Positions 1 through 49,333 of a stretch of DNA of 49,333 nucleotides are shown here, piece after piece. Within the stretch, counting starts at the first letter, position 1; every line of letters starts with the position of its first letter. The notes beneath the pieces were generated by a model that was given only the letters and a program-made list of their open reading frames with translations, was not told the origin of the DNA and did no database searches. The position numbers were made by a program, and so were the translations under genes. The DNA lies in assembly GCA_017617525.1 (NCBI GenBank), contig JAFZWA010000062.1, positions 1 through 49,333 of the forward strand, given 5' to 3'. Source of the stretch: Clostridiales bacterium (GTDB lineage: Bacteria; Bacillota; Clostridia; Saccharofermentanales; Saccharofermentanaceae).

Positions 1-2720
1 GACTTCATCTCCGGCGAGAGATAAGCATCCATACCGTCGAGTTTCTGGAAACTGAAGGCCGGTGCCTTTACATACCAGCGGTCTGTTGTCTCCGGCGGAG
101 TGAGCTTCGTGATACCCTGATCTGCCAGGGACTCACCGAGCATAACGCGAGTAGCGATAGTTACGAGGTTCTGATCCGTCGACTTGGAAAGGAACGGGAC
201 AGATCTGGAAGCACGTGGGTTGACCTCGATAACATAGACGCTGTCGTCCTTATCAACGATGAACTGGATATTGAAAAGACCTACGATGCCGATACCAAGA
301 CCGAGTCGAGTGGTGTAATCGCAGATGGTCTCCTTGACCTTGTCGGAGATGGAGAACGGCGGATATACGCTCGTACTGTCACCACTGTGAACACCGGTTC
401 TTTCAACGAGCTCCATGATGCCCGGGATAAAGACCTGCTTACCGTCGCAGATCGCGTCGACCTCGACTTCTTTACCGACTAAGTACTTATCGATGAGTAC
501 CGGCTTATCTTCGTCAACTTCTACAGCGTTCTTTAAGTACTTCACGAGCATCGTCTCATTCGCGACAATCTCCATGGCACGGCCGCCGAGTACGAAGGAC
601 GGACGAACGAGTACCGGATAGCCGATCTTTTCGGCTACTTTGATACCGGTCGGAATATCTGTAACTGCTTCACCCTTCGGGTTCGGGATCTCAAGGGATT
701 TGATCACCGCGTCAAAAGCATCTCTGTCCTCGGCCTTTTCGATCGCGTCATTATCGGTACCGATGATCTTAACACCGCGCTTTGTAAGAGAATCCGCGAG
801 GTTAACGGCTGTCTGTCCACCGAGGGTAACGATGACACCGAGCGGATTTTCAAGATCGATGATGTTCATGACATCTTCGGTCGTCAGCGGCTCGAAGTAG
901 AGCTTATCTGCTGTGGTGTAGTCCGTGGAAACCGTCTCCGGGTTATTGTTGATAACGATCGCTTCGTAGCCCGCCTCCTGAATGGTGCGGACAGCGTGAA
1001 CTGTCGAGTAGTCGAACTCAACGCCCTGGCCGATACGGATCGGACCGGAACCGAGAACGATGACCTTCTTTCTGTCACTTACGATGGACTCGTTTTCGGA
1101 AGCGTAGGTCGAGTAGAAATACGGAACGTAGCTCTCAAACTCAGATGCGCAGGTATCGATCATCTTGTAGATCGGGGCGATCTTGTTCTCTTTTCTCATC
1201 TTGTAGATGTCATCTTCCGTCATCTTCCAGAGCTCTGCGACGTAGGAGTCGGAGAAGCCCATTCTCTTCGCTTCGATCAGGTGCTCGAGAGAACCGACGT
1301 TCGCTTCCATCTCACGCTCGAAATCAACGATCTTCTTGATCTTGTCGAGGAAGAACATATCGATACCCGTGATGTTGCAGATTCGGGAGTGGTCAACGCC
1401 GAGCCACATCAGCTGGGAGATCGCGTAGATACGATCGTCGGTGCCTTCCTTGATGTAGTCGAGAAGGTCGTCGACACTCATATGCTCGGAGTCGAACTTC
1501 GTCATGTGGATGTGGTTCTTGCTGTCCTCAAGAGAGCGGATCGCTTTAAGCAGGCTCTCTTCGAAGGTACGGCCGACGCTCATGACCTCACCGGTCGCCT
1601 TCATCTGCGTGGAAAGCTTATTCATGGCCGCCGGGAATTTATCGAACGGGAATCTCGGCATCTTGGTGACGACATAGTCGAGTGCCGGTTCGAAGCATGC
1701 CGGAGTATTTGCCAGCTGGATCTCGTCGAGGTTCATACCGACGGCGATCTTTGCGGAAACACGCGCGATCGGGTAACCGCTGGCCTTCGATGCCAGAGCG
1801 GAGGAACGGGATACACGCGGGTTAACTTCGATAACGTAGTACTTGAAGGAGTGCGGGTCGAGCGCGAACTGGCAGTTACAACCGCCCTTAACGCCGAGCG
1901 CGCGGATGATCTTCAGGGCACTGTCACGGAGCATGTGGTATTCCTTGTTTGTCAGTGTCTGGGAAGGCGCGACAACGATGGAGTCACCGGTATGGATGCC
2001 GACCGGATCGAGGTTCTCCATATTACATACCGTGATCGCCGTATCGTTGGCATCGCGGATAACTTCGTATTCGATCTCCTTATAGCCCTTGATGCTCTTC
2101 TCAACGAGGACCTGGTGTACCGGAGAGAGCGCGAGCGCGTTCTTCATCATGGTGACCATTTCCTCCGGATCGTTGGCAAAACCACCGCCCGTGCCGCCAA
2201 GTGTGAAAGCCGGACGCAGGATGACCGGATATCCGATCTTTTCTGCTGCCTCTAAGGCTTCCTCGATGCTGTATGTGATCTGGGATGGAACGACCGGCTC
2301 ACCGATCTTCTCGCAGAGTTCCTTAAAGAGTTCACGGTCCTCGGCGCATTCGATACTCTTGGCATCGGTACCGAGAAGCTCGATCTCGCACTCTTCGAGA
2401 ACGCCCTTCTTGGCAAGCTGCATCGCAAGGTTAAGACCTGTTTGGCCGCCGATTCCCGGAACGATAGCGTCCGGACGCTCGAGACGGCAGATACGGGCAA
2501 GGAACTGCAGTGTCAGCGGCTCCATATAGACCTTATCCGCGATGGATGTATCTGTCATGATGGTCGCGGGGTTACTATTCGCGAGAATGACCTCGTAGCC
2601 TTCTTCTTTCAGTGCCAGGCAGGCCTGGGTGCCGGCATAGTCGAACTCTGCCGCCTGTCCGATGACGATCGGACCGGATCCGATAACGAGTACTTTCTTA
2701 ATGTCGGTTCTCTTAGGCAT
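1..2720 (-). CDS. carB: Carbamoyl-phosphate synthase large subunit, 3' end outside window
   Basis: Makes carbamoyl phosphate from bicarbonate, ATP and the ammonia delivered by CarA, feeding pyrimidine and arginine synthesis in the cytoplasm. Translation of the minus strand gives 906 residues. It opens with the family signature [20 protein letters not shown] and repeats a matching motif ([18 protein letters not shown]) at about residue 550, the start of the second synthetase half. Both ATP-grasp halves show the usual GxGGQT and EVNPR motifs. The family is usually about 1060-1075 residues, so the end of the second half and the C-terminal allosteric domain lie beyond base 1. The ATG overlaps the carA stop by 8 bases, so translation is probably coupled. 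Confidence 0.97.
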
Positions 2721-3918
2721 TGTCACGCACCTCGCTTTCCTTCTTTTCCGGATCGGCAGAAACCGTCGCGGAAGATGCGGCGGCATGTGCGGCCGGCTTT
2801 CCGAGACGAGCCGCGTCCGGATCGCTCTTAGCGTCCATATTCGCCTGCAGGATCGAAGTGAACTTCTCGAACAGATAACTGCTGTCCTGCGGACCCGGAG
2901 CGCTTTCCGGGTGGTACTGTACGGAGAAAACCATATCTTCGACGCACTCGACACCCTCGACCGTATTGTCCAGGAGGTTGATGTGCGTAGCCTTAAGCTT
3001 TGTGTTTTTGAGGCTCTCGAGATCGACCGCGTAACTGTGGTTCTGGGATGTGATCTCGATTCTACCTGTCTCAAGATTCTTGACCGGGTGGTTACCGCCA
3101 CGGTGACCGAACTTGAGCTTATATGTCTTTGCGCCGTAGGCAAGAGAGATCATCTGGTGTCCAAGACAGATACCGAAGATCGGGAACTTGCCGGCAAGTG
3201 CTTTTACCGTGGAAATAACGGGAGTCACGTCCTCCGGATCGCCCGGGCCGTTAGACAGGAAAATACCGTCCGGCTTCATGAATTCGATCTCCTCGGGAGT
3301 CGTATCATAAGGCACGACGGTAACGTTGCAGCCGTAAGAATTCAGCTTGCGGATGATATTGAGCTTGATGCCGCAGTCGATAGCGACCACGTTGAACTTC
3401 GGGTTCGGGGTTCTTGAATACCAGCGCTTCTTGCAGGATACACGGGAGACCTGATCATGCGGGACCGGAGTGACCGTGATCTTCGCAAGAGCGACCTCGG
3501 TCGGCGTATCGATCGATGTCATGATCACTCTTCGGGAGCCTAAGTCTCGGATACTTCTTGTGATCTGGCGGGTATCGACGCCGTAGATGCCGGGGATGTC
3601 GTTTTCCTCCATCTCCTCGGAAAGCGTCTTGGTATAGCGGAAGTTACTCGGCATGTCGTTGTAGTCTCCTACGATCAGGCCGCCGATGCTCGGATTCTTG
3701 GTCTCGAAGTCATCGTCCGTAATGCCGTAGTTGCCGATAAGAGGATAAGTCATAACGACCATCTGGTCGGTGTAAGAGGGGTCGGAGAGGATCTCCTGGT
3801 AGCCCACCATCGAAGTATTGAAAACGATCTCACACACTCTTTCGGTGTTCGACCCGAATCCGTAGCCTTCGTAAAAGCTTCCGTCCTCGAGAACGATCTT
3901 CCGGTCTTTCTTTCTCAT
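2713..3918 (-). CDS. carA: Carbamoyl-phosphate synthase small (glutaminase) subunit
   Basis: Hydrolyses glutamine and channels ammonia to CarB. The N-terminal small-subunit domain (about 1-170) is followed by a class I glutamine amidotransferase domain. Its nucleophile lies in GICLGHQ (Cys251) and the catalytic His336/Glu338 pair in QYHPE. The 401-residue length is slightly long for the family because of an Ala/Ser-rich, probably disordered tail from about 365 onward. The ATG at 3918 has GGAGGG 5 bases upstream. Transcribed with carB from a consensus promoter through a terminator-bearing leader. Confidence 0.97.
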
Positions 3919-3939
3919 AACGCCCTCCGCATCTTAAAG

Positions 3940-3989
3940 AAAAAAGACGTCCCCTACATGCTCTCGATCAAGCATATGCGAACGTCTTT
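3940..3989 (-). terminator. Leader terminator (attenuator) in front of carA
   Basis: On the minus strand an outer 8-bp stem (AAAGACGT with ACGTCTTT) encloses an inner hairpin (ATGCT with AGCAT) and runs straight into six U residues. It lies between the promoter and the carA start, about 20 bases upstream of the ATG, so it can stop transcription before carAB. I see no PyrR-binding consensus, so the controlling signal is unknown. Confidence 0.75.
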
Positions 3990-4041
3990 GTCCCTATATT
4001 CTTTATACGTTGTAAATCCCATAGCATTTTCATTTACGGGA

Positions 4042-4070
4042 ATTATAGTAATCTAATCTTTCCCTGTCAA
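4042..4070 (-). promoter_or_regulatory. Consensus sigma-A promoter of carAB
   Basis: TTGACA (4070-4065), a 17-base spacer and TATAAT (4047-4042) match the housekeeping consensus at all twelve positions. The predicted start near 4035 gives a leader of about 117 bases. Such a strong promoter suggests that control happens mainly in the leader. Confidence 0.9.
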
Positions 4071-4101
4071 TGCATGAAATGGAGATTTCTTTATCGTTTT
4101 T

Positions 4102-4914
4102 TCACGAAATGGACTCGAGGTGCCCATAGATCGTTTTCCACATCTCCTCGAAAAGCTCCGCGTCGGGATCATCAATGGAGTATTCTGAGTCCCCGTACTC
4201 GAGGCAGCGGATGCGTTTTCCGTCCTCGGTCCAGTAGTATACGGCCGTTTGACCTGAATCATACGCGACATGTTTCTTTGTGACCTCCGCGTCGGGATCG
4301 ATCGCATCTGCCAGAATCTTCAGTTTGGAAAGATAATCATCCTCCACCTTTATCGTAGTTTCTTCGTTTCCCAGGTCCTCCAGATTTGCCAGAAGGATCA
4401 AAAGATACCCCTCGTCGATCTTGCCGGACACTTCACGGAATTCGTTTTTGATCAGATAGAGACTGCCATCTTCAAGTATCGCCATGATCTCGCTCTGGCG
4501 CCCCCACGCGTAGTTATTGTATTCCTGCGTGAAAAGCACTCGTCCGTGACCTTCGATCGTCGGGACCGAAACAGTGGCCGGTTCCTCAGAAACTACTTGC
4601 GTCGGCTCTTCTTCATCAGCAGATGATTCTTCCGTCGGTTCTATCTCATCCTCTTCTCCCATTGGCTCCGACACCCAGATCTGCGTATCGGAGATCTCAT
4701 TTTCCGACTGCGCGCCACCGTTGTCTTCGGAAACGATCTCCGCCTCTTTGTCGCCAATGCTTTCGGCAGTTGATTCCGTTGCCTGGCTGCTGCCGCTTGT
4801 TACGCTTTCTTTCGTCTCGTCCGATTTAGTACAGGCAGATGCCATCGACATGATCAGCGCGACCGCGATCAGGATACCTGCTGCTTTGGAACTTAATATC
4901 TTTCCTTGTTTCAT
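4102..4914 (-). CDS. Lipoprotein with acidic linker, function unknown
   Basis: 270 residues. A signal peptide with lipobox MASAC predicts lipid attachment to the outer face of the membrane. A Ser/Glu/Thr-rich acidic linker (about residues 30-120) leads to a compact C-terminal domain of about 145 residues containing the stretch LEDGSLYLIKNEFREVSG. I do not recognise that domain. The start is the ATG at 4914 because GGAGG sits 8 bases upstream; an in-frame GTG at 4929 lies over that ribosome site and is less likely. Its stop is 30 bases from the carAB -35 box, and no terminator is visible between them. Confidence 0.8.
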   Translation of the reverse strand: MKQGKILSSKAAGILIAVALIMSMASACTKSDETKESVTSGSSQATESTAESIGDKEAEIVSEDNGGAQSENEISDTQIWVSEPMGEEDEIEPTEESSADEEEPTQVVSEEPATVSVPTIEGHGRVLFTQEYNNYAWGRQSEIMAILEDGSLYLIKNEFREVSGKIDEGYLLILLANLEDLGNEETTIKVEDDYLSKLKILADAIDPDAEVTKKHVAYDSGQTAVYYWTEDGKRIRCLEYGDSEYSIDDPDAELFEEMWKTIYGHLESIS

Positions 4915-5011
4915 GAACCTTTCCTCCACGGTGTTATCCGAAATCAGACATAGTCCTCCCTTGCCCTCTACAGATATAACGATTCAACTTCGGGTTTTGT
5001 TGCAGAAAAAG

Positions 5012-5048
5012 AAAAAACCTGTTCTCGGGTTTCCGAAAACAGGTTTTT
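5012..5048. terminator. Bidirectional intrinsic terminator
   Basis: A near-perfect hairpin (AACCTGTT...AACAGGTT with inner TCGG/CCGA) has a run of A on its left and a run of T on its right, so it can work on either strand. On the minus strand it ends the metQ-dehydrogenase-AhpD unit. Confidence 0.85.
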
Positions 5049-5080
5049 CCTACCGATTATTATTCGAGGATCAAGACTGA

Positions 5081-5641
5081 TCAGTTATTTTTCAAAGCAT
5101 TTCTCCATGTGGCCGGCTTAAACTCACCGAGGATCGGGAGAAGTCTCTGGTCAACATCGATCTTGAGGACGGAGTTGAAGTTGTTGGTCGCGATCATCTG
5201 GCCCGCGAAGCCTACAATAACGACGATCTCAACATCGTTGAAGAACTTTCTCAAGCGGTCGAAGATCTCATCGGATACGGATGTCGGATCCTTTACGATC
5301 GCCTGACCCAGATCGAAAAGCACCTGTTCCTTTTCATCATATACGAGGTTATGCGGATCAAGTCCCAGGCCCTTTACGTCACTGATGAAAAACAGCGAGC
5401 AGAGCTGGCAGGAGTTCGTTGTGGAGATCGCGTGTGCGTAAAGGACGGCGTCCTTTTCTCCGATGACTTCTACCAGGCGGTTCCAGGATGTGTACCAGCC
5501 CATGAAAGCGTCATAAGTAGCCGCGTCGTTAAGAAGACCCTTCTTCATGTTTGTGACGGCATTTCTGCCCGCCAGTTCGTCATAGCGCTCTTTCTCTGCG
5601 CCCTTTACTTCGTTTTGTTCTACCAATTTGATTCTAGCCAT
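5081..5641 (-). CDS. Carboxymuconolactone decarboxylase/AhpD-like protein
   Basis: 186 residues of the alpha-helical AhpD/CMD fold. The redox-type Cys pair CQLC is at residues 78-81. In AhpD peroxidases a His normally lies four residues after the second Cys; here that position is Phe (CQLCSLFF), so classical peroxidase activity is doubtful, although dithiol chemistry remains possible. It is the last gene after metQ and the iron alcohol dehydrogenase on the same strand, 84 bases behind the latter. The gap is an unstructured CA-rich leader holding one copy of the GTGCTTTT octamer. Confidence 0.85.
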   Translation of the reverse strand: MARIKLVEQNEVKGAEKERYDELAGRNAVTNMKKGLLNDAATYDAFMGWYTSWNRLVEVIGEKDAVLYAHAISTTNSCQLCSLFFISDVKGLGLDPHNLVYDEKEQVLFDLGQAIVKDPTSVSDEIFDRLRKFFNDVEIVVIVGFAGQMIATNNFNSVLKIDVDQRLLPILGEFKPATWRNALKNN

Positions 5642-5725
5642 TTTTCTATTCTCCTTCAGTGTTGTGGATTTTGTTTGTCTTGTGTTTTGTTGCCCAAGCG
5701 GTGCTTTTCGCGCCGTATCGGGATT

Positions 5726-6886
5726 TTATACAGCCAGTTCCAGGATTGCCTTGAACCGGTCTGTATCTAATGCGATGTAGTGACCGACGGGACCGTTTCT
5801 TGTAGCCCGCTGCGCCATAATGTCGAAGTCCTCCTTTCCGATGCCGAGTTCTGTAAGTGTTGTCTTAAGTCCGAGCTTTTGAAAGAAGGCCTTCAGAATT
5901 TCGGAAAGTTTCTCCGCGCGTTCTTCTTCGCTGTAGTTGTATTCATCTACTCCGTATACACGGCTTGCCAGAAGCGCTGCTCTCCACGGCTTTTCTTTGG
6001 CGATGAACTTCGTCCATGCGACGAATACGACAGCCATGCCCTCGCCGTGCGCGATATTGTACTGTGCCGAGAGTTCATGCTCGATCCTGTGGGAGCCCCA
6101 GTCGGCACGTCTTCCCGCATCGAGGAAGTTATTGTGCGCGACACTTGCGAGCCACTGGATCTCGCCTCTCGCGTTAATGTCTTTCGGATCCTTCAGAAGC
6201 TTGTCCGCATTGACCAGAAGTGCGCGGATCGCGCCTTCGATAAGATAGTCGGTTACATCGGAGTTCTTCTCGTCGGAGAAATATCTCTCCAGAAGATGTG
6301 CCAGGACATCGGCCACACCGACGGATGTCTGATAAGAAGGAAGTCCTGCCGTGAATCTCGGGTTCATGATGGCAAACTTCGGAATGATCCGGTCATCTTC
6401 GAATCCCAGCTTCCATTCCCCGTTGGAAAGGATCGCTGCGTTCGATGTTTCCGAACCGCTCGATGCGGTAGTCGCGATGACGCCGATCGGAAGGACGTTT
6501 TCCGGAACGACACCCTTTTCAAAGAAATCCCACGGATCACCTTCGTACGGGATACCGATCGCCGTGGCTTTGGCGGTGTCGATGGCGCTTCCGCCACCGA
6601 CCGCCAAAACAAAATCCACGCCATCCTTCTTTCCTTGAAGCACAAGCTTTCTCACCAGGTCGATGCTCGGGTTCGGCACTACTTCACCGTTCTCGGAAAA
6701 CTTGATGCCAAGTGCTTTTGCCGCATCGGAAACGACCTGATAGATACCTAAGTCCTTGATGAAATCACCGCTGTAGACCAGTAAAAGCGAGGTAACTCCA
6801 TGTGCAGAGAGAAGGTCTTTCAGTTTCTTTTCAGAATCTTCTCCGAATACGATCTTCGCCGGATTGTAGTACTCAAAACTGATCAT
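5726..6886 (-). CDS. Iron-containing alcohol dehydrogenase
   Basis: 386 residues, the usual length for group III (iron-dependent) NAD(P)H alcohol dehydrogenases such as butanol dehydrogenases. The cofactor-binding GGGSAIDTAK motif is near residue 97. Metal ligands are expected in VADVLAHLLERYF (Asp, His) and in the His-rich segment HRIEHELSAQYNIAHGEGMA. It reduces aldehydes or oxidises alcohols in the cytoplasm; the substrate cannot be read from sequence. It begins 33 bases after metQ with its own GGAGG, so it is probably co-transcribed with metQ, an unusual partner for a methionine transporter gene. Confidence 0.9.
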   Translation of the reverse strand: MISFEYYNPAKIVFGEDSEKKLKDLLSAHGVTSLLLVYSGDFIKDLGIYQVVSDAAKALGIKFSENGEVVPNPSIDLVRKLVLQGKKDGVDFVLAVGGGSAIDTAKATAIGIPYEGDPWDFFEKGVVPENVLPIGVIATTASSGSETSNAAILSNGEWKLGFEDDRIIPKFAIMNPRFTAGLPSYQTSVGVADVLAHLLERYFSDEKNSDVTDYLIEGAIRALLVNADKLLKDPKDINARGEIQWLASVAHNNFLDAGRRADWGSHRIEHELSAQYNIAHGEGMAVVFVAWTKFIAKEKPWRAALLASRVYGVDEYNYSEEERAEKLSEILKAFFQKLGLKTTLTELGIGKEDFDIMAQRATRNGPVGHYIALDTDRFKAILELAV

Positions 6887-6919
6887 CTTTTTAATCCTCC
6901 AGTGAGTAATCTGTACTTA

Positions 6920-7750
6920 TCAGTGAAGCGGTACGACTGCGCCGTCGTAGGTCTCTTCGATGTACTTCTTGACCTCCGGTCCTTCGAGAACTTCGACAAG
7001 GATCTTGAGCGCTTCATCATTTTGCTTAGCCGGTGAAGTAGCAATGATGTTTCCGTATGTCTGAGCTGCAAGACCGTCGTTCTTCTCGACCGCCAGAGCG
7101 CCGCTTACATGAAGTCCGCCCTCGATCGCGTAGTTACCGTTGATGACCGCGATATCCACATCAGGAAGTGCCGCGACAAGCTGTTCCGGAGCAAGCTCCT
7201 TGAACTCAATGTTCTTCGGGTTATCTACGATATCCTCGACTGTGGCATTGATACCTGCGTCTTCTTTAAGGCTGATGATGCCTTCCTGAGCAAGCAGAAG
7301 AAGCGCACGGGCCTCGTTGGTGACGTTGTTCGGAACCGCGACCAGAGCGCCGTCCGGAAGATCTTTCAGATCCTTTGTCTTACCTGCGTAGATGCCGAAT
7401 GGTTCATAGTGGATCGCGCCGATGGAAACAAGATCTGTTCCGTTTTCTTTGTTGTACTGCTCGAGGTACGGAACGTGCTGGAAGTAGTTCGCGTCAAGAG
7501 ATCCTTCGGTAACGCCCGTGTTCGGTGTGATGGAATCTTCGAGCTTTACGATCTCAAGTGTGATGCCTTTTTCAGCGAGGAGCGGCTTTGCGACTTCGAG
7601 GATCTCCGAATGAGGAGTGATGTTCGCGCCGACCTTGATGACTGTTTCCTTCTTTTCGTCTGCGTTTGCCTTCTTCTTGCATCCTGCCGCGGATCCGAGA
7701 AGTGTGAGTGCCAGTGCTACGGTAATTACTTTTCTGAATGTGTTTTTCAT
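6920..7750 (-). CDS. metQ: Methionine ABC transporter substrate-binding lipoprotein
   Basis: 276 residues of the NlpA/MetQ family, which captures methionine outside the membrane and delivers it to MetNI. The signal peptide ends in a lipobox at GSAAGC. Typical family segments follow: KVGANITPHSEIL at the mature start, then ANYFQHVPYLEQYN and VAVPNNVTNEARALLLL. The ribosome site AAAGGAG precedes the ATG. It is separated from metN-metI and has its own promoter and leader attenuator, so the binding protein can be expressed apart from the permease. Confidence 0.96.
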   Translation of the reverse strand: MKNTFRKVITVALALTLLGSAAGCKKKANADEKKETVIKVGANITPHSEILEVAKPLLAEKGITLEIVKLEDSITPNTGVTEGSLDANYFQHVPYLEQYNKENGTDLVSIGAIHYEPFGIYAGKTKDLKDLPDGALVAVPNNVTNEARALLLLAQEGIISLKEDAGINATVEDIVDNPKNIEFKELAPEQLVAALPDVDIAVINGNYAIEGGLHVSGALAVEKNDGLAAQTYGNIIATSPAKQNDEALKILVEVLEGPEVKKYIEETYDGAVVPLH

Positions 7751-7853
7751 GTTATTGTTCTCCTTTTTTCGTAAAGAAATGTGTTTTTGTTTTGGTGTGT
7801 TTTTTGTTGTTTCTTTTTTTCTTTTCTTCGGTTTCTTTTTCCTTCCCCGGCAT

Positions 7854-7888
7854 AAAAAAACCGGGGGCTTTTTTCATTAAGCTCCCGG
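7854..7888 (-). terminator. Attenuator terminator of the metQ leader
   Basis: CCGGGAGCTT (7888-7879) pairs with AAGCCCCCGG (7870-7861) around an 8-base loop, followed by seven U. The 5' arm overlaps the sequence at 7891-7881 that can instead pair perfectly with 7984-7975 (CTCCCGGACA), so terminator and upstream pairing exclude each other. Confidence 0.85.
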
Positions 7889-7914
7889 ACAAGTGGCAAT
7901 CTTCAGTGAAGCGA

Positions 7915-8040
7915 TCAACATCGCTCCCCGTCTCGGCGCAAGGACACACTTCCTAACGCGCCGTCCACATAACATGTCCGGGAGTTAAGCATTCGACAAC
8001 ACATGCACATATCCATTTTTCTCGCTTCTGAAGTTTTCAT
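7915..8040 (-). CDS. Cys/Met-rich leader peptide upstream of metQ
   Basis: A 41-codon ORF with ATG at 8040 and AAAGGAGG 8 bases upstream. Residues 9-17 read MDMCMCCRM, with Cys at 12, 14, 15 and again at 41. The tandem Cys codons end 11 bases before the 5' arm of the competing stem (7984-7975). The stop codon falls in the loop of an inner hairpin (AGCGAT/ATCGCT). A second leader before mccB has the same length and the same MCCRM at residues 13-17. This is the arrangement of a translation-sensing attenuator. The peptide itself probably has no other role. Confidence 0.8.
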   Translation of the reverse strand: MKTSEARKMDMCMCCRMLNSRTCYVDGALGSVSLRRDGERC

Positions 8041-8071
8041 GTCTCGCGCCTCCTTTCGTTGCGATGTATGT

Positions 8072-8104
8072 ACTTTAACACTACTGACCTACTATGTCAA
8101 TAGG
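8072..8104 (-). promoter_or_regulatory. metQ leader promoter with overlapping inverted-repeat operator
   Basis: TTGACA (8100-8095), 17-base spacer, TAAAGT (8077-8072). The -35 box lies inside the dyad CCTATTGACATAGTAGG (8104-8088), which recurs exactly at the mccB promoter and in variant form at iscS. An Rrf2-type (CymR/IscR) repressor site is the likeliest reading, by analogy only. Confidence 0.8.
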
Positions 8105-8130
8105 TTTATTGAAACTTTTTTCAGATATGT

Positions 8131-8157
8131 GAAAAGCACCTGTACCAGATGCTTTTC
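8131..8157 (-). terminator. Hairpin after metI, built around the repeated octamer
   Basis: GAAAAGCA and TGCTTTTC form the arms, extended by CTG/CAG pairs, 33 bases after the metI stop. One arm contains AAAAGCAC. The U-tract is short (TTTTC), so termination may be partial. Confidence 0.6.
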
Positions 8158-8189
8158 GAGTATCTTTACGTATATCCAGATCTCTTTTT

Positions 8190-8843
8190 TCAGGATTTTC
8201 TTTTCTTCTTGGCAAGGATAATGCCGATCTCCTGGATGATCATGACCATGATGATCAGAAGGATGACTGTCGTCCAGAGGACATCTTTCTGATATCTGTA
8301 GTAACCATACTGAAGCGCGATCGCTCCGAGTCCGCCGCCGCCGATGACACCGGCCATCGCCGAGTATCCGAGAACGGTCGCCACATTGATGGCCCCGCCA
8401 TAAAGAAGTGACGGCATCGCTTCCGGAATGATGAAGTGAATGATCACATAAAGCGGTGACGCGCCCATGGAGGTCGCCGCTTCGATGATCCCCGGCGGCA
8501 CTTCGGAAAGCGAGGACTCGACCATTCTCGCGACGATCGGGATCGCGCCGACTGTAAGCGGTACGATTGCCGCCTCGGTACCGATGGAAGATCCCGTCAC
8601 CATTCTCGTAAACGGAATAAGAAGTACCAGAAGGATCAGAAACGGAAGCGATCTCATGATATTTACAAGAGTTCCGACGATCGCGTTGATCACGCGGTTG
8701 GAAAGGATCCTGCCCTTCGATGTCGCGTAGAGGATCACGCCCAGCGGTAGCCCGATCAGATAGGAATAAAGTGAAGCGAAAAATGTCATCTGCAGCGTTT
8801 CCCAAACGCCATTTCTGATGGCATCGATCATGTACTGACTCAT
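8190..8843 (-). CDS. metI: Methionine ABC transporter permease
   Basis: 217-residue integral membrane protein with about five hydrophobic segments and the permease coupling-loop motif of the family (EAATSMGASPLYVIIHFIIPEA, near residues 120-140). It forms the membrane channel of the MetNIQ importer. Its ATG overlaps the metN stop as ATGA, so it is translated directly after metN. Its substrate-binding partner metQ follows downstream in a separate unit. Confidence 0.95.
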   Translation of the reverse strand: MSQYMIDAIRNGVWETLQMTFFASLYSYLIGLPLGVILYATSKGRILSNRVINAIVGTLVNIMRSLPFLILLVLLIPFTRMVTGSSIGTEAAIVPLTVGAIPIVARMVESSLSEVPPGIIEAATSMGASPLYVIIHFIIPEAMPSLLYGGAINVATVLGYSAMAGVIGGGGLGAIALQYGYYRYQKDVLWTTVILLIIMVMIIQEIGIILAKKKRKS

Positions 8844-9847
8844 AGTGCTTTCACCTCCGATACGGTCAAGCCGTTTTTCTTAAAGTAGTCGATGACGATC
8901 TCCTGGTCCTTCTTTTCGGAAGGAAGCTCGATGATCATCTGTCCGTAGCCGATCCCGCCGACGCTCTTGGTATTCGCGCTTAGGATATTGACGGTCTGAC
9001 CGGTCTCTTTGACAAGATTCGCGATAAAGGGTTCGCTGCTCGAAAGCCCGTCAAACGCGATTCGGATGAGCCTTCCGTCTTCGCTTGCCGCGTCAAAGGG
9101 GTTACTCGGATAGACGAGTTTTTTCGCTGCCGTCGACTGCGGATCTCGGAAGACCTCAGTGACGTCTCCGACTTCCACGAGATTCCCCTCGTCGATGATC
9201 GCGACGCGGTTACAGATCTTTTCGACCACGCTCATCTCATGCGTGATGATGATGATCGTCAGTCCCCGCTCTTTGTTGATCTTCAGAAGAAGATCCAGGA
9301 TCTCGCCCGTGATCTTCGGATCGAGAGCGCTCGTCGCTTCATCGCAGAGAAGGACTTTCGGGTCCGAGGCCAATGCTCTCGCGATGGCGACTCTCTGCTT
9401 CTGGCCTCCGGAAAGACGCGACGGATAGACGTTTTCCTTATCGAGAAGATCGACCGTCTCGAGCATCTTTCTCGCGATCTCTTTTCTCTCCTTTCGCTTC
9501 ACACCCGCGATCCTAAGCGGCTGCTCGACGTTCTGTCTTACCGTTCTCTGAAGGACGAGGTTAAAGCTCTGAAAGATCATGGCGATCGATCTTCGCACCT
9601 TTCGAAGCTGCGATGCCTTAAGCGATCCCAGATCTTCCCCGTAGAAAAGCACTTTTCCCTCTGATACTTCTTCGAGGCGGTTGAGTGTTCGGACCAGTGT
9701 CGATTTTCCGGCGCCGCTCATTCCGATGATGCCGAAGATCTCGCCTTCTCTTATCTCCAAAGACACATCCTTCAGCGCGAGGAAATCCTTTCCTTCGTTT
9801 CTGTATGTCTTGGATACATTTTGTAGTTCAAATACGTTAGTGCTCAT
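8840..9847 (-). CDS. metN: Methionine ABC transporter ATP-binding protein
   Basis: 335 residues. Walker A is GMSGAGKST (near 43), the ABC signature LSGGQKQRVAIARALA (near 144) and Walker B VLLCDEATSALD. The last 75 or so residues form a NIL domain, the regulatory domain that in E. coli MetN binds methionine and inhibits transport. It drives methionine import and overlaps both the gene before it (mccA) and after it (metI) by ATGA, so the four genes form one tight operon. Confidence 0.96.
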   Translation of the reverse strand: MSTNVFELQNVSKTYRNEGKDFLALKDVSLEIREGEIFGIIGMSGAGKSTLVRTLNRLEEVSEGKVLFYGEDLGSLKASQLRKVRRSIAMIFQSFNLVLQRTVRQNVEQPLRIAGVKRKERKEIARKMLETVDLLDKENVYPSRLSGGQKQRVAIARALASDPKVLLCDEATSALDPKITGEILDLLLKINKERGLTIIIITHEMSVVEKICNRVAIIDEGNLVEVGDVTEVFRDPQSTAAKKLVYPSNPFDAASEDGRLIRIAFDGLSSSEPFIANLVKETGQTVNILSANTKSVGGIGYGQMIIELPSEKKDQEIVIDYFKKNGLTVSEVKAL

Positions 9848-10755
9848 TCAAATAATCCTTTGCTCAAGTATCGGTCGCCGCGATCCGGGAATACGGTCAC
9901 GATGTTTCCTTTATCGATCTTCTCCTGGAGCTTCAGTGCCGCAGCAAGTGCCGCGCCGGACGAAGATCCGGCGAGGATGCCTTCCTTCAGGGCAAGTGCT
10001 TTTACCGTGGAAAAGGCTTCGTCATCGGTGACCTTGATGACATCATCGACCAGGCGGATATCCATCGTGTCTGCGATAAAGTCGTTACCGATGCCTTCGA
10101 TGTCATAGTCGAAATGCTCGCCGCCGCCGATGATGGAACCGTACGGGTCCGCAAGCACGCCGCGGATCTCGGGATTTTTCTCCTTAAGGTATCTCGTGAT
10201 CCCGGAAAAAGTTCCGCCGGAGCCCGCGCCGGCTACAAAGTAATCGATGCTTCCTTCAAGCTGGGAATAGATCTCCGGGCCGGTCGTTTCGTAGTGTGCT
10301 CTCGGGTTCGCGGGATTCTTGAACTGATTGAGGGAGACCGCGCCTTCGATCCCGGCGATGATCTTCTCGGCTTCTCTTTCCGCGCCCAGCATGCCGTCGG
10401 CTCTCGGAGTATGAACGATCTCCGCGCCAAGCGCGCGCATGACCTGCTGCTTCTCGACGGAGAACTTCTCGGGGACAGTAAAGATAACTCGATATCCCTG
10501 ATTGAGAGCGGCTACCGCGATGCCGATGCCGGTATTTCCCGCGGTCGCGTCAACGATCGTTCCGCCTTCTTTCAAGATGCCTCTTTCTCTGGCATCGTCG
10601 ACCATATATTTTCCGACTCTGTCCTTCACGGATCCCGCCGGATTCATCAGCTCCAGCTTCGCGTAAAGGTGCACGTCCTTCTTTGTTTCAAACTGCTGAA
10701 GGCGCAGGACCGGTGTATTTCCGATAAGACTTCTGATATTCATGTGTACATCCAT
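9844..10755 (-). CDS. mccA: O-acetylserine-dependent cystathionine beta-synthase / cysteine synthase family
   Basis: 303-residue fold-type II PLP enzyme. The PLP lysine lies in GSVKDR (Lys44), the substrate loop in TAGNTGIG and the phosphate cradle in AGSGGTFSG. The TAGNTGIG form, rather than TSGNTG, and pairing with mccB point to the Bacillus MccA type, which joins homocysteine to an activated serine in reverse transsulfuration. Plain cysteine synthase (CysK) is the alternative. The ATG at 10755 is chosen because GAGGTGG precedes it; the in-frame GTG at 10764 overlaps that site. Confidence 0.85.
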   Translation of the reverse strand: MDVHMNIRSLIGNTPVLRLQQFETKKDVHLYAKLELMNPAGSVKDRVGKYMVDDARERGILKEGGTIVDATAGNTGIGIAVAALNQGYRVIFTVPEKFSVEKQQVMRALGAEIVHTPRADGMLGAEREAEKIIAGIEGAVSLNQFKNPANPRAHYETTGPEIYSQLEGSIDYFVAGAGSGGTFSGITRYLKEKNPEIRGVLADPYGSIIGGGEHFDYDIEGIGNDFIADTMDIRLVDDVIKVTDDEAFSTVKALALKEGILAGSSSGAALAAALKLQEKIDKGNIVTVFPDRGDRYLSKGLFE

Positions 10756-10765
10756 TTTGACCACC

Positions 10766-11917
10766 TCACTTCTTCGATCCCTTGATCGCCTGATCCAGAT
10801 CCGCGATCAGATCGTCTACGTTTTCAATACCTACGGAAAGGCGGATGAGTTCATCCACGATGCCGACCTTATCTCGTACATCCTTCGGGATAGACGCGTG
10901 CGTCATGCTGGCCGGATGGCATACGAGAGACTCCACGCCGCCGAGGCTTTCCGCCAAAGTGATGAGCTTGATGTTTCTGTAAAAGGACTTGTAATCGTAT
11001 TCTTTCTTGAGAACGAAGGAGATCATCGCGCCTGGGCCTTTTGCCTGCTTCTTCTGAACTTCATATCCGGGATCTGTCGGAAGTCCCGGGAAGTATACTT
11101 TCTCGGCATAGCCTGATTCCGAAAGCCAGGTCGCGATCTTCGTCGCGTTGTCGACGTGACGGTCCATACGTACGCCCAGTGTCTTGATGCCGCGGATCAT
11201 GAGGAAGCTGTCCCACGGAGCAAGGACTCCGCCGATGGCGTTCTGAAGGAAGTAAAGACGATCCGCGATCTCCTTATCCTTTACAACGACAAGACCGGAG
11301 ATCGTATCGCTGTGGCCGCCTAAATACTTCGTTCCGCTGTGAAGAACGATGTCCGCGCCAAGCTCCAGAGGTCTTTGCAGATACGGTGTCAGAAATGTGT
11401 TGTCGACGATTAGGAGCTTGCCTTCTCTTTTTGCGATCTTACTGACTTCTTCGATATCCGTGATGCTCAGAAGCGGATTGGCCGGTGTCTCGATATAGAT
11501 GGCTTTCGTATCCTCATCGATCGCTTCTTCGACCTTCTTAAGATCGGAAGTATCCACAATCTCAAAAAGGATACCGAGCGGCTTAAATACGTGTTCCAGG
11601 ATGCGGAAGGTTCCGCCGTAGATATTGTCGGAGATGACCAGTTTATCGCCCTGCTTGAAAAGTGAAAGCACTGTGTGGATCGCGGCAAGACCTGACGCGA
11701 ATGCAAGTCCGTAGTTTCCTCCCTCGAGATCCGCGATCAGCTTTTCCAGTGCGTCTCTTGTCGGGTTACCGGTCCTTGAATATTCCCAACCGGTATTTAC
11801 ACCCAGTTCCTGCTGCTTGTATGTGGATGTCTGATACACCGGGATGTTTACGGCTCCTGTCGTTTTGTCTCCGTCCACACCTCCGTGGATCAGTAATGAT
11901 TCGATCTGATAACTCAT
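10766..11917 (-). CDS. mccB: Cystathionine gamma-lyase / homocysteine gamma-lyase family
   Basis: 383-residue Cys/Met-metabolism PLP enzyme. The PLP lysine is Lys197 in SGTKYLGGHSD; YSRTGNPTRDALE and VDNTFLTPYLQ are further family motifs. It cleaves cystathionine to cysteine, the last step of reverse transsulfuration, and may also act on homocysteine. It is first in the operon mccB-mccA-metN-metI, which couples methionine uptake to cysteine formation. A 41-codon Cys-rich leader peptide and an attenuator precede it. A long G-poor, CA-rich stretch (about 11935-12000) sits between the terminator and its AAAGAGG ribosome site. Confidence 0.9.
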   Translation of the reverse strand: MSYQIESLLIHGGVDGDKTTGAVNIPVYQTSTYKQQELGVNTGWEYSRTGNPTRDALEKLIADLEGGNYGLAFASGLAAIHTVLSLFKQGDKLVISDNIYGGTFRILEHVFKPLGILFEIVDTSDLKKVEEAIDEDTKAIYIETPANPLLSITDIEEVSKIAKREGKLLIVDNTFLTPYLQRPLELGADIVLHSGTKYLGGHSDTISGLVVVKDKEIADRLYFLQNAIGGVLAPWDSFLMIRGIKTLGVRMDRHVDNATKIATWLSESGYAEKVYFPGLPTDPGYEVQKKQAKGPGAMISFVLKKEYDYKSFYRNIKLITLAESLGGVESLVCHPASMTHASIPKDVRDKVGIVDELIRLSVGIENVDDLIADLDQAIKGSKK

Positions 11918-12031
11918 GTTCTTTTACCTCTTTCTCAGTATTTTTGTGTTGTGTTTGTGTTGTTGTGTTTTTTGTTTATCTTGTGGTTTGTCTTGTGGTT
12001 TGCTCCCGTGCGCCGCGGGTAAGAAGGCCAT

Positions 12032-12059
12032 AAAAAAGGGAGCTTCTTTGGAAGCTCCC
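12032..12059 (-). terminator. Attenuator terminator of the mccB leader
   Basis: A perfect 9-bp stem, GGGAGCTTC (12059-12051) with GAAGCTCCC (12046-12038), loop CAAA, followed by six U. The 5' arm is shared with CCCGGGAG (12062-12055), which can instead pair with CTCCCGGG (12160-12153), assisted by TATGGC (12148-12143) with GCCATA (12070-12065). Confidence 0.9.
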
Positions 12060-12090
12060 GGGAATATGGCTCGATGATGTTATTTCCTTT

Positions 12091-12216
12091 TCAGTAACAT
12101 CGTCTTACATGAAGGCGCGAAGAAGAACGTTCCTGCGCCCCGGCCATAGACACCCGGGAGGAAAACATTCGACAACACATGACGCAATAACTTGTTTCGA
12201 ATACTTTCGTTCTCAT
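12091..12216 (-). CDS. Cys/Met-rich leader peptide upstream of mccB
   Basis: A 41-codon ORF with ATG at 12216 and AAGGA 9 bases upstream. Cys at residues 11, 14, 15 and 40, with MCCRM at 13-17 exactly as in the metQ leader. The rest of the peptide differs apart from an SR at 20-21 and a Cys near the end. Its TGA lies in the loop of a hairpin (GATGTTA with TAACATC), again as in the metQ leader. A ribosome waiting at the tandem Cys codons would leave the downstream arm CTCCCGGG free to block the terminator. Confidence 0.8.
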   Translation of the reverse strand: MRTKVFETSYCVMCCRMFSSRVSMAGAQERSSSRLHVRRCY

Positions 12217-12321
12217 CTTCGCTTTTCCTTTCATCTCAATTTACCTTTTCTGAAGAACCGATCGGCTCGGGTCAACTGTGGTACTTATTTATTTGCCGTC
12301 GTTCTTCGATGGAATGAACAC

Positions 12322-12354
12322 ACTTTATCACTACTAACCTACTATGTCAATAGG
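12322..12354 (-). promoter_or_regulatory. mccB leader promoter with overlapping inverted-repeat operator
   Basis: TTGACA (12350-12345), 17-base spacer, TAAAGT (12327-12322). The dyad CCTATTGACATAGTAGG (12354-12338) is identical to the one at the metQ leader, and the spacers differ at only a few positions, so the two promoters look like duplicated copies. It begins only 9 bases after the iscU stop. Confidence 0.82.
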
Positions 12355-12362
12355 TAATTATT

Positions 12363-12743
12363 TCATTTCTTTTCCTGCTTGCTCTGATAATCCTCCAGAG
12401 CCTTCTGGATCGCCTCTTCCGCGAGGACCGAACAGTGCATCTTATGTGCCGGAAGTCCGTCGAGCGCTTCCGCGACGGCCTTATTCGTCAGTTCCATCGC
12501 CTCGCTTAAAGGCTTGCCCTTGATAAGCTCCGTCGCCATCGAGCTCGAAGCGATCGCGGAACCGCAGCCGAATGTCTCGAACTTGACGTCCGTGATGATG
12601 TCGTTATCGATCTTAAGATAGATCTTCATGATATCTCCGCACTTCGCGTTACCGACTTCACCAATTCCGTCCGCGTCCTCGATGACACCTACGTTTCTCG
12701 GGTGAAGAAAATGATCCATTACCTTTTCACTATATAAAGCCAT
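12363..12743 (-). CDS. iscU: Iron-sulfur cluster scaffold protein
   Basis: 126-residue NifU/IscU-type scaffold on which clusters are built before transfer. The three ligand cysteines are Cys35 (AKCGD), Cys60 (GCGSA) and Cys104 (HCSVL), all present. It starts 13 bases after iscS, its sulfur donor, in a two-gene operon. The C-terminal end is Lys/Gln/Glu-rich. Confidence 0.95.
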   Translation of the reverse strand: MALYSEKVMDHFLHPRNVGVIEDADGIGEVGNAKCGDIMKIYLKIDNDIITDVKFETFGCGSAIASSSMATELIKGKPLSEAMELTNKAVAEALDGLPAHKMHCSVLAEEAIQKALEDYQSKQEKK

Positions 12744-12756
12744 TGCCTGTTCCTCC

Positions 12757-13941
12757 TTACAGAATAAACTGTTTCTTTCCAGCCTGAAGATCGCGCCAGA
12801 TCGGCGAGAATCCTCTCAGATATGCCACGACTTCTCCGACCGACTTGACCATGTAATCGATATCCTCATCGGTCACATCTTCGCCGATACTCAGTCGAAG
12901 TGAACCATGCGCGACATCGTGCACACGGCCGATCGCCAGGAGCACGTGGCTCGGATCCAACGATCCGGATGTGCAGGCACTTCCCGAAGAAGCCGCGATG
13001 CCCTTTTCATCGAGAAGCAGAAGGAGCGATTCTCCCTCGATGCCTTCGAAACAGAAGTTCACGTTACTCGGAAGGCGCTTCTCCGCGTCACCATTTAATG
13101 CAGAGTGCTCGATCTTCGAAAGACCATCGATCAGCTTATTTCTCTTTTCCGTCAGATACGCGGATGTTTGCTCCATCTTATCCGCCGCTTCTTTTAAAGC
13201 GACTGCCATCGAAGCGATCGCCGGCACATTCTCGGTACCCGCGCGCTTGCCTCTTTCCTGCGCGCCGCCCTCGATGAGATTACTGAGCTTGATGCCCTTT
13301 CTCGCGTAGAGGAAACCCGTGCCCTTCGGACCATGGAACTTATGTCCCGAAGCCGAGAGCATATCGATGTTCTGCTCGACAACATTGATCGGCAGATGTC
13401 CGATCGCCTGCACCGCGTCCGTATGGAAAAGCACTTTCTTCTCGCGGCAGATCCTACCGATCTCAGAAATCGGCTGGATGGTTCCGATCTCGTTATTTGC
13501 GTACATGATCGTCACAAGCGCCGTCTCCTCAGTGATCGCCGCTTCGACTTCCTCCGGACGTACGAGTCCGTCTTCGTGCACATCGAGATAAGTGACCGTA
13601 AAGCCTTCCTTTTCAAGCTTCGCCAGAGTGTGAAGCACCGCGTGATGCTCAAACTTCGTGGAAACGATATGCGTCTTGCCCTTCTCTTTTCCGAGAAGCG
13701 CGGCCGAACGGATCGCCTGGTTGTCCGCTTCACTTCCGCCCGAGGTAAAAAGGATCTCTCTCGGTTCAGCGCCGATTACAGAAGCGACTGTCTCACGCGC
13801 CTCCTCGAGCGCTTCCTTCGCCTTCTGTCCGAAACGGTAAAGGCTGGAAGGATTGCCGTATGTATCGTTCATCAGGGAGACCATCTTATCGATCGCCGCC
13901 TGACTCATTTTTGTTGTAGCTGCATTATCCGCGTAAATCAT
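12757..13941 (-). CDS. iscS: Cysteine desulfurase
   Basis: 394-residue class V aminotransferase-fold enzyme that strips sulfur from cysteine for iron-sulfur and other thio-cofactors. PLP lysine Lys201 is in [10 protein letters not shown]. The persulfide-forming Cys323 lies in the long flexible loop [17 protein letters not shown], the IscS/NifS form. The C-terminal QAGKKQFIL is short compared with E. coli IscS. The operon starts at a promoter that carries the same operator as the cysteine-supply genes, so sulfur acquisition and use appear linked. Confidence 0.95.
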
Positions 13942-13973
13942 GGGAATGACTCCTCTCTCTTTTTCGCGTCCCC

Positions 13974-14007
13974 ATTATATTGCCTATTTGCCTATAATGT
14001 CAATAGG
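13974..14007 (-). promoter_or_regulatory. iscSU promoter with the shared operator
   Basis: TTGACA (14003-13998), 18-base spacer, TATAAT (13979-13974). The dyad CCTATTGACATTATAGG (14007-13991) is a more symmetrical version of the site at the mccB and metQ promoters. A further CCTATTTG lies beside it. No leader peptide or terminator follows. Confidence 0.8.
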
Positions 14008-14066
14008 TAAATAATTCATGCAACAGATCCTTCCCCTGTCTCGTCTTATGTGCAGAAGAGTTTCAC

Positions 14067-14117
14067 GCGGCAGGTGCTTTTGCCGCAGAAAATAAAACAG
14101 GCGGAAACGCTTCCGCC
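14067..14117 (+). other. Two tandem hairpins in front of the serpin gene
   Basis: GCGGCA/TGCCGC (14067-14086, with octamer GTGCTTTT in the loop side) and GGCGGAA/TTCCGCC (14100-14117). Neither has a U-tract. The second ends 20 bases before the start codon, close to the ribosome site AAGGAGAGG. Confidence 0.6.
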
Positions 14118-14137
14118 AAGCGTAAGGAGAGGAAACT

Positions 14138-15439
14138 ATGAAAACGAAAAAACTACTGGCACTGATCCTTTCATCCTGCATGATCCTGCCGATGGCCGCA
14201 TGCGCGAAGAAATCCCAAAAAACCAGCAACATAAATACGGCAGGTGATCACCCGTCTGATCAGACAGCGATCTTCGAACTTACCAACGCGCAGCTCCCGA
14301 ATAATTCCGTGAGCGAAGATGAACTGAAAAAAGCATATTCCAAATTCGTTTTCGGAGTACTTCAAAGATGTTTGGCCAACGCGCACGGATCAAATGTCCT
14401 CATCTCTTCCGACTCGATCCTTTTCGCGCTCGATCTGGCCGCTTCCGGCGCAAACGGCGAAACACTTGACCAGATGCTTCAGACCATGATGCCGGGCGTT
14501 CCGAATGAGCAGGGATTCCAATTCGCCGTCGACCGCATGGACGATCTTTCCGGTGACCAGCTCAAGATCGCCAATTCCGCATGGATCAACAGTAAATACA
14601 ATGATACTGTCTATAAGGATTACTATTCCTCTGTACAGGACAATTTCGATGCCGAGGTCCAGTCCATAAAGTTTGACAACGACGCGACAAAGACCATCAA
14701 CAAGTGGGTCTCTGACAAGACCGACGGTATGATCAAAGAACTTATCGACAGTGTTGATTCACGTGAACTCATGATCCTCATCAACGCGATCTGTTTCGAC
14801 GCCAAATGGGAAGAGCCGTATAAAGAAAACAATGTCGATGACGGCTGCTTCTATGAAACAGACGGATCCGAGCATACAGTCACTTTCTTAAAAGGATCGC
14901 AAGAAGATGCCGATTATCTCGAATGCGATAGCGCCTCGGGATTTCTGAAAGAATATAAGGGCGGAAAGTATGCCTTCCTGACGATCCTTCCGAACGACGC
15001 GGAGATCGACATCAACGAGTTCATGCAGGACTTTACTCCCGACGAATACTGGGATCTCTGGGAAAGCCGCGACAGCAACGTCCAGCTCGTATACCGTTTC
15101 CCGGAATTCAAAGCCGAGTATGCGACAAGTCTTGCCGGGACCTTAAGGGATATGGGCATGGAAGATGCGTTCAGCAGGAACGCGGACTTTTCCAACATGA
15201 CGTCCGAAGCGGTTCTCATCGACGAAGTCATCCACAAGACATATATCGAGGTCAACGCACAGGGCACCCGTGCCGCGGCCGCGACAGCCGTCGAGATCAA
15301 GACACACAGTGCGTCGATCGCCGATCCGTTCGAGGAGATCAAGTACGTCATCTGTGACCGTCCGTTCGCCTACGCGATCGTCGACACAGATACGGGACTT
15401 CCGGTATTCTTGGGAACCGTCGAGACAGTGGATCGATAA
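14138..15439 (+). CDS. Serpin-family protease inhibitor, lipoprotein
   Basis: 433 residues. A signal peptide with lipobox MAAC anchors it outside the membrane. The body is a complete serpin fold: NSAWINSKYNDTV, LINAICFDAKWEEPY (strand region s3A), and the mobile hinge GTRAAAATAVEI before the reactive loop. Small residues fill the hinge, as in inhibitory serpins. Counting from the hinge Gly places the scissile bond near His-Ser, an unusual P1 that I would not rely on. It probably protects the cell from serine or cysteine proteases of its host or neighbours. It diverges from iscS. Confidence 0.93.
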   Translation: MKTKKLLALILSSCMILPMAACAKKSQKTSNINTAGDHPSDQTAIFELTNAQLPNNSVSEDELKKAYSKFVFGVLQRCLANAHGSNVLISSDSILFALDLAASGANGETLDQMLQTMMPGVPNEQGFQFAVDRMDDLSGDQLKIANSAWINSKYNDTVYKDYYSSVQDNFDAEVQSIKFDNDATKTINKWVSDKTDGMIKELIDSVDSRELMILINAICFDAKWEEPYKENNVDDGCFYETDGSEHTVTFLKGSQEDADYLECDSASGFLKEYKGGKYAFLTILPNDAEIDINEFMQDFTPDEYWDLWESRDSNVQLVYRFPEFKAEYATSLAGTLRDMGMEDAFSRNADFSNMTSEAVLIDEVIHKTYIEVNAQGTRAAAATAVEIKTHSASIADPFEEIKYVICDRPFAYAIVDTDTGLPVFLGTVETVDR

Positions 15440-15460
15440 AGTCTTGCTGCTCGAAAAGCA

Positions 15461-16537
15461 CTACGAGTTTCGCACCTTTTCCCAAAGCTTCGCGAACCGC
15501 TTACTCTCGATCAGAGCAACACAGAAATCTATCCCGTCATAAGCCGTTTTTCCGAGCGCGTCATAAGCACTCGTCTCCCCGATCCCGGGGTCACCCACAA
15601 AACGGCAGGTAGTGACACGATAGTCCGGGTTTTCATCGAAACGTGCCGCCAGATCTTTTGCTTTCTTCAGCACTTCCTCTGCTTTTTCTACTTCACCACC
15701 ACGGTAGTAGGAGTGTGATTGGAAAGTATAAAAGGTACAAAGGTACTTATCGAGATAACTCGGGCTATCATTCCTTTTCAGGCTCGAAAAGAACTTGACC
15801 CCGAAAGACGATATCTTTTCAAGACTTTTCGCGTCTCCGTTTCTTTCATAGATCGTGATAAAACCCAGTAGTGTGTTCACCATATTTCGGATCTCGGCGA
15901 GAAATGACTGTGTCAGATATCTCGAACTCTCCGAAAGATCTTTATCTTCCATCGCTTTCATCAGTCCCAGAGTCGAATTGAAAACGCCGGCCTGGTTATA
16001 CTTCTGCAGCTGCTCGATCGCTTTCTTCGTATCTTTGAGAAAATAGTAATTCGTGGCGATACTGCCCCGTACTTCCAGTTCACCGTATCTCGGATCGACA
16101 TCCGGCGGAATGATCTGTACCGCCCGCTCGAAAAGCTCATTGGATCGGATCAGGTACTCGGCCTTTTTATCTTCAAGTCCGAATCCCTGATACATGCAAG
16201 CCGAATCAAACACGATCCAGTAATCGTTCGGGAATTTGACCAGTGCTTTTTCCGCCTCTTCGAGACCGGATCTGTCCTTCGACTTAATGTAGCCGAGAAG
16301 CCTTTGCGCCATCGCCTCTCTGTGGTTGTCTTTCATCTTATACCCGAGAAGAAGATCGACAGAAACATCGAAAAGCTCCGCGATCTTGACGAGCATGCCG
16401 ATCTCAGGCATCGAAAGACCTGCCTCCCACTTGTAGACGGCACCGACGGTCACGCCCAGCGCCTCAGAAAGCGCTTCCTGCGTGAGTCCTCTGTTTTTTC
16501 TCAAATTTCGGATGTTATCTGAAAGACGGATATCCAT
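15461..16537 (-). CDS. XRE-type HTH regulator with helical-repeat C-terminus
   Basis: 358 residues. The N-terminal HTH_3 domain (about 5-65) contains the recognition region LTQEALSEALGVTVGAVYKWE. The rest is all helical with TPR-like pairs, the layout of peptide- or ligand-sensing regulators (RRNPP-like in architecture, not shown to belong). The ATG at 16537 follows GGGGAG; an earlier in-frame GTG or ATG would run into the upstream gene. It starts 16 bases after the MIF-like gene and probably forms an operon with it. Confidence 0.8.
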   Translation of the reverse strand: MDIRLSDNIRNLRKNRGLTQEALSEALGVTVGAVYKWEAGLSMPEIGMLVKIAELFDVSVDLLLGYKMKDNHREAMAQRLLGYIKSKDRSGLEEAEKALVKFPNDYWIVFDSACMYQGFGLEDKKAEYLIRSNELFERAVQIIPPDVDPRYGELEVRGSIATNYYFLKDTKKAIEQLQKYNQAGVFNSTLGLMKAMEDKDLSESSRYLTQSFLAEIRNMVNTLLGFITIYERNGDAKSLEKISSFGVKFFSSLKRNDSPSYLDKYLCTFYTFQSHSYYRGGEVEKAEEVLKKAKDLAARFDENPDYRVTTCRFVGDPGIGETSAYDALGKTAYDGIDFCVALIESKRFAKLWEKVRNS

Positions 16538-16553
16538 GGGTCTCTCCCCGCGA

Positions 16554-16895
16554 TTAGAAATTTCTGCCGTTCCAGCCCCAGTCATTGACGGGCGTATACG
16601 TCACATAGACGGCGGAACCCGGGATACCGTATTTGCTCTCGAGCATCTCGCAGATCTTTCCGGTCATCTTGTCGTAGAGATCCGAAGGCGCGTTTCCGAG
16701 AAGGCTTACCGCGATGAAAGCGCCCTTTTCGAGCTTACTTCCACCGAACCAAAGATCCGCGGAATCTTCGATCGATACCATCAGATAAGATTCGGGTTTA
16801 TTGAGGATCGTGATCAGTTTTCCGAACTCACTCTTCATTTCTTCTTTCTGCTCAGAGCTCAAGGATAAAGTAGTTTTCGCGTCGATATACGGCAT
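16554..16895 (-). CDS. MIF-like tautomerase-superfamily protein
   Basis: 113 residues resembling macrophage migration inhibitory factor and related tautomerases. The start is set at the ATG giving MPYIDAKTT, because removal of Met exposes the catalytic N-terminal proline of this family; GAGG lies upstream. The segments MVSIEDSADLWFGGS, AFIAVSLLG and the C-terminal NDWGWNGRNF match the MIF pattern. No signal peptide is present. Tautomerase or cysteine-redox activity is expected from the family. Its partner gene is a helical-repeat regulator. Confidence 0.8.
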   Translation of the reverse strand: MPYIDAKTTLSLSSEQKEEMKSEFGKLITILNKPESYLMVSIEDSADLWFGGSKLEKGAFIAVSLLGNAPSDLYDKMTGKICEMLESKYGIPGSAVYVTYTPVNDWGWNGRNF

Positions 16896-16971
16896 ATTCC
16901 GGTACCTCGTTTCCTTTTTTCCTATTATACCACTCGTAAGGCAACTAAATATACCGGTCGTAATGAAATTG

Positions 16972-16999
16972 ATGGGTTCGAACCCCATAGTTTCCACCA
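16972..16999 (+). pseudogene. tRNA 3'-end remnant (T-arm, acceptor strand and CCA)
   Basis: ATGGG-TTCGAAC-CCCAT is a perfect T-arm, followed by exactly seven acceptor bases (AGTTTCC), a discriminator A and CCA. No matching 5' acceptor (GGAAACT) or anticodon arm lies upstream, so it is not a full tRNA. tRNA 3' ends are a common attachment site for integrating elements, so this may be an att remnant. The region to its right has foreign-looking base use. Confidence 0.7.
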
Positions 17000-17018
17000 A
17001 ATGATTTATTAGCAGAAA

Positions 17019-17065
17019 ATCCACCCTTGTACTATAATGGTGAAAAGTTATAGACAAGGGTGGAT
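17019..17065 (+). promoter_or_regulatory. Promoter and 12-bp inverted repeat covering the ribosome site
   Basis: ATCCACCCTTGT (17019-17030) and ACAAGGGTGGAT (17054-17065) are perfect complements. A TATAAT (17033-17038) lies between the arms. The right arm contains the likely ribosome site (AAGGGTGG) of the next lipoprotein gene. It could be an operator, or an RNA fold hiding the ribosome site if transcription starts farther upstream. Confidence 0.65.
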
Positions 17066-17071
17066 CATTTT

Positions 17072-18181
17072 ATGAAATCAGCAATGAAATTGATAGCGGG
17101 ATGTCTGGCTTTTGCGCTTGTGCTCCCGATGGCCGGATGCAAGAAAAAGGCGACATTTAAGATGCCGACCGAAGACGATTTCTACGATTATGTCACAAAA
17201 GAACTCGAAGCAAAAGATGTCTCAGACGGAGATCTTTACGATGATCCGTCAGAACTCCCTTGGGACACTTTAGAAGACGGCGTCGTAAAAGAAACCTCCA
17301 CATGGAGCAGTCCGGCGCAGTATGAAAACGAGGATGGTTCTGTTTTCAGCATCCTTCAAAGTGGAGGTGCCAGAGAGTTTTATTATCCGATAACACGCGC
17401 GGGCGCTCTTTTTACTCCGGACAATGAACAAGACTTTGACGGAACAACGCTCGAAAAAGAGATCTGTTATTTCAAGTACGGATTTGATATGTCTTCGCTG
17501 GGAACTATTTCATCTTCAATCGGGGAAACACCGATAAATACATCAAAACAGAAAGCAATTTGTGCCATTCTTCTTTCTTTCGACAGCGACAAGAGCGCCG
17601 AAGAGTATTTTACCGCGGCGGTCAAGAACATTTTCGAAGACCGCTCGGAGAAGTACGAGCAGTCTTTGCAAAAACTCATGGATCAGCCCAAGGTAGCGGC
17701 GATCACAGCGCTCTCAAGAGAGGAACCGGATTTTCGTGACCGAAAGATCTACGACTTTGACGATCTTCCGGAAGACGTCTATTCTCTCGACAAGAAAGCC
17801 GGTACCGGCTATTTCAGATATTCCATTGACGACCAGTGGATCGCCATTCCGGACATCTATAAGACTCAGGAAGTCCCGGAAGCAGGCAACTACAAGCAGG
17901 TGCATTTCGAATTCTCTCTTCTTTTGGAAGCAGATCGTGTCATGATCGTCTTCAGCGGCAACTCCTATAGCGAGTATCCTTGTGATAACATCTACTACGA
18001 GGACTGGGAAAAGGAAGAGTTCAAAGAAGACAAGAAGCTTCAGGATATCTATAAAAAGTTCGGGATCACAGATCCAAACAGCATCAAGCTCGACGATGAT
18101 CTGTCAGATCAGCTGATCTTTGTCACTCGCACAGGAAACGCCGAGTATGAGCTTCATATCAAGGAACTGTACGAGAAGTGA
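17072..18181 (+). CDS. Lipoprotein, paralogue of the one at 41052-42125
   Basis: 369 residues with signal peptide and lipobox LPMAGC, followed by KKK, so surface-anchored. I do not recognise the family, but a second member lies at 41052-42125. Both carry LPEDVYSLDKKAG followed by a Phe/Tyr-rich strand and Trp, and both end with FG(I/V)TDP..IK..DDL..QL. The start is the ATG at 17072, 8 bases after GGTGG; the upstream GTG overlaps that site. It ends just before a strong terminator. Confidence 0.85.
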   Translation: MKSAMKLIAGCLAFALVLPMAGCKKKATFKMPTEDDFYDYVTKELEAKDVSDGDLYDDPSELPWDTLEDGVVKETSTWSSPAQYENEDGSVFSILQSGGAREFYYPITRAGALFTPDNEQDFDGTTLEKEICYFKYGFDMSSLGTISSSIGETPINTSKQKAICAILLSFDSDKSAEEYFTAAVKNIFEDRSEKYEQSLQKLMDQPKVAAITALSREEPDFRDRKIYDFDDLPEDVYSLDKKAGTGYFRYSIDDQWIAIPDIYKTQEVPEAGNYKQVHFEFSLLLEADRVMIVFSGNSYSEYPCDNIYYEDWEKEEFKEDKKLQDIYKKFGITDPNSIKLDDDLSDQLIFVTRTGNAEYELHIKELYEK

Positions 18182-18216
18182 TCCGAGAAGAATATATCGA
18201 TTTCACAGCGAAAATC

Positions 18217-18252
18217 AACGGCCTCCGAAGTATCACTTCAGAGGCCGTTTTT
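18217..18252 (+). terminator. Intrinsic terminator after the 17 kb lipoprotein gene
   Basis: AACGGCCTC (18217-18225) pairs with GAGGCCGTT (18241-18249), extended inward by GAAGT/ACTTC, and is followed by TTTTT. Confidence 0.88.
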
Positions 18253-18293
18253 GCTTTTGATTCAACGCCGTCTTTTCACCACTGTCATCGTAG

Positions 18294-18530
18294 ATTCCTG
18301 TTTCCGAAGGCTTTAAGATATTTAAACGAAACGGAAATAATGAAGTCATCAATCAAAACTGCTATAGTGGTTCCCATGATGATGTAATATCCACTCATAT
18401 GTATCGTTGCACCCAAAATGGAGTTAGCGAATATCTTTTGATACAAGAGTATAATGGATATGATCCTCAAGATCCAGCTAATCTACACAACCCATTGTTA
18501 TCATGGAAAGCAGGTGAGATACCAGGATGA
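18294..18530 (+). pseudogene. 3' remnant of an unidentified coding region
   Basis: An open frame of 78 codons follows a stop at 18291, has no credible start or ribosome site, and ends in TGA overlapping the next start (ATGA). The translation looks protein-like (EYNGYDPQDPANLHNP near the end), and its A+T-rich codon use matches the gene after it but not the surroundings. It looks like the tail of a larger gene lost by deletion. The tail resembles secreted or repeat-type toxin C-termini only loosely, so I make no functional claim. Confidence 0.45.
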
Positions 18531-19369
18531 GACAGTACAGGTGTTTTTTATCGAGGCTTGTAATAGCGCAGTTGATTGTGATGCTTGTGCTTTTATGCAG
18601 TTGCAAAAATGTCGAAAAGTCAGATACTTCAAGTACTGAATTCGATTTGAGTAGTGATACAACATCTGAGTTATCGACAGAATCAACTAATTTTTCAACA
18701 GGTTACGATCCAACCTGTCGTCCTTTTTGTAATATGCCACCAGAGACCAATCCTATGCAAGAATCATTTGAGTATGTCATTTTTGCTGAAGTAGATAACC
18801 CAACAGTGCTGAAACTTCCTGTTCAGGTAGAAGATTTTATCAGTAAAAAGAATGAATCATCCTTCTTTGACATGGATCTGGTCGCTTCAGAATTTGGATG
18901 GAAGAAAAGCACTGATTATCGTGAAGAAGATGGAAAAGCAGTCGAATACACCTACTATTATTATGATTGTGGAGAAATGTGGGTATATCTTGAGTTCGAA
19001 TTCTTGGAAGATGATCATACAGATGGAGCGATGCGTGACTGCTTAGGACGGATTAAATATGCTTTTATCTATCCCAATGAACCAGAACACTATTACTATG
19101 ATCCTAACAATGAATTCGCTACATCAACGAATAACGCATATGTGTATCTAATCAGAAATGTCATGAAACAAGAACTCTACCTAGTACAAGAGGAAGAAAA
19201 TCTTTACGCTTATGCAGACGAGACCATATTGATGACCTATGTTTTTTCATTTGTAAGCCGTTATCCAGAATTCAACCCATTTTGCTTTGAAGAGTTCAGA
19301 CAATGGCGCCAGTGCGACTACTATCCAATTTCAAGTGACTATCCGTGGGATGAATATGAAGTTGCTTGA
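18527..19369 (+). CDS. A+T-rich lipoprotein, function unknown
   Basis: 280 residues. A hydrophobic signal with Cys in LLCSC gives a lipoprotein. A Ser/Thr-rich linker (about 30-65) leads to a Tyr- and acid-rich domain (TYYYYDCGEMWVYLEFEFLEDD) that I do not recognise. Codon use is A+T-rich compared with its neighbours, suggesting recent acquisition. Its start overlaps the stop of an upstream gene remnant by ATGA, so it was once translationally coupled to that lost gene. Confidence 0.75.
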   Translation: MRQYRCFLSRLVIAQLIVMLVLLCSCKNVEKSDTSSTEFDLSSDTTSELSTESTNFSTGYDPTCRPFCNMPPETNPMQESFEYVIFAEVDNPTVLKLPVQVEDFISKKNESSFFDMDLVASEFGWKKSTDYREEDGKAVEYTYYYYDCGEMWVYLEFEFLEDDHTDGAMRDCLGRIKYAFIYPNEPEHYYYDPNNEFATSTNNAYVYLIRNVMKQELYLVQEEENLYAYADETILMTYVFSFVSRYPEFNPFCFEEFRQWRQCDYYPISSDYPWDEYEVA

Positions 19370-19425
19370 TAAATGGAAATAGGAAGCAGCCAGTCCTGTT
19401 TCCCCGTTAGTTGTACAATATAAGT

Positions 19426-19454
19426 AAACCGCCGGTTGACAGAATTGGCGGTTT
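19426..19454. terminator. Terminator between convergent genes
   Basis: AAACCGCC (19426-19433) with GGCGGTTT (19447-19454), followed on the plus strand by GCTATTTTTATT. It separates the A+T-rich lipoprotein gene from the convergent GNAT gene. Confidence 0.8.
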
Positions 19455-19464
19455 GCTATTTTTA

Positions 19465-20391
19465 TTATTCAGAATCTTCGCCCATCATCCACTGATGCAT
19501 GCCGGGACCGAAACGCTCGGTTGGGCGGTCGACGAAGCCGAATTTCTTGTAGAACTCATTCTTTCCGACGGCGGACATCAGGGAGATCATGAACATGTAT
19601 CCGGGCTTGAGCTGCGACCGGATAAACGCCATCATCGTTTCCATGATCCTTCTTCCCAGACCCTGTCCCTGGTACTCGGGAAGAACGATAACGTCGGCGA
19701 TATAGATCACGTAGCCGTGGTCCCAGACGATACGTCCGAGCGCGATCGGCTTGCCCTGATCACGGATGCACCAGATGTAGCAGTTCTTAAGGCCCTCGGC
19801 CGCCTGCTCGACGGCAAAAGTCTTCCAGCCGACTGCTTCTCTCATCTTCATGTAATCCGCCGGATCGATCGTATTTGTCATTTCATAAAGGTCGTCTTTA
19901 TTGATCACCATATTTCTCCTCGGCCACTGCTCATCCTTATATGTAAATGGATTCATGATCGCCTGTCTTTCGTGGAATCCGACACTCTTATAGCAGCATT
20001 CCGCACGTGAGTTGCCCGCGAAAACGACAAGCTGCACGGCCTGTGCTTTTGACGCGGTAAAAGCATACTTCACGGCTTCACGGATCATCTCTTTTCCGAG
20101 TCCTTTTCCTCGCCGGTTCGGATCGACCATGACGAACTTGAGCATACCTTCGAGCGTCTCTTCGTTCATGGAATAACAGAAGAATCCTTCCACTTCGCCG
20201 TTGTCATCCAAAGCCACAAAAGGCGTATCTCCGAATCTTGATTTGAAGCTCTCCAAAAGCGCTGTGAAGCCTTCTATTTCGAGCGGGAAAGGTGTGAGGT
20301 TCGCGCACCAGAGGGCGTGCGTTCTTTCATCGACACTCCAGCTTGCGATCGTAGCAAAATCCGTTATTTCGGAATACTCTCTTATCTTCAT
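19465..20391 (-). CDS. Tandem GNAT-family N-acetyltransferase
   Basis: 308 residues with two acetyl-CoA-binding GNAT domains. The first (about 1-155) has VDPNRRGKGLGKEMI as its pyrophosphate loop and the second (about 180-308) has VLPEYQGQGLGRRIM. Both keep the R/Q-x-x-G-x-G/A signature, so both may be active. The substrate is unknown. AAGGAAG lies before the ATG. The gene lies between a terminator and a repeat-rich spacer and seems to be transcribed alone. Confidence 0.88.
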   Translation of the reverse strand: MKIREYSEITDFATIASWSVDERTHALWCANLTPFPLEIEGFTALLESFKSRFGDTPFVALDDNGEVEGFFCYSMNEETLEGMLKFVMVDPNRRGKGLGKEMIREAVKYAFTASKAQAVQLVVFAGNSRAECCYKSVGFHERQAIMNPFTYKDEQWPRRNMVINKDDLYEMTNTIDPADYMKMREAVGWKTFAVEQAAEGLKNCYIWCIRDQGKPIALGRIVWDHGYVIYIADVIVLPEYQGQGLGRRIMETMMAFIRSQLKPGYMFMISLMSAVGKNEFYKKFGFVDRPTERFGPGMHQWMMGEDSE

Positions 20392-20560
20392 ATGCTCTTC
20401 TTCCTTGCCTTGTTTATGTGGTTTTATTCACCCATTATAGCAATGGGATCCGAACTTATCTATCTACGAGCGGTATATTGATTTATCTCAGGGAAGGAGA
20501 GCCAACTGAGATAAATACTTAGAATCTAACACTTTTATATCAGTTTTTTTGCGCCCGATT

Positions 20561-20782
20561 GATATAAAAACGAGATAAACCGGCTATTTATCTCAGTTGT
20601 GTCCCACCAGCGTGGAGTTTTTTGATCTAAAAATGCCAAAAAGTGGATTTTTATCCCAATCGCCCCGGATTTTACTGATCTAAAAACAAGGAAAATGGAT
20701 TATTTATCTCAATCGTCCTGAAATTTACTGATATAAAAGCCAGAGAAAGTGGATTCTTATCTCAATTGTGGTTGGATAGAAT
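20561..20782. repeat. Four imperfect repeats, 53-bp period
   Basis: Units begin with GATATAAAAA or GATCTAAAAA at 20561, 20624, 20677 and 20730; spacing is 63, 53 and 53 bases. The last three share AAAGTGGATT followed by TTATCTCAAT. The motif TTTATCTCA and its complement TGAGATAAA also recur to the left (20484-20600). The 426-base spacer holding them (20392-20817) has no gene that I can support. Units are adjacent without unique spacers, so it is not a CRISPR array. Confidence 0.8.
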
Positions 20783-20817
20783 GGATACGCCGGACTGACT
20801 TAATTATTCCAACAAAC

Positions 20818-21717
20818 TCACTTCGAGAACTCTTTTAAGATGCGGATATATTCTTCGGTTAAGTGCGACGGATGGATGCGCTCCGGGAGGATGTATCCGA
20901 TCTGCATATAGTCGTCGACTTTCAGCGGCTTTGCGATGATGGTCGGGCCGTTCAATTCTTTGTTGATGACGCCGCTGCAGATCGTATATCCGTCAAGACC
21001 GATGAGAAGATTGAAGAGCGTCGCGCGGTCGCGGACGATCAGTTCTTTATCGCAGTCCACCGTGCTTAGGATCTCCTCGGAAAAGTAGAATGAGTTGTGG
21101 CTTCCCTGCTCATACGAAAGTCTCGGGTACGGCTTTAAGTCCTCAAGTGTCAGCGACTTCTTTTTTGCCAGCGGCGAATGCGTGCTGATAAAAACATGCG
21201 GTTTCGCGCGGAAAAGCGGCTCGAAGATCAGGCCGTTGTCGCGAAGTGTTTTGCGGATAACGGTCTCGTTAAATACATTCAGATATAGAACACCGATCTC
21301 GCTTCGAAGTTTCGCGACGTCGTCGATGATGTCATAGGTCTGCGTCTCTCTCATATGGAATTCGTATTTGTTACCGCCATAGAGTTTCAGAAGTTCAACG
21401 AACGCTTCGACCGCGAAGGAATAGTGCTGCGCCGAAACGCAGAAGCGTGTCTTCCCTTCCGTCTTTCCCGTGTATCTTTCCTCGATCAGATCTGCCTGCT
21501 CGAGGATCTGTCTGGCATAGCCTAAAAACTCCTCGCCTTCGGTCGTGACTTCGACGCCTTTATTGCTTCGGTCGAAGATCGTGACCCCGTATTCATTTTC
21601 GATCTCGCGGATCGCGGCGGTCAGGCTCGGCTGCGCGATAAAGAGCTTCGCGGCCGCTTCCGTGATGTTTCCCGTATCCGCTACAGTAACGACATATCTA
21701 AGCTGTTTCAGTGTCAT
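20818..21717 (-). CDS. LysR-family transcriptional regulator next to metE
   Basis: 299 residues, the normal LysR length. The N-terminal winged HTH ([22 protein letters not shown] onward, about 1-60) is followed by a periplasmic-binding-like effector domain. It diverges from metE-metF, with two matching dyads in the shared region, so by position it is a MetR/MtaR-like regulator of methionine synthesis. The effector (homocysteine in MetR) is inferred only from that context. Confidence 0.9.
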
Positions 21718-21733
21718 AGGTTTTCTCCGTTGT

Positions 21734-21779
21734 ATAGAGCTTTTCTATAACTATACCACTCACTATAGATTTTATCTAT
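21734..21779. promoter_or_regulatory. Two LysR-type boxes between the regulator and metE
   Basis: ATAGA-N5-TCTAT occurs twice (21734-21748 and 21765-21779). Both are 15-bp dyads of the T-N11-A type, and their centres are 31 bases apart, about three helical turns. This is the usual layout of a LysR activator and autoregulator site. Confidence 0.75.
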
Positions 21780-21868
21780 CGTCAAACCGCAAATTTATGT
21801 ATTTTACCCAGTGGTTCGATAGGCGTAAACTTCGAACTACAAAAACAAAGAACAGGAGAACTAGGAAA

Positions 21869-24124
21869 ATGAAAACATCAGTCATCGGATTTCCGAGAAT
21901 CGGAAGAAACAGAGAGTTAAAGTTTGCAAGCGAGAAGTACTTCGCAGGCAAGATCAGTGAAGCCGAGCTTCTGGAGACCGGACGAATGCAGAGAGAGTTC
22001 AATCTCAAGACGCAGAAGGGCGCAGGGATCGACTTCATCTCCAGCAACGATTTTTCCTTCTACGATAACGTTCTGGATACCGCTTTCCTCTTTAACGCGA
22101 TCCCGCAGCGCTATAAGGATCTCGGTCTTTCCACGATCGACACATATTTTGCCGCCGCAAGAGGCTATCAGGGCGACAAGGGTAACGTCAAGGCCCTCGC
22201 CATGAAGAAGTGGTTCAACACGAACTATCACTACATCGTTCCGGAGATCGACGACGACACGAAGATCGAGCTCGTCGGCACCAAGCCGCTCGATGAGTTT
22301 TCTGAGGCAAAAGCACTTGGCGTCGACACCAAGGTTGCCCTCATCGGTCCTTTTACCTTCTTAAAACTTGCGCGTTATACAGGTAAGAAAACAGCAGAAG
22401 ATTTTTCTTCCGTTCTTACTACCGAATACATCAAGCTCATCAACAAGCTCGCTGGCGCAGGTGCCGCAACGATCGAGTTTGACGAACCGTATCTCGTTCG
22501 TGATCTCAGCGGATCGGACATCGCACTGTTCGAAAGCATCTACAAGCAGATCCTTTCTGAAAAGGGTGCGCTCTCGATCGTTCTTCAGACATATTTCGGC
22601 GACATCAGAGACATCTATAAGAATGTTGTCGCACTCGACTTTGACGCGATCGGCATCGATTTCCTCGAAGGCAGAAAGAGCCTCGAGCTCGTTAAGACAA
22701 ACGGCTTCCCGAAGGGCAAGCTCCTGATCGCAGGTGTCGTTAACGGCAAGAACATCTGGAAGAACAACTACGCTAAGACAAAGAAGATCCTCGACGAGAT
22801 CTCTTCCGTCGTATCTGAAGATTCCCTCGTCGTCGGCACTTCCTGCTCTCTTCTGCACGTGCCGTACACACTCGAGAGCGAGACAAAGCTTCCGGATTCT
22901 TACAAGGCACACTTCGCTTTTGCCGAAGAAAAGCTCGTCGAACTTTCCGAGATCGCATCTTCGGACAGCGCGGCATTTGCCAAGAACGAAGCGCTTTTCG
23001 CTAACCGTCCGGACGTTCTCGATCAGGGCGTAAAGGATCGTGTCGCTTCCATCAAGGACGAAGACTACACTCGTCTTCCGGCATTCGAGGAAAGAGAAAA
23101 GATCCAGAAGGAGCTCCTTAATCTCCCTCTGTTCCCGACCACGACGATCGGCTCCTTCCCGCAGACCGAGGATGTCAGACGCTACAGAAAAGACTTCAAG
23201 ACAGGCGCGATCACGGAAGAACAGTACGTTGCTTTTAACGAAGAAAAGATCCGTGCCTGCATCAAGAATCAAGAAGAGATCGGCCTCGACGTGCTCGTTC
23301 ACGGCGAGTACGAAAGAAACGACATGGTCGAGTACTTCGGCGAGCACCTTTCCGGCTACGTCTTTACCGAAAAGGCATGGGTCCTGTCCTACGGCACACG
23401 CTGCGTCAAGCCGCCGATCATCTGGGGCGATGTTTCTCGAAAAGAACCGATCACGGTCAGATGGTCCGTCTTTGCCAAAAGCTGCACAAATAAGCTGGTC
23501 AAGGGCATGCTCACAGGTCCGGTAACGATCCTGAACTGGTCCTTCCCGCGTGAAGATATTTCCATTAAGGAAAGCACTCTTCAGATCGCGCTTTCGATCC
23601 GTGACGAGGTCCTCGATCTTGAAAAGAACAGCATCGGCATCATCCAGATCGACGAAGCCGCACTTCGCGAAAAGCTCCCGCTTCGTAAGTCCGACTGGTA
23701 TTCCGAATACCTCGACTGGGCGATCCCGGCATTCCGTCTCGTTCACAGCGGTGTCAAGCCGGAAACACAGATCCACACGCATATGTGCTACAGCGAATTT
23801 ACGGACATCATCCCGGCGATCGATAACATGGACGCGGACGTCATCACCTTCGAGGCTTCCCGTTCCGATCTTCTGATCCTCGACGCGCTGAAGGAAAACA
23901 ACTTCAAGACCGAAGTAGGCCCGGGTGTTTACGACATCCACAGCCCGCGCGTTCCGTCCGTAGACGAGATCGTCGGCCAGTTGACGAAGATCCGCGAAAA
24001 GACCGAAGACAGCAAGCTCTGGGTCAACCCGGACTGCGGCCTGAAGACACGTGGTGAGACCGAAACAAACGCCAGCCTGAGAAATCTCGTTGAGGCGGCA
24101 AAGATCATCCGAGCAGGTAAGTAA
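21869..24124 (+). CDS. metE: Cobalamin-independent methionine synthase
   Basis: 751 residues, the standard length. Transfers the methyl group of methyltetrahydropteroyl-polyglutamate to homocysteine. The two TIM-barrel halves each start with a related motif (SVIGFPRIG and TTIGSFPQT). The zinc site shows as His-x-Cys in THMCYSEF, Glu in FEASRSD and Cys in [10 protein letters not shown]. The start is the ATG at 21869 after AGGAG; the open frame upstream of it runs through the regulator's operators. It forms an operon with metF, 122 bases downstream. Confidence 0.97.
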
Positions 24125-24192
24125 TACAGGCGCCCACCAGGCCACACACGCTAACAGAGCATTGCGATGCGGCCCGCCCGAAAAAAACGAGC

Positions 24193-24217
24193 GCCGCCGG
24201 GGCCTTGAACCGGCGGC
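24193..24217 (+). other. Intercistronic hairpin between metE and metF
   Basis: GCCGCCGG (24193-24200) pairs with CCGGCGGC (24210-24217). No U-tract follows, so it is unlikely to terminate. It may protect or separate the two messages. Confidence 0.6.
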
Positions 24218-24246
24218 CCGAAAAGAAGAACGAAAAGGAGGCTCTT

Positions 24247-25107
24247 ATGAAGATCTCTGAACTCTACAAAAACAAAAAGAGAAGTCTCTCATTCGAGATC
24301 TTCCCTCCCAAGAAAGACACCGAGCTTTCGAGTATCGATGAAACATTAAAAGTACTGTGCGAGCTTGATCCGGACTTCATCAGCGTAACGTTCGGAGCCG
24401 GGGGAAGTAGTAGCAGCAACCGCACGATCGAGATCGCGAAGAACATCAAGCACAACTACGGTATCGAGCCGGTCGTGCACCTGACTTCCCTTCACTACGA
24501 TAAGTCCGAGATCGATGAGTTCGCGAAGGCCATGAAGGAAGCAGAGATCGAAAACATCCTCGCGCTTCGCGGTGACAGAAATCCGACGATCGCGGAAAAG
24601 GATGACTTCCACCACGCTTCGGATCTGATCGAATATCTTAAGTCGAAATACGATTTCTGCGTACTCGGCGCCTGCTATCCGGAATGTCATCCGGAATCTG
24701 AAAACAAGGTCTCCGACATGAAGGGCCTAAAGGCCAAGGTCGACGCAGGCGCGGAAGTTCTCGTATCGCAGCTGTTTTTCGAGAATCAGAAGTTTTACGA
24801 TTTTCAGGAGCGCTGCCGTATCGCGGGGATCGATGTTCCCGTGATCCCGGGCATCATGCCGGTCATCAACGCCAACCAGATCAAGCGCATGATCAGCCTC
24901 TGCAACGCAAGCTTCCCCGAGCGCTTTTGCCGCATTATCCGACGCTACGAAAACAACAGTGAAGCGCTTTTCGACGCGGGCATGTCGTATTGTTTAAGCC
25001 AGATCATCGATCTCATCGCCGACGGCATCCCGGGCATTCACCTTTACACGATGAATAATCCGAAGGTCGCGCGAAGGATCTGTGACGGTATACGAAATCT
25101 CGTCTGA
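24247..25107 (+). CDS. metF: Methylenetetrahydrofolate reductase
   Basis: 286 residues of the bacterial MTHFR barrel, which reduces methylene-THF to methyl-THF, the methyl source for MetE. SFEIFPPK opens the barrel with the conserved active-site Glu. FVTFGAGG-type (ISVTFGAGGSSSSNRT), ALRGD and VSQLFF complete the family pattern. The ATG at 24247 has AAGGAGG 5 bases upstream; the longer frame has no ribosome site. A terminator follows. Confidence 0.95.
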   Translation: MKISELYKNKKRSLSFEIFPPKKDTELSSIDETLKVLCELDPDFISVTFGAGGSSSSNRTIEIAKNIKHNYGIEPVVHLTSLHYDKSEIDEFAKAMKEAEIENILALRGDRNPTIAEKDDFHHASDLIEYLKSKYDFCVLGACYPECHPESENKVSDMKGLKAKVDAGAEVLVSQLFFENQKFYDFQERCRIAGIDVPVIPGIMPVINANQIKRMISLCNASFPERFCRIIRRYENNSEALFDAGMSYCLSQIIDLIADGIPGIHLYTMNNPKVARRICDGIRNLV

Positions 25108-25133
25108 TGCAAAGAAGACGTCAACAAGAACAG

Positions 25134-25166
25134 ACAGGGCACCATCCTCCGGTCGCCCTGTTTTTT
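25134..25166 (+). terminator. Terminator of metE-metF
   Basis: CAGGGC (25135-25140) pairs with GCCCTG (25155-25160), with further ACC/GGT pairing inside, followed by six T. Confidence 0.85.
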
Positions 25167-25260
25167 GTTCCGTTCGAAAAGTACCGTGAAGATTTTTCAA
25201 ATCGATGTGTAAGATTCCCTTTTCGAATCTGTTTATTACGGTGAAGGGGGTATAAAGACC

Positions 25261-25851
25261 ATGAAAAAGAACAATCGCATTTATGTTATCGTCGGCGCCG
25301 TTTTATTCTTTGCTGCCGCTTTTGGATTCGGATTTCTTACATCTCATCTGATGAACACTTCTTCCGGAAAGGCTGTTTCAACCGAAAAGGTCTCATCTTC
25401 CGAAAAGATCACATCTTCGGGCGACAATGAGAGACCGGATTTCTACTATACGCTCAACATGGACCAGCTGATCGAGTATAAAAGTCACGGAAGCTCTCTG
25501 ATCTATGTCGGGAACGAAAGCGACTATAGAAAAGAGCACTTCGTTTCTTCCGAATTCATTTCATGGGACGTGATCGCTGCCAAAGATACAGATCACATTT
25601 CTTCCGACCTCGGTAGATTCCTTTTCGTCATTTCAGACACCAGAGAAAGCAGTCAGAAAGCTTGCAAAAAGCTGTTGGAAATGGGCTTTTGGAATGTGTT
25701 CGACTGTGGCGGAATGGATCAGGCATTTGACTGCGCACTCAGTACATCCGGCGACGAGGAAGGCAGATTCCCGGCGGGATATCCGACGACAGCATATTGG
25801 GGACCGGAAGATTACTCCGGTTTTGATGTCGAGGAACCATCTGAGGGCTGA
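25261..25851 (+). CDS. Membrane-anchored rhodanese-like protein without catalytic Cys
   Basis: 196 residues with one N-terminal membrane segment (about 7-29) and a Ser-rich linker, so the domain lies outside. The rest follows the rhodanese pattern: SLIYVGNESDYRKEHF (the LIDVR..Y..GHI strand), RFLFVISDTRESSQKACKKLLEMGFWNVFDCGGM (active loop, then helix and strand). Where active enzymes have a nucleophilic Cys at the start of the loop, this has a Ser/Asp pair (ISDTRESS), so it is probably a non-catalytic binding version. The 3' end overlaps the convergent FeoB-associated gene by 40 bases. Confidence 0.7.
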   Translation: MKKNNRIYVIVGAVLFFAAAFGFGFLTSHLMNTSSGKAVSTEKVSSSEKITSSGDNERPDFYYTLNMDQLIEYKSHGSSLIYVGNESDYRKEHFVSSEFISWDVIAAKDTDHISSDLGRFLFVISDTRESSQKACKKLLEMGFWNVFDCGGMDQAFDCALSTSGDEEGRFPAGYPTTAYWGPEDYSGFDVEEPSEG

Positions 25852-26015
25852 CGCAAATGGCAGATCGAACTCGACGGGCATGAACCGCAGTTACATCCGC
25901 AAGAGGACTTTCCTGTGCGTTTGTCGGAGATCATCTTATAGATCACAAGTCCTACTACGACAAGCAGGATGAGACTGATGATGATCGTTCCCAGATTGTC
26001 AGTGAGCCAGGCCAT
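25812..26015 (-). CDS. FeoB-associated Cys-rich membrane protein
   Basis: 67 residues: one hydrophobic segment (about 8-28), then a Lys/Arg stretch and a Cys cluster with CGCNCGSCPSSSIC. This is the pattern of the small proteins found beside FeoB ferrous-iron transporters. No feoB is in the window, so the gene is an orphan here. AAAGGAAC precedes the ATG. The tail after the last Cys is longer than usual and is the part that overlaps the convergent neighbour. Confidence 0.75.
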   Translation of the reverse strand: MAWLTDNLGTIIISLILLVVVGLVIYKMISDKRTGKSSCGCNCGSCPSSSICHLRQPSDGSSTSKPE

Positions 26016-26124
26016 CTAATAGTTCCTTTCGGTTCATTTTCTCGCCTTCATTCTATCACACAAATTGAAAACGGCACCTTCTTATGATAACTTGAAAATA
26101 GTAATCATCGGGAGGTGCATTTTT

Positions 26125-27039
26125 ATGGCAGGATTTGGGATTCTCAAAAGAGTAGCAGAAGAAAACAGAAAGTTTTTTATGAAGAACTGCATCCAGTTTG
26201 ACTCCCCGCGTCTTCAAAGCGAGACATATCCGGACGGTGTCAAAGTCGAGTCCGACATCCCTTATATCGAAGGCGAAAATGTCGTGACACCGAGCTACGA
26301 CGAAGGCCTCTGTTCTTCCCTTCGACTTCTCGATATCTACACTCCCGAGAACGCAAAAGCCGACGAGCTTTTCCTTCTGATCCACGGCGGTGCTTTTGTA
26401 TACGGATGCAAAGAACTGGACAAATGCTTCGGTATGCATCTTGCCAAAAAGTCGGGGATCACGGTTGCCAACATCAACTACCGACTCCTTCCGACGACTG
26501 ACCTCAAGGGCGTTCTGAGCGACGTTTTCGCGGCGATCACTTTCATGAGTAAAAAGGGCTTTTCGAAGATCCATACGATCGGCGATTCCGCGGGCGGTTA
26601 CCTCTGTCTCATCGCAGCGATCCTTATGAATTCCAAGCAGATGCGCGATGAGTGCGGTCTTTCCGATTTTGATGCAGACGTTACCTGCCCGAGCACCAGC
26701 CCGATCTGCGGTGACCATCTCGAGAGCCCGAGACAGTTTGCAGGTATCTTCTTCGACCCGGAGAAAGAGATGCCTTCTTACATCTACGATCTCGGCGATG
26801 CCGTTGAAAAGTTCGGCTGCCCGCCGGTCGTTCTTACCACCGGTGACCAGGACATGATGCTCAAGCAAAACGATCACCTCTACAAGAGACTGAAGAAGAT
26901 GGGGATCCCGGTCGAGTACTACTGCGCGGAAACAACAGAGGAAGAACGCCCGATGCATCACGTTTACGCGATTGCGCATCCGGAGTGGCCGGAAGGCGTG
27001 AAGACGATCGATATGACGATCGAAAACGCGAAGAGATGA
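26125..27039 (+). CDS. Alpha/beta hydrolase, HSL-type esterase
   Basis: 304 residues. HGGAFVYG is the oxyanion-hole motif of the hormone-sensitive-lipase family, GDSAGG holds the nucleophile Ser, TGDQDMM gives the likely Asp and MHHVYAI the His. It probably hydrolyses short-chain esters or carries out a similar cytoplasmic reaction. The ATG at 26125 has GGGAGG 8 bases upstream; the open frame before it has no ribosome site. A GC-rich hairpin follows at 27069-27102. Confidence 0.88.
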   Translation: MAGFGILKRVAEENRKFFMKNCIQFDSPRLQSETYPDGVKVESDIPYIEGENVVTPSYDEGLCSSLRLLDIYTPENAKADELFLLIHGGAFVYGCKELDKCFGMHLAKKSGITVANINYRLLPTTDLKGVLSDVFAAITFMSKKGFSKIHTIGDSAGGYLCLIAAILMNSKQMRDECGLSDFDADVTCPSTSPICGDHLESPRQFAGIFFDPEKEMPSYIYDLGDAVEKFGCPPVVLTTGDQDMMLKQNDHLYKRLKKMGIPVEYYCAETTEEERPMHHVYAIAHPEWPEGVKTIDMTIENAKR

Positions 27040-27068
27040 TCTACACCTGACAACTAAACAAAGAAAAT

Positions 27069-27102
27069 GAAGAGGCGTCCCGGATCTCCGAGGCGCCTCT
27101 TC
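27069..27102 (+). terminator. Hairpin after the esterase gene
   Basis: GAAGAGGCG (27069-27077) pairs with CGCCTCTTC (27094-27102). No U-run follows, so this is a weak terminator or an mRNA-end hairpin. Confidence 0.55.
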
Positions 27103-27161
27103 CACTCAAAGAAGGTAAAACTATGAAACAATGACAACATTCAACAAACCTATTTCGTCCT

Positions 27162-27509
27162 TCAAGCGGTCAGGACCGGCTGCGGAGCCCTTCTGACAAC
27201 CGTTCTGCCCTGATCATTTCTTCGTATCGGCTTTCGGTTCGGACTGTATCCGTACCCCATCACGCTCGCCGATCCATATCCCTTTCTCACCCCATACGGT
27301 GAGTCGTATCCATATCCCAGGTTATTTGTCGGGCGCATGTTGCTCGCTCTTCTATACTGCGCCTGCATCTGCTCTCTTTTTCTGAGTTCGGCATTTCTTC
27401 TCGCCGCTCTCTTCATCTGTCTTTTTCTCGCCTGTGCTTCCTTCGTCATATCTCTGGATGCTTTCATCAGAAAGATCACTCCTGCTAAAAATACCAACAC
27501 ACTCCACAT
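27162..27509 (-). CDS. Small membrane protein with basic, Tyr/Gly-rich tail
   Basis: 115 residues. One membrane segment (MWSVLVFLAGVIFL, about 2-17) is followed by a strongly basic coiled stretch (KEAQARKRQMKRAARRNAELRKREQ) and a tail with repeated GYGY. I do not recognise the family. The ATG at 27509 follows GAGGG by 8 bases; the longer frame to 27629 runs through the rubrerythrin terminator and is rejected. Confidence 0.55.
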   Translation of the reverse strand: MWSVLVFLAGVIFLMKASRDMTKEAQARKRQMKRAARRNAELRKREQMQAQYRRASNMRPTNNLGYGYDSPYGVRKGYGSASVMGYGYSPNRKPIRRNDQGRTVVRRAPQPVLTA

Positions 27510-27584
27510 ACTTGCTTCCCTCACTTTACTTGCCTCAGCCTTCGTCTTGCCGGCTTCGTTTCTCTTATCTTGACTACATGATAC

Positions 27585-27615
27585 AAAAAGTGCTGTCCGA
27601 TTAATCGGACAGCAC
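27585..27615 (-). terminator. Terminator of the rubrerythrin gene
   Basis: A perfect palindrome at 27590-27615 (11-bp arms beginning GTGCTGTCCGA around TTAA), followed on the minus strand by TTTTT. Confidence 0.88.
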
Positions 27616-27697
27616 CAGAAGCGTTTCAAAAGGTATTCTGTTATTCTGAGAGCGCCTGTTTTCAGCGCTTTTAGCCATTTTCACTCATTTATTCGGA

Positions 27698-28243
27698 TCA
27701 ATAGTTATCTGCGTTGATCTCGAAGTAGGACTGCGGGTGGTTGCAGGTCGGGCAAACGTCCGGAGCCTTTGTGCCGACTACGATATGACCGCAGTTTCTG
27801 CACTCCCAGACCTTCACTTCGCTCTTCTCGAATACCTGCGCAGTCTCGATGTTCTTCAGAAGCGCGCGATAACGCTCTTCGTGGTGCTTTTCGATCGCAG
27901 CTACGAGGCGGAATTTCTTGGCGAGTTCCGGGAAGCCCTCTTCCTCAGCGGTCTTGGCAAAGCCCTCGTACATGTCGGTCCACTCATAGTTCTCACCGTC
28001 TGCGGCTGCAGCCAGATTTGCCTTTGTGTCGCCAATGCCCTTGAGCTCTTTGAACCACATCTTCGCGTGTTCTTTCTCGTTTTCCGCCGTCTTCAGGAAA
28101 AGCGCCGACATCTGCTCGTAGCCTTCCTTCTTTGCAACGGATGCGAAGTATGTATATTTGTTTCTTGCCTGAGATTCACCTGCAAAAGCAGCCTCAAGGT
28201 TCTTTTCGGTCTGTGTGCCGGAATACGGATTCGGATTTGCCAT
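27698..28243 (-). CDS. Rubrerythrin
   Basis: 181 residues. An N-terminal ferritin-like diiron domain ([35 protein letters not shown]) is joined to a C-terminal rubredoxin-type iron site (CRNCG and CPTCNHP). It reduces peroxide in anaerobes. The ATG at 28243 is set by GAGGTGG; the GTG at 28252 lies inside that ribosome site. It is transcribed alone, with its own terminator. Confidence 0.96.
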
Positions 28244-28365
28244 AGTTGCCACCTCTTTCTACTCTGTTTGGTTCTTGATTTCGCGCGGTTCTTATGGAAA
28301 AGAACCTATACTCGTATTATAGTGCTTTTCGCGAAGAGAAGATAGCAATATTTTGTCGTCGGCTA

Positions 28366-29760
28366 TTAATTCTCCATTTTCCAGATCGCGCAGGAATAAG
28401 GCGGCAGAACAGAGCCTCCGCCGAAGTCGTGGATGTTTCCCGTAAGAAGGTCGACCGCCTGTCCGCAGCCTGCGTCAAAGTGCGCGGTGTATTCGTAGTC
28501 ACCGGCATTGATCGCAACGAGCACACGCTCGTAATTCTTGCCATCTCTGCATCCTTCGGCGCTTTCGCCTTCCCAGCGGCGCTCGAAAATGCACTGCTGA
28601 TTGGTGAGAACTACGGAGCGGAAAGAACCGTAATTCAGCGCGGGGCTACTTGCCTTGATCTCTGCTAACTTGGCAATATGCGCGGTGAGATCCGTCCATT
28701 CGGGCTTATCGAAGCAAGGTCGCAATGCCGGATCGCCATCTTCTTTTCTTGCCTTTTCGCCCCACTCGGAACCGTAGTAAACGCACGGGAATCCGGGCAT
28801 GCCGAACGCCAGCGTGTAGATGAGCGGCAGATGCGCGGGATTATTGAGGTTCGAAGCGATACGTGTCACATCGTGATTATCTACGAAACTCATGAGGTGC
28901 AGGCCTCGAAACCAGCTCCAGTTTTCGGGACCGAACTGCTGGATCAATGTGTGGATGACCTCAAACATATTCATGCAGTTGAAGCTGCTGAAAAGTCCCT
29001 TGTAGCAGGCATAATTCGTGCAGGAATGACACATCTCGCCGTTGACCCACATCTTATAGTCGCCATGGAGGAGCTCGCCGAGAAGCAGGAATTCGGGCTT
29101 CAGGGAGTCCGTAAAGCTTCTCAGTCTCTTCAGGAAATCCCGATCCAGGCAGTATGCGACATCGAGTCTTAATCCATCGATATCAAAGTAATCGACCCAG
29201 TAGCGGATCTTATCGAAGATGTGGCCTATGACGGCGTCGTTTCGAAGGTTGAGTTTGACAAGGTCGAAACAGCCTTCCCAGCCTTCGTACCAGAAGCCAT
29301 CATTGTAATTGGAATTGCCGTCAAAAGAAATGTGGAACCAGTCCTTATACGGCGAGTCCCACTTCTTTTCCTGTACATCGTGAAAGGCCCAAAAGCCCCT
29401 GCCGACGTGGTTGAAAACGCCATCGAGGACGACTCGGATGCCGGCCTTGTGAAGTTTTTCGACGACTTCCTTGAAATCTTTATTCGTGCCGAGACGGCGG
29501 TCGATCAAACCGTAGTCTCTGGTGTTATAGCCGTGTGTATCCGATTCGAAGACCGGAGAGAAATACACGGCGTTGATGCCGAGTTTTTGAAGGTGCGGGA
29601 TCCAGTCGATCACCTTTTTGATCGGAGCTTCGGGAGTGGTGCTTTTCGCGCAGGATACTGCTACACCCTGCTCGTTATACTCTGCCGGCGCATTTTCGAA
29701 GGGCGCGCCAACAAAACCCAGCGGGTATATCTGATAAAAAACGGATTCTTCAAACCACAT
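28366..29760 (-). CDS. GH13 alpha-amylase-family glycosidase
   Basis: 464 residues, no signal peptide, so cytoplasmic. The four GH13 regions are clear: DGVFNHVG, GLRLDVAY (nucleophile Asp), LLGELLHGDY (acid Glu) and FVDNHDV (Asp). The short length and lack of extra domains suit a maltodextrin-type glucosidase or cyclomaltodextrinase-like enzyme acting on imported oligosaccharides; the exact linkage cannot be read. The gene begins 3 bases after the flavin-oxidase gene, which suggests co-transcription. Confidence 0.93.
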   Translation of the reverse strand: MWFEESVFYQIYPLGFVGAPFENAPAEYNEQGVAVSCAKSTTPEAPIKKVIDWIPHLQKLGINAVYFSPVFESDTHGYNTRDYGLIDRRLGTNKDFKEVVEKLHKAGIRVVLDGVFNHVGRGFWAFHDVQEKKWDSPYKDWFHISFDGNSNYNDGFWYEGWEGCFDLVKLNLRNDAVIGHIFDKIRYWVDYFDIDGLRLDVAYCLDRDFLKRLRSFTDSLKPEFLLLGELLHGDYKMWVNGEMCHSCTNYACYKGLFSSFNCMNMFEVIHTLIQQFGPENWSWFRGLHLMSFVDNHDVTRIASNLNNPAHLPLIYTLAFGMPGFPCVYYGSEWGEKARKEDGDPALRPCFDKPEWTDLTAHIAKLAEIKASSPALNYGSFRSVVLTNQQCIFERRWEGESAEGCRDGKNYERVLVAINAGDYEYTAHFDAGCGQAVDLLTGNIHDFGGGSVLPPYSCAIWKMEN

Positions 29761-29763
29761 GAA

Positions 29764-30165
29764 TCAGAACGTCTCGACTTCCGGTGCTTTTGTAAAAGAA
29801 GAGTATGTCGCCGTAGCGTTCTGCAGGTAGAATACCTCGGTGTTTCCGTCGTCTTCGTTGTACATCGCGCGAAGCTGTGGATATGCGTCGAGCATCGCGG
29901 TCTTCGGCTCGCGGCGGTCGTCAGCGATCAGTTCGCATGCGATTCGGATCCACTCGCCGTTTACGAACGCGCAGATCTCCGCCTTCGGATTGGTGTGAAG
30001 CTGCTTGGATGTCGGCTTAACCTTGCCGGTCTGGATATAAAGCTTGCCTTCAAAGATATTCGCGGTGCCGAACGGGCGTACGCGCGGCTGGTCGCCTTCA
30101 ACAGTTGCGAGGTAGTAAGTACCTGCGTCTTTTAAGAATTTTTCTGCTCTTTCAATACTGCTCAT
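29764..30165 (-). CDS. Pyridoxamine-phosphate-oxidase-like flavin-binding protein
   Basis: 133 residues of the split-barrel fold. TYYLATVEGDQPRVRPFGTA, LYIQTGKVKPTSKQL and CAFVNGEWIRIACEL are typical of small FMN-binding oxidoreductases of this class in clostridia. The substrate is unknown. The ATG at 30165 has AGGAG 8 bases upstream; the ATG two codons earlier is too close to it. Confidence 0.82.
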   Translation of the reverse strand: MSSIERAEKFLKDAGTYYLATVEGDQPRVRPFGTANIFEGKLYIQTGKVKPTSKQLHTNPKAEICAFVNGEWIRIACELIADDRREPKTAMLDAYPQLRAMYNEDDGNTEVFYLQNATATYSSFTKAPEVETF

Positions 30166-30421
30166 AGTCATTTCTCCTGCATTTAGTAGGATTTGCGGTG
30201 CTTTTCCCATCGGAAAGTATTTCCGCCTTTCCCTTAATGTTACCTTTCTGAAAGAATCAAATCAAGGCTACGGGTCTATACTTATTGTATCTTCCTTCCG
30301 ATTCCGCATGTTTGTTATCATGGACTTGGAAAAAGGAAGGCGTGAGATCCGAGGTGTTTTCGGTTTCCGGAAGGATCTCGCAAAGGGCCGCATTAACAGC
30401 GCGGCAGAAAGAGGTGTAGTA

Positions 30422-31102
30422 ATGGTGCAAGTCGTGATATTTGACATGTTTGAGACGCTGGTGACTCTTTTCACCGGGAAAACGTACTTCGGCGAAGATG
30501 CCGCCACAGATATGGGGATCGATCCCGTGACCTACCGAAAAGCATGGCACGAAACCGAAGCCGACCGCTCGACAGGCAAACTCACGATGAAGGAAGGCAT
30601 CGCCAAGACCTTAAAGTCTCTGGGCATCTATTCCGAAGGCAAAGTGGAACTCATCGCCTCGAAAAGAATTGCCGCTCTGAAAGACACTTTCAACTCGATC
30701 CCGGATGACTCGGTAAAGCTTCTCGAAGAACTGAAAAAGCGCGGCATCAAGATCGGTCTTATGACCAATACCTTCGACGATGAGCGTGATCTCATTCGAG
30801 CCTGCAAACTCTTCCCCTTCTTCGATGCCGTTCGCATCTCCTATGAACAAGGGATCCAGAAACCGGATCCCCGATTGTATCAGTCGATCATGGATGAATT
30901 CGGCGTTACCGCCGACCAGTGCCTTTTCGTCGGTGACGGCGGCTCGCGAGAGCTCTATGCCGCCAGAGATATCGGCATGAAGGCGGTCCAGTGCTCCTGG
31001 TTCAGACCTCTGGCCTTTGAGCCGCACATCCCCTGCCCGGTGCTTCCGGAGTTCCCGCAGGTCATGAATCAGCTTGACATTTTAGAGTATCTGGATTCCT
31101 GA
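30422..31102 (+). CDS. HAD-superfamily hydrolase
   Basis: 226 residues. Motif I FDMFETLV carries the nucleophile Asp (with Phe at the usual second Asp position, as in haloacid-dehalogenase-type members), motif II MTNTFDD, motif III Lys in KPDPRLY and motif IV FVGDGGSRE. It is a probable small phosphatase or dehalogenase; the substrate is unknown. The ATG at 30422 follows AGAGGTG; the longer frame starting at 30308 lacks a ribosome site and reads through the 5' region. Confidence 0.85.
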   Translation: MVQVVIFDMFETLVTLFTGKTYFGEDAATDMGIDPVTYRKAWHETEADRSTGKLTMKEGIAKTLKSLGIYSEGKVELIASKRIAALKDTFNSIPDDSVKLLEELKKRGIKIGLMTNTFDDERDLIRACKLFPFFDAVRISYEQGIQKPDPRLYQSIMDEFGVTADQCLFVGDGGSRELYAARDIGMKAVQCSWFRPLAFEPHIPCPVLPEFPQVMNQLDILEYLDS

Positions 31103-31103
31103 T

Positions 31104-31853
31104 TTATTCTTCCCAGATATATTCGCCGGAGTAGTAGATCGCGACATCGAAGACTTTGCTTTCTCCTTCTGCCTGAGAGAGGAGATAGACACCCGGTCTT
31201 TCCGCGTCATTGTAGATGTTAGAAGGAACTTCGTGGCTTCTGGTCGATCCGTTATCGTCGAGGATAAGATAATACACCGTAGATGTATGCTTATCCCCGT
31301 CGCTGTCTGTCGTTACTTTCTCTTCCGTCTTTCTGTTAACAACGTTGATCTGATAGAGCTTTATCGTCTCCTGACCAGGCTCGGGCGGCATATTTCTTGC
31401 GATCAATTTTCTAAAGACGATCGAACCGCCGATCAGGACCGGTATGAGTATGGCTACGGAGATGATGCTGCGAAGCTTTATGCCGCGGCCCTTCGAAATA
31501 CCCATGATCGAATCAGACAAGCTCGTGATGATAACGATTGCCGCGAAGACAATACCGAAGACCAGAATCACATTCTTAAAGAGCGTACCGCCGGACTTTT
31601 TGGTGGCGTAGAATTTCTTATAATCTTTGGCAAGAAGGTTCTTCGTAACGATCGTCTTTCCGGTCTTAGGATCGACATTGTCTTCACCGAGTTCCTTATA
31701 CTCGGCCTCGATCCTTTCTTTTTCTTTTTCGAGATCTTTCGAGGAATCCTTGATCGCATTGTAGATAAAGAGTCCGGCAATGGCCAGGGCAGCGATACAA
31801 AGGACTGCGGTGATGATAGGAACGATGATCTTAACGAGTTTACTGTTACCCAT
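31104..31853 (-). CDS. Membrane protein of unknown function
   Basis: 249 residues. Hydrophobic segments lie at about 8-30, 91-111 and 127-147, with a Lys/Glu-rich helical stretch between the first two. A C-terminal soluble domain (YLILDDNGSTRSHEVPSNIYN) looks like a small beta barrel. I do not recognise the family. It is convergent with the HAD gene and divergent from the acyltransferase operon. Confidence 0.65.
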   Translation of the reverse strand: MGNSKLVKIIVPIITAVLCIAALAIAGLFIYNAIKDSSKDLEKEKERIEAEYKELGEDNVDPKTGKTIVTKNLLAKDYKKFYATKKSGGTLFKNVILVFGIVFAAIVIITSLSDSIMGISKGRGIKLRSIISVAILIPVLIGGSIVFRKLIARNMPPEPGQETIKLYQINVVNRKTEEKVTTDSDGDKHTSTVYYLILDDNGSTRSHEVPSNIYNDAERPGVYLLSQAEGESKVFDVAIYYSGEYIWEE

Positions 31854-31927
31854 AGAAGCCTCCCGAATGCGTCATAACATTGATATTTTACAACATAATC
31901 CTGAATGATTTCAAAAAGACCGCATGC

Positions 31928-32095
31928 TATAATTAGCCTACAATGAGGAAGTATCGTGATTTTTCCGCTGCATGGGGTGCAAGGCACGGGAATCAAAACC
32001 ACGATAAAGGCTTCAGGGGTGGAGCTTTCCCTCGAAGATAATAGTATGCGTGTTCCAATGACGGATAAGGCGCGACAGGTATGGAGTAAATAGAT
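31928..32095 (+). other. Structured leader in front of the MBOAT gene
   Basis: TATAAT at 31928-31933 with a preceding TGC forms an extended -10. The 155-base leader can fold: TATCGTG (31952-31958) with CACGATA (32000-32006) closes an inner TGCA hairpin, and CTTC..GGG pairs with CCC..GAAG (32011-32037). A 15-codon ORF (MRVPMTDKARQVWSK) ends just before the MBOAT start. It matches no riboswitch that I know. Confidence 0.4.
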
Positions 32096-33523
32096 ATGTC
32101 ATTTACCGAATTGACATTTGTGTTTGTTCTGCTTCCTTTGACTGTCATTTTCGCAATGGCGCTGAAGTGGCTGAAAAACGAAAAGGTGCGGAACGCAATC
32201 ATTTTGGTCTTAAGTCTCGGTGTTTTCGCTTACACCAGCTGGAAAGCCGTTGCTGTTTTTGCGGTCTTCCTTGTTCTTGTTTATCTTCTCGGACATCTCG
32301 TCTATGCGGGAAGAAATGACGAAAAGGAAAGAAAAAAGTGGATGGTCGTCGCCGTTTCCTTCCTTGTCCTGACACTCGTTTACTGCAAGTATGTACCTGC
32401 GCTCCTTAAGTGGTGGAATGGTCTCGACATCTTTAAGATCAACTATTTCAGCATCATATCGATCGCGGGCATATCGTTTATCGTATTCAGCGCGATCTCT
32501 TATATCGTCGATATTCGAAGAGGAAGCGCGACACCGGGTTCTTTTATCGATGCGGCGCTTTTCATCTCCTTTTTCCCGAAGTTCATTTCCGGCCCGATCG
32601 TTCTTTGGAAAGACTTTCAGAAAGAACTGAAAAAGACGCGTTACAGCGTGGAAAAGATCTCGGCGGGAATCAACCGCATCATCATCGGATATTCAAAAAA
32701 GGTCCTTATCGCTGACACTCTCGGCGCACATATCCAGTTCATCCAGAGTAAGACCTCCGGTGTTTATGACGCGAAAACGACCTGGATCATTGCCTTCGCT
32801 TACTTCTTCGAGATCTATTACGATTTTTCGGGATACTCGGATATCGCGATCGGGCTTTCAAATCTGTTCGGCTTTGACGTCAAGGAGAACTTTAACTTTC
32901 CTTACCTTTCCAGATCGATCACGGAATTCTGGCGCAGATGGCACATCTCTCTCGGCACATGGTTTAAAGAATATGTCTATATCCCGCTCGGCGGAAACAG
33001 AACCGGAAACGTATTCTTCAATCTGTTTGTCGTATTCCTTCTCACCGGCATCTGGCACGGCGCGAACTACACTTTCATCGTCTGGGGTCTTGCGCACGGC
33101 GCGGTGATGCTTTTCGAGCGCGCGGTAAAAGAAAAGACCTGGTTTAAGAAGATCCCTTCTGTGATCAAATGGTTCTTCACCGTCACTTTCGTATTCTTTG
33201 CCTGGATCATTTTCATGTCCCCGAACATCACGGCCGCAAAAGACCTTTGCGTTTCGATGTTCACGAAGCAGACGGCCGCTCTTAATTTCACATGGCGCTT
33301 CTTCCTGACGAAAAAGATCATGATCATCTTCGGCATCGCCGCCATCGGATCGATCCTCGGGCTTGTCGACGTTAAGTCGGGCTTCGGCAAAAAGATCCAC
33401 GCGCTTAAAGACAAGCCCGTCATAGTCTTCGCGAAAAGCATCTGTCTTTTAGCCCTTATGGTCCTGAACATCCTGTTCCTGGTCAACTCCAGCTACAGTC
33501 CGTTTATCTATATGCAGTTCTGA
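32096..33523 (+). CDS. MBOAT-family O-acyltransferase (AlgI/DltB-like)
   Basis: 475-residue polytopic membrane protein with about ten hydrophobic segments. Signature motifs are SITEFWRRWHISLGTWFKEYVY and GIWHGANYTFIVWGLAHG, containing the two conserved His of the family. It moves acyl (usually acetyl) groups across the membrane for attachment to a surface polymer. The next gene is its usual AlgJ/X-type partner. The polymer is not identifiable because no polymerase is in the window. Confidence 0.93.
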   Translation: MSFTELTFVFVLLPLTVIFAMALKWLKNEKVRNAIILVLSLGVFAYTSWKAVAVFAVFLVLVYLLGHLVYAGRNDEKERKKWMVVAVSFLVLTLVYCKYVPALLKWWNGLDIFKINYFSIISIAGISFIVFSAISYIVDIRRGSATPGSFIDAALFISFFPKFISGPIVLWKDFQKELKKTRYSVEKISAGINRIIIGYSKKVLIADTLGAHIQFIQSKTSGVYDAKTTWIIAFAYFFEIYYDFSGYSDIAIGLSNLFGFDVKENFNFPYLSRSITEFWRRWHISLGTWFKEYVYIPLGGNRTGNVFFNLFVVFLLTGIWHGANYTFIVWGLAHGAVMLFERAVKEKTWFKKIPSVIKWFFTVTFVFFAWIIFMSPNITAAKDLCVSMFTKQTAALNFTWRFFLTKKIMIIFGIAAIGSILGLVDVKSGFGKKIHALKDKPVIVFAKSICLLALMVLNILFLVNSSYSPFIYMQF

Positions 33524-33538
33524 GGAAAGGAGAAGATC

Positions 33539-35773
33539 ATGAAAAAAGTTCTTAATTATCTGTACATCGTTCTTTTCCTCGGACTTCTTCTGGTGCCGCT
33601 CATTAAGACCAACAGAAAGCCCTATTCGGTATCAGAGATCGATAACCGAGCGCTCGCCGAAGCGCCGGAATTCGGGCAGGAGAATTTTCCGGCAGCATTC
33701 GAGACGTACCTTAACGATCGTATCGGTTTCCGAAACGAGATGATCAATACCTATAACGTCATCAACGACATTCTTGCCGACGAGCTCACCCATCCGCTCT
33801 ACATCTACGGTAAGGACGGACAGGTATTTCTGAACATGACTCCGAACGTGACCTACAAGGAGTATCACGAGAAGTTCGCGCAGTTCGTTAAGAGCATGCA
33901 GGATTACTGTGAGGCACATGGTGTCGGCTTCTACTTCGCTTTTGAACCGGAAAAGATCTCCGTGCTCAGAGACTATCTCCCGGACGGCGTTAACTACGAA
34001 GACGCGTGGGTCGACCAGCTCATGGCAAAAATGGATGAGCTCGGTGTGAACTACATCGATAACAGAGATGTTCTTGTCGAAAAGAGCAAGACCGAGAAGG
34101 TCTTTGACGTGCAGTACGACGCGGGTCACTGGAATGACCTCGGCGCATTCTACGGCACGAACAATATCTTTAAACGCATCCATGAGGACTATCCGATCGT
34201 TACGGAGATGAGCGAGGACGAATTCGAGATCACGACCGAAGAAGCCGAATATCTCCCCGTTTCCCAGTTTGAAGTGAACGAGATGGTGCCGCGTTTTACG
34301 CTGAAGCAGGAGTGGACCGACGAAACTCTTTCCTATAACACGGGATTGAAGATCGACTCGAACCACAGTCATTTCCACTACTTCACCAACAATTACGAAA
34401 ATGCGGAGGAGCTTCCGAAGATGCTCTTCTTCCAGGGCAGCTACTACAATAACCGCCCGCAGTTCTTTGTCAGCAGAACGAGCGAAGATGTCGGCGTCCA
34501 TAACTACCAGAACGTCTTTGAACTGGACTACTATCTGAACGCGTTCGATCCGGACATCGTTGTTTTCGAAGTCGCCGAATACACCGTTCTCGATGCCTAT
34601 TTCAGTGAGTCCCGTCTTCTCAGTCCGGGCTGGAACCCGCCGGTTGTAGACATGCGAAACGAAGCTTCTTTCGAAGACCAGATCAACGCCTATCTTTCCA
34701 ATGCTGTCACCATGTACGAAAAGGACCTTTTCGTTTTAGAGTACGATGAACTGGAAAAGCTCTACCTTTATTCCGACGATCTTCGCACGGCCCAGTATCT
34801 GTACCTTTACACAGACGGTCGCGTACTCGACCTTTCCAGAGACGAAAACGGGTTCTTCGAAGCGATGGTCGATAAGGACACGGATCTTTCCGACGCGCTT
34901 CTGATCGTCGAAACATATGACGGAGAAAAGTTCGTTTATCCCATGAATGTAAGACAGGCCGACTTCCTTCAGGAGTTCGGGTTTGCCGGAACTTCCAACG
35001 CAAAGAAGGTCACCGATCCTTCCATTTTCAGAGATGAACTCGGCCGCTTAAATGAGCCTTTCGAGCTTAAGGCATCGGAAAAAGGAAAGTTCTTCGTCGC
35101 GTTCGGTATCGAGCTCTGGGACATTAATGCGACCAGAACGATCTCCACTCTCTGCATGACTTCTTCAGAAGGCGACATCAACACATCCTTCTCCTTCGGA
35201 TCACAGACGGGCTGGTACCGCCTTCGCTTAAGAGGCATTTCGGACAACACCGACGAGCACCTGGATTTCCCTGTATTCCTGAGATCCGGCGAATACTACT
35301 CGCTCTCCTGCATTCTGAATAAGATGTCCAAGGAGCAGATCGTATTCAGTGATTTCCGCGTAGTCGGTCCCGGCGGATACGGTCCCTACAAGGAAGATCT
35401 TCTCGGGAAGCTTACCTCAACGAGCGGCACGAGGATCGGAAGCGACGGCTCGATCGTCATGACCACGGATCTTGTGGACAACCGGTTCAACGCCGTCATA
35501 CTCATGACATTAAGTTCCGATGTTCCGGGACAATTCTCCATCGCGGCAAACGAGACCGGCACCGGAACGATGCACGGATATTACTGCCACACGATCGATT
35601 CCGGATCGTATCGCGTCATCTTAAAAGCCAACTCCAACAAGAGCGACGAGATGGTCGAATTCACCGCGGATCTTCAGCAGTATGCCCTCTACGAATACTC
35701 CTTCGAGATCGTATCTCAGGACAGCAAGCGCGTCGAGATCCGTAACCTTCAGTTCTATCAACTCTCCGACTAG
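33539..35773 (+). CDS. AlgJ/AlgX-like acetyltransferase (DHHW type) with C-terminal extension
   Basis: 744 residues, anchored by an N-terminal membrane segment (about 5-23). The SGNH-like catalytic domain (about 30-400) has the DxxHW signature in YDAGHWND and a probable Ser in FFQGSYYNN. The remaining 350 residues look like beta-sandwich modules that may hold the polymer. That is long compared with plain AlgJ/X proteins. It starts 15 bases after the MBOAT gene and should take acyl groups from it to the polymer outside the cell. Confidence 0.85.
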   Translation: MKKVLNYLYIVLFLGLLLVPLIKTNRKPYSVSEIDNRALAEAPEFGQENFPAAFETYLNDRIGFRNEMINTYNVINDILADELTHPLYIYGKDGQVFLNMTPNVTYKEYHEKFAQFVKSMQDYCEAHGVGFYFAFEPEKISVLRDYLPDGVNYEDAWVDQLMAKMDELGVNYIDNRDVLVEKSKTEKVFDVQYDAGHWNDLGAFYGTNNIFKRIHEDYPIVTEMSEDEFEITTEEAEYLPVSQFEVNEMVPRFTLKQEWTDETLSYNTGLKIDSNHSHFHYFTNNYENAEELPKMLFFQGSYYNNRPQFFVSRTSEDVGVHNYQNVFELDYYLNAFDPDIVVFEVAEYTVLDAYFSESRLLSPGWNPPVVDMRNEASFEDQINAYLSNAVTMYEKDLFVLEYDELEKLYLYSDDLRTAQYLYLYTDGRVLDLSRDENGFFEAMVDKDTDLSDALLIVETYDGEKFVYPMNVRQADFLQEFGFAGTSNAKKVTDPSIFRDELGRLNEPFELKASEKGKFFVAFGIELWDINATRTISTLCMTSSEGDINTSFSFGSQTGWYRLRLRGISDNTDEHLDFPVFLRSGEYYSLSCILNKMSKEQIVFSDFRVVGPGGYGPYKEDLLGKLTSTSGTRIGSDGSIVMTTDLVDNRFNAVILMTLSSDVPGQFSIAANETGTGTMHGYYCHTIDSGSYRVILKANSNKSDEMVEFTADLQQYALYEYSFEIVSQDSKRVEIRNLQFYQLSD

Positions 35774-35796
35774 TGCTTTTGCCGAAGAAAAGGTCT

Positions 35797-35804
35797 GCTA
35801 TAAT
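35797..35804 (+). promoter_or_regulatory. Extended -10 promoter before the SGNH gene
   Basis: GC-TATAAT (TATAAT at 35799-35804, preceded by TGC) lies about 50 bases before the start. The octamer GTGCTTTT occupies about the -35 position. It may give the SGNH-EEP pair transcription of its own. Confidence 0.5.
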
Positions 35805-35854
35805 GGGGACATAGAACGTCCGGCACGCCCGGATCACCCCTAAGGAGATGCTTC

Positions 35855-36535
35855 ATGAAAACGATCCTTTGCTACGGCGATTCCAACACTTACGGATACG
35901 ACCCGAAAACGGGTCTTCGTTACCCCAGAGAAGTCCGCTGGCCGGGCCATCTGCAGTCTGTTCTCGATGACCTCTGCTCGAAAAGCACTTCTCCCGATCA
36001 GACCTTCGTGATCATTGAGGAGGGCTGTAACGGCAGAACGACGGTCGCCGACGATCCGATCGAGGGCTGGAAGAACGGCCTCGACTACTTAAAGCCGTGC
36101 TTGAATTCACATAAGCCCGTGGACATCGTGATCATGATGCTCGGAACGAACGATCTTAAAGAGATCTTCCATCAGACGGCAAAAGAGATCGCTGACAATG
36201 CGGGTATCCTCGTTGATACGATTCAGGAATTCACAAAAGAAAAGCAGGGATTCGTCCCGAAGATCATCCTGGTCTCCCCGCCTCTCATCGGCGAGGACAT
36301 GCCGAACTCCGTCTTTTCCAGATCGTTCGCACCGCGCGCGATCGAAGAGTCGAAGCTCTTTTCCGAAAACTACAAAGCCATCGCCGATAAAAAGAACTGC
36401 GTCTTCTTTGATGCCGCAAAGTTTATCAGTCCTTCGAAAGAAGACTCGCTGCACCTGACCGAAGACGGCCACCGCGTCCTCGCGGAAGAACTCGCCAAGG
36501 TCGTGCTTAAAGAATGCAATGAGGAAACATTATGA
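35855..36535 (+). CDS. SGNH/GDSL hydrolase
   Basis: 226 residues. Block I CYGDSNTYG (Ser), block II Gly in GCNGRTT, block III Asn in LGTNDLK and block V DSLHLTEDGH (Asp/His) are all intact. No signal peptide. It is an arylesterase or acyl-ester hydrolase type. Placed after the acyltransferase pair, it may remove or edit acyl esters, but its cytoplasmic location makes that uncertain. It overlaps the next start by ATGA. Confidence 0.9.
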   Translation: MKTILCYGDSNTYGYDPKTGLRYPREVRWPGHLQSVLDDLCSKSTSPDQTFVIIEEGCNGRTTVADDPIEGWKNGLDYLKPCLNSHKPVDIVIMMLGTNDLKEIFHQTAKEIADNAGILVDTIQEFTKEKQGFVPKIILVSPPLIGEDMPNSVFSRSFAPRAIEESKLFSENYKAIADKKNCVFFDAAKFISPSKEDSLHLTEDGHRVLAEELAKVVLKECNEETL

Positions 36536-37740
36536 GCGAAGAAGAGAAAAAGCCGAAAAAGAAACTTACGAAAAAGCGCCTGGTACTGCGCATCGTCTTG
36601 ATCGTGCTCGCGGTCATCATCGCGATCGTCGGCGCCTACGTGATCTATGTATTTGCCAGCTACCACCGTCTCCCCGACAGCATGGAGCTGACGCCGGAGC
36701 CGGATCCGATGAGATATGGATTTATGGATCGAGTGCCTCCGGAAAGGATCATTGTCGAGCCCGGCGAACAGACCTACACCATCATGTCCTACAACATCGG
36801 ATTCGGTGCGTACACGCCTGACTACAGTTTCTTCATGGACGGCGGCAAATACTCCTGGGCAAGATCCGAGGACGGTCTCAAGCAGAACCTCGTCGACATG
36901 TCTTCCGCGATCCAAAGCTATGATCCGGACTTCATCCTTCTTCAGGAAGTTGACGAAGACGGTACGCGTACGTACCACTTCAACGAAGTCTCATACATGT
37001 GCTCTCTTCTTGATTACTTCCAGCACGTTTACGCGCAGAACTTCGATTCGCCGTTTCTGTTCTGGCCTCTCTGGCAGCCCCACGGCGCCAACAAATCCGG
37101 TCTTCTGACGTTATCGAGCGCATATATCAGTTCTGCACTCCGTCGAAGCCTTCCGGTCTCGGACTCCATTTCCAAGATCGTCGATTATGACCGCTGCTAT
37201 TCGATCTCCCGCATCCCGCTCGGCCAAGATATTTCGAAGTATCTGGATCCGAATGCCGAGCCCGATCCCGATGAAAAAGAACTCGTCATCATCAACGTCC
37301 ATCTGTCGGCTTACTCTACGGGCTCCGTTCGAGAGCAGCAGCTCGAGATGCTCTATGGCGATCTTCAGAAGGAATACGAAAAAGGTAACTACGTCATCTG
37401 CGGCGGTGACTTTAACCACAATCTTCGTGGCGAAGACGATGAAAAAGCACCGGGCTGGGCACAGCCTTTCCCAATGGAGTCTCTCCCGGACGGATTCAAT
37501 TTCGGATTCCTTGATTCTGAAAACGGCAAGTCCACACCGGAAGTAAACATCGAACACAATTCCTGCCGTGACGCAAATGAGGCCTATAACCCTGACACCA
37601 CGTTCACTGTATTGGCTGACGGATTCATCGTTTCCGACAATATCGAAGTCATCTACTACGAAGCGATCGACACGCAGTATGCGTACTCCGATCACGATCC
37701 GGTCATCATGGAATTCAGGCTCCTTGACGAGGACACTTGA
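36532..37740 (+). CDS. Membrane-anchored endonuclease/exonuclease/phosphatase-family protein
   Basis: 402 residues. A Lys-rich cytoplasmic start, one membrane segment (about 18-42), then an EEP domain facing outward: MSYNIGFG (Asn), LLQEVDED (metal Glu), NVHLSA, GGDFNHNL (Asp, Asn) and YSDHDPVIMEF (Asp, His). All catalytic motifs are present. Members cut phosphodiesters in DNA, lipids or sugars; the extracytoplasmic position favours a surface or environmental substrate. Translationally coupled to the SGNH gene. The end overlaps the convergent AlkD-like gene by 26 bases. Confidence 0.88.
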   Translation: MSEEEKKPKKKLTKKRLVLRIVLIVLAVIIAIVGAYVIYVFASYHRLPDSMELTPEPDPMRYGFMDRVPPERIIVEPGEQTYTIMSYNIGFGAYTPDYSFFMDGGKYSWARSEDGLKQNLVDMSSAIQSYDPDFILLQEVDEDGTRTYHFNEVSYMCSLLDYFQHVYAQNFDSPFLFWPLWQPHGANKSGLLTLSSAYISSALRRSLPVSDSISKIVDYDRCYSISRIPLGQDISKYLDPNAEPDPDEKELVIINVHLSAYSTGSVREQQLEMLYGDLQKEYEKGNYVICGGDFNHNLRGEDDEKAPGWAQPFPMESLPDGFNFGFLDSENGKSTPEVNIEHNSCRDANEAYNPDTTFTVLADGFIVSDNIEVIYYEAIDTQYAYSDHDPVIMEFRLLDEDT

Positions 37741-38416
37741 GTGTCTTGAGATATGCCTTCTGCTCGTCCGTGATCCGGTAGCTTTCTACCGCTTTCTGGA
37801 TCGCTTTGTTGTGCGTCCAGGGATCGAGTTTCTTCTCCTCGATATACGGCAGAACAGCGTCGTACTGCTTCGCGAGAGCGGTCGCGAAATACCACGCGAT
37901 CATCATGTTGACGTAGTACTCATCTGAGCGGATCCTGCTGACCATTTCGGGATATTTCGGATCAAAATCCTCGTCCAGGAAATGTTCCATCAGCATGCCG
38001 ATCGCAAAGCGGATCGTGTAGGTTTCTTTTGACTTCATCCATTTCTTGATATGTACGAGAAGATCCTTTCTGTTTTTCTTGAAGATCTTCGGTGACATCT
38101 GATCGCAGGTCGCCCAGTTATCGACATATGGAAGAAACGCCTCGACATCGGCGATGCATGTTTCGTAATCCTTCATGGAAGAAAGGATGAAAGCGTGAAG
38201 CTGATCCTCATCAAAATACTTGTGAGGAAGATCCGAAAGGAACTCCGAAACGGAAGGATCCTTGACCAGTGCTTTTGCATAGGAACGAAGCGCCGGTGTG
38301 CGTACACCGATCGCCGAACCCGCCTCGCGCGTCGGAATCAGTTTCATCTGAAAATCCCGGTACTCGACGTCCTGGTTCTTGAAGAGTTCTTTTCGGATAT
38401 CATCGATAATGCTCAT
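37715..38416 (-). CDS. AlkD-like DNA alkylation repair protein
   Basis: 233 residues built of HEAT-like helical repeats. VDNWATCDQMSPK carries the conserved Trp and Asp of the DNA-binding cleft, and the repeat MMIAWYFATALAKQ is typical. The family removes 3-methyl- and 7-methylpurines from DNA without base flipping. It follows the gene at 38420-39043 by 3 bases and probably shares its transcript. Confidence 0.88.
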   Translation of the reverse strand: MSIIDDIRKELFKNQDVEYRDFQMKLIPTREAGSAIGVRTPALRSYAKALVKDPSVSEFLSDLPHKYFDEDQLHAFILSSMKDYETCIADVEAFLPYVDNWATCDQMSPKIFKKNRKDLLVHIKKWMKSKETYTIRFAIGMLMEHFLDEDFDPKYPEMVSRIRSDEYYVNMMIAWYFATALAKQYDAVLPYIEEKKLDPWTHNKAIQKAVESYRITDEQKAYLKTLKCPRQGA

Positions 38417-38419
38417 AGA

Positions 38420-39043
38420 TCAGTTCCAGTAGAGTTCCTTCGAGCCGAGCTCCATCACGAGCGCGTATGCAGGAACGTACTTCAGGTCGATCTCTTCTTC
38501 GACCTCACGTGGGACGAGCTCGTTGCTGTCGGCGATTCCCGGCGCGGTCTTCTTGCCGTTCGCGCCATCTCTCCAGGTCATGAAACTGTCGTATTTATCG
38601 GCAGTGCCCGTATCGACGATGCCCGCGTTTTCAAGCATGCGGATCTTACCGTCACCAACAGCGACGACGCGGAAGCCTTGATTCTCATAAAGATCGGCGA
38701 CGACCTGCGCCTGCTCTTCCGTCAGGAAATATTCATCGTTCGGATCGTAAAGGATGATGATGTGACCGACGTGGTTTTTCGGGGAATCTTCGCTCTCGAT
38801 CGTGTAGTCCTCGAAATTGAAGATCCTTCTGAATTTCGCTTCTACAGGAAGACCCATTTCGCTTCCGTAGTACATGATGTCATAGTTTCTGTCGTTGACT
38901 TTCTGTACGTAGTCGTTGAAATAATTCCAGGCACTCTCACGTCTGTCTGCCTTCGTTCCGAAGATCTTCATCATAAGAAGAAAAACGATCAGAACGGAGC
39001 CGCCGAAGATGATCGCGTACATAGTCCATCTGTGCTTACTCAT
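38420..39043 (-). CDS. Single-pass membrane protein of unknown function
   Basis: 207 residues. One membrane segment (about 8-27) and an extracytoplasmic domain with HVGHIIILYDPNDEYFLTEEQAQVVADLYENQG, an alternating strand-helix pattern like a small Rossmann-type fold. I do not recognise the family. The ATG at 39043 has GAGGTGG upstream; the longer frame starts without one. Confidence 0.65.
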   Translation of the reverse strand: MSKHRWTMYAIIFGGSVLIVFLLMMKIFGTKADRRESAWNYFNDYVQKVNDRNYDIMYYGSEMGLPVEAKFRRIFNFEDYTIESEDSPKNHVGHIIILYDPNDEYFLTEEQAQVVADLYENQGFRVVAVGDGKIRMLENAGIVDTGTADKYDSFMTWRDGANGKKTAPGIADSNELVPREVEEEIDLKYVPAYALVMELGSKELYWN

Positions 39044-39113
39044 AAACCACCTCAGTAGAATCGCATGTTTTCGCGGTGCCTCTCCTTCAGGCAGACACGA
39101 ATGCGCAAATAAA

Positions 39114-39160
39114 AACACATCGATTTGATAAGTTAATTATACCTTACATTTCGATGTGTT
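39114..39160 (-). promoter_or_regulatory. Promoter inside a 10-bp inverted repeat
   Basis: AACACATCGA (39114-39123) and TCGATGTGTT (39151-39160) are perfect complements flanking GGTATAATT, a probable -10 for the minus-strand genes at 39043 and 38416. The remaining spacer to queF (about 39165-39288) is very GC-rich, and I see no gene in it. Confidence 0.5.
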
Positions 39161-39288
39161 ATATGGCGCGTTTGGCGAAATAGGCGCGCGACCCGATTTG
39201 AAGCGGCGCGCGGGGTTGGATCGTCTTACCGCGGATCAAGAAGCCGTGCAAGCTCGGGGCCCGCCGCCGTAGCCTCCCGCCGCTATTC

Positions 39289-39771
39289 TTATCGGTTGTC
39301 GACCTTTTCAGGATACATGTCGTGGTTGGCCATGCGGTCCAAGGCGACCTGCTCCCAGCGGGTTCCGGCCTTACCGTAATTGCAATACGGGTCGATCGAG
39401 ATGCCTCCGCGCGGAGTGAATTTGCCCCAGACTTCGATATACTTCGGATCCATGAGTTTGATCAGGTCCTTCATGATGATGTTTACGCAGTCCTCGTGAA
39501 AATCACCGTGGTTACGGAACGAAAACAGGTAAAGCTTCAAGGACTTGCTCTCGACCATCTTTACGTCCGGGACGTACGAGATCGTGATCGTCGCGAAATC
39601 CGGCTGTCCCGTGATCGGGCAAAGGCTCGTGAACTCCGGGCAGTTGAATTTGACGAAGTAGTCGTTTTCCTGATGCTTGTTCACGAATGTCTCGAGTACC
39701 GACGGATCGTAGTCGCTACTATACTTCGTGCCCTGGTTTCCCAGAAGTGTCAGTTCTTCTCTTTCACGCAT
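39289..39771 (-). CDS. queF: NADPH-dependent 7-cyano-7-deazaguanine reductase
   Basis: 160 residues of the short (single-domain) QueF type. The active-site Cys is in [11 protein letters not shown] and the NADPH/QueF motif is [15 protein letters not shown] and the C-terminal [10 protein letters not shown] also match. It reduces preQ0 to preQ1, the queuosine precursor. It is paired with a queuosine-precursor transporter gene 128 bases upstream. Confidence 0.95.
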
Positions 39772-39899
39772 GGTTTACCTCCTGTTACTGCGCGGCGCCG
39801 ATGGCCGGCAGCTATTGTGCTTCTTTCCGCTTCCTTACTCGGTCGGCCCGCTTGGCGGCAATCCGGCCGGCACGGCGCAGGTGCTTTTCGCGCGGAATC

Positions 39900-40709
39900 T
39901 TAACCCTTGATCGGGTTGTACTTAACGTTATAGTCGAATGTATCGACGCCTTCCTTCTTCTTGACCCACTTGACGATCACGTATGTAAGCGGCGTGAAAA
40001 GCACTTCGTAGGCGACTTTGAAGAGATACTGGTACATGATCATCTTAAGGACCACGGAGTTTTCCATCGTGCCCCAGAAGGAGATCGTGATGAAGATCAC
40101 GGAGTCAAATCCCTCGCCGACGACTGTCGAAAGGATCGTACGCATCCAGAGGTTCTTACCCTTTGTGGCGACCTTCAGCTTTGAAAGGATGATGGAGTTA
40201 GAAAACTCGCCGAAAAGATATCCCGCGAAAGACGCGATCGCGACTCTCGGAGTCGTGCCCATAACGGTCTCGTAAGCGTCCTGTCCTTCCCAGAAACCCG
40301 GGTGCGGAAGGCCGATGACGATCAGGTAGATCAGGACGGCGAAAAAGCTCATGGCAAAGCCCATCCAGATCACGAGGCGCGCTTTTTTGAAGCCGTAGAC
40401 CTCGGTGAAAATGTCGCCGAAGATGTAGGTCAGCGGGAAAAGGATGACCGCGGCAGGAAGTGTGATCGAGTCCGTAACGGCCCACATCTTTCCCGCGATC
40501 AGATTCGAAAGAATAAGGCACGAAACGAAGATGATGCCGATGCACATGAAAAGTTTTGAGATCGGCGCGTCCGCGGCAAGCGCCGGCTTTGCGGCAAAGG
40601 TCTCGGCGGCAGCTTCTTCGATCGTCACTTCGACTGCCCCTGTTGCCTCTGCTGCCGCCACTTCAGATGCGGCTGCGGCGGTGTCTTTTACATCAGTTGT
40701 TTTAGTCAT
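39900..40709 (-). CDS. Queuosine precursor transporter (YhhQ/VUT family)
   Basis: 269 residues. An unusual Ala/Glu/Thr-rich, probably disordered cytoplasmic start of about 50 residues precedes six hydrophobic segments. Family motifs include LSNLIAGKMW, FPLTYIFGDIFTEVYGFKKAR and GEGFDSVIFITISF. It imports preQ0/preQ1 or a related base. Its leader ends in a terminator next to the ribosome site. Confidence 0.9.
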   Translation of the reverse strand: MTKTTDVKDTAAAASEVAAAEATGAVEVTIEEAAAETFAAKPALAADAPISKLFMCIGIIFVSCLILSNLIAGKMWAVTDSITLPAAVILFPLTYIFGDIFTEVYGFKKARLVIWMGFAMSFFAVLIYLIVIGLPHPGFWEGQDAYETVMGTTPRVAIASFAGYLFGEFSNSIILSKLKVATKGKNLWMRTILSTVVGEGFDSVIFITISFWGTMENSVVLKMIMYQYLFKVAYEVLFTPLTYVIVKWVKKKEGVDTFDYNVKYNPIKG

Positions 40710-40726
40710 ACATAACCTCTTAACAT

Positions 40727-40764
40727 AAAAAAATAGTTTGCCTTTTTCCGAAAACGCAAACTAT
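40727..40764 (-). terminator. Leader terminator of the queuosine transporter gene
   Basis: ATAGTTTGC and GCAAACTAT form the arms with an inner TTTT/AAAA extension, followed by seven U and, 18 bases later, by the start codon. It must be an attenuator or an upstream terminator. The 342-base spacer (40710-41051) shows no recognisable preQ1 aptamer and no gene. Confidence 0.8.
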
Positions 40765-40984
40765 ACCTAGATCTTTATGTGGGGGACGCGGCGGCCAAAA
40801 GCGCCGGCGCGAGCGCCATGCAGCGGGTCCGCTGATTCCCTTTTTGAAGAAATAAATATAGTCCTGGTTTTGTTTAACGACAGGATGGCACAAACGAACT
40901 GTCGGCAGGTGCTTTTCGCGAGGTGGTTGGGTTATACCCGGAAAACTTGCGCGTTTAGGATAACATTTTAGGCCGAAATGTCAA

Positions 40985-41029
40985 GAAGAAAAAGAAAAGA
41001 TCCTGAAACCCGAGGTGGATTTCAGGATC
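40985..41029 (-). terminator. Terminator of the 41 kb lipoprotein gene
   Basis: GATCCTGAAA (40999-41008) pairs with TTTCAGGATC (41020-41029); the minus-strand transcript continues TTTTCTTTTT. Confidence 0.88.
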
Positions 41030-41051
41030 CTTCGTTACTGATTGAAGCAGA

Positions 41052-42125
41052 TCATCTCTCCGGAATCTCATCGCTGGTACGAATGATCTCCGGAAGGTGG
41101 AGCACATCGTCTCTGTCGAATTTCGAGATACCGACGAGCTGCAGGTTCAAGTCGTCGCTGATCTTGATCTTCTCCGGATCGGTAACACCGAACTCCTTGT
41201 AGAACTTGCCCATCACTTCGCGATTCTTGAACTCATGTTCAGGCCATCTATCCATGTAGAACTCTTCATATCCCACATAATCATAATAGCGGCACTTAAA
41301 CAGCATCAGGACCTGATTTCCTTCAAGCTGCAGGGACAGATCATTCGCCGATTGCACGAAAGTGATCCATTCCGGCTCATCATCCGTGCGGAAATAGTCC
41401 GCGACATTTGCCCATCTGTCCTCGATATGATAAGTAAAGTGTCCTTTTCCCGCCTTTTTATCCAGAGAATAAACATCCTCCGGCAGAGTCTTCAAGCTAT
41501 AGACCTCATGTGGCTCAAGCTTGATATTCTCTTTGAGCATGCATCGCGGCTGACGCATAAAAAGCGTATCCGTATTATCTTTATACCAGTCCAGAGCCTC
41601 TTCATAGATCTCTGTCGGCTGAACAAAATTCTGATCCATATACGATTCGAAAAATGCGAGCGCGTCGGACTCCGTATCAAAAGTAATCAGAGAAGCATAG
41701 GTGATTTCATACTCTGATTCCGACTGACTGTGATCTGAATCCTCGTCATCGTAGTAATCAATGCTCACATCGTTTGAAAAATACGAAACCATGTGATTCA
41801 CAGACTCCATGAGTTGAGAGCTTTCTACTGCATTTTTCAGACCATAGAGCGGAGCAACGCTTCTAAAAAGGTTTACTATATGCATACCCTTGTATCCGAC
41901 CCATCCGGGACTAAAGAATTCATCCGTCTCAATATAGAATCCTTTCTCCCATTCTTCTTCCCCGAGGTTATATTCACTTGTCTCATCAACTTTCATGTCT
42001 TTCTTCAGAAAATTCGTGAATTCTTCACTTGTCGGAAAGGAAGCTTTCTTTTTCCCGCAGCCGGTAAGCGGCAGCAGCATCGATGCAATCAGACATCCTG
42101 AAATAACTTTCTTTGTCCCCTTCAT
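41052..42125 (-). CDS. Lipoprotein, paralogue of the one at 17072-18181
   Basis: 357 residues with signal peptide and lipobox LPLTGC followed by GKKK. The central and C-terminal parts match the 17 kb paralogue: LPEDVYSLDKKAGKGHFTYHIEDRW, and FGVTDPEKIKISDDLNLQLV near the end. N-terminal halves differ strongly. The family function is unknown; an externally anchored binding or sensing role is only a guess. It has its own terminator and is probably a single-gene unit. Confidence 0.85.
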   Translation of the reverse strand: MKGTKKVISGCLIASMLLPLTGCGKKKASFPTSEEFTNFLKKDMKVDETSEYNLGEEEWEKGFYIETDEFFSPGWVGYKGMHIVNLFRSVAPLYGLKNAVESSQLMESVNHMVSYFSNDVSIDYYDDEDSDHSQSESEYEITYASLITFDTESDALAFFESYMDQNFVQPTEIYEEALDWYKDNTDTLFMRQPRCMLKENIKLEPHEVYSLKTLPEDVYSLDKKAGKGHFTYHIEDRWANVADYFRTDDEPEWITFVQSANDLSLQLEGNQVLMLFKCRYYDYVGYEEFYMDRWPEHEFKNREVMGKFYKEFGVTDPEKIKISDDLNLQLVGISKFDRDDVLHLPEIIRTSDEIPER

Positions 42126-42300
42126 GGTCGTCCCCCTTTTTATGCTTCAAAAGCACTTGTTCCTTGTCGTTTCATCTGCGGGCAGGCTTGGTTCACGCCC
42201 CCGCAATTCTCAAAAATCTGTTATCAATATACCATTACCGAGAACACGAGGAAAGGCTTCGAATCTGCGAATAAGCAGGGACTATTTCTTCGGAAAAAGC

Positions 42301-42331
42301 AAAACCCCGGATCTTTGGGATCCGGGGTTTT
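42301..42331 (-). terminator. Terminator after tRNA-Val
   Basis: AAAACCCCGGATC pairs with GATCCGGGGTTTT (42319-42331), 32 bases after the tRNA 3' end. Symmetrical, so it may work both ways. Confidence 0.85.
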
Positions 42332-42362
42332 CATCTGACGGGTGACAGGTCCGTCTTAACAA

Positions 42363-42439
42363 TGGTGGGTAGTATTGGACTCGAACCAACGACCCCTTGC
42401 ATGTCAAGCAAGTACTCTAACCAGCTGAGCTAACCACCC
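42363..42439 (-). tRNA. tRNA-Val(GAC)
   Basis: The full cloverleaf reads on the minus strand: acceptor GGGTGGT/ACTACCC, D-arm GCTC..GAGT, anticodon arm CTTGC-TTGACAT-GCAAG with anticodon GAC, and T-arm GTTGG-TTCGAGT-CCAAT. CCA is encoded. Confidence 0.95.
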
Positions 42440-42568
42440 ATTCATGCGACTTCAAAATTGTACTAGAAGTCGCAGAAGAAATCAAGAGCAAACTTCAAAG
42501 AAGCGCATCGGCGGGATCCGGCCGCACTGAAAGCGGCACAGCGCAGGCACGGCGGTGCTTTTGGCGCA

Positions 42569-42784
42569 TCAGGCTTCGCCGAGATACTTGTAATCCTTGC
42601 CCTCGATCGTGGCCTTGACGGCAGCTTCGTCATAAGCGGCATCGTCAGAGATCTCGATCTCGCAGGAATCGGTGTTGTGGTTCGGGGAGGCATTTGAGAT
42701 GAACGGAAGCTCTTCCAGTGCTTTTTTCACGGATGCTTCGCAATGTCCGCACATCATGCCTTCGATCTTAAGTGTCTTTTTCAT
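42569..42784 (-). CDS. copZ: CopZ-like copper chaperone from an internal start in copA
   Basis: The last 71 codons of the copA frame form a complete HMA domain beginning MKKTLKIEGMMCGHC, exactly like a free CopZ. Its ATG at 42784 is preceded by AAAGGAG with an 8-base spacing, a strong ribosome site that would be unneeded inside a fused gene. Two products from one frame are therefore likely: long CopA carrying the domain, and free chaperone. Alternatively the fusion arose by loss of the copA stop and the ribosome site is a relic. Confidence 0.65.
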   Translation of the reverse strand: MKKTLKIEGMMCGHCEASVKKALEELPFISNASPNHNTDSCEIEISDDAAYDEAAVKATIEGKDYKYLGEA

Positions 42785-45277
42785 AGTCTTACTCCTTTTC
42801 TCCGTTTCCGGATCGTTTATTTCTTCGGGGGCGGAAGGTTCGATCTCGAGTTTCGCGGACCCGTGAAGAGGCTTGTCATGGGCGCTGTTACGCATGTTGA
42901 AAAGATTCAGACGCAGCGCGTTCATGCAGACGGTGAAGCTGCTGATACTCATGGCCGCGGCACCGATCATGGGGTTCATTTTCCAGGAAAGGATACCGGC
43001 CGCGATGGGGATGCAGATCAGGTTATAGAAGAACGCCCAGAAAAGGTTCTCGTGGATGTTCTTTACGGTCTTTCGGCTCAGGCGGATCGCGGCGGCTACA
43101 TCGGTGAGCGTGCTGTTCATGAGTACAACATCCGCGCTTTCGATCGCGACGTCTGTTCCCGCTCCGATCGCCATTCCGATATCGGCAGTCGTCAGTGCCG
43201 GAGCATCGTTGATGCCGTCGCCGACCATGATGACCTTATTCTTCCCTTCATTCTGAAGGGCTTTGACCACATCGCCTTTTCCGTCCGGAAGAACGCCTGC
43301 GACGACAGAATCGACATTTGCTTTTTTACCGATCGCTTCTGCGGTGATCTTGTTGTCGCCCGTCAGCATGACGACCGAAAGGCCGAGGTTCTTCAGCTGG
43401 CAGATGCCCTCTTCCGAATCCTCTTTCATCGTATCTGCCACGGCGATCATGCCGAGAAGTTTTCCGTCTTCTTCAAAGAACAGCGGCGTCTCGCCGGAAC
43501 CTGCGCACTTGGCTTCCGCTTCTTCGATCTCCTTCGGGAAGGAAGCAAATTCACGGATGAACTTACCGCTTCCACCGTGAACGAGTTTGCCGCCGATACT
43601 TCCTTCCAGGCCGTTTCCGGATCGGATGGAAAAGTTCTCGACCATGTAAAGATCGCAGGAGCCGGTGGCGCAGGCGGAGTTCTCGTTCTCGATCGAGGCG
43701 GAGGCCGCTGCGGTGCCGGAGTCAGAAGATTCGTCGGCTGCAGAAGTCTCGGATGCCGGGTCTTCGAATTCATTCACGATCGCTTTCGCGAGCGGATGCT
43801 CACTTCGTTTTTCCAATGTATATGCTTTCTGAAGAAGATACTCTTTTGTAATACCTTCAGCAGGAATGATCGATGTCACGCGGGGCTCACCGGATGTGAT
43901 CGTACCGGTCTTATCGAGCGCCACGACAGTTGCTTTTCCTAAGGTCTCAAGCGCTTCACTCGTCTTGAAAAGCACTCCGTTCTTCGCGCCCAGACCGTTT
44001 CCGACCATGATGGCGACAGGGGTCGCGAGGCCAAGCGCGCACGGGCAGGAAATGACGAGCACGGAAATGCCTCTGGCCAGCGCGAAACTAACCTCCTGAC
44101 CTGCGATCAGCCATGCGGCGATAACGAGGGCCGCGATGCCGATGACCGCGGGAACAAAGATACCGGAGACCTTATCCGCGATACGCGCGATCGGTGCCTT
44201 GGTGGCCACCGCGTCAGAAACCATTTGAATGATCTGCGAAAGCGTGGTGTCCTCACCGACTCTCGTGGCGCGGCACTTCATGTAACCGGAACGGTTGATC
44301 GTGGCGGCACTGACTTTGGATCCGACAGCCTTATCGACCGGGATCGACTCACCTGTCAGCGCGGATTCATCGACCGCGGACTCACCTTCGATGACGATTC
44401 CGTCGACCGGGATGCTTTCGCCGGGTTTGACGATGAAGATATCGCCGACAACGACTTCCTCGATCGGAACGGTCACTTCTTTTTCATTTTCAGCGGATGC
44501 ACTGTCTTCGCCCGACGCCGCTTCCGAACGCAGCACGCGTGCTGTCTTCGGTGCAAGATCCATCAGAGATTTCAGGGCGTTTGTGGTCCTGCCTTTACTT
44601 AAGGACTCCAGCGTTTTCCCGACAGTAATGAGCGCGGGGATCATCGCGGCGGATTCGAAATACAGCTGGTTGTGGTAAAGTTCATGGAGCTCGGAATTCG
44701 CGGTGCCTGTGGTGATCATGCCGCACATTCTGAAAAATACGAAAAGGCTCCACAGGAACGACACTCCGGAACCGAGCGCGACGAGCGTATCCATATTCGG
44801 CGCACCGTGAAGAAGCGATTTAATGCCGCTTTCGAAGAACTTCCTGTTAATGTACATCACGATCAGCGCCAGGATCATCTGCGTGAGTGTCAAGCCCAGG
44901 TGGTTGTGATCGAAGTAAGAAGGAAGCGGAAAATTCCACATGTTGTGTCCCATCGACACATACATCAGGATCAGAAGGAATCCTGCCGAAAGGATCAATC
45001 GCCGAACGAGCTTAGGAGTCTCTTCGTCCTTGAGAGACGGAGCTTCGGAGGCAGGTGCTTTTTGCGCGGGATCGGATGAGGACTTCAGGCTCGCGCCATA
45101 GCCCGCCTTCTCGACCGCTTCAATGACCGCGGAAGGATCGGCGTCGCCTTCAACGCCCATTGAATTCGTCAGCAGGCTCACGGCAACAGAAGTCACGCCC
45201 GGAACCTTTCCGACCGCCTTCTCAACGCGCGACTGGCACGCCGCGCAACTCATACCTGTGACCTTGTACTGCTTCAT
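42569..45277 (-). CDS. copA: Copper-exporting P1B-type ATPase with N- and C-terminal metal-binding domains
   Basis: 902 residues. N-terminal HMA domain (CAAC at 11-14), transmembrane CPC at 411-413 in ISCPCALGLATP, phosphorylated Asp455 in DKTGT, SEHP at 492-495 and GDGINDAPAL. It pumps Cu(I) out. Two oddities: a Ser/Ala/Glu-rich insert of about 37 residues (about 505-541, with a Cys pair) in the nucleotide-binding domain, and a second HMA domain fused in frame at the C-terminus (832-902, CGHC). That last part has its own ribosome site and can be made alone. It follows csoR by 30 bases. Confidence 0.96.
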   Translation of the reverse strand: MKQYKVTGMSCAACQSRVEKAVGKVPGVTSVAVSLLTNSMGVEGDADPSAVIEAVEKAGYGASLKSSSDPAQKAPASEAPSLKDEETPKLVRRLILSAGFLLILMYVSMGHNMWNFPLPSYFDHNHLGLTLTQMILALIVMYINRKFFESGIKSLLHGAPNMDTLVALGSGVSFLWSLFVFFRMCGMITTGTANSELHELYHNQLYFESAAMIPALITVGKTLESLSKGRTTNALKSLMDLAPKTARVLRSEAASGEDSASAENEKEVTVPIEEVVVGDIFIVKPGESIPVDGIVIEGESAVDESALTGESIPVDKAVGSKVSAATINRSGYMKCRATRVGEDTTLSQIIQMVSDAVATKAPIARIADKVSGIFVPAVIGIAALVIAAWLIAGQEVSFALARGISVLVISCPCALGLATPVAIMVGNGLGAKNGVLFKTSEALETLGKATVVALDKTGTITSGEPRVTSIIPAEGITKEYLLQKAYTLEKRSEHPLAKAIVNEFEDPASETSAADESSDSGTAAASASIENENSACATGSCDLYMVENFSIRSGNGLEGSIGGKLVHGGSGKFIREFASFPKEIEEAEAKCAGSGETPLFFEEDGKLLGMIAVADTMKEDSEEGICQLKNLGLSVVMLTGDNKITAEAIGKKANVDSVVAGVLPDGKGDVVKALQNEGKNKVIMVGDGINDAPALTTADIGMAIGAGTDVAIESADVVLMNSTLTDVAAAIRLSRKTVKNIHENLFWAFFYNLICIPIAAGILSWKMNPMIGAAAMSISSFTVCMNALRLNLFNMRNSAHDKPLHGSAKLEIEPSAPEEINDPETEKRSKTMKKTLKIEGMMCGHCEASVKKALEELPFISNASPNHNTDSCEIEISDDAAYDEAAVKATIEGKDYKYLGEA

Positions 45278-45307
45278 CTTCTCTCCTGCCGCCGGGATGT
45301 CCGGCTG

Positions 45308-45619
45308 TTATTTCATCAGTTTCTGCATGACCTTGACGAACTCGTCGATCGACTCGTCCTTGCCTTCGCGGATATCGTCCGCGACGCAGCTTCTCATGTG
45401 GCATGCCATCAGTTCCTTGTTGAAGCTGTTGAGCGCCGCCGTGACCGCCGCGACCTGTGTAAGGATCGTCGGGCAATACGCGTCGCCCTCGATCATCTTT
45501 TCGATGCCGCGGATCTGTCCCTCCGCGCGGCGAAGGCGCTTGAGCAGTTCCTTCCTCTCCTCCTCGGTGCGGAGTTTCTTTCTATCATCGCAATGCGGGC
45601 ATTTCTCTGTCTTTGCCAT
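45308..45619 (-). CDS. csoR: Copper-sensing repressor
   Basis: 103-residue four-helix CsoR/RcnR-type repressor. The Cu(I) ligands Cys-His-Cys appear in AYCPT and ELMACHMRSC. A short N-terminal CPHC motif is extra. It leaves its operators when copper binds. The ATG at 45619 follows AAAGGG; the longer frame to 45673 would start inside the operator. It lies first in the operon, autoregulated through two operators. Confidence 0.94.
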   Translation of the reverse strand: MAKTEKCPHCDDRKKLRTEEERKELLKRLRRAEGQIRGIEKMIEGDAYCPTILTQVAAVTAALNSFNKELMACHMRSCVADDIREGKDESIDEFVKVMQKLMK

Positions 45620-45673
45620 AGTTGTGTTCCCTTTCTTAATGCTTATATCGTTTGTGTTATTGTTCGCTACCAC

Positions 45674-45734
45674 ATACCCCCAGGGGGTATCTTTATCTGT
45701 TACCGATTGTATACCCCCCAGGGGTATCTGTCAA
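45674..45734 (-). promoter_or_regulatory. csoR-copA promoter with two CsoR operators
   Basis: TTGACA (45734-45729), 17-base spacer, TACAAT (45711-45706). One operator, ATACCCCCCAGGGGTAT (45711-45727), fills the spacer. A second, ATACCCCCAGGGGGTAT (45674-45690), lies 37 bases downstream. Both are the G/C-tract palindromes typical of CsoR sites. Confidence 0.92.
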
Positions 45735-45737
45735 CAA

Positions 45738-45769
45738 CAAAAAAAGAGCACCTCCTCGAGGAGATGCTC
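45738..45769 (-). terminator. Terminator of the zinc-ribbon gene
   Basis: GAGCA-CTCCT type arms at 45746-45769 around CG, followed on the minus strand by eight U. It abuts the csoR promoter. Confidence 0.88.
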
Positions 45770-45799
45770 CTTTGAAAACTATGTAAATGAAAACTCGGA

Positions 45800-46969
45800 T
45801 CAAACGATCTTGCTTCCGCAGAATGTGCAGATTCCGGCGGCACCGATTGCCGTGGTTGCCTGGCAGAACGGACAGACCATCGTACCGCCTGCGGCCGGAG
45901 CCTGCGCCATCGCCTGCTGTTGCATCGGCTGCTGGTATCCACCCTGAGCCATTGCCTGCTGTTGCATCGGCTGCTGGTATCCACCCTGCGCCATTGCTTG
46001 CTGCATCGGGATCGCGCCGCCATCTTCAGGTCTACGCGGACCACCCGCCGGCATCGGCTGCTGTAAGCCCTGTAACGCCATGTTCGCTCCGAAAAAAGCC
46101 ATTCCGCCGGCACCCTGCTGACGGGCAGCCATGATATTCGCAATCTCCATTTGTACCTGCATATGACGAGCCTGGTCAGTAGGATCTGCACAACCCTGCT
46201 GCGCTACTTGGGCATCCATCTTCGCTCTCAACTGAGAAGCCTCAGCCTTAAGAGCCGCGAGCCGTGCATCCTGCTGAGCCATCGGATCTGCAGCAGCTGC
46301 ACCGCGCATTCCGTCGATCGCTGCCTTGATCTCGTTACCGCAGTCAACGCACTTATAATATTCATCGATCTTGTTGCCAAGGAGGTTGAATCCGGAACGG
46401 GAAACGCTCCAGCCGCCGCTCTGACCCGGGTTCATCGGCTGCTCGCCGACCTCGATGTATCCGTTGGAAAGCGCAAACTTCATCTCGTCGAAGTACGGAT
46501 GATTTACGCGGATGATCGCATGGAATTCGTAGGAATATTTATATCTCGGAGGATTGTAGCTGACGGACTTTCCGGAGCTGTCGGTTCTTCTGATCTCGGA
46601 TCTGTGTTCCTTAACGTCGAGGTCACAGCCCTGCGCCTGCGAGAAATCAAGAACGTCCGGGTTCGCGGCGGCAATATCTTTTGCCGAAGTGACCATGAAC
46701 TTTCTTGCATTGTCGTCGATCAGGAGCTTCGTGCTTGTATTGCCGAGAGTTCTCGTCGCGTGAAAAGCAGCAACCGCGCTCTTGTTCTGCTCACGATAAG
46801 CCAGCTGCTGGTCAATATCCGCTTTCGTACTGTGACGACGCTCGGAAAACCACGGGGAAAGCTTGCTTGCGCAGTCCTTACACATATTGGCGTCTTCGAG
46901 CTTTTTGTTGCCCAGAAGGCCGATCTTATTGCCGCAAAAATCACAGAATTTCTTATCAAAAAGTCCCAT
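45800..46969 (-). CDS. Double zinc-ribbon protein with Gln/Met-rich repeats
   Basis: 389 residues. The N-terminal zinc ribbon (CDFCGNKIG...CKDC, the DUF4428 pattern) is followed by a beta-rich domain (about 80-210), a CVDCG pair, a helical Ala/Gln-rich region and a Gln/Met/Gly-rich stretch. That stretch contains an exact 14-residue duplication (GGYQQPMQQQAMAQ), and the protein ends in a second ribbon (CPFCQ...CTFCG). The DNA repeat is 42 bp. No signal peptide. The role is unknown; such layouts suggest a scaffold or membrane-associated adaptor. Confidence 0.85.
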   Translation of the reverse strand: MGLFDKKFCDFCGNKIGLLGNKKLEDANMCKDCASKLSPWFSERRHSTKADIDQQLAYREQNKSAVAAFHATRTLGNTSTKLLIDDNARKFMVTSAKDIAAANPDVLDFSQAQGCDLDVKEHRSEIRRTDSSGKSVSYNPPRYKYSYEFHAIIRVNHPYFDEMKFALSNGYIEVGEQPMNPGQSGGWSVSRSGFNLLGNKIDEYYKCVDCGNEIKAAIDGMRGAAAADPMAQQDARLAALKAEASQLRAKMDAQVAQQGCADPTDQARHMQVQMEIANIMAARQQGAGGMAFFGANMALQGLQQPMPAGGPRRPEDGGAIPMQQAMAQGGYQQPMQQQAMAQGGYQQPMQQQAMAQAPAAGGTMVCPFCQATTAIGAAGICTFCGSKIV

Positions 46970-47005
46970 AATATCCTCCCTTGCATTTTTGGAATTATCA
47001 ACGTA

Positions 47006-47034
47006 ATTTTACCATTTGATACATACATCTTCAA
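47006..47034 (-). promoter_or_regulatory. Promoter of the zinc-ribbon gene
   Basis: TTGAAG (47034-47029), 17-base spacer, TAAAAT (47011-47006), about 35 bases before GGGAGG and the start codon. Confidence 0.6.
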
Positions 47035-47101
47035 TTACTCTTTGTCACACTCATCACCGAAATAGAGTCCGCTAAAGATGCGCGAAAAGCACTTGTCCCC
47101 G

Positions 47102-47135
47102 AAAAAAAAAGACCGCCCCCGAAGGAACGGTCCTT
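47102..47135 (-). terminator. Terminator of ald
   Basis: GACCG/CGGTC-type stem (47111-47132) closed by AGG, followed on the minus strand by nine U, about 70 bases after the ald stop. Confidence 0.85.
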
Positions 47136-47202
47136 TTCAAGCATCTATTGAATTTTCCGCTTCAGCCGTGCCGCTAAACGCAGCCTGGCCGCGCGCCGCG
47201 TC

Positions 47203-48315
47203 TTACATCAGGCTTGCCAGCTCGGTGTACTCATAACCGAGAGCGGAAGCAACGTTCTTGTTTGTGCACTTACCAGCATAACAGTTGACGCCGGAAGTGA
47301 TGACCTCGCTCTTCTTGCAAGCTTCCTCGAGACCTGCCTCTGCGATCTGAAGACCATACTTCAGGGTAGCGTTTGTAAGAGCAATGGTACTTGTTCTCGG
47401 AACTGCGCCCGGCATGTTACCTACGCAGTAGTGAACGACACCGTCCTCGATGTAGACCGGATCGTCGTGAGTCGTAACGTGAGAAGATTCACCGCAACCG
47501 CCCTGGTCGATCGCGACGTCAACAAATACAGCGCCGTCCTTCATTTCCGGCAGATACTTTTTCTTAAAGAGCTTCGGTGTCGAGCCACCCGGGATCAGAA
47601 CAGAACCGATCACGAGGTCAGCGTCCTTGCAGACTCGCTCGACATTGGAATCGTTACTAACGAGTGTCTGAATGTGTGCGCCGAACATGTTGTCGAGTTC
47701 CTCAAGTCTCTTGAGGTTAACATCGAGGATCGTAACGTTCGCGCCCATACCGACAGCGATCTTACAGGCGTTCATACCAACGGTACCGCCACCGAGGATA
47801 ACGACGTTTGCCTTCGGAGTACCCGGAACACCTGCCAAGAGGATGCCCTCACCGCCGAACTTCTTTTCGAGATACTTCGCGCCTTCCTGAATGGAAAGAC
47901 GGCCCGCGATCTGAGACATCGGAGCCAGACACGGCAGCGAACGGTCCTTTTCCTGCAGTGTCTCGTAAGCAACGGCCTTGACCTTGCCTGCGATCAATGC
48001 ATCGGCCTGCTCTTTGTCAGCAGCCAGGTGCAGATATGTGTAGAGGATGAGACCGTCTCTGAACAGCGGATATTCCTCCGGAAGCGGCTCCTTGACCTTG
48101 ACCATCATGTCCACAAGGTGCCAAACATCGGCCGCGTTATCGATCAGCGACGCGCCCGCATCGACGTATTCATTGTCCGAAAAACCGGAACCGACGCCCG
48201 CGCCCTTTTCCATGTACACATGGTGGCCGGCCGCCACGTAGGCTTTTACGTTGTCCGGCGTCAGGCCGACGCGGAACTCATTGTTCTTGATCTCTTTTAC
48301 ACAACCGATCTTCAT
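47203..48315 (-). CDS. ald: Alanine dehydrogenase
   Basis: 370 residues, the standard length. NAD-dependent interconversion of alanine with pyruvate and ammonia. KEIKNNEFRVGLTP opens the catalytic domain, KVKEP carries the substrate-binding Lys, VVILGGGTVGMNACKIAVGMGANVTILD is the Rossmann site and VDVAIDQGGC(GESS) closes the active site. The gene has its own terminator. A perfect octamer hairpin lies upstream. Confidence 0.96.
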   Translation of the reverse strand: MKIGCVKEIKNNEFRVGLTPDNVKAYVAAGHHVYMEKGAGVGSGFSDNEYVDAGASLIDNAADVWHLVDMMVKVKEPLPEEYPLFRDGLILYTYLHLAADKEQADALIAGKVKAVAYETLQEKDRSLPCLAPMSQIAGRLSIQEGAKYLEKKFGGEGILLAGVPGTPKANVVILGGGTVGMNACKIAVGMGANVTILDVNLKRLEELDNMFGAHIQTLVSNDSNVERVCKDADLVIGSVLIPGGSTPKLFKKKYLPEMKDGAVFVDVAIDQGGCGESSHVTTHDDPVYIEDGVVHYCVGNMPGAVPRTSTIALTNATLKYGLQIAEAGLEEACKKSEVITSGVNCYAGKCTNKNVASALGYEYTELASLM

Positions 48316-48352
48316 AAGTCACATCCTCACTCTACTTCTAATTTGATTTCCT

Positions 48353-48372
48353 CGCGAAAAGCACTTTTCGCG
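48353..48372. repeat. Octamer hairpin upstream of ald
   Basis: CGCGAAAA-GCAC-TTTTCGCG, an 8-bp perfect stem around the repeated octamer, between bioY and ald on the minus strand. It could end bioY transcription only weakly because no U-run follows. Confidence 0.7.
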
Positions 48373-48426
48373 GCTACTTTTCATTGTAGCATAAGTATCT
48401 GTGAGAAACGTGCAAATGAAGAAGAT

Positions 48427-49020
48427 TTATACTACCGAGTTATCCGCGGCGCTCTTCTTTTTCGGTTTTCTCAGAACAGGGATCAGGCGGGTCCCGACGA
48501 TCGCCGCAAGCACCATCTTGATCGAATCCGTCGGCATGAAAATAAGGAAGTAATCGACGAGAAGAACTCTCATCCCGATGACCTTATCCATGTAAAAACG
48601 GCAGATGCAGTAAAGATACGGAACACCGATCAGGTAGATCACGAAAAGTCCCGCAAAGCATGCGATCAGCACTCTCACAAATCCCGGCTTTCCGTCTTTG
48701 GTCTGTGTCAGTTTTCCCGTGACAAACGCGCCTCCCACCATACCGAGAAGGTATCCGAAGCTCGGCTGCAGAACATACGAGAATCCGCCTCCTCCGGTAA
48801 ATACCGGAAGACCGATCAATCCGAGAAGGATATAGACTAAAACAGAAAGCGCGCCGAGCTCTCCGCCGAGCAGAAGTCCCGCAACGGTCGTAAAGAAAAG
48901 CTGCAGCGTAAACGGAATTCCCGGAAACGGGATACGGATAAATGCGCCGATCGCGGACAGCGCAGCGAACATCGCGACCAGCGCGATACGATATGTTTTT
49001 TCACGATAACTTGTTTTCAT
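48427..49020 (-). CDS. bioY: Biotin transporter substrate-binding component
   Basis: 197-residue membrane protein with about six hydrophobic segments. IRIPFPGIPFTLQLFFTTVAGLLLG is the BioY signature, as are GLIGLPVF.GGGG and the Gly-rich LQPSFGYLLG. It is the S-component of a biotin ECF importer; the shared energising module is not in the window. The ATG at 49020 fits AGGAAG better than the ATG at 49029, which is too close. It follows birA by 60 bases. Confidence 0.94.
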   Translation of the reverse strand: MKTSYREKTYRIALVAMFAALSAIGAFIRIPFPGIPFTLQLFFTTVAGLLLGGELGALSVLVYILLGLIGLPVFTGGGGFSYVLQPSFGYLLGMVGGAFVTGKLTQTKDGKPGFVRVLIACFAGLFVIYLIGVPYLYCICRFYMDKVIGMRVLLVDYFLIFMPTDSIKMVLAAIVGTRLIPVLRKPKKKSAADNSVV

Positions 49021-49080
49021 GTTTATCATCTTCCTAATGTGTTTTGGAGAACATCTAAAGCGAGATACAAAAACAGTTTC

Positions 49081-49333
49081 TTATTTTTTCAGAAGGTCCT
49101 TCGGCCGTACGCTTACCTCGCCGGACGAAAGAATTTCGGTAGTCTTGTCCGGGAACTCCACGAGGAGGTTACAGTCATCCGTGATGTCCAGAACCTTGCC
49201 GCGGCGGGTCTTTCCGCCACCTGTGGGGATCACGTCGACCTGCTTACCAAGTACAAGACTTCTTTCCTTATATTCCGCCTCGTACCCACCGTGGTCAGCG
49301 GAACGGTAGATGGCAAAAAACTGATTCAAAAAC
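49081..49333 (-). CDS. birA: Biotin-protein ligase, C-terminal part only
   Basis: The last 83 residues of a frame open to the window edge. YKERSLVLGKQVDVI followed by a small beta-barrel (GKVLDITDDCNLLVEFPDKT) matches the BirA C-terminal domain, which closes over the ATP/biotin site. The catalytic core and any N-terminal DNA-binding domain lie outside. Neighbourhood with bioY supports the call. Confidence 0.88.
   Translation of the reverse strand, partial: FLNQFFAIYRSADHGGYEAEYKERSLVLGKQVDVIPTGGGKTRRGKVLDITDDCNLLVEFPDKTTEILSSGEVSVRPKDLLKK

Follow-up and report, generated by a model that had tools for sequence, protein, structure and literature searches.

A predicted ribosome-mediated attenuator with tandem cysteine codons in the leaders of clostridial sulfur genes

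In attenuation of the trp and his type, a leader ORF containing codons for the product amino acid is combined with a terminator and a mutually exclusive antiterminator. Amino acid sensing in Bacillota is generally attributed to T-boxes, which bind tRNA directly and have no leader ORF. A Cys-specific T-box in clostridia lies at the ubiG operon, which includes mccB and mccA, and brings about premature termination in response to cysteine (PMC2940859). Leader peptides have been described in Firmicutes for histidine (PMC2965389) and for branched-chain amino acids (PMC5864092); at the Listeria Rli60 RNA, which precedes ilvD, mutation of the start codon or ribosome site lowered expression (PMC5864092). 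Described cysteine leaders include the leaderless polycysteine short ORFs of mycobacteria (Canestrari 2020) and actinobacterial cys leaders, in which the Cys codons lie near the stop and no conserved terminator hairpin is reported (PMC1262725). A predicted attenuator, uORFC-8-2, precedes cysS in Rhodobacterales, with tandem Cys codons usually at positions 14-15 and a U-run terminator (PMC8632094).

We analyzed a window, the whole 49,333-nucleotide stretch of DNA from a Clostridiales bacterium, in which two leaders with tandem Cys codons precede metQ and mccB. A first-pass annotation of the sequence had proposed a cysteine attenuator of a kind not described in Clostridia. No Cys or Met leader attenuator from that class was found in the literature searched, which covers few subscription papers, and the word "cysteine" is absent from the accessible main text of two other motif surveys (PMC11109978, PMC6429828). 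As a kind, however, a Cys attenuator with an intrinsic terminator had already been predicted for the Rhodobacterales cysS leader (PMC8632094). At gathering score, Rfam returned only a tRNA (42366-42439) across the whole window, and its matches at the two leaders, to sok (15.9 bits against 59) and BTnc060 (17.7 against 229), are at chance level. Since this pair has no Rfam match and four leader peptides gave no credible Pfam or NCBIfam family, the rest of the 156 leaders described below have probably been missed by standard annotation too. There was likewise no T-box match in the window or at the two leaders. The same genome has nine T-box matches (L260 to L268), five of them over the cut-off; judged by the starts of the downstream ORFs, they lie before leuA-like, aminoacyl-tRNA synthetase-like, trp-like, and other genes, and no sulfur gene was recognized behind any of the nine.

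The metQ and mccB leaders

All features of the metQ leader are on the minus strand, and the observation made in the first-pass annotation was confirmed. A promoter-like site, TTGACA-17-TAAAGT (8100-8072, with the -10 box TAAAGT at 8077-8072), is followed by the ribosome binding site AAAGGAGG (8056-8049) and, as had been claimed, by a 41-codon ORF, MKTSEARKMDMCMCCRMLNSRTCYVDGALGSVSLRRDGERC (8040-7915), whose frame is conserved in relatives and whose Cys codons are 12, 14, 15, 23, and 41. Cys14-Cys15 (TGT TGT, 8001-7996) are the putative sensor codons. Arm A, CTCCCGGACA (7984-7975), begins 11 bases past codon 15, covaries with arm B in relatives, and is the perfect complement of arm B, TGTCCGGGAG (7891-7882), the 11-base distance and the complementarity matching the original observation. 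The A:B helix is extended by GTGG (7968-7965) paired with CCAC (7896-7893), and an inner hairpin, GGCGC...GCGCC (7962-7935), is predicted between the arms. Arm B is either the partner of A or the 5' arm of a U-tailed terminator, CCGGGAGCTT...AAGCCCCCGG plus TTTTTTT (7888-7854; hairpin 7888-7861, T run 7860-7854). This double use of one strand was borne out by reading; the hairpin itself is absent from a simple terminator scan, in which the mccB hairpin is listed.

The mccB leader, also on the minus strand, had been called a twin of the metQ leader, and it does share the layout. Its promoter (12355-12322) includes an identical copy (12355-12337) of the palindrome, described below, in the promoter of the metQ leader. 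The longest ORF has 47 codons (12234-12091), and the claimed equality of peptide length holds only from an internal ATG at 12216, which has the better ribosome site by eye and gives 41 codons; only when counted from there are Cys-Cys codons 14-15. The sensor codons (TGT TGT, 12177-12172) are followed by arm A, CTCCCGGG (12160-12153), which pairs with arm B, CCCGGGAG (12062-12055), extended by ATGGC (12147-12143) with GCCAT (12070-12066). Arm B overlaps the 5' arm of the terminator GGGAGCTTCCAAAGAAGCTCCC plus TTTTTT (12059-12032), found by both scan and fold, so this leader has its own mutually exclusive stems, as proposed. The stop codon, said to lie in an inner hairpin loop in both leaders, partly does so in the metQ fold, but the minimum-energy fold of the mccB leader differs, and that detail is therefore not general.

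The genes in the window run in the order nifS/iscS type, nifU, mccB leader, mccB, cysK/mccA type, metN, metI, metQ leader, metQ, and Fe-ADH. The names are best matches; NCBIfam cut-offs are passed by metI, nifU, and nifS, and the rest pass Pfam cut-offs only. On the minus strand are the mccB type (cystathionine gamma-lyase type, 11917-10766), the cysK/mccA type (10764-9844), the metN type (9847-8840, below its NCBIfam cut-off), metI (8843-8190), and the presumed controlled gene of the metQ leader, a metQ-type lipoprotein gene (7750-6920) that is above the cut-off for the Pfam NlpA lipoprotein family and below those of the NCBIfam MetQ models. Fe-ADH (6886-5726, minus strand) follows metQ and is in turn followed by a protein weakly like YciW (5081-5641; 34 bits, cut-off 310). 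An Fe-ADH gene is also the first long ORF behind the leader at L021, L067, L068, L069, L158, and L167. Both proteins may belong to sulfur metabolism.

The 19-base palindrome ACCTATTGACATAGTAGGT (8105-8087, minus strand, at the metQ leader) overlaps the -35 box and is common to both leader promoters in the window. It is perhaps operator-like, a second, transcription-factor layer of sulfur control. Copies also lie before iscS (14007-13990, three mismatches) and before a third leader of the same genome (G000:C46:45163-45180, two mismatches); these two are suggestive only, because a reversed control gave three matches at up to three mismatches. The genome has one Rrf2-type regulator gene (C46:59190-59579).

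Conservation of frame, codons, and arms in relatives

A search of 59 genomes, including the window's own, with the pattern ATGTGYTGYCGNATG yielded 27 matches, and the reversed control none; on reading, 17 were leaders and 10 were judged non-leaders. A third exact match in the window's genome, L003, and its relatives L015, L017, L020, and L022 were rejected as leaders, because they lack both the upstream start with ribosome site that leaders have and a leader-like 3' part. A covariance model made from the 17 leaders, all of the Cys-Cys kind and thus favoring the finding of such leaders, matched 84 of the 115 genomes of the window's family (E of ≤0.1; weak matches only, E of 0.01 to 0.09, in 3 of the 84), and 9 of the 23 genomes of the window's own genus had no match. 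An exact pattern scan of genomes yielded at least 119 stretches. Among the matches listed, most come from rumen or foregut metagenome bins (Saccharofermentans, Lachnospiraceae, Ruminococcaceae, Clostridiales), and some from non-bin records, such as Butyrivibrio proteoclasticus P6B7 and Lachnospiraceae bacterium AC2029.

A second covariance model, built from 69 leaders, matched 84 of 188 genomes of the order, all of them in the window's family except one weak candidate match in another family (G540, E of 0.006). It matched 19 of 391 Clostridia genomes (E of ≤0.01), 8 of them in the window's family, including its own; of the matches outside that family, seven were leaders by reading and four were not. 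By reading, Cys-type leaders occur in five further Clostridia families, in one of them mixed with Met. Across the phylum 5 of 398 genomes matched (E of ≤0.001), 3 of them outside class Clostridia, where all three leaders precede a gene with the N terminus of an OAH sulfhydrylase and one, L282, has a single Cys before CGA. Weak model matches in G160, G325, G392, and G508 were not leader-like on reading. The leaders are dense in part of the window's family and patchy outside it.

For counting, leaders were dereplicated at 80% identity, giving 74. The first reading took 80 of the at least 119 loci, and the later gene-context reading took all loci but L148 and L182. Two weak extra matches (L091 1171-1202 and L063 531-658) were removed before the counts, and L148 and L182, which have no leader, and L132, which is too short, were removed from the reading. 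A start codon preceded by a ribosome site opens the Cys frame in 71 of the 74 leaders, compared with 2 and 9 for the other frames. Among the matches listed, the sensor block and the CGATGT block are separated by a multiple of three bases at 118 of 121 pattern places, a count that includes the non-leader L148; the three exceptions are L182, also a non-leader, and L195 and L197, from frame-shifted lineages. In the covariance-model set, codon 14 is Cys in 66/66 distinct leaders and codon 15 in 61/66, flanked by Met13 (64/66) and Met17 (61/66). On these counts, the leader looks translated in one frame.

The conservation goes beyond the tandem Cys codons. All 17 seed leaders read TGT TGT CGA, though the pattern permitted TGC and any CGN, and codon 16, where it is Arg, is CGA in 61/61, while CGA makes up 11% of the Arg codons in 30 window genes. 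CGA-ATG follows the sensor in Cys and Met types alike and persists in leaders that have lost Cys15. Mid-ORF Cys codons divide into 66 TGT and 60 TGC. A second Cys block near the stop is common, with Cys among the last three codons encoded by TGT in 101 of 110 cases and Cys present after codon 17 in 119 of 122 distinct ORFs; both counts are biased, since exact-pattern leaders contain TGTTGTCGAATG plus CGATGT by construction. Simple codon sensing leaves CGA-ATG and the second Cys block unexplained. Slow codons or an RNA contact are possible reasons for the kept CGA-AUG and TGT. Pairing of UGUCGA in the sensor with UCGAUG at the ORF end was considered as the cause of their conservation and is unsupported, because L066, L078, and L084, which have no sensor CGA, keep the other half.

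Arms A and B were examined in a 69-row alignment, comprising 67 of the 74 dereplicated leaders and the two window leaders; L002 stands in for L034, its near twin, and L121, L122, L138, L165, L169, and L181 were left out for unusual length or spacing. Across A:B, 45 cells changed on both sides, compared with 15.9 in shuffles, none of 500 reaching 45, and slid controls were 24 to 47% paired against 85% for A:B. Each leader's own A:B pair was more stable than permuted pairs (mean of -26.5 versus -23.3 kcal/mol, z of -9.4, none of 5,000 permutations as good), and in 65 of the 74 the leader's own B was better than the mean of the other Bs; relatedness inflates both the shuffle and the permutation tests, and L165, whose B motif was mispicked, was counted in the pairing test anyway. 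Plain examples of covariation are TCCCGAGC with GCTCGGGA and CTCCCAGGC with GCCTGGGAG. The covariation, the family-wide conservation, and the fold z-scores (-4.4 for the metQ leader, -3.0 for a longer metQ stretch, and -3.4 for the mccB leader, which takes another shape when folded on its own) indicate that the leaders are more than chance. The first-pass annotation had suggested a search of related genomes for a Cys-Cys short ORF; there, the frame, the Cys codons, and the covarying stems are kept, mostly before the sulfur genes it named, and the pattern it had named as refuting, RNA kept with frame and Cys codons lost, was not found in the relatives.

In five LysR-class leaders, the arm core CCCGGG is retained but displaced by one base from its frame in the other leaders, while the Cys codons stay in frame, and thus the arm's RNA role is separable from the sensor's codon role. 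In L231 (G262), an in-frame stop falls at the start of arm A (ICCRMR-stop), with the arms intact and covaried; this layout would place a terminating ribosome on arm A.

A T-tailed hairpin was found by scan in 70 of the 74 leaders, and by reading, B is its 5' arm in 69; the hairpin of L175 is unconvincing, and L101, L131, L179, and L180 fail the U-tract rule. The ORF ends before the B motif in 74/74. The commonest distance from the last Cys codon to arm A is 11 bases (36/74; range, 4 to 15), and the leading edge of a ribosome stalled on that codon, judged by its footprint, would lie about where arm A begins. With the RNA through the sensor masked and the transcript cut just after B, A paired with B in 73/74 folds, and with a ribosome at the stop codon, B was in the terminator in 73/74, L165 being the sole miss. 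At equilibrium through the whole terminator with A free, A:B formed in 44/74 and the terminator in 29/74. With no ribosome and the transcript cut just after B, A paired with B in 62/73 and with upstream RNA in 1/73; at equilibrium through the terminator, A:B formed in 28/69 and the terminator in 41/69, both counts leaving out L165 and the second also the four leaders lacking a scanned terminator. Because the terminator often wins at equilibrium, the switch must be kinetic and timing matters. No upstream protector of arm A of the trp type was found in the leaders, and upstream:A pairing was weaker than in permuted pairs (z of +3.2). Without an upstream partner of A, an untranslated leader is expected to read through, if folding is kinetic.

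Genes behind Cys-type and Met-type leaders

There are 156 distinct leaders, 148 of which have a readable downstream ORF, classed by best match to exemplars; the rules for these ORFs sometimes begin upstream of the true gene start. The genes comprise 51 OAH sulfhydrylases, 39 like the window's metQ, 30 like its mccB, 6 Fe-ADH, 5 of a second OAH sulfhydrylase type, and 5 LysR regulators. There are two each of metN, a second cystathionine lyase type, a second MetQ type, and an ABC permease, and one each of a family 3 solute-binding protein, an SDF-family symporter, a GCS2 protein (L227, about 480 bases beyond the terminator), and an unassigned gene. At L183 (4875-6566), the gene behind the leader encodes a MetQ-type lipoprotein fused behind a family 3 solute-binding domain. 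Judged by these matches, the genes behind the leaders are mostly sulfur genes.

A different family, f71, gave 17 model matches in 301 genomes, 9 of which are leaders, the other 8 being rejected as not leader-like. All nine lie before genes with a MetN-like start. Exactly at the Cys-Cys place, at least two Met codons occur in six of the nine leaders and a single one in two; L286 has Met-Cys-Met there. Eight of the nine keep CGA-ATG after the sensor, and by the scoring used A and B are complementary in eight, the B motif of L296 having been mispicked. MetN was the only NCBIfam match (E of ≤1e-80) for the genes behind three of these nine leaders and behind L237, a leader of a further family with MMYMCMFRM before a metN-like gene; these matches score 323 to 375 bits against a cut-off of 500, which the window's own metN does not reach either. 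One RNA frame that carries mostly Cys where cysteine genes follow and mostly Met where this methionine transporter follows is good support for codon sensing, although the match of sensor to gene has exceptions, in that metQ and metN are found behind Cys-type leaders too. The change from Cys to Met, in a site conserved in other respects, amounts to a natural codon-swap experiment and makes the mechanism directly testable. That these leaders form a recodable attenuator platform for sulfur amino acids across part of Bacillota, with a Cys or Met sensor suiting the gene and a default reversed from that of trp, is a tentative proposal to which we give slightly less than an even chance; the reversal would follow from termination being allowed by ribosomes that cross arm A, with read-through of any leader left untranslated.

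The genus also has Cys leaders of another kind, which end in NYRFGRMCRCC-stop and precede an OAH sulfhydrylase gene; they lie at L010 (1588-1656 in G000:C46, the same genome) and L271 to L279. This kind was found in 9 of 115 family genomes with an exact pattern and, with a degenerate pattern, in the window's own genome only among 391 of the class. The 15 codons before MCRCC show 130 synonymous and 95 nonsynonymous pairwise differences. No terminator was seen by eye, and the downstream RNA is little kept. This kind looks more like a peptide- or Rho-dependent system.

Proposed mechanism, rival explanations, and known systems

The leaders combine a translatable ORF with a ribosome site before the gene, pathway amino acid codons at a conserved place (Met there in eight of nine leaders before metN-like genes), and a terminator and antiterminator computed to share one strand. 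We conclude that they are very probably ribosome-mediated transcription attenuators reading charged tRNA-Cys, a prediction made from sequence. When cysteine is plentiful, ribosomes would pass the Cys codons and cover arm A while the polymerase makes arm B; with A covered, B would close with the 3' arm as a terminator, and transcription would stop. When cysteine is low, a ribosome stalled at Cys14-Cys15 would have its leading edge at about the start of A and leave A free to pair with the emerging B, so that the terminator would fail and metQ, or mccB-cysK-metN-metI, would be made. Comparison of the sequences shows the ORF with its frame and Cys codons, the helix between A and B, the sharing of B with the terminator, and sulfur genes downstream; we infer the stalling, the read-through and its direction, and the default read-through of an untranslated leader, unlike in trp. 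Ribosome-mediated attenuation appears to govern the uptake of methionine and the making of cysteine in these Clostridia, which are mostly from the rumen and include Butyrivibrio and Lachnospiraceae strains with non-bin records.

The near invariance of Arg16-Met17, more than tandem Cys codons need, and the frequent Arg-Cys before the stop would also suit a nascent-peptide sensor, in which the peptide (MCCRM, or RC before the stop) arrests the ribosome, with free cysteine or a related metabolite, not empty tRNA-Cys, as the signal; the second leader type in the genus, which keeps NYRFGR before MCRCC at 9/9 loci with synonymous changes, points the same way. The uniform CGA at Arg16 and the uniform TGT TGT CGA of the seeds, however, mean that nucleotides or codons are kept and not residues alone; moreover, the residues before MCC are little conserved, and Met-Met replaces Cys-Cys before metN-like genes in six leaders, so we hold arrest by the peptide to be unlikely. 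Because AUG codons flank the Cys pair, all members might instead respond to methionine, alone or together with cysteine. Positions 13 and 17 are almost always Met, metQ leaders have further Met codons, and Met-type leaders exist, but by geometry a stall at Met17 would be predicted to cover arm A, and cysteine or its precursors are the products of many genes behind Cys-type leaders; a general methionine signal seems likewise unlikely.

Two further explanations do without sensing by a ribosome. A conserved long-range helix, an enclosed hairpin, and a terminator are what a ligand-binding riboswitch would show, with the short ORF overlapping it by accident. The coding signs, however, occur in one frame only, the Cys codons are kept as codons in the frame-shifted LysR class, few unpaired bases besides CGAATG and CGATG are conserved, and Rfam matches at both leaders are sub-threshold; we regard a riboswitch as very improbable. 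Hardly credible at all is a functional small protein, for example binding metal or thiols, in front of a plain terminator: the peptide is Cys-rich with conserved ends, but its length from Met13 to the stop varies from 19 to 34 codons, the four leader peptides tested have no Pfam family and one NCBIfam match scoring 12 bits where the cut-off is 200, and changes in arm A are matched by changes in the terminator arm.

The predicted ribosome-mediated attenuator can be set beside known systems. With trp/his and Listeria Rli60, it shares pathway codons in a leader ORF and mutually exclusive terminator and antiterminator; the likeness to trp and his drawn in the first-pass annotation thus holds for the ORF, the codons, and the shared-strand terminator, but not for an upstream protector pairing. 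In contrast to those systems, the ORF here runs through A and ends before B, and no protector of A was found; unlike Rli60, an untranslated leader here is predicted to read through. We class it as a new variant of ribosome-mediated attenuator, not a subtype of trp. The Cys T-box of clostridia is similar in having methionine-to-cysteine genes as targets. Mycobacterial and actinobacterial leaders likewise place runs of Cys codons in a short ORF upstream of cysteine genes, but the leaders here have a ribosome site, mid-ORF Cys codons, and a U-tailed terminator, and so differ from the leaderless mycobacterial polycysteine type, with its Cys run near the stop and no intrinsic terminator. By its published description, uORFC-8-2 resembles them in its tandem Cys codons, usually at 14-15, and its U-run terminator. 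It belongs to Proteobacteria, has one target gene, prefers UGC, and has the Cys codons inside the first stem, whereas the leaders described here belong to Bacillota, use UGU, have the arm after the codons, and precede several kinds of sulfur gene.
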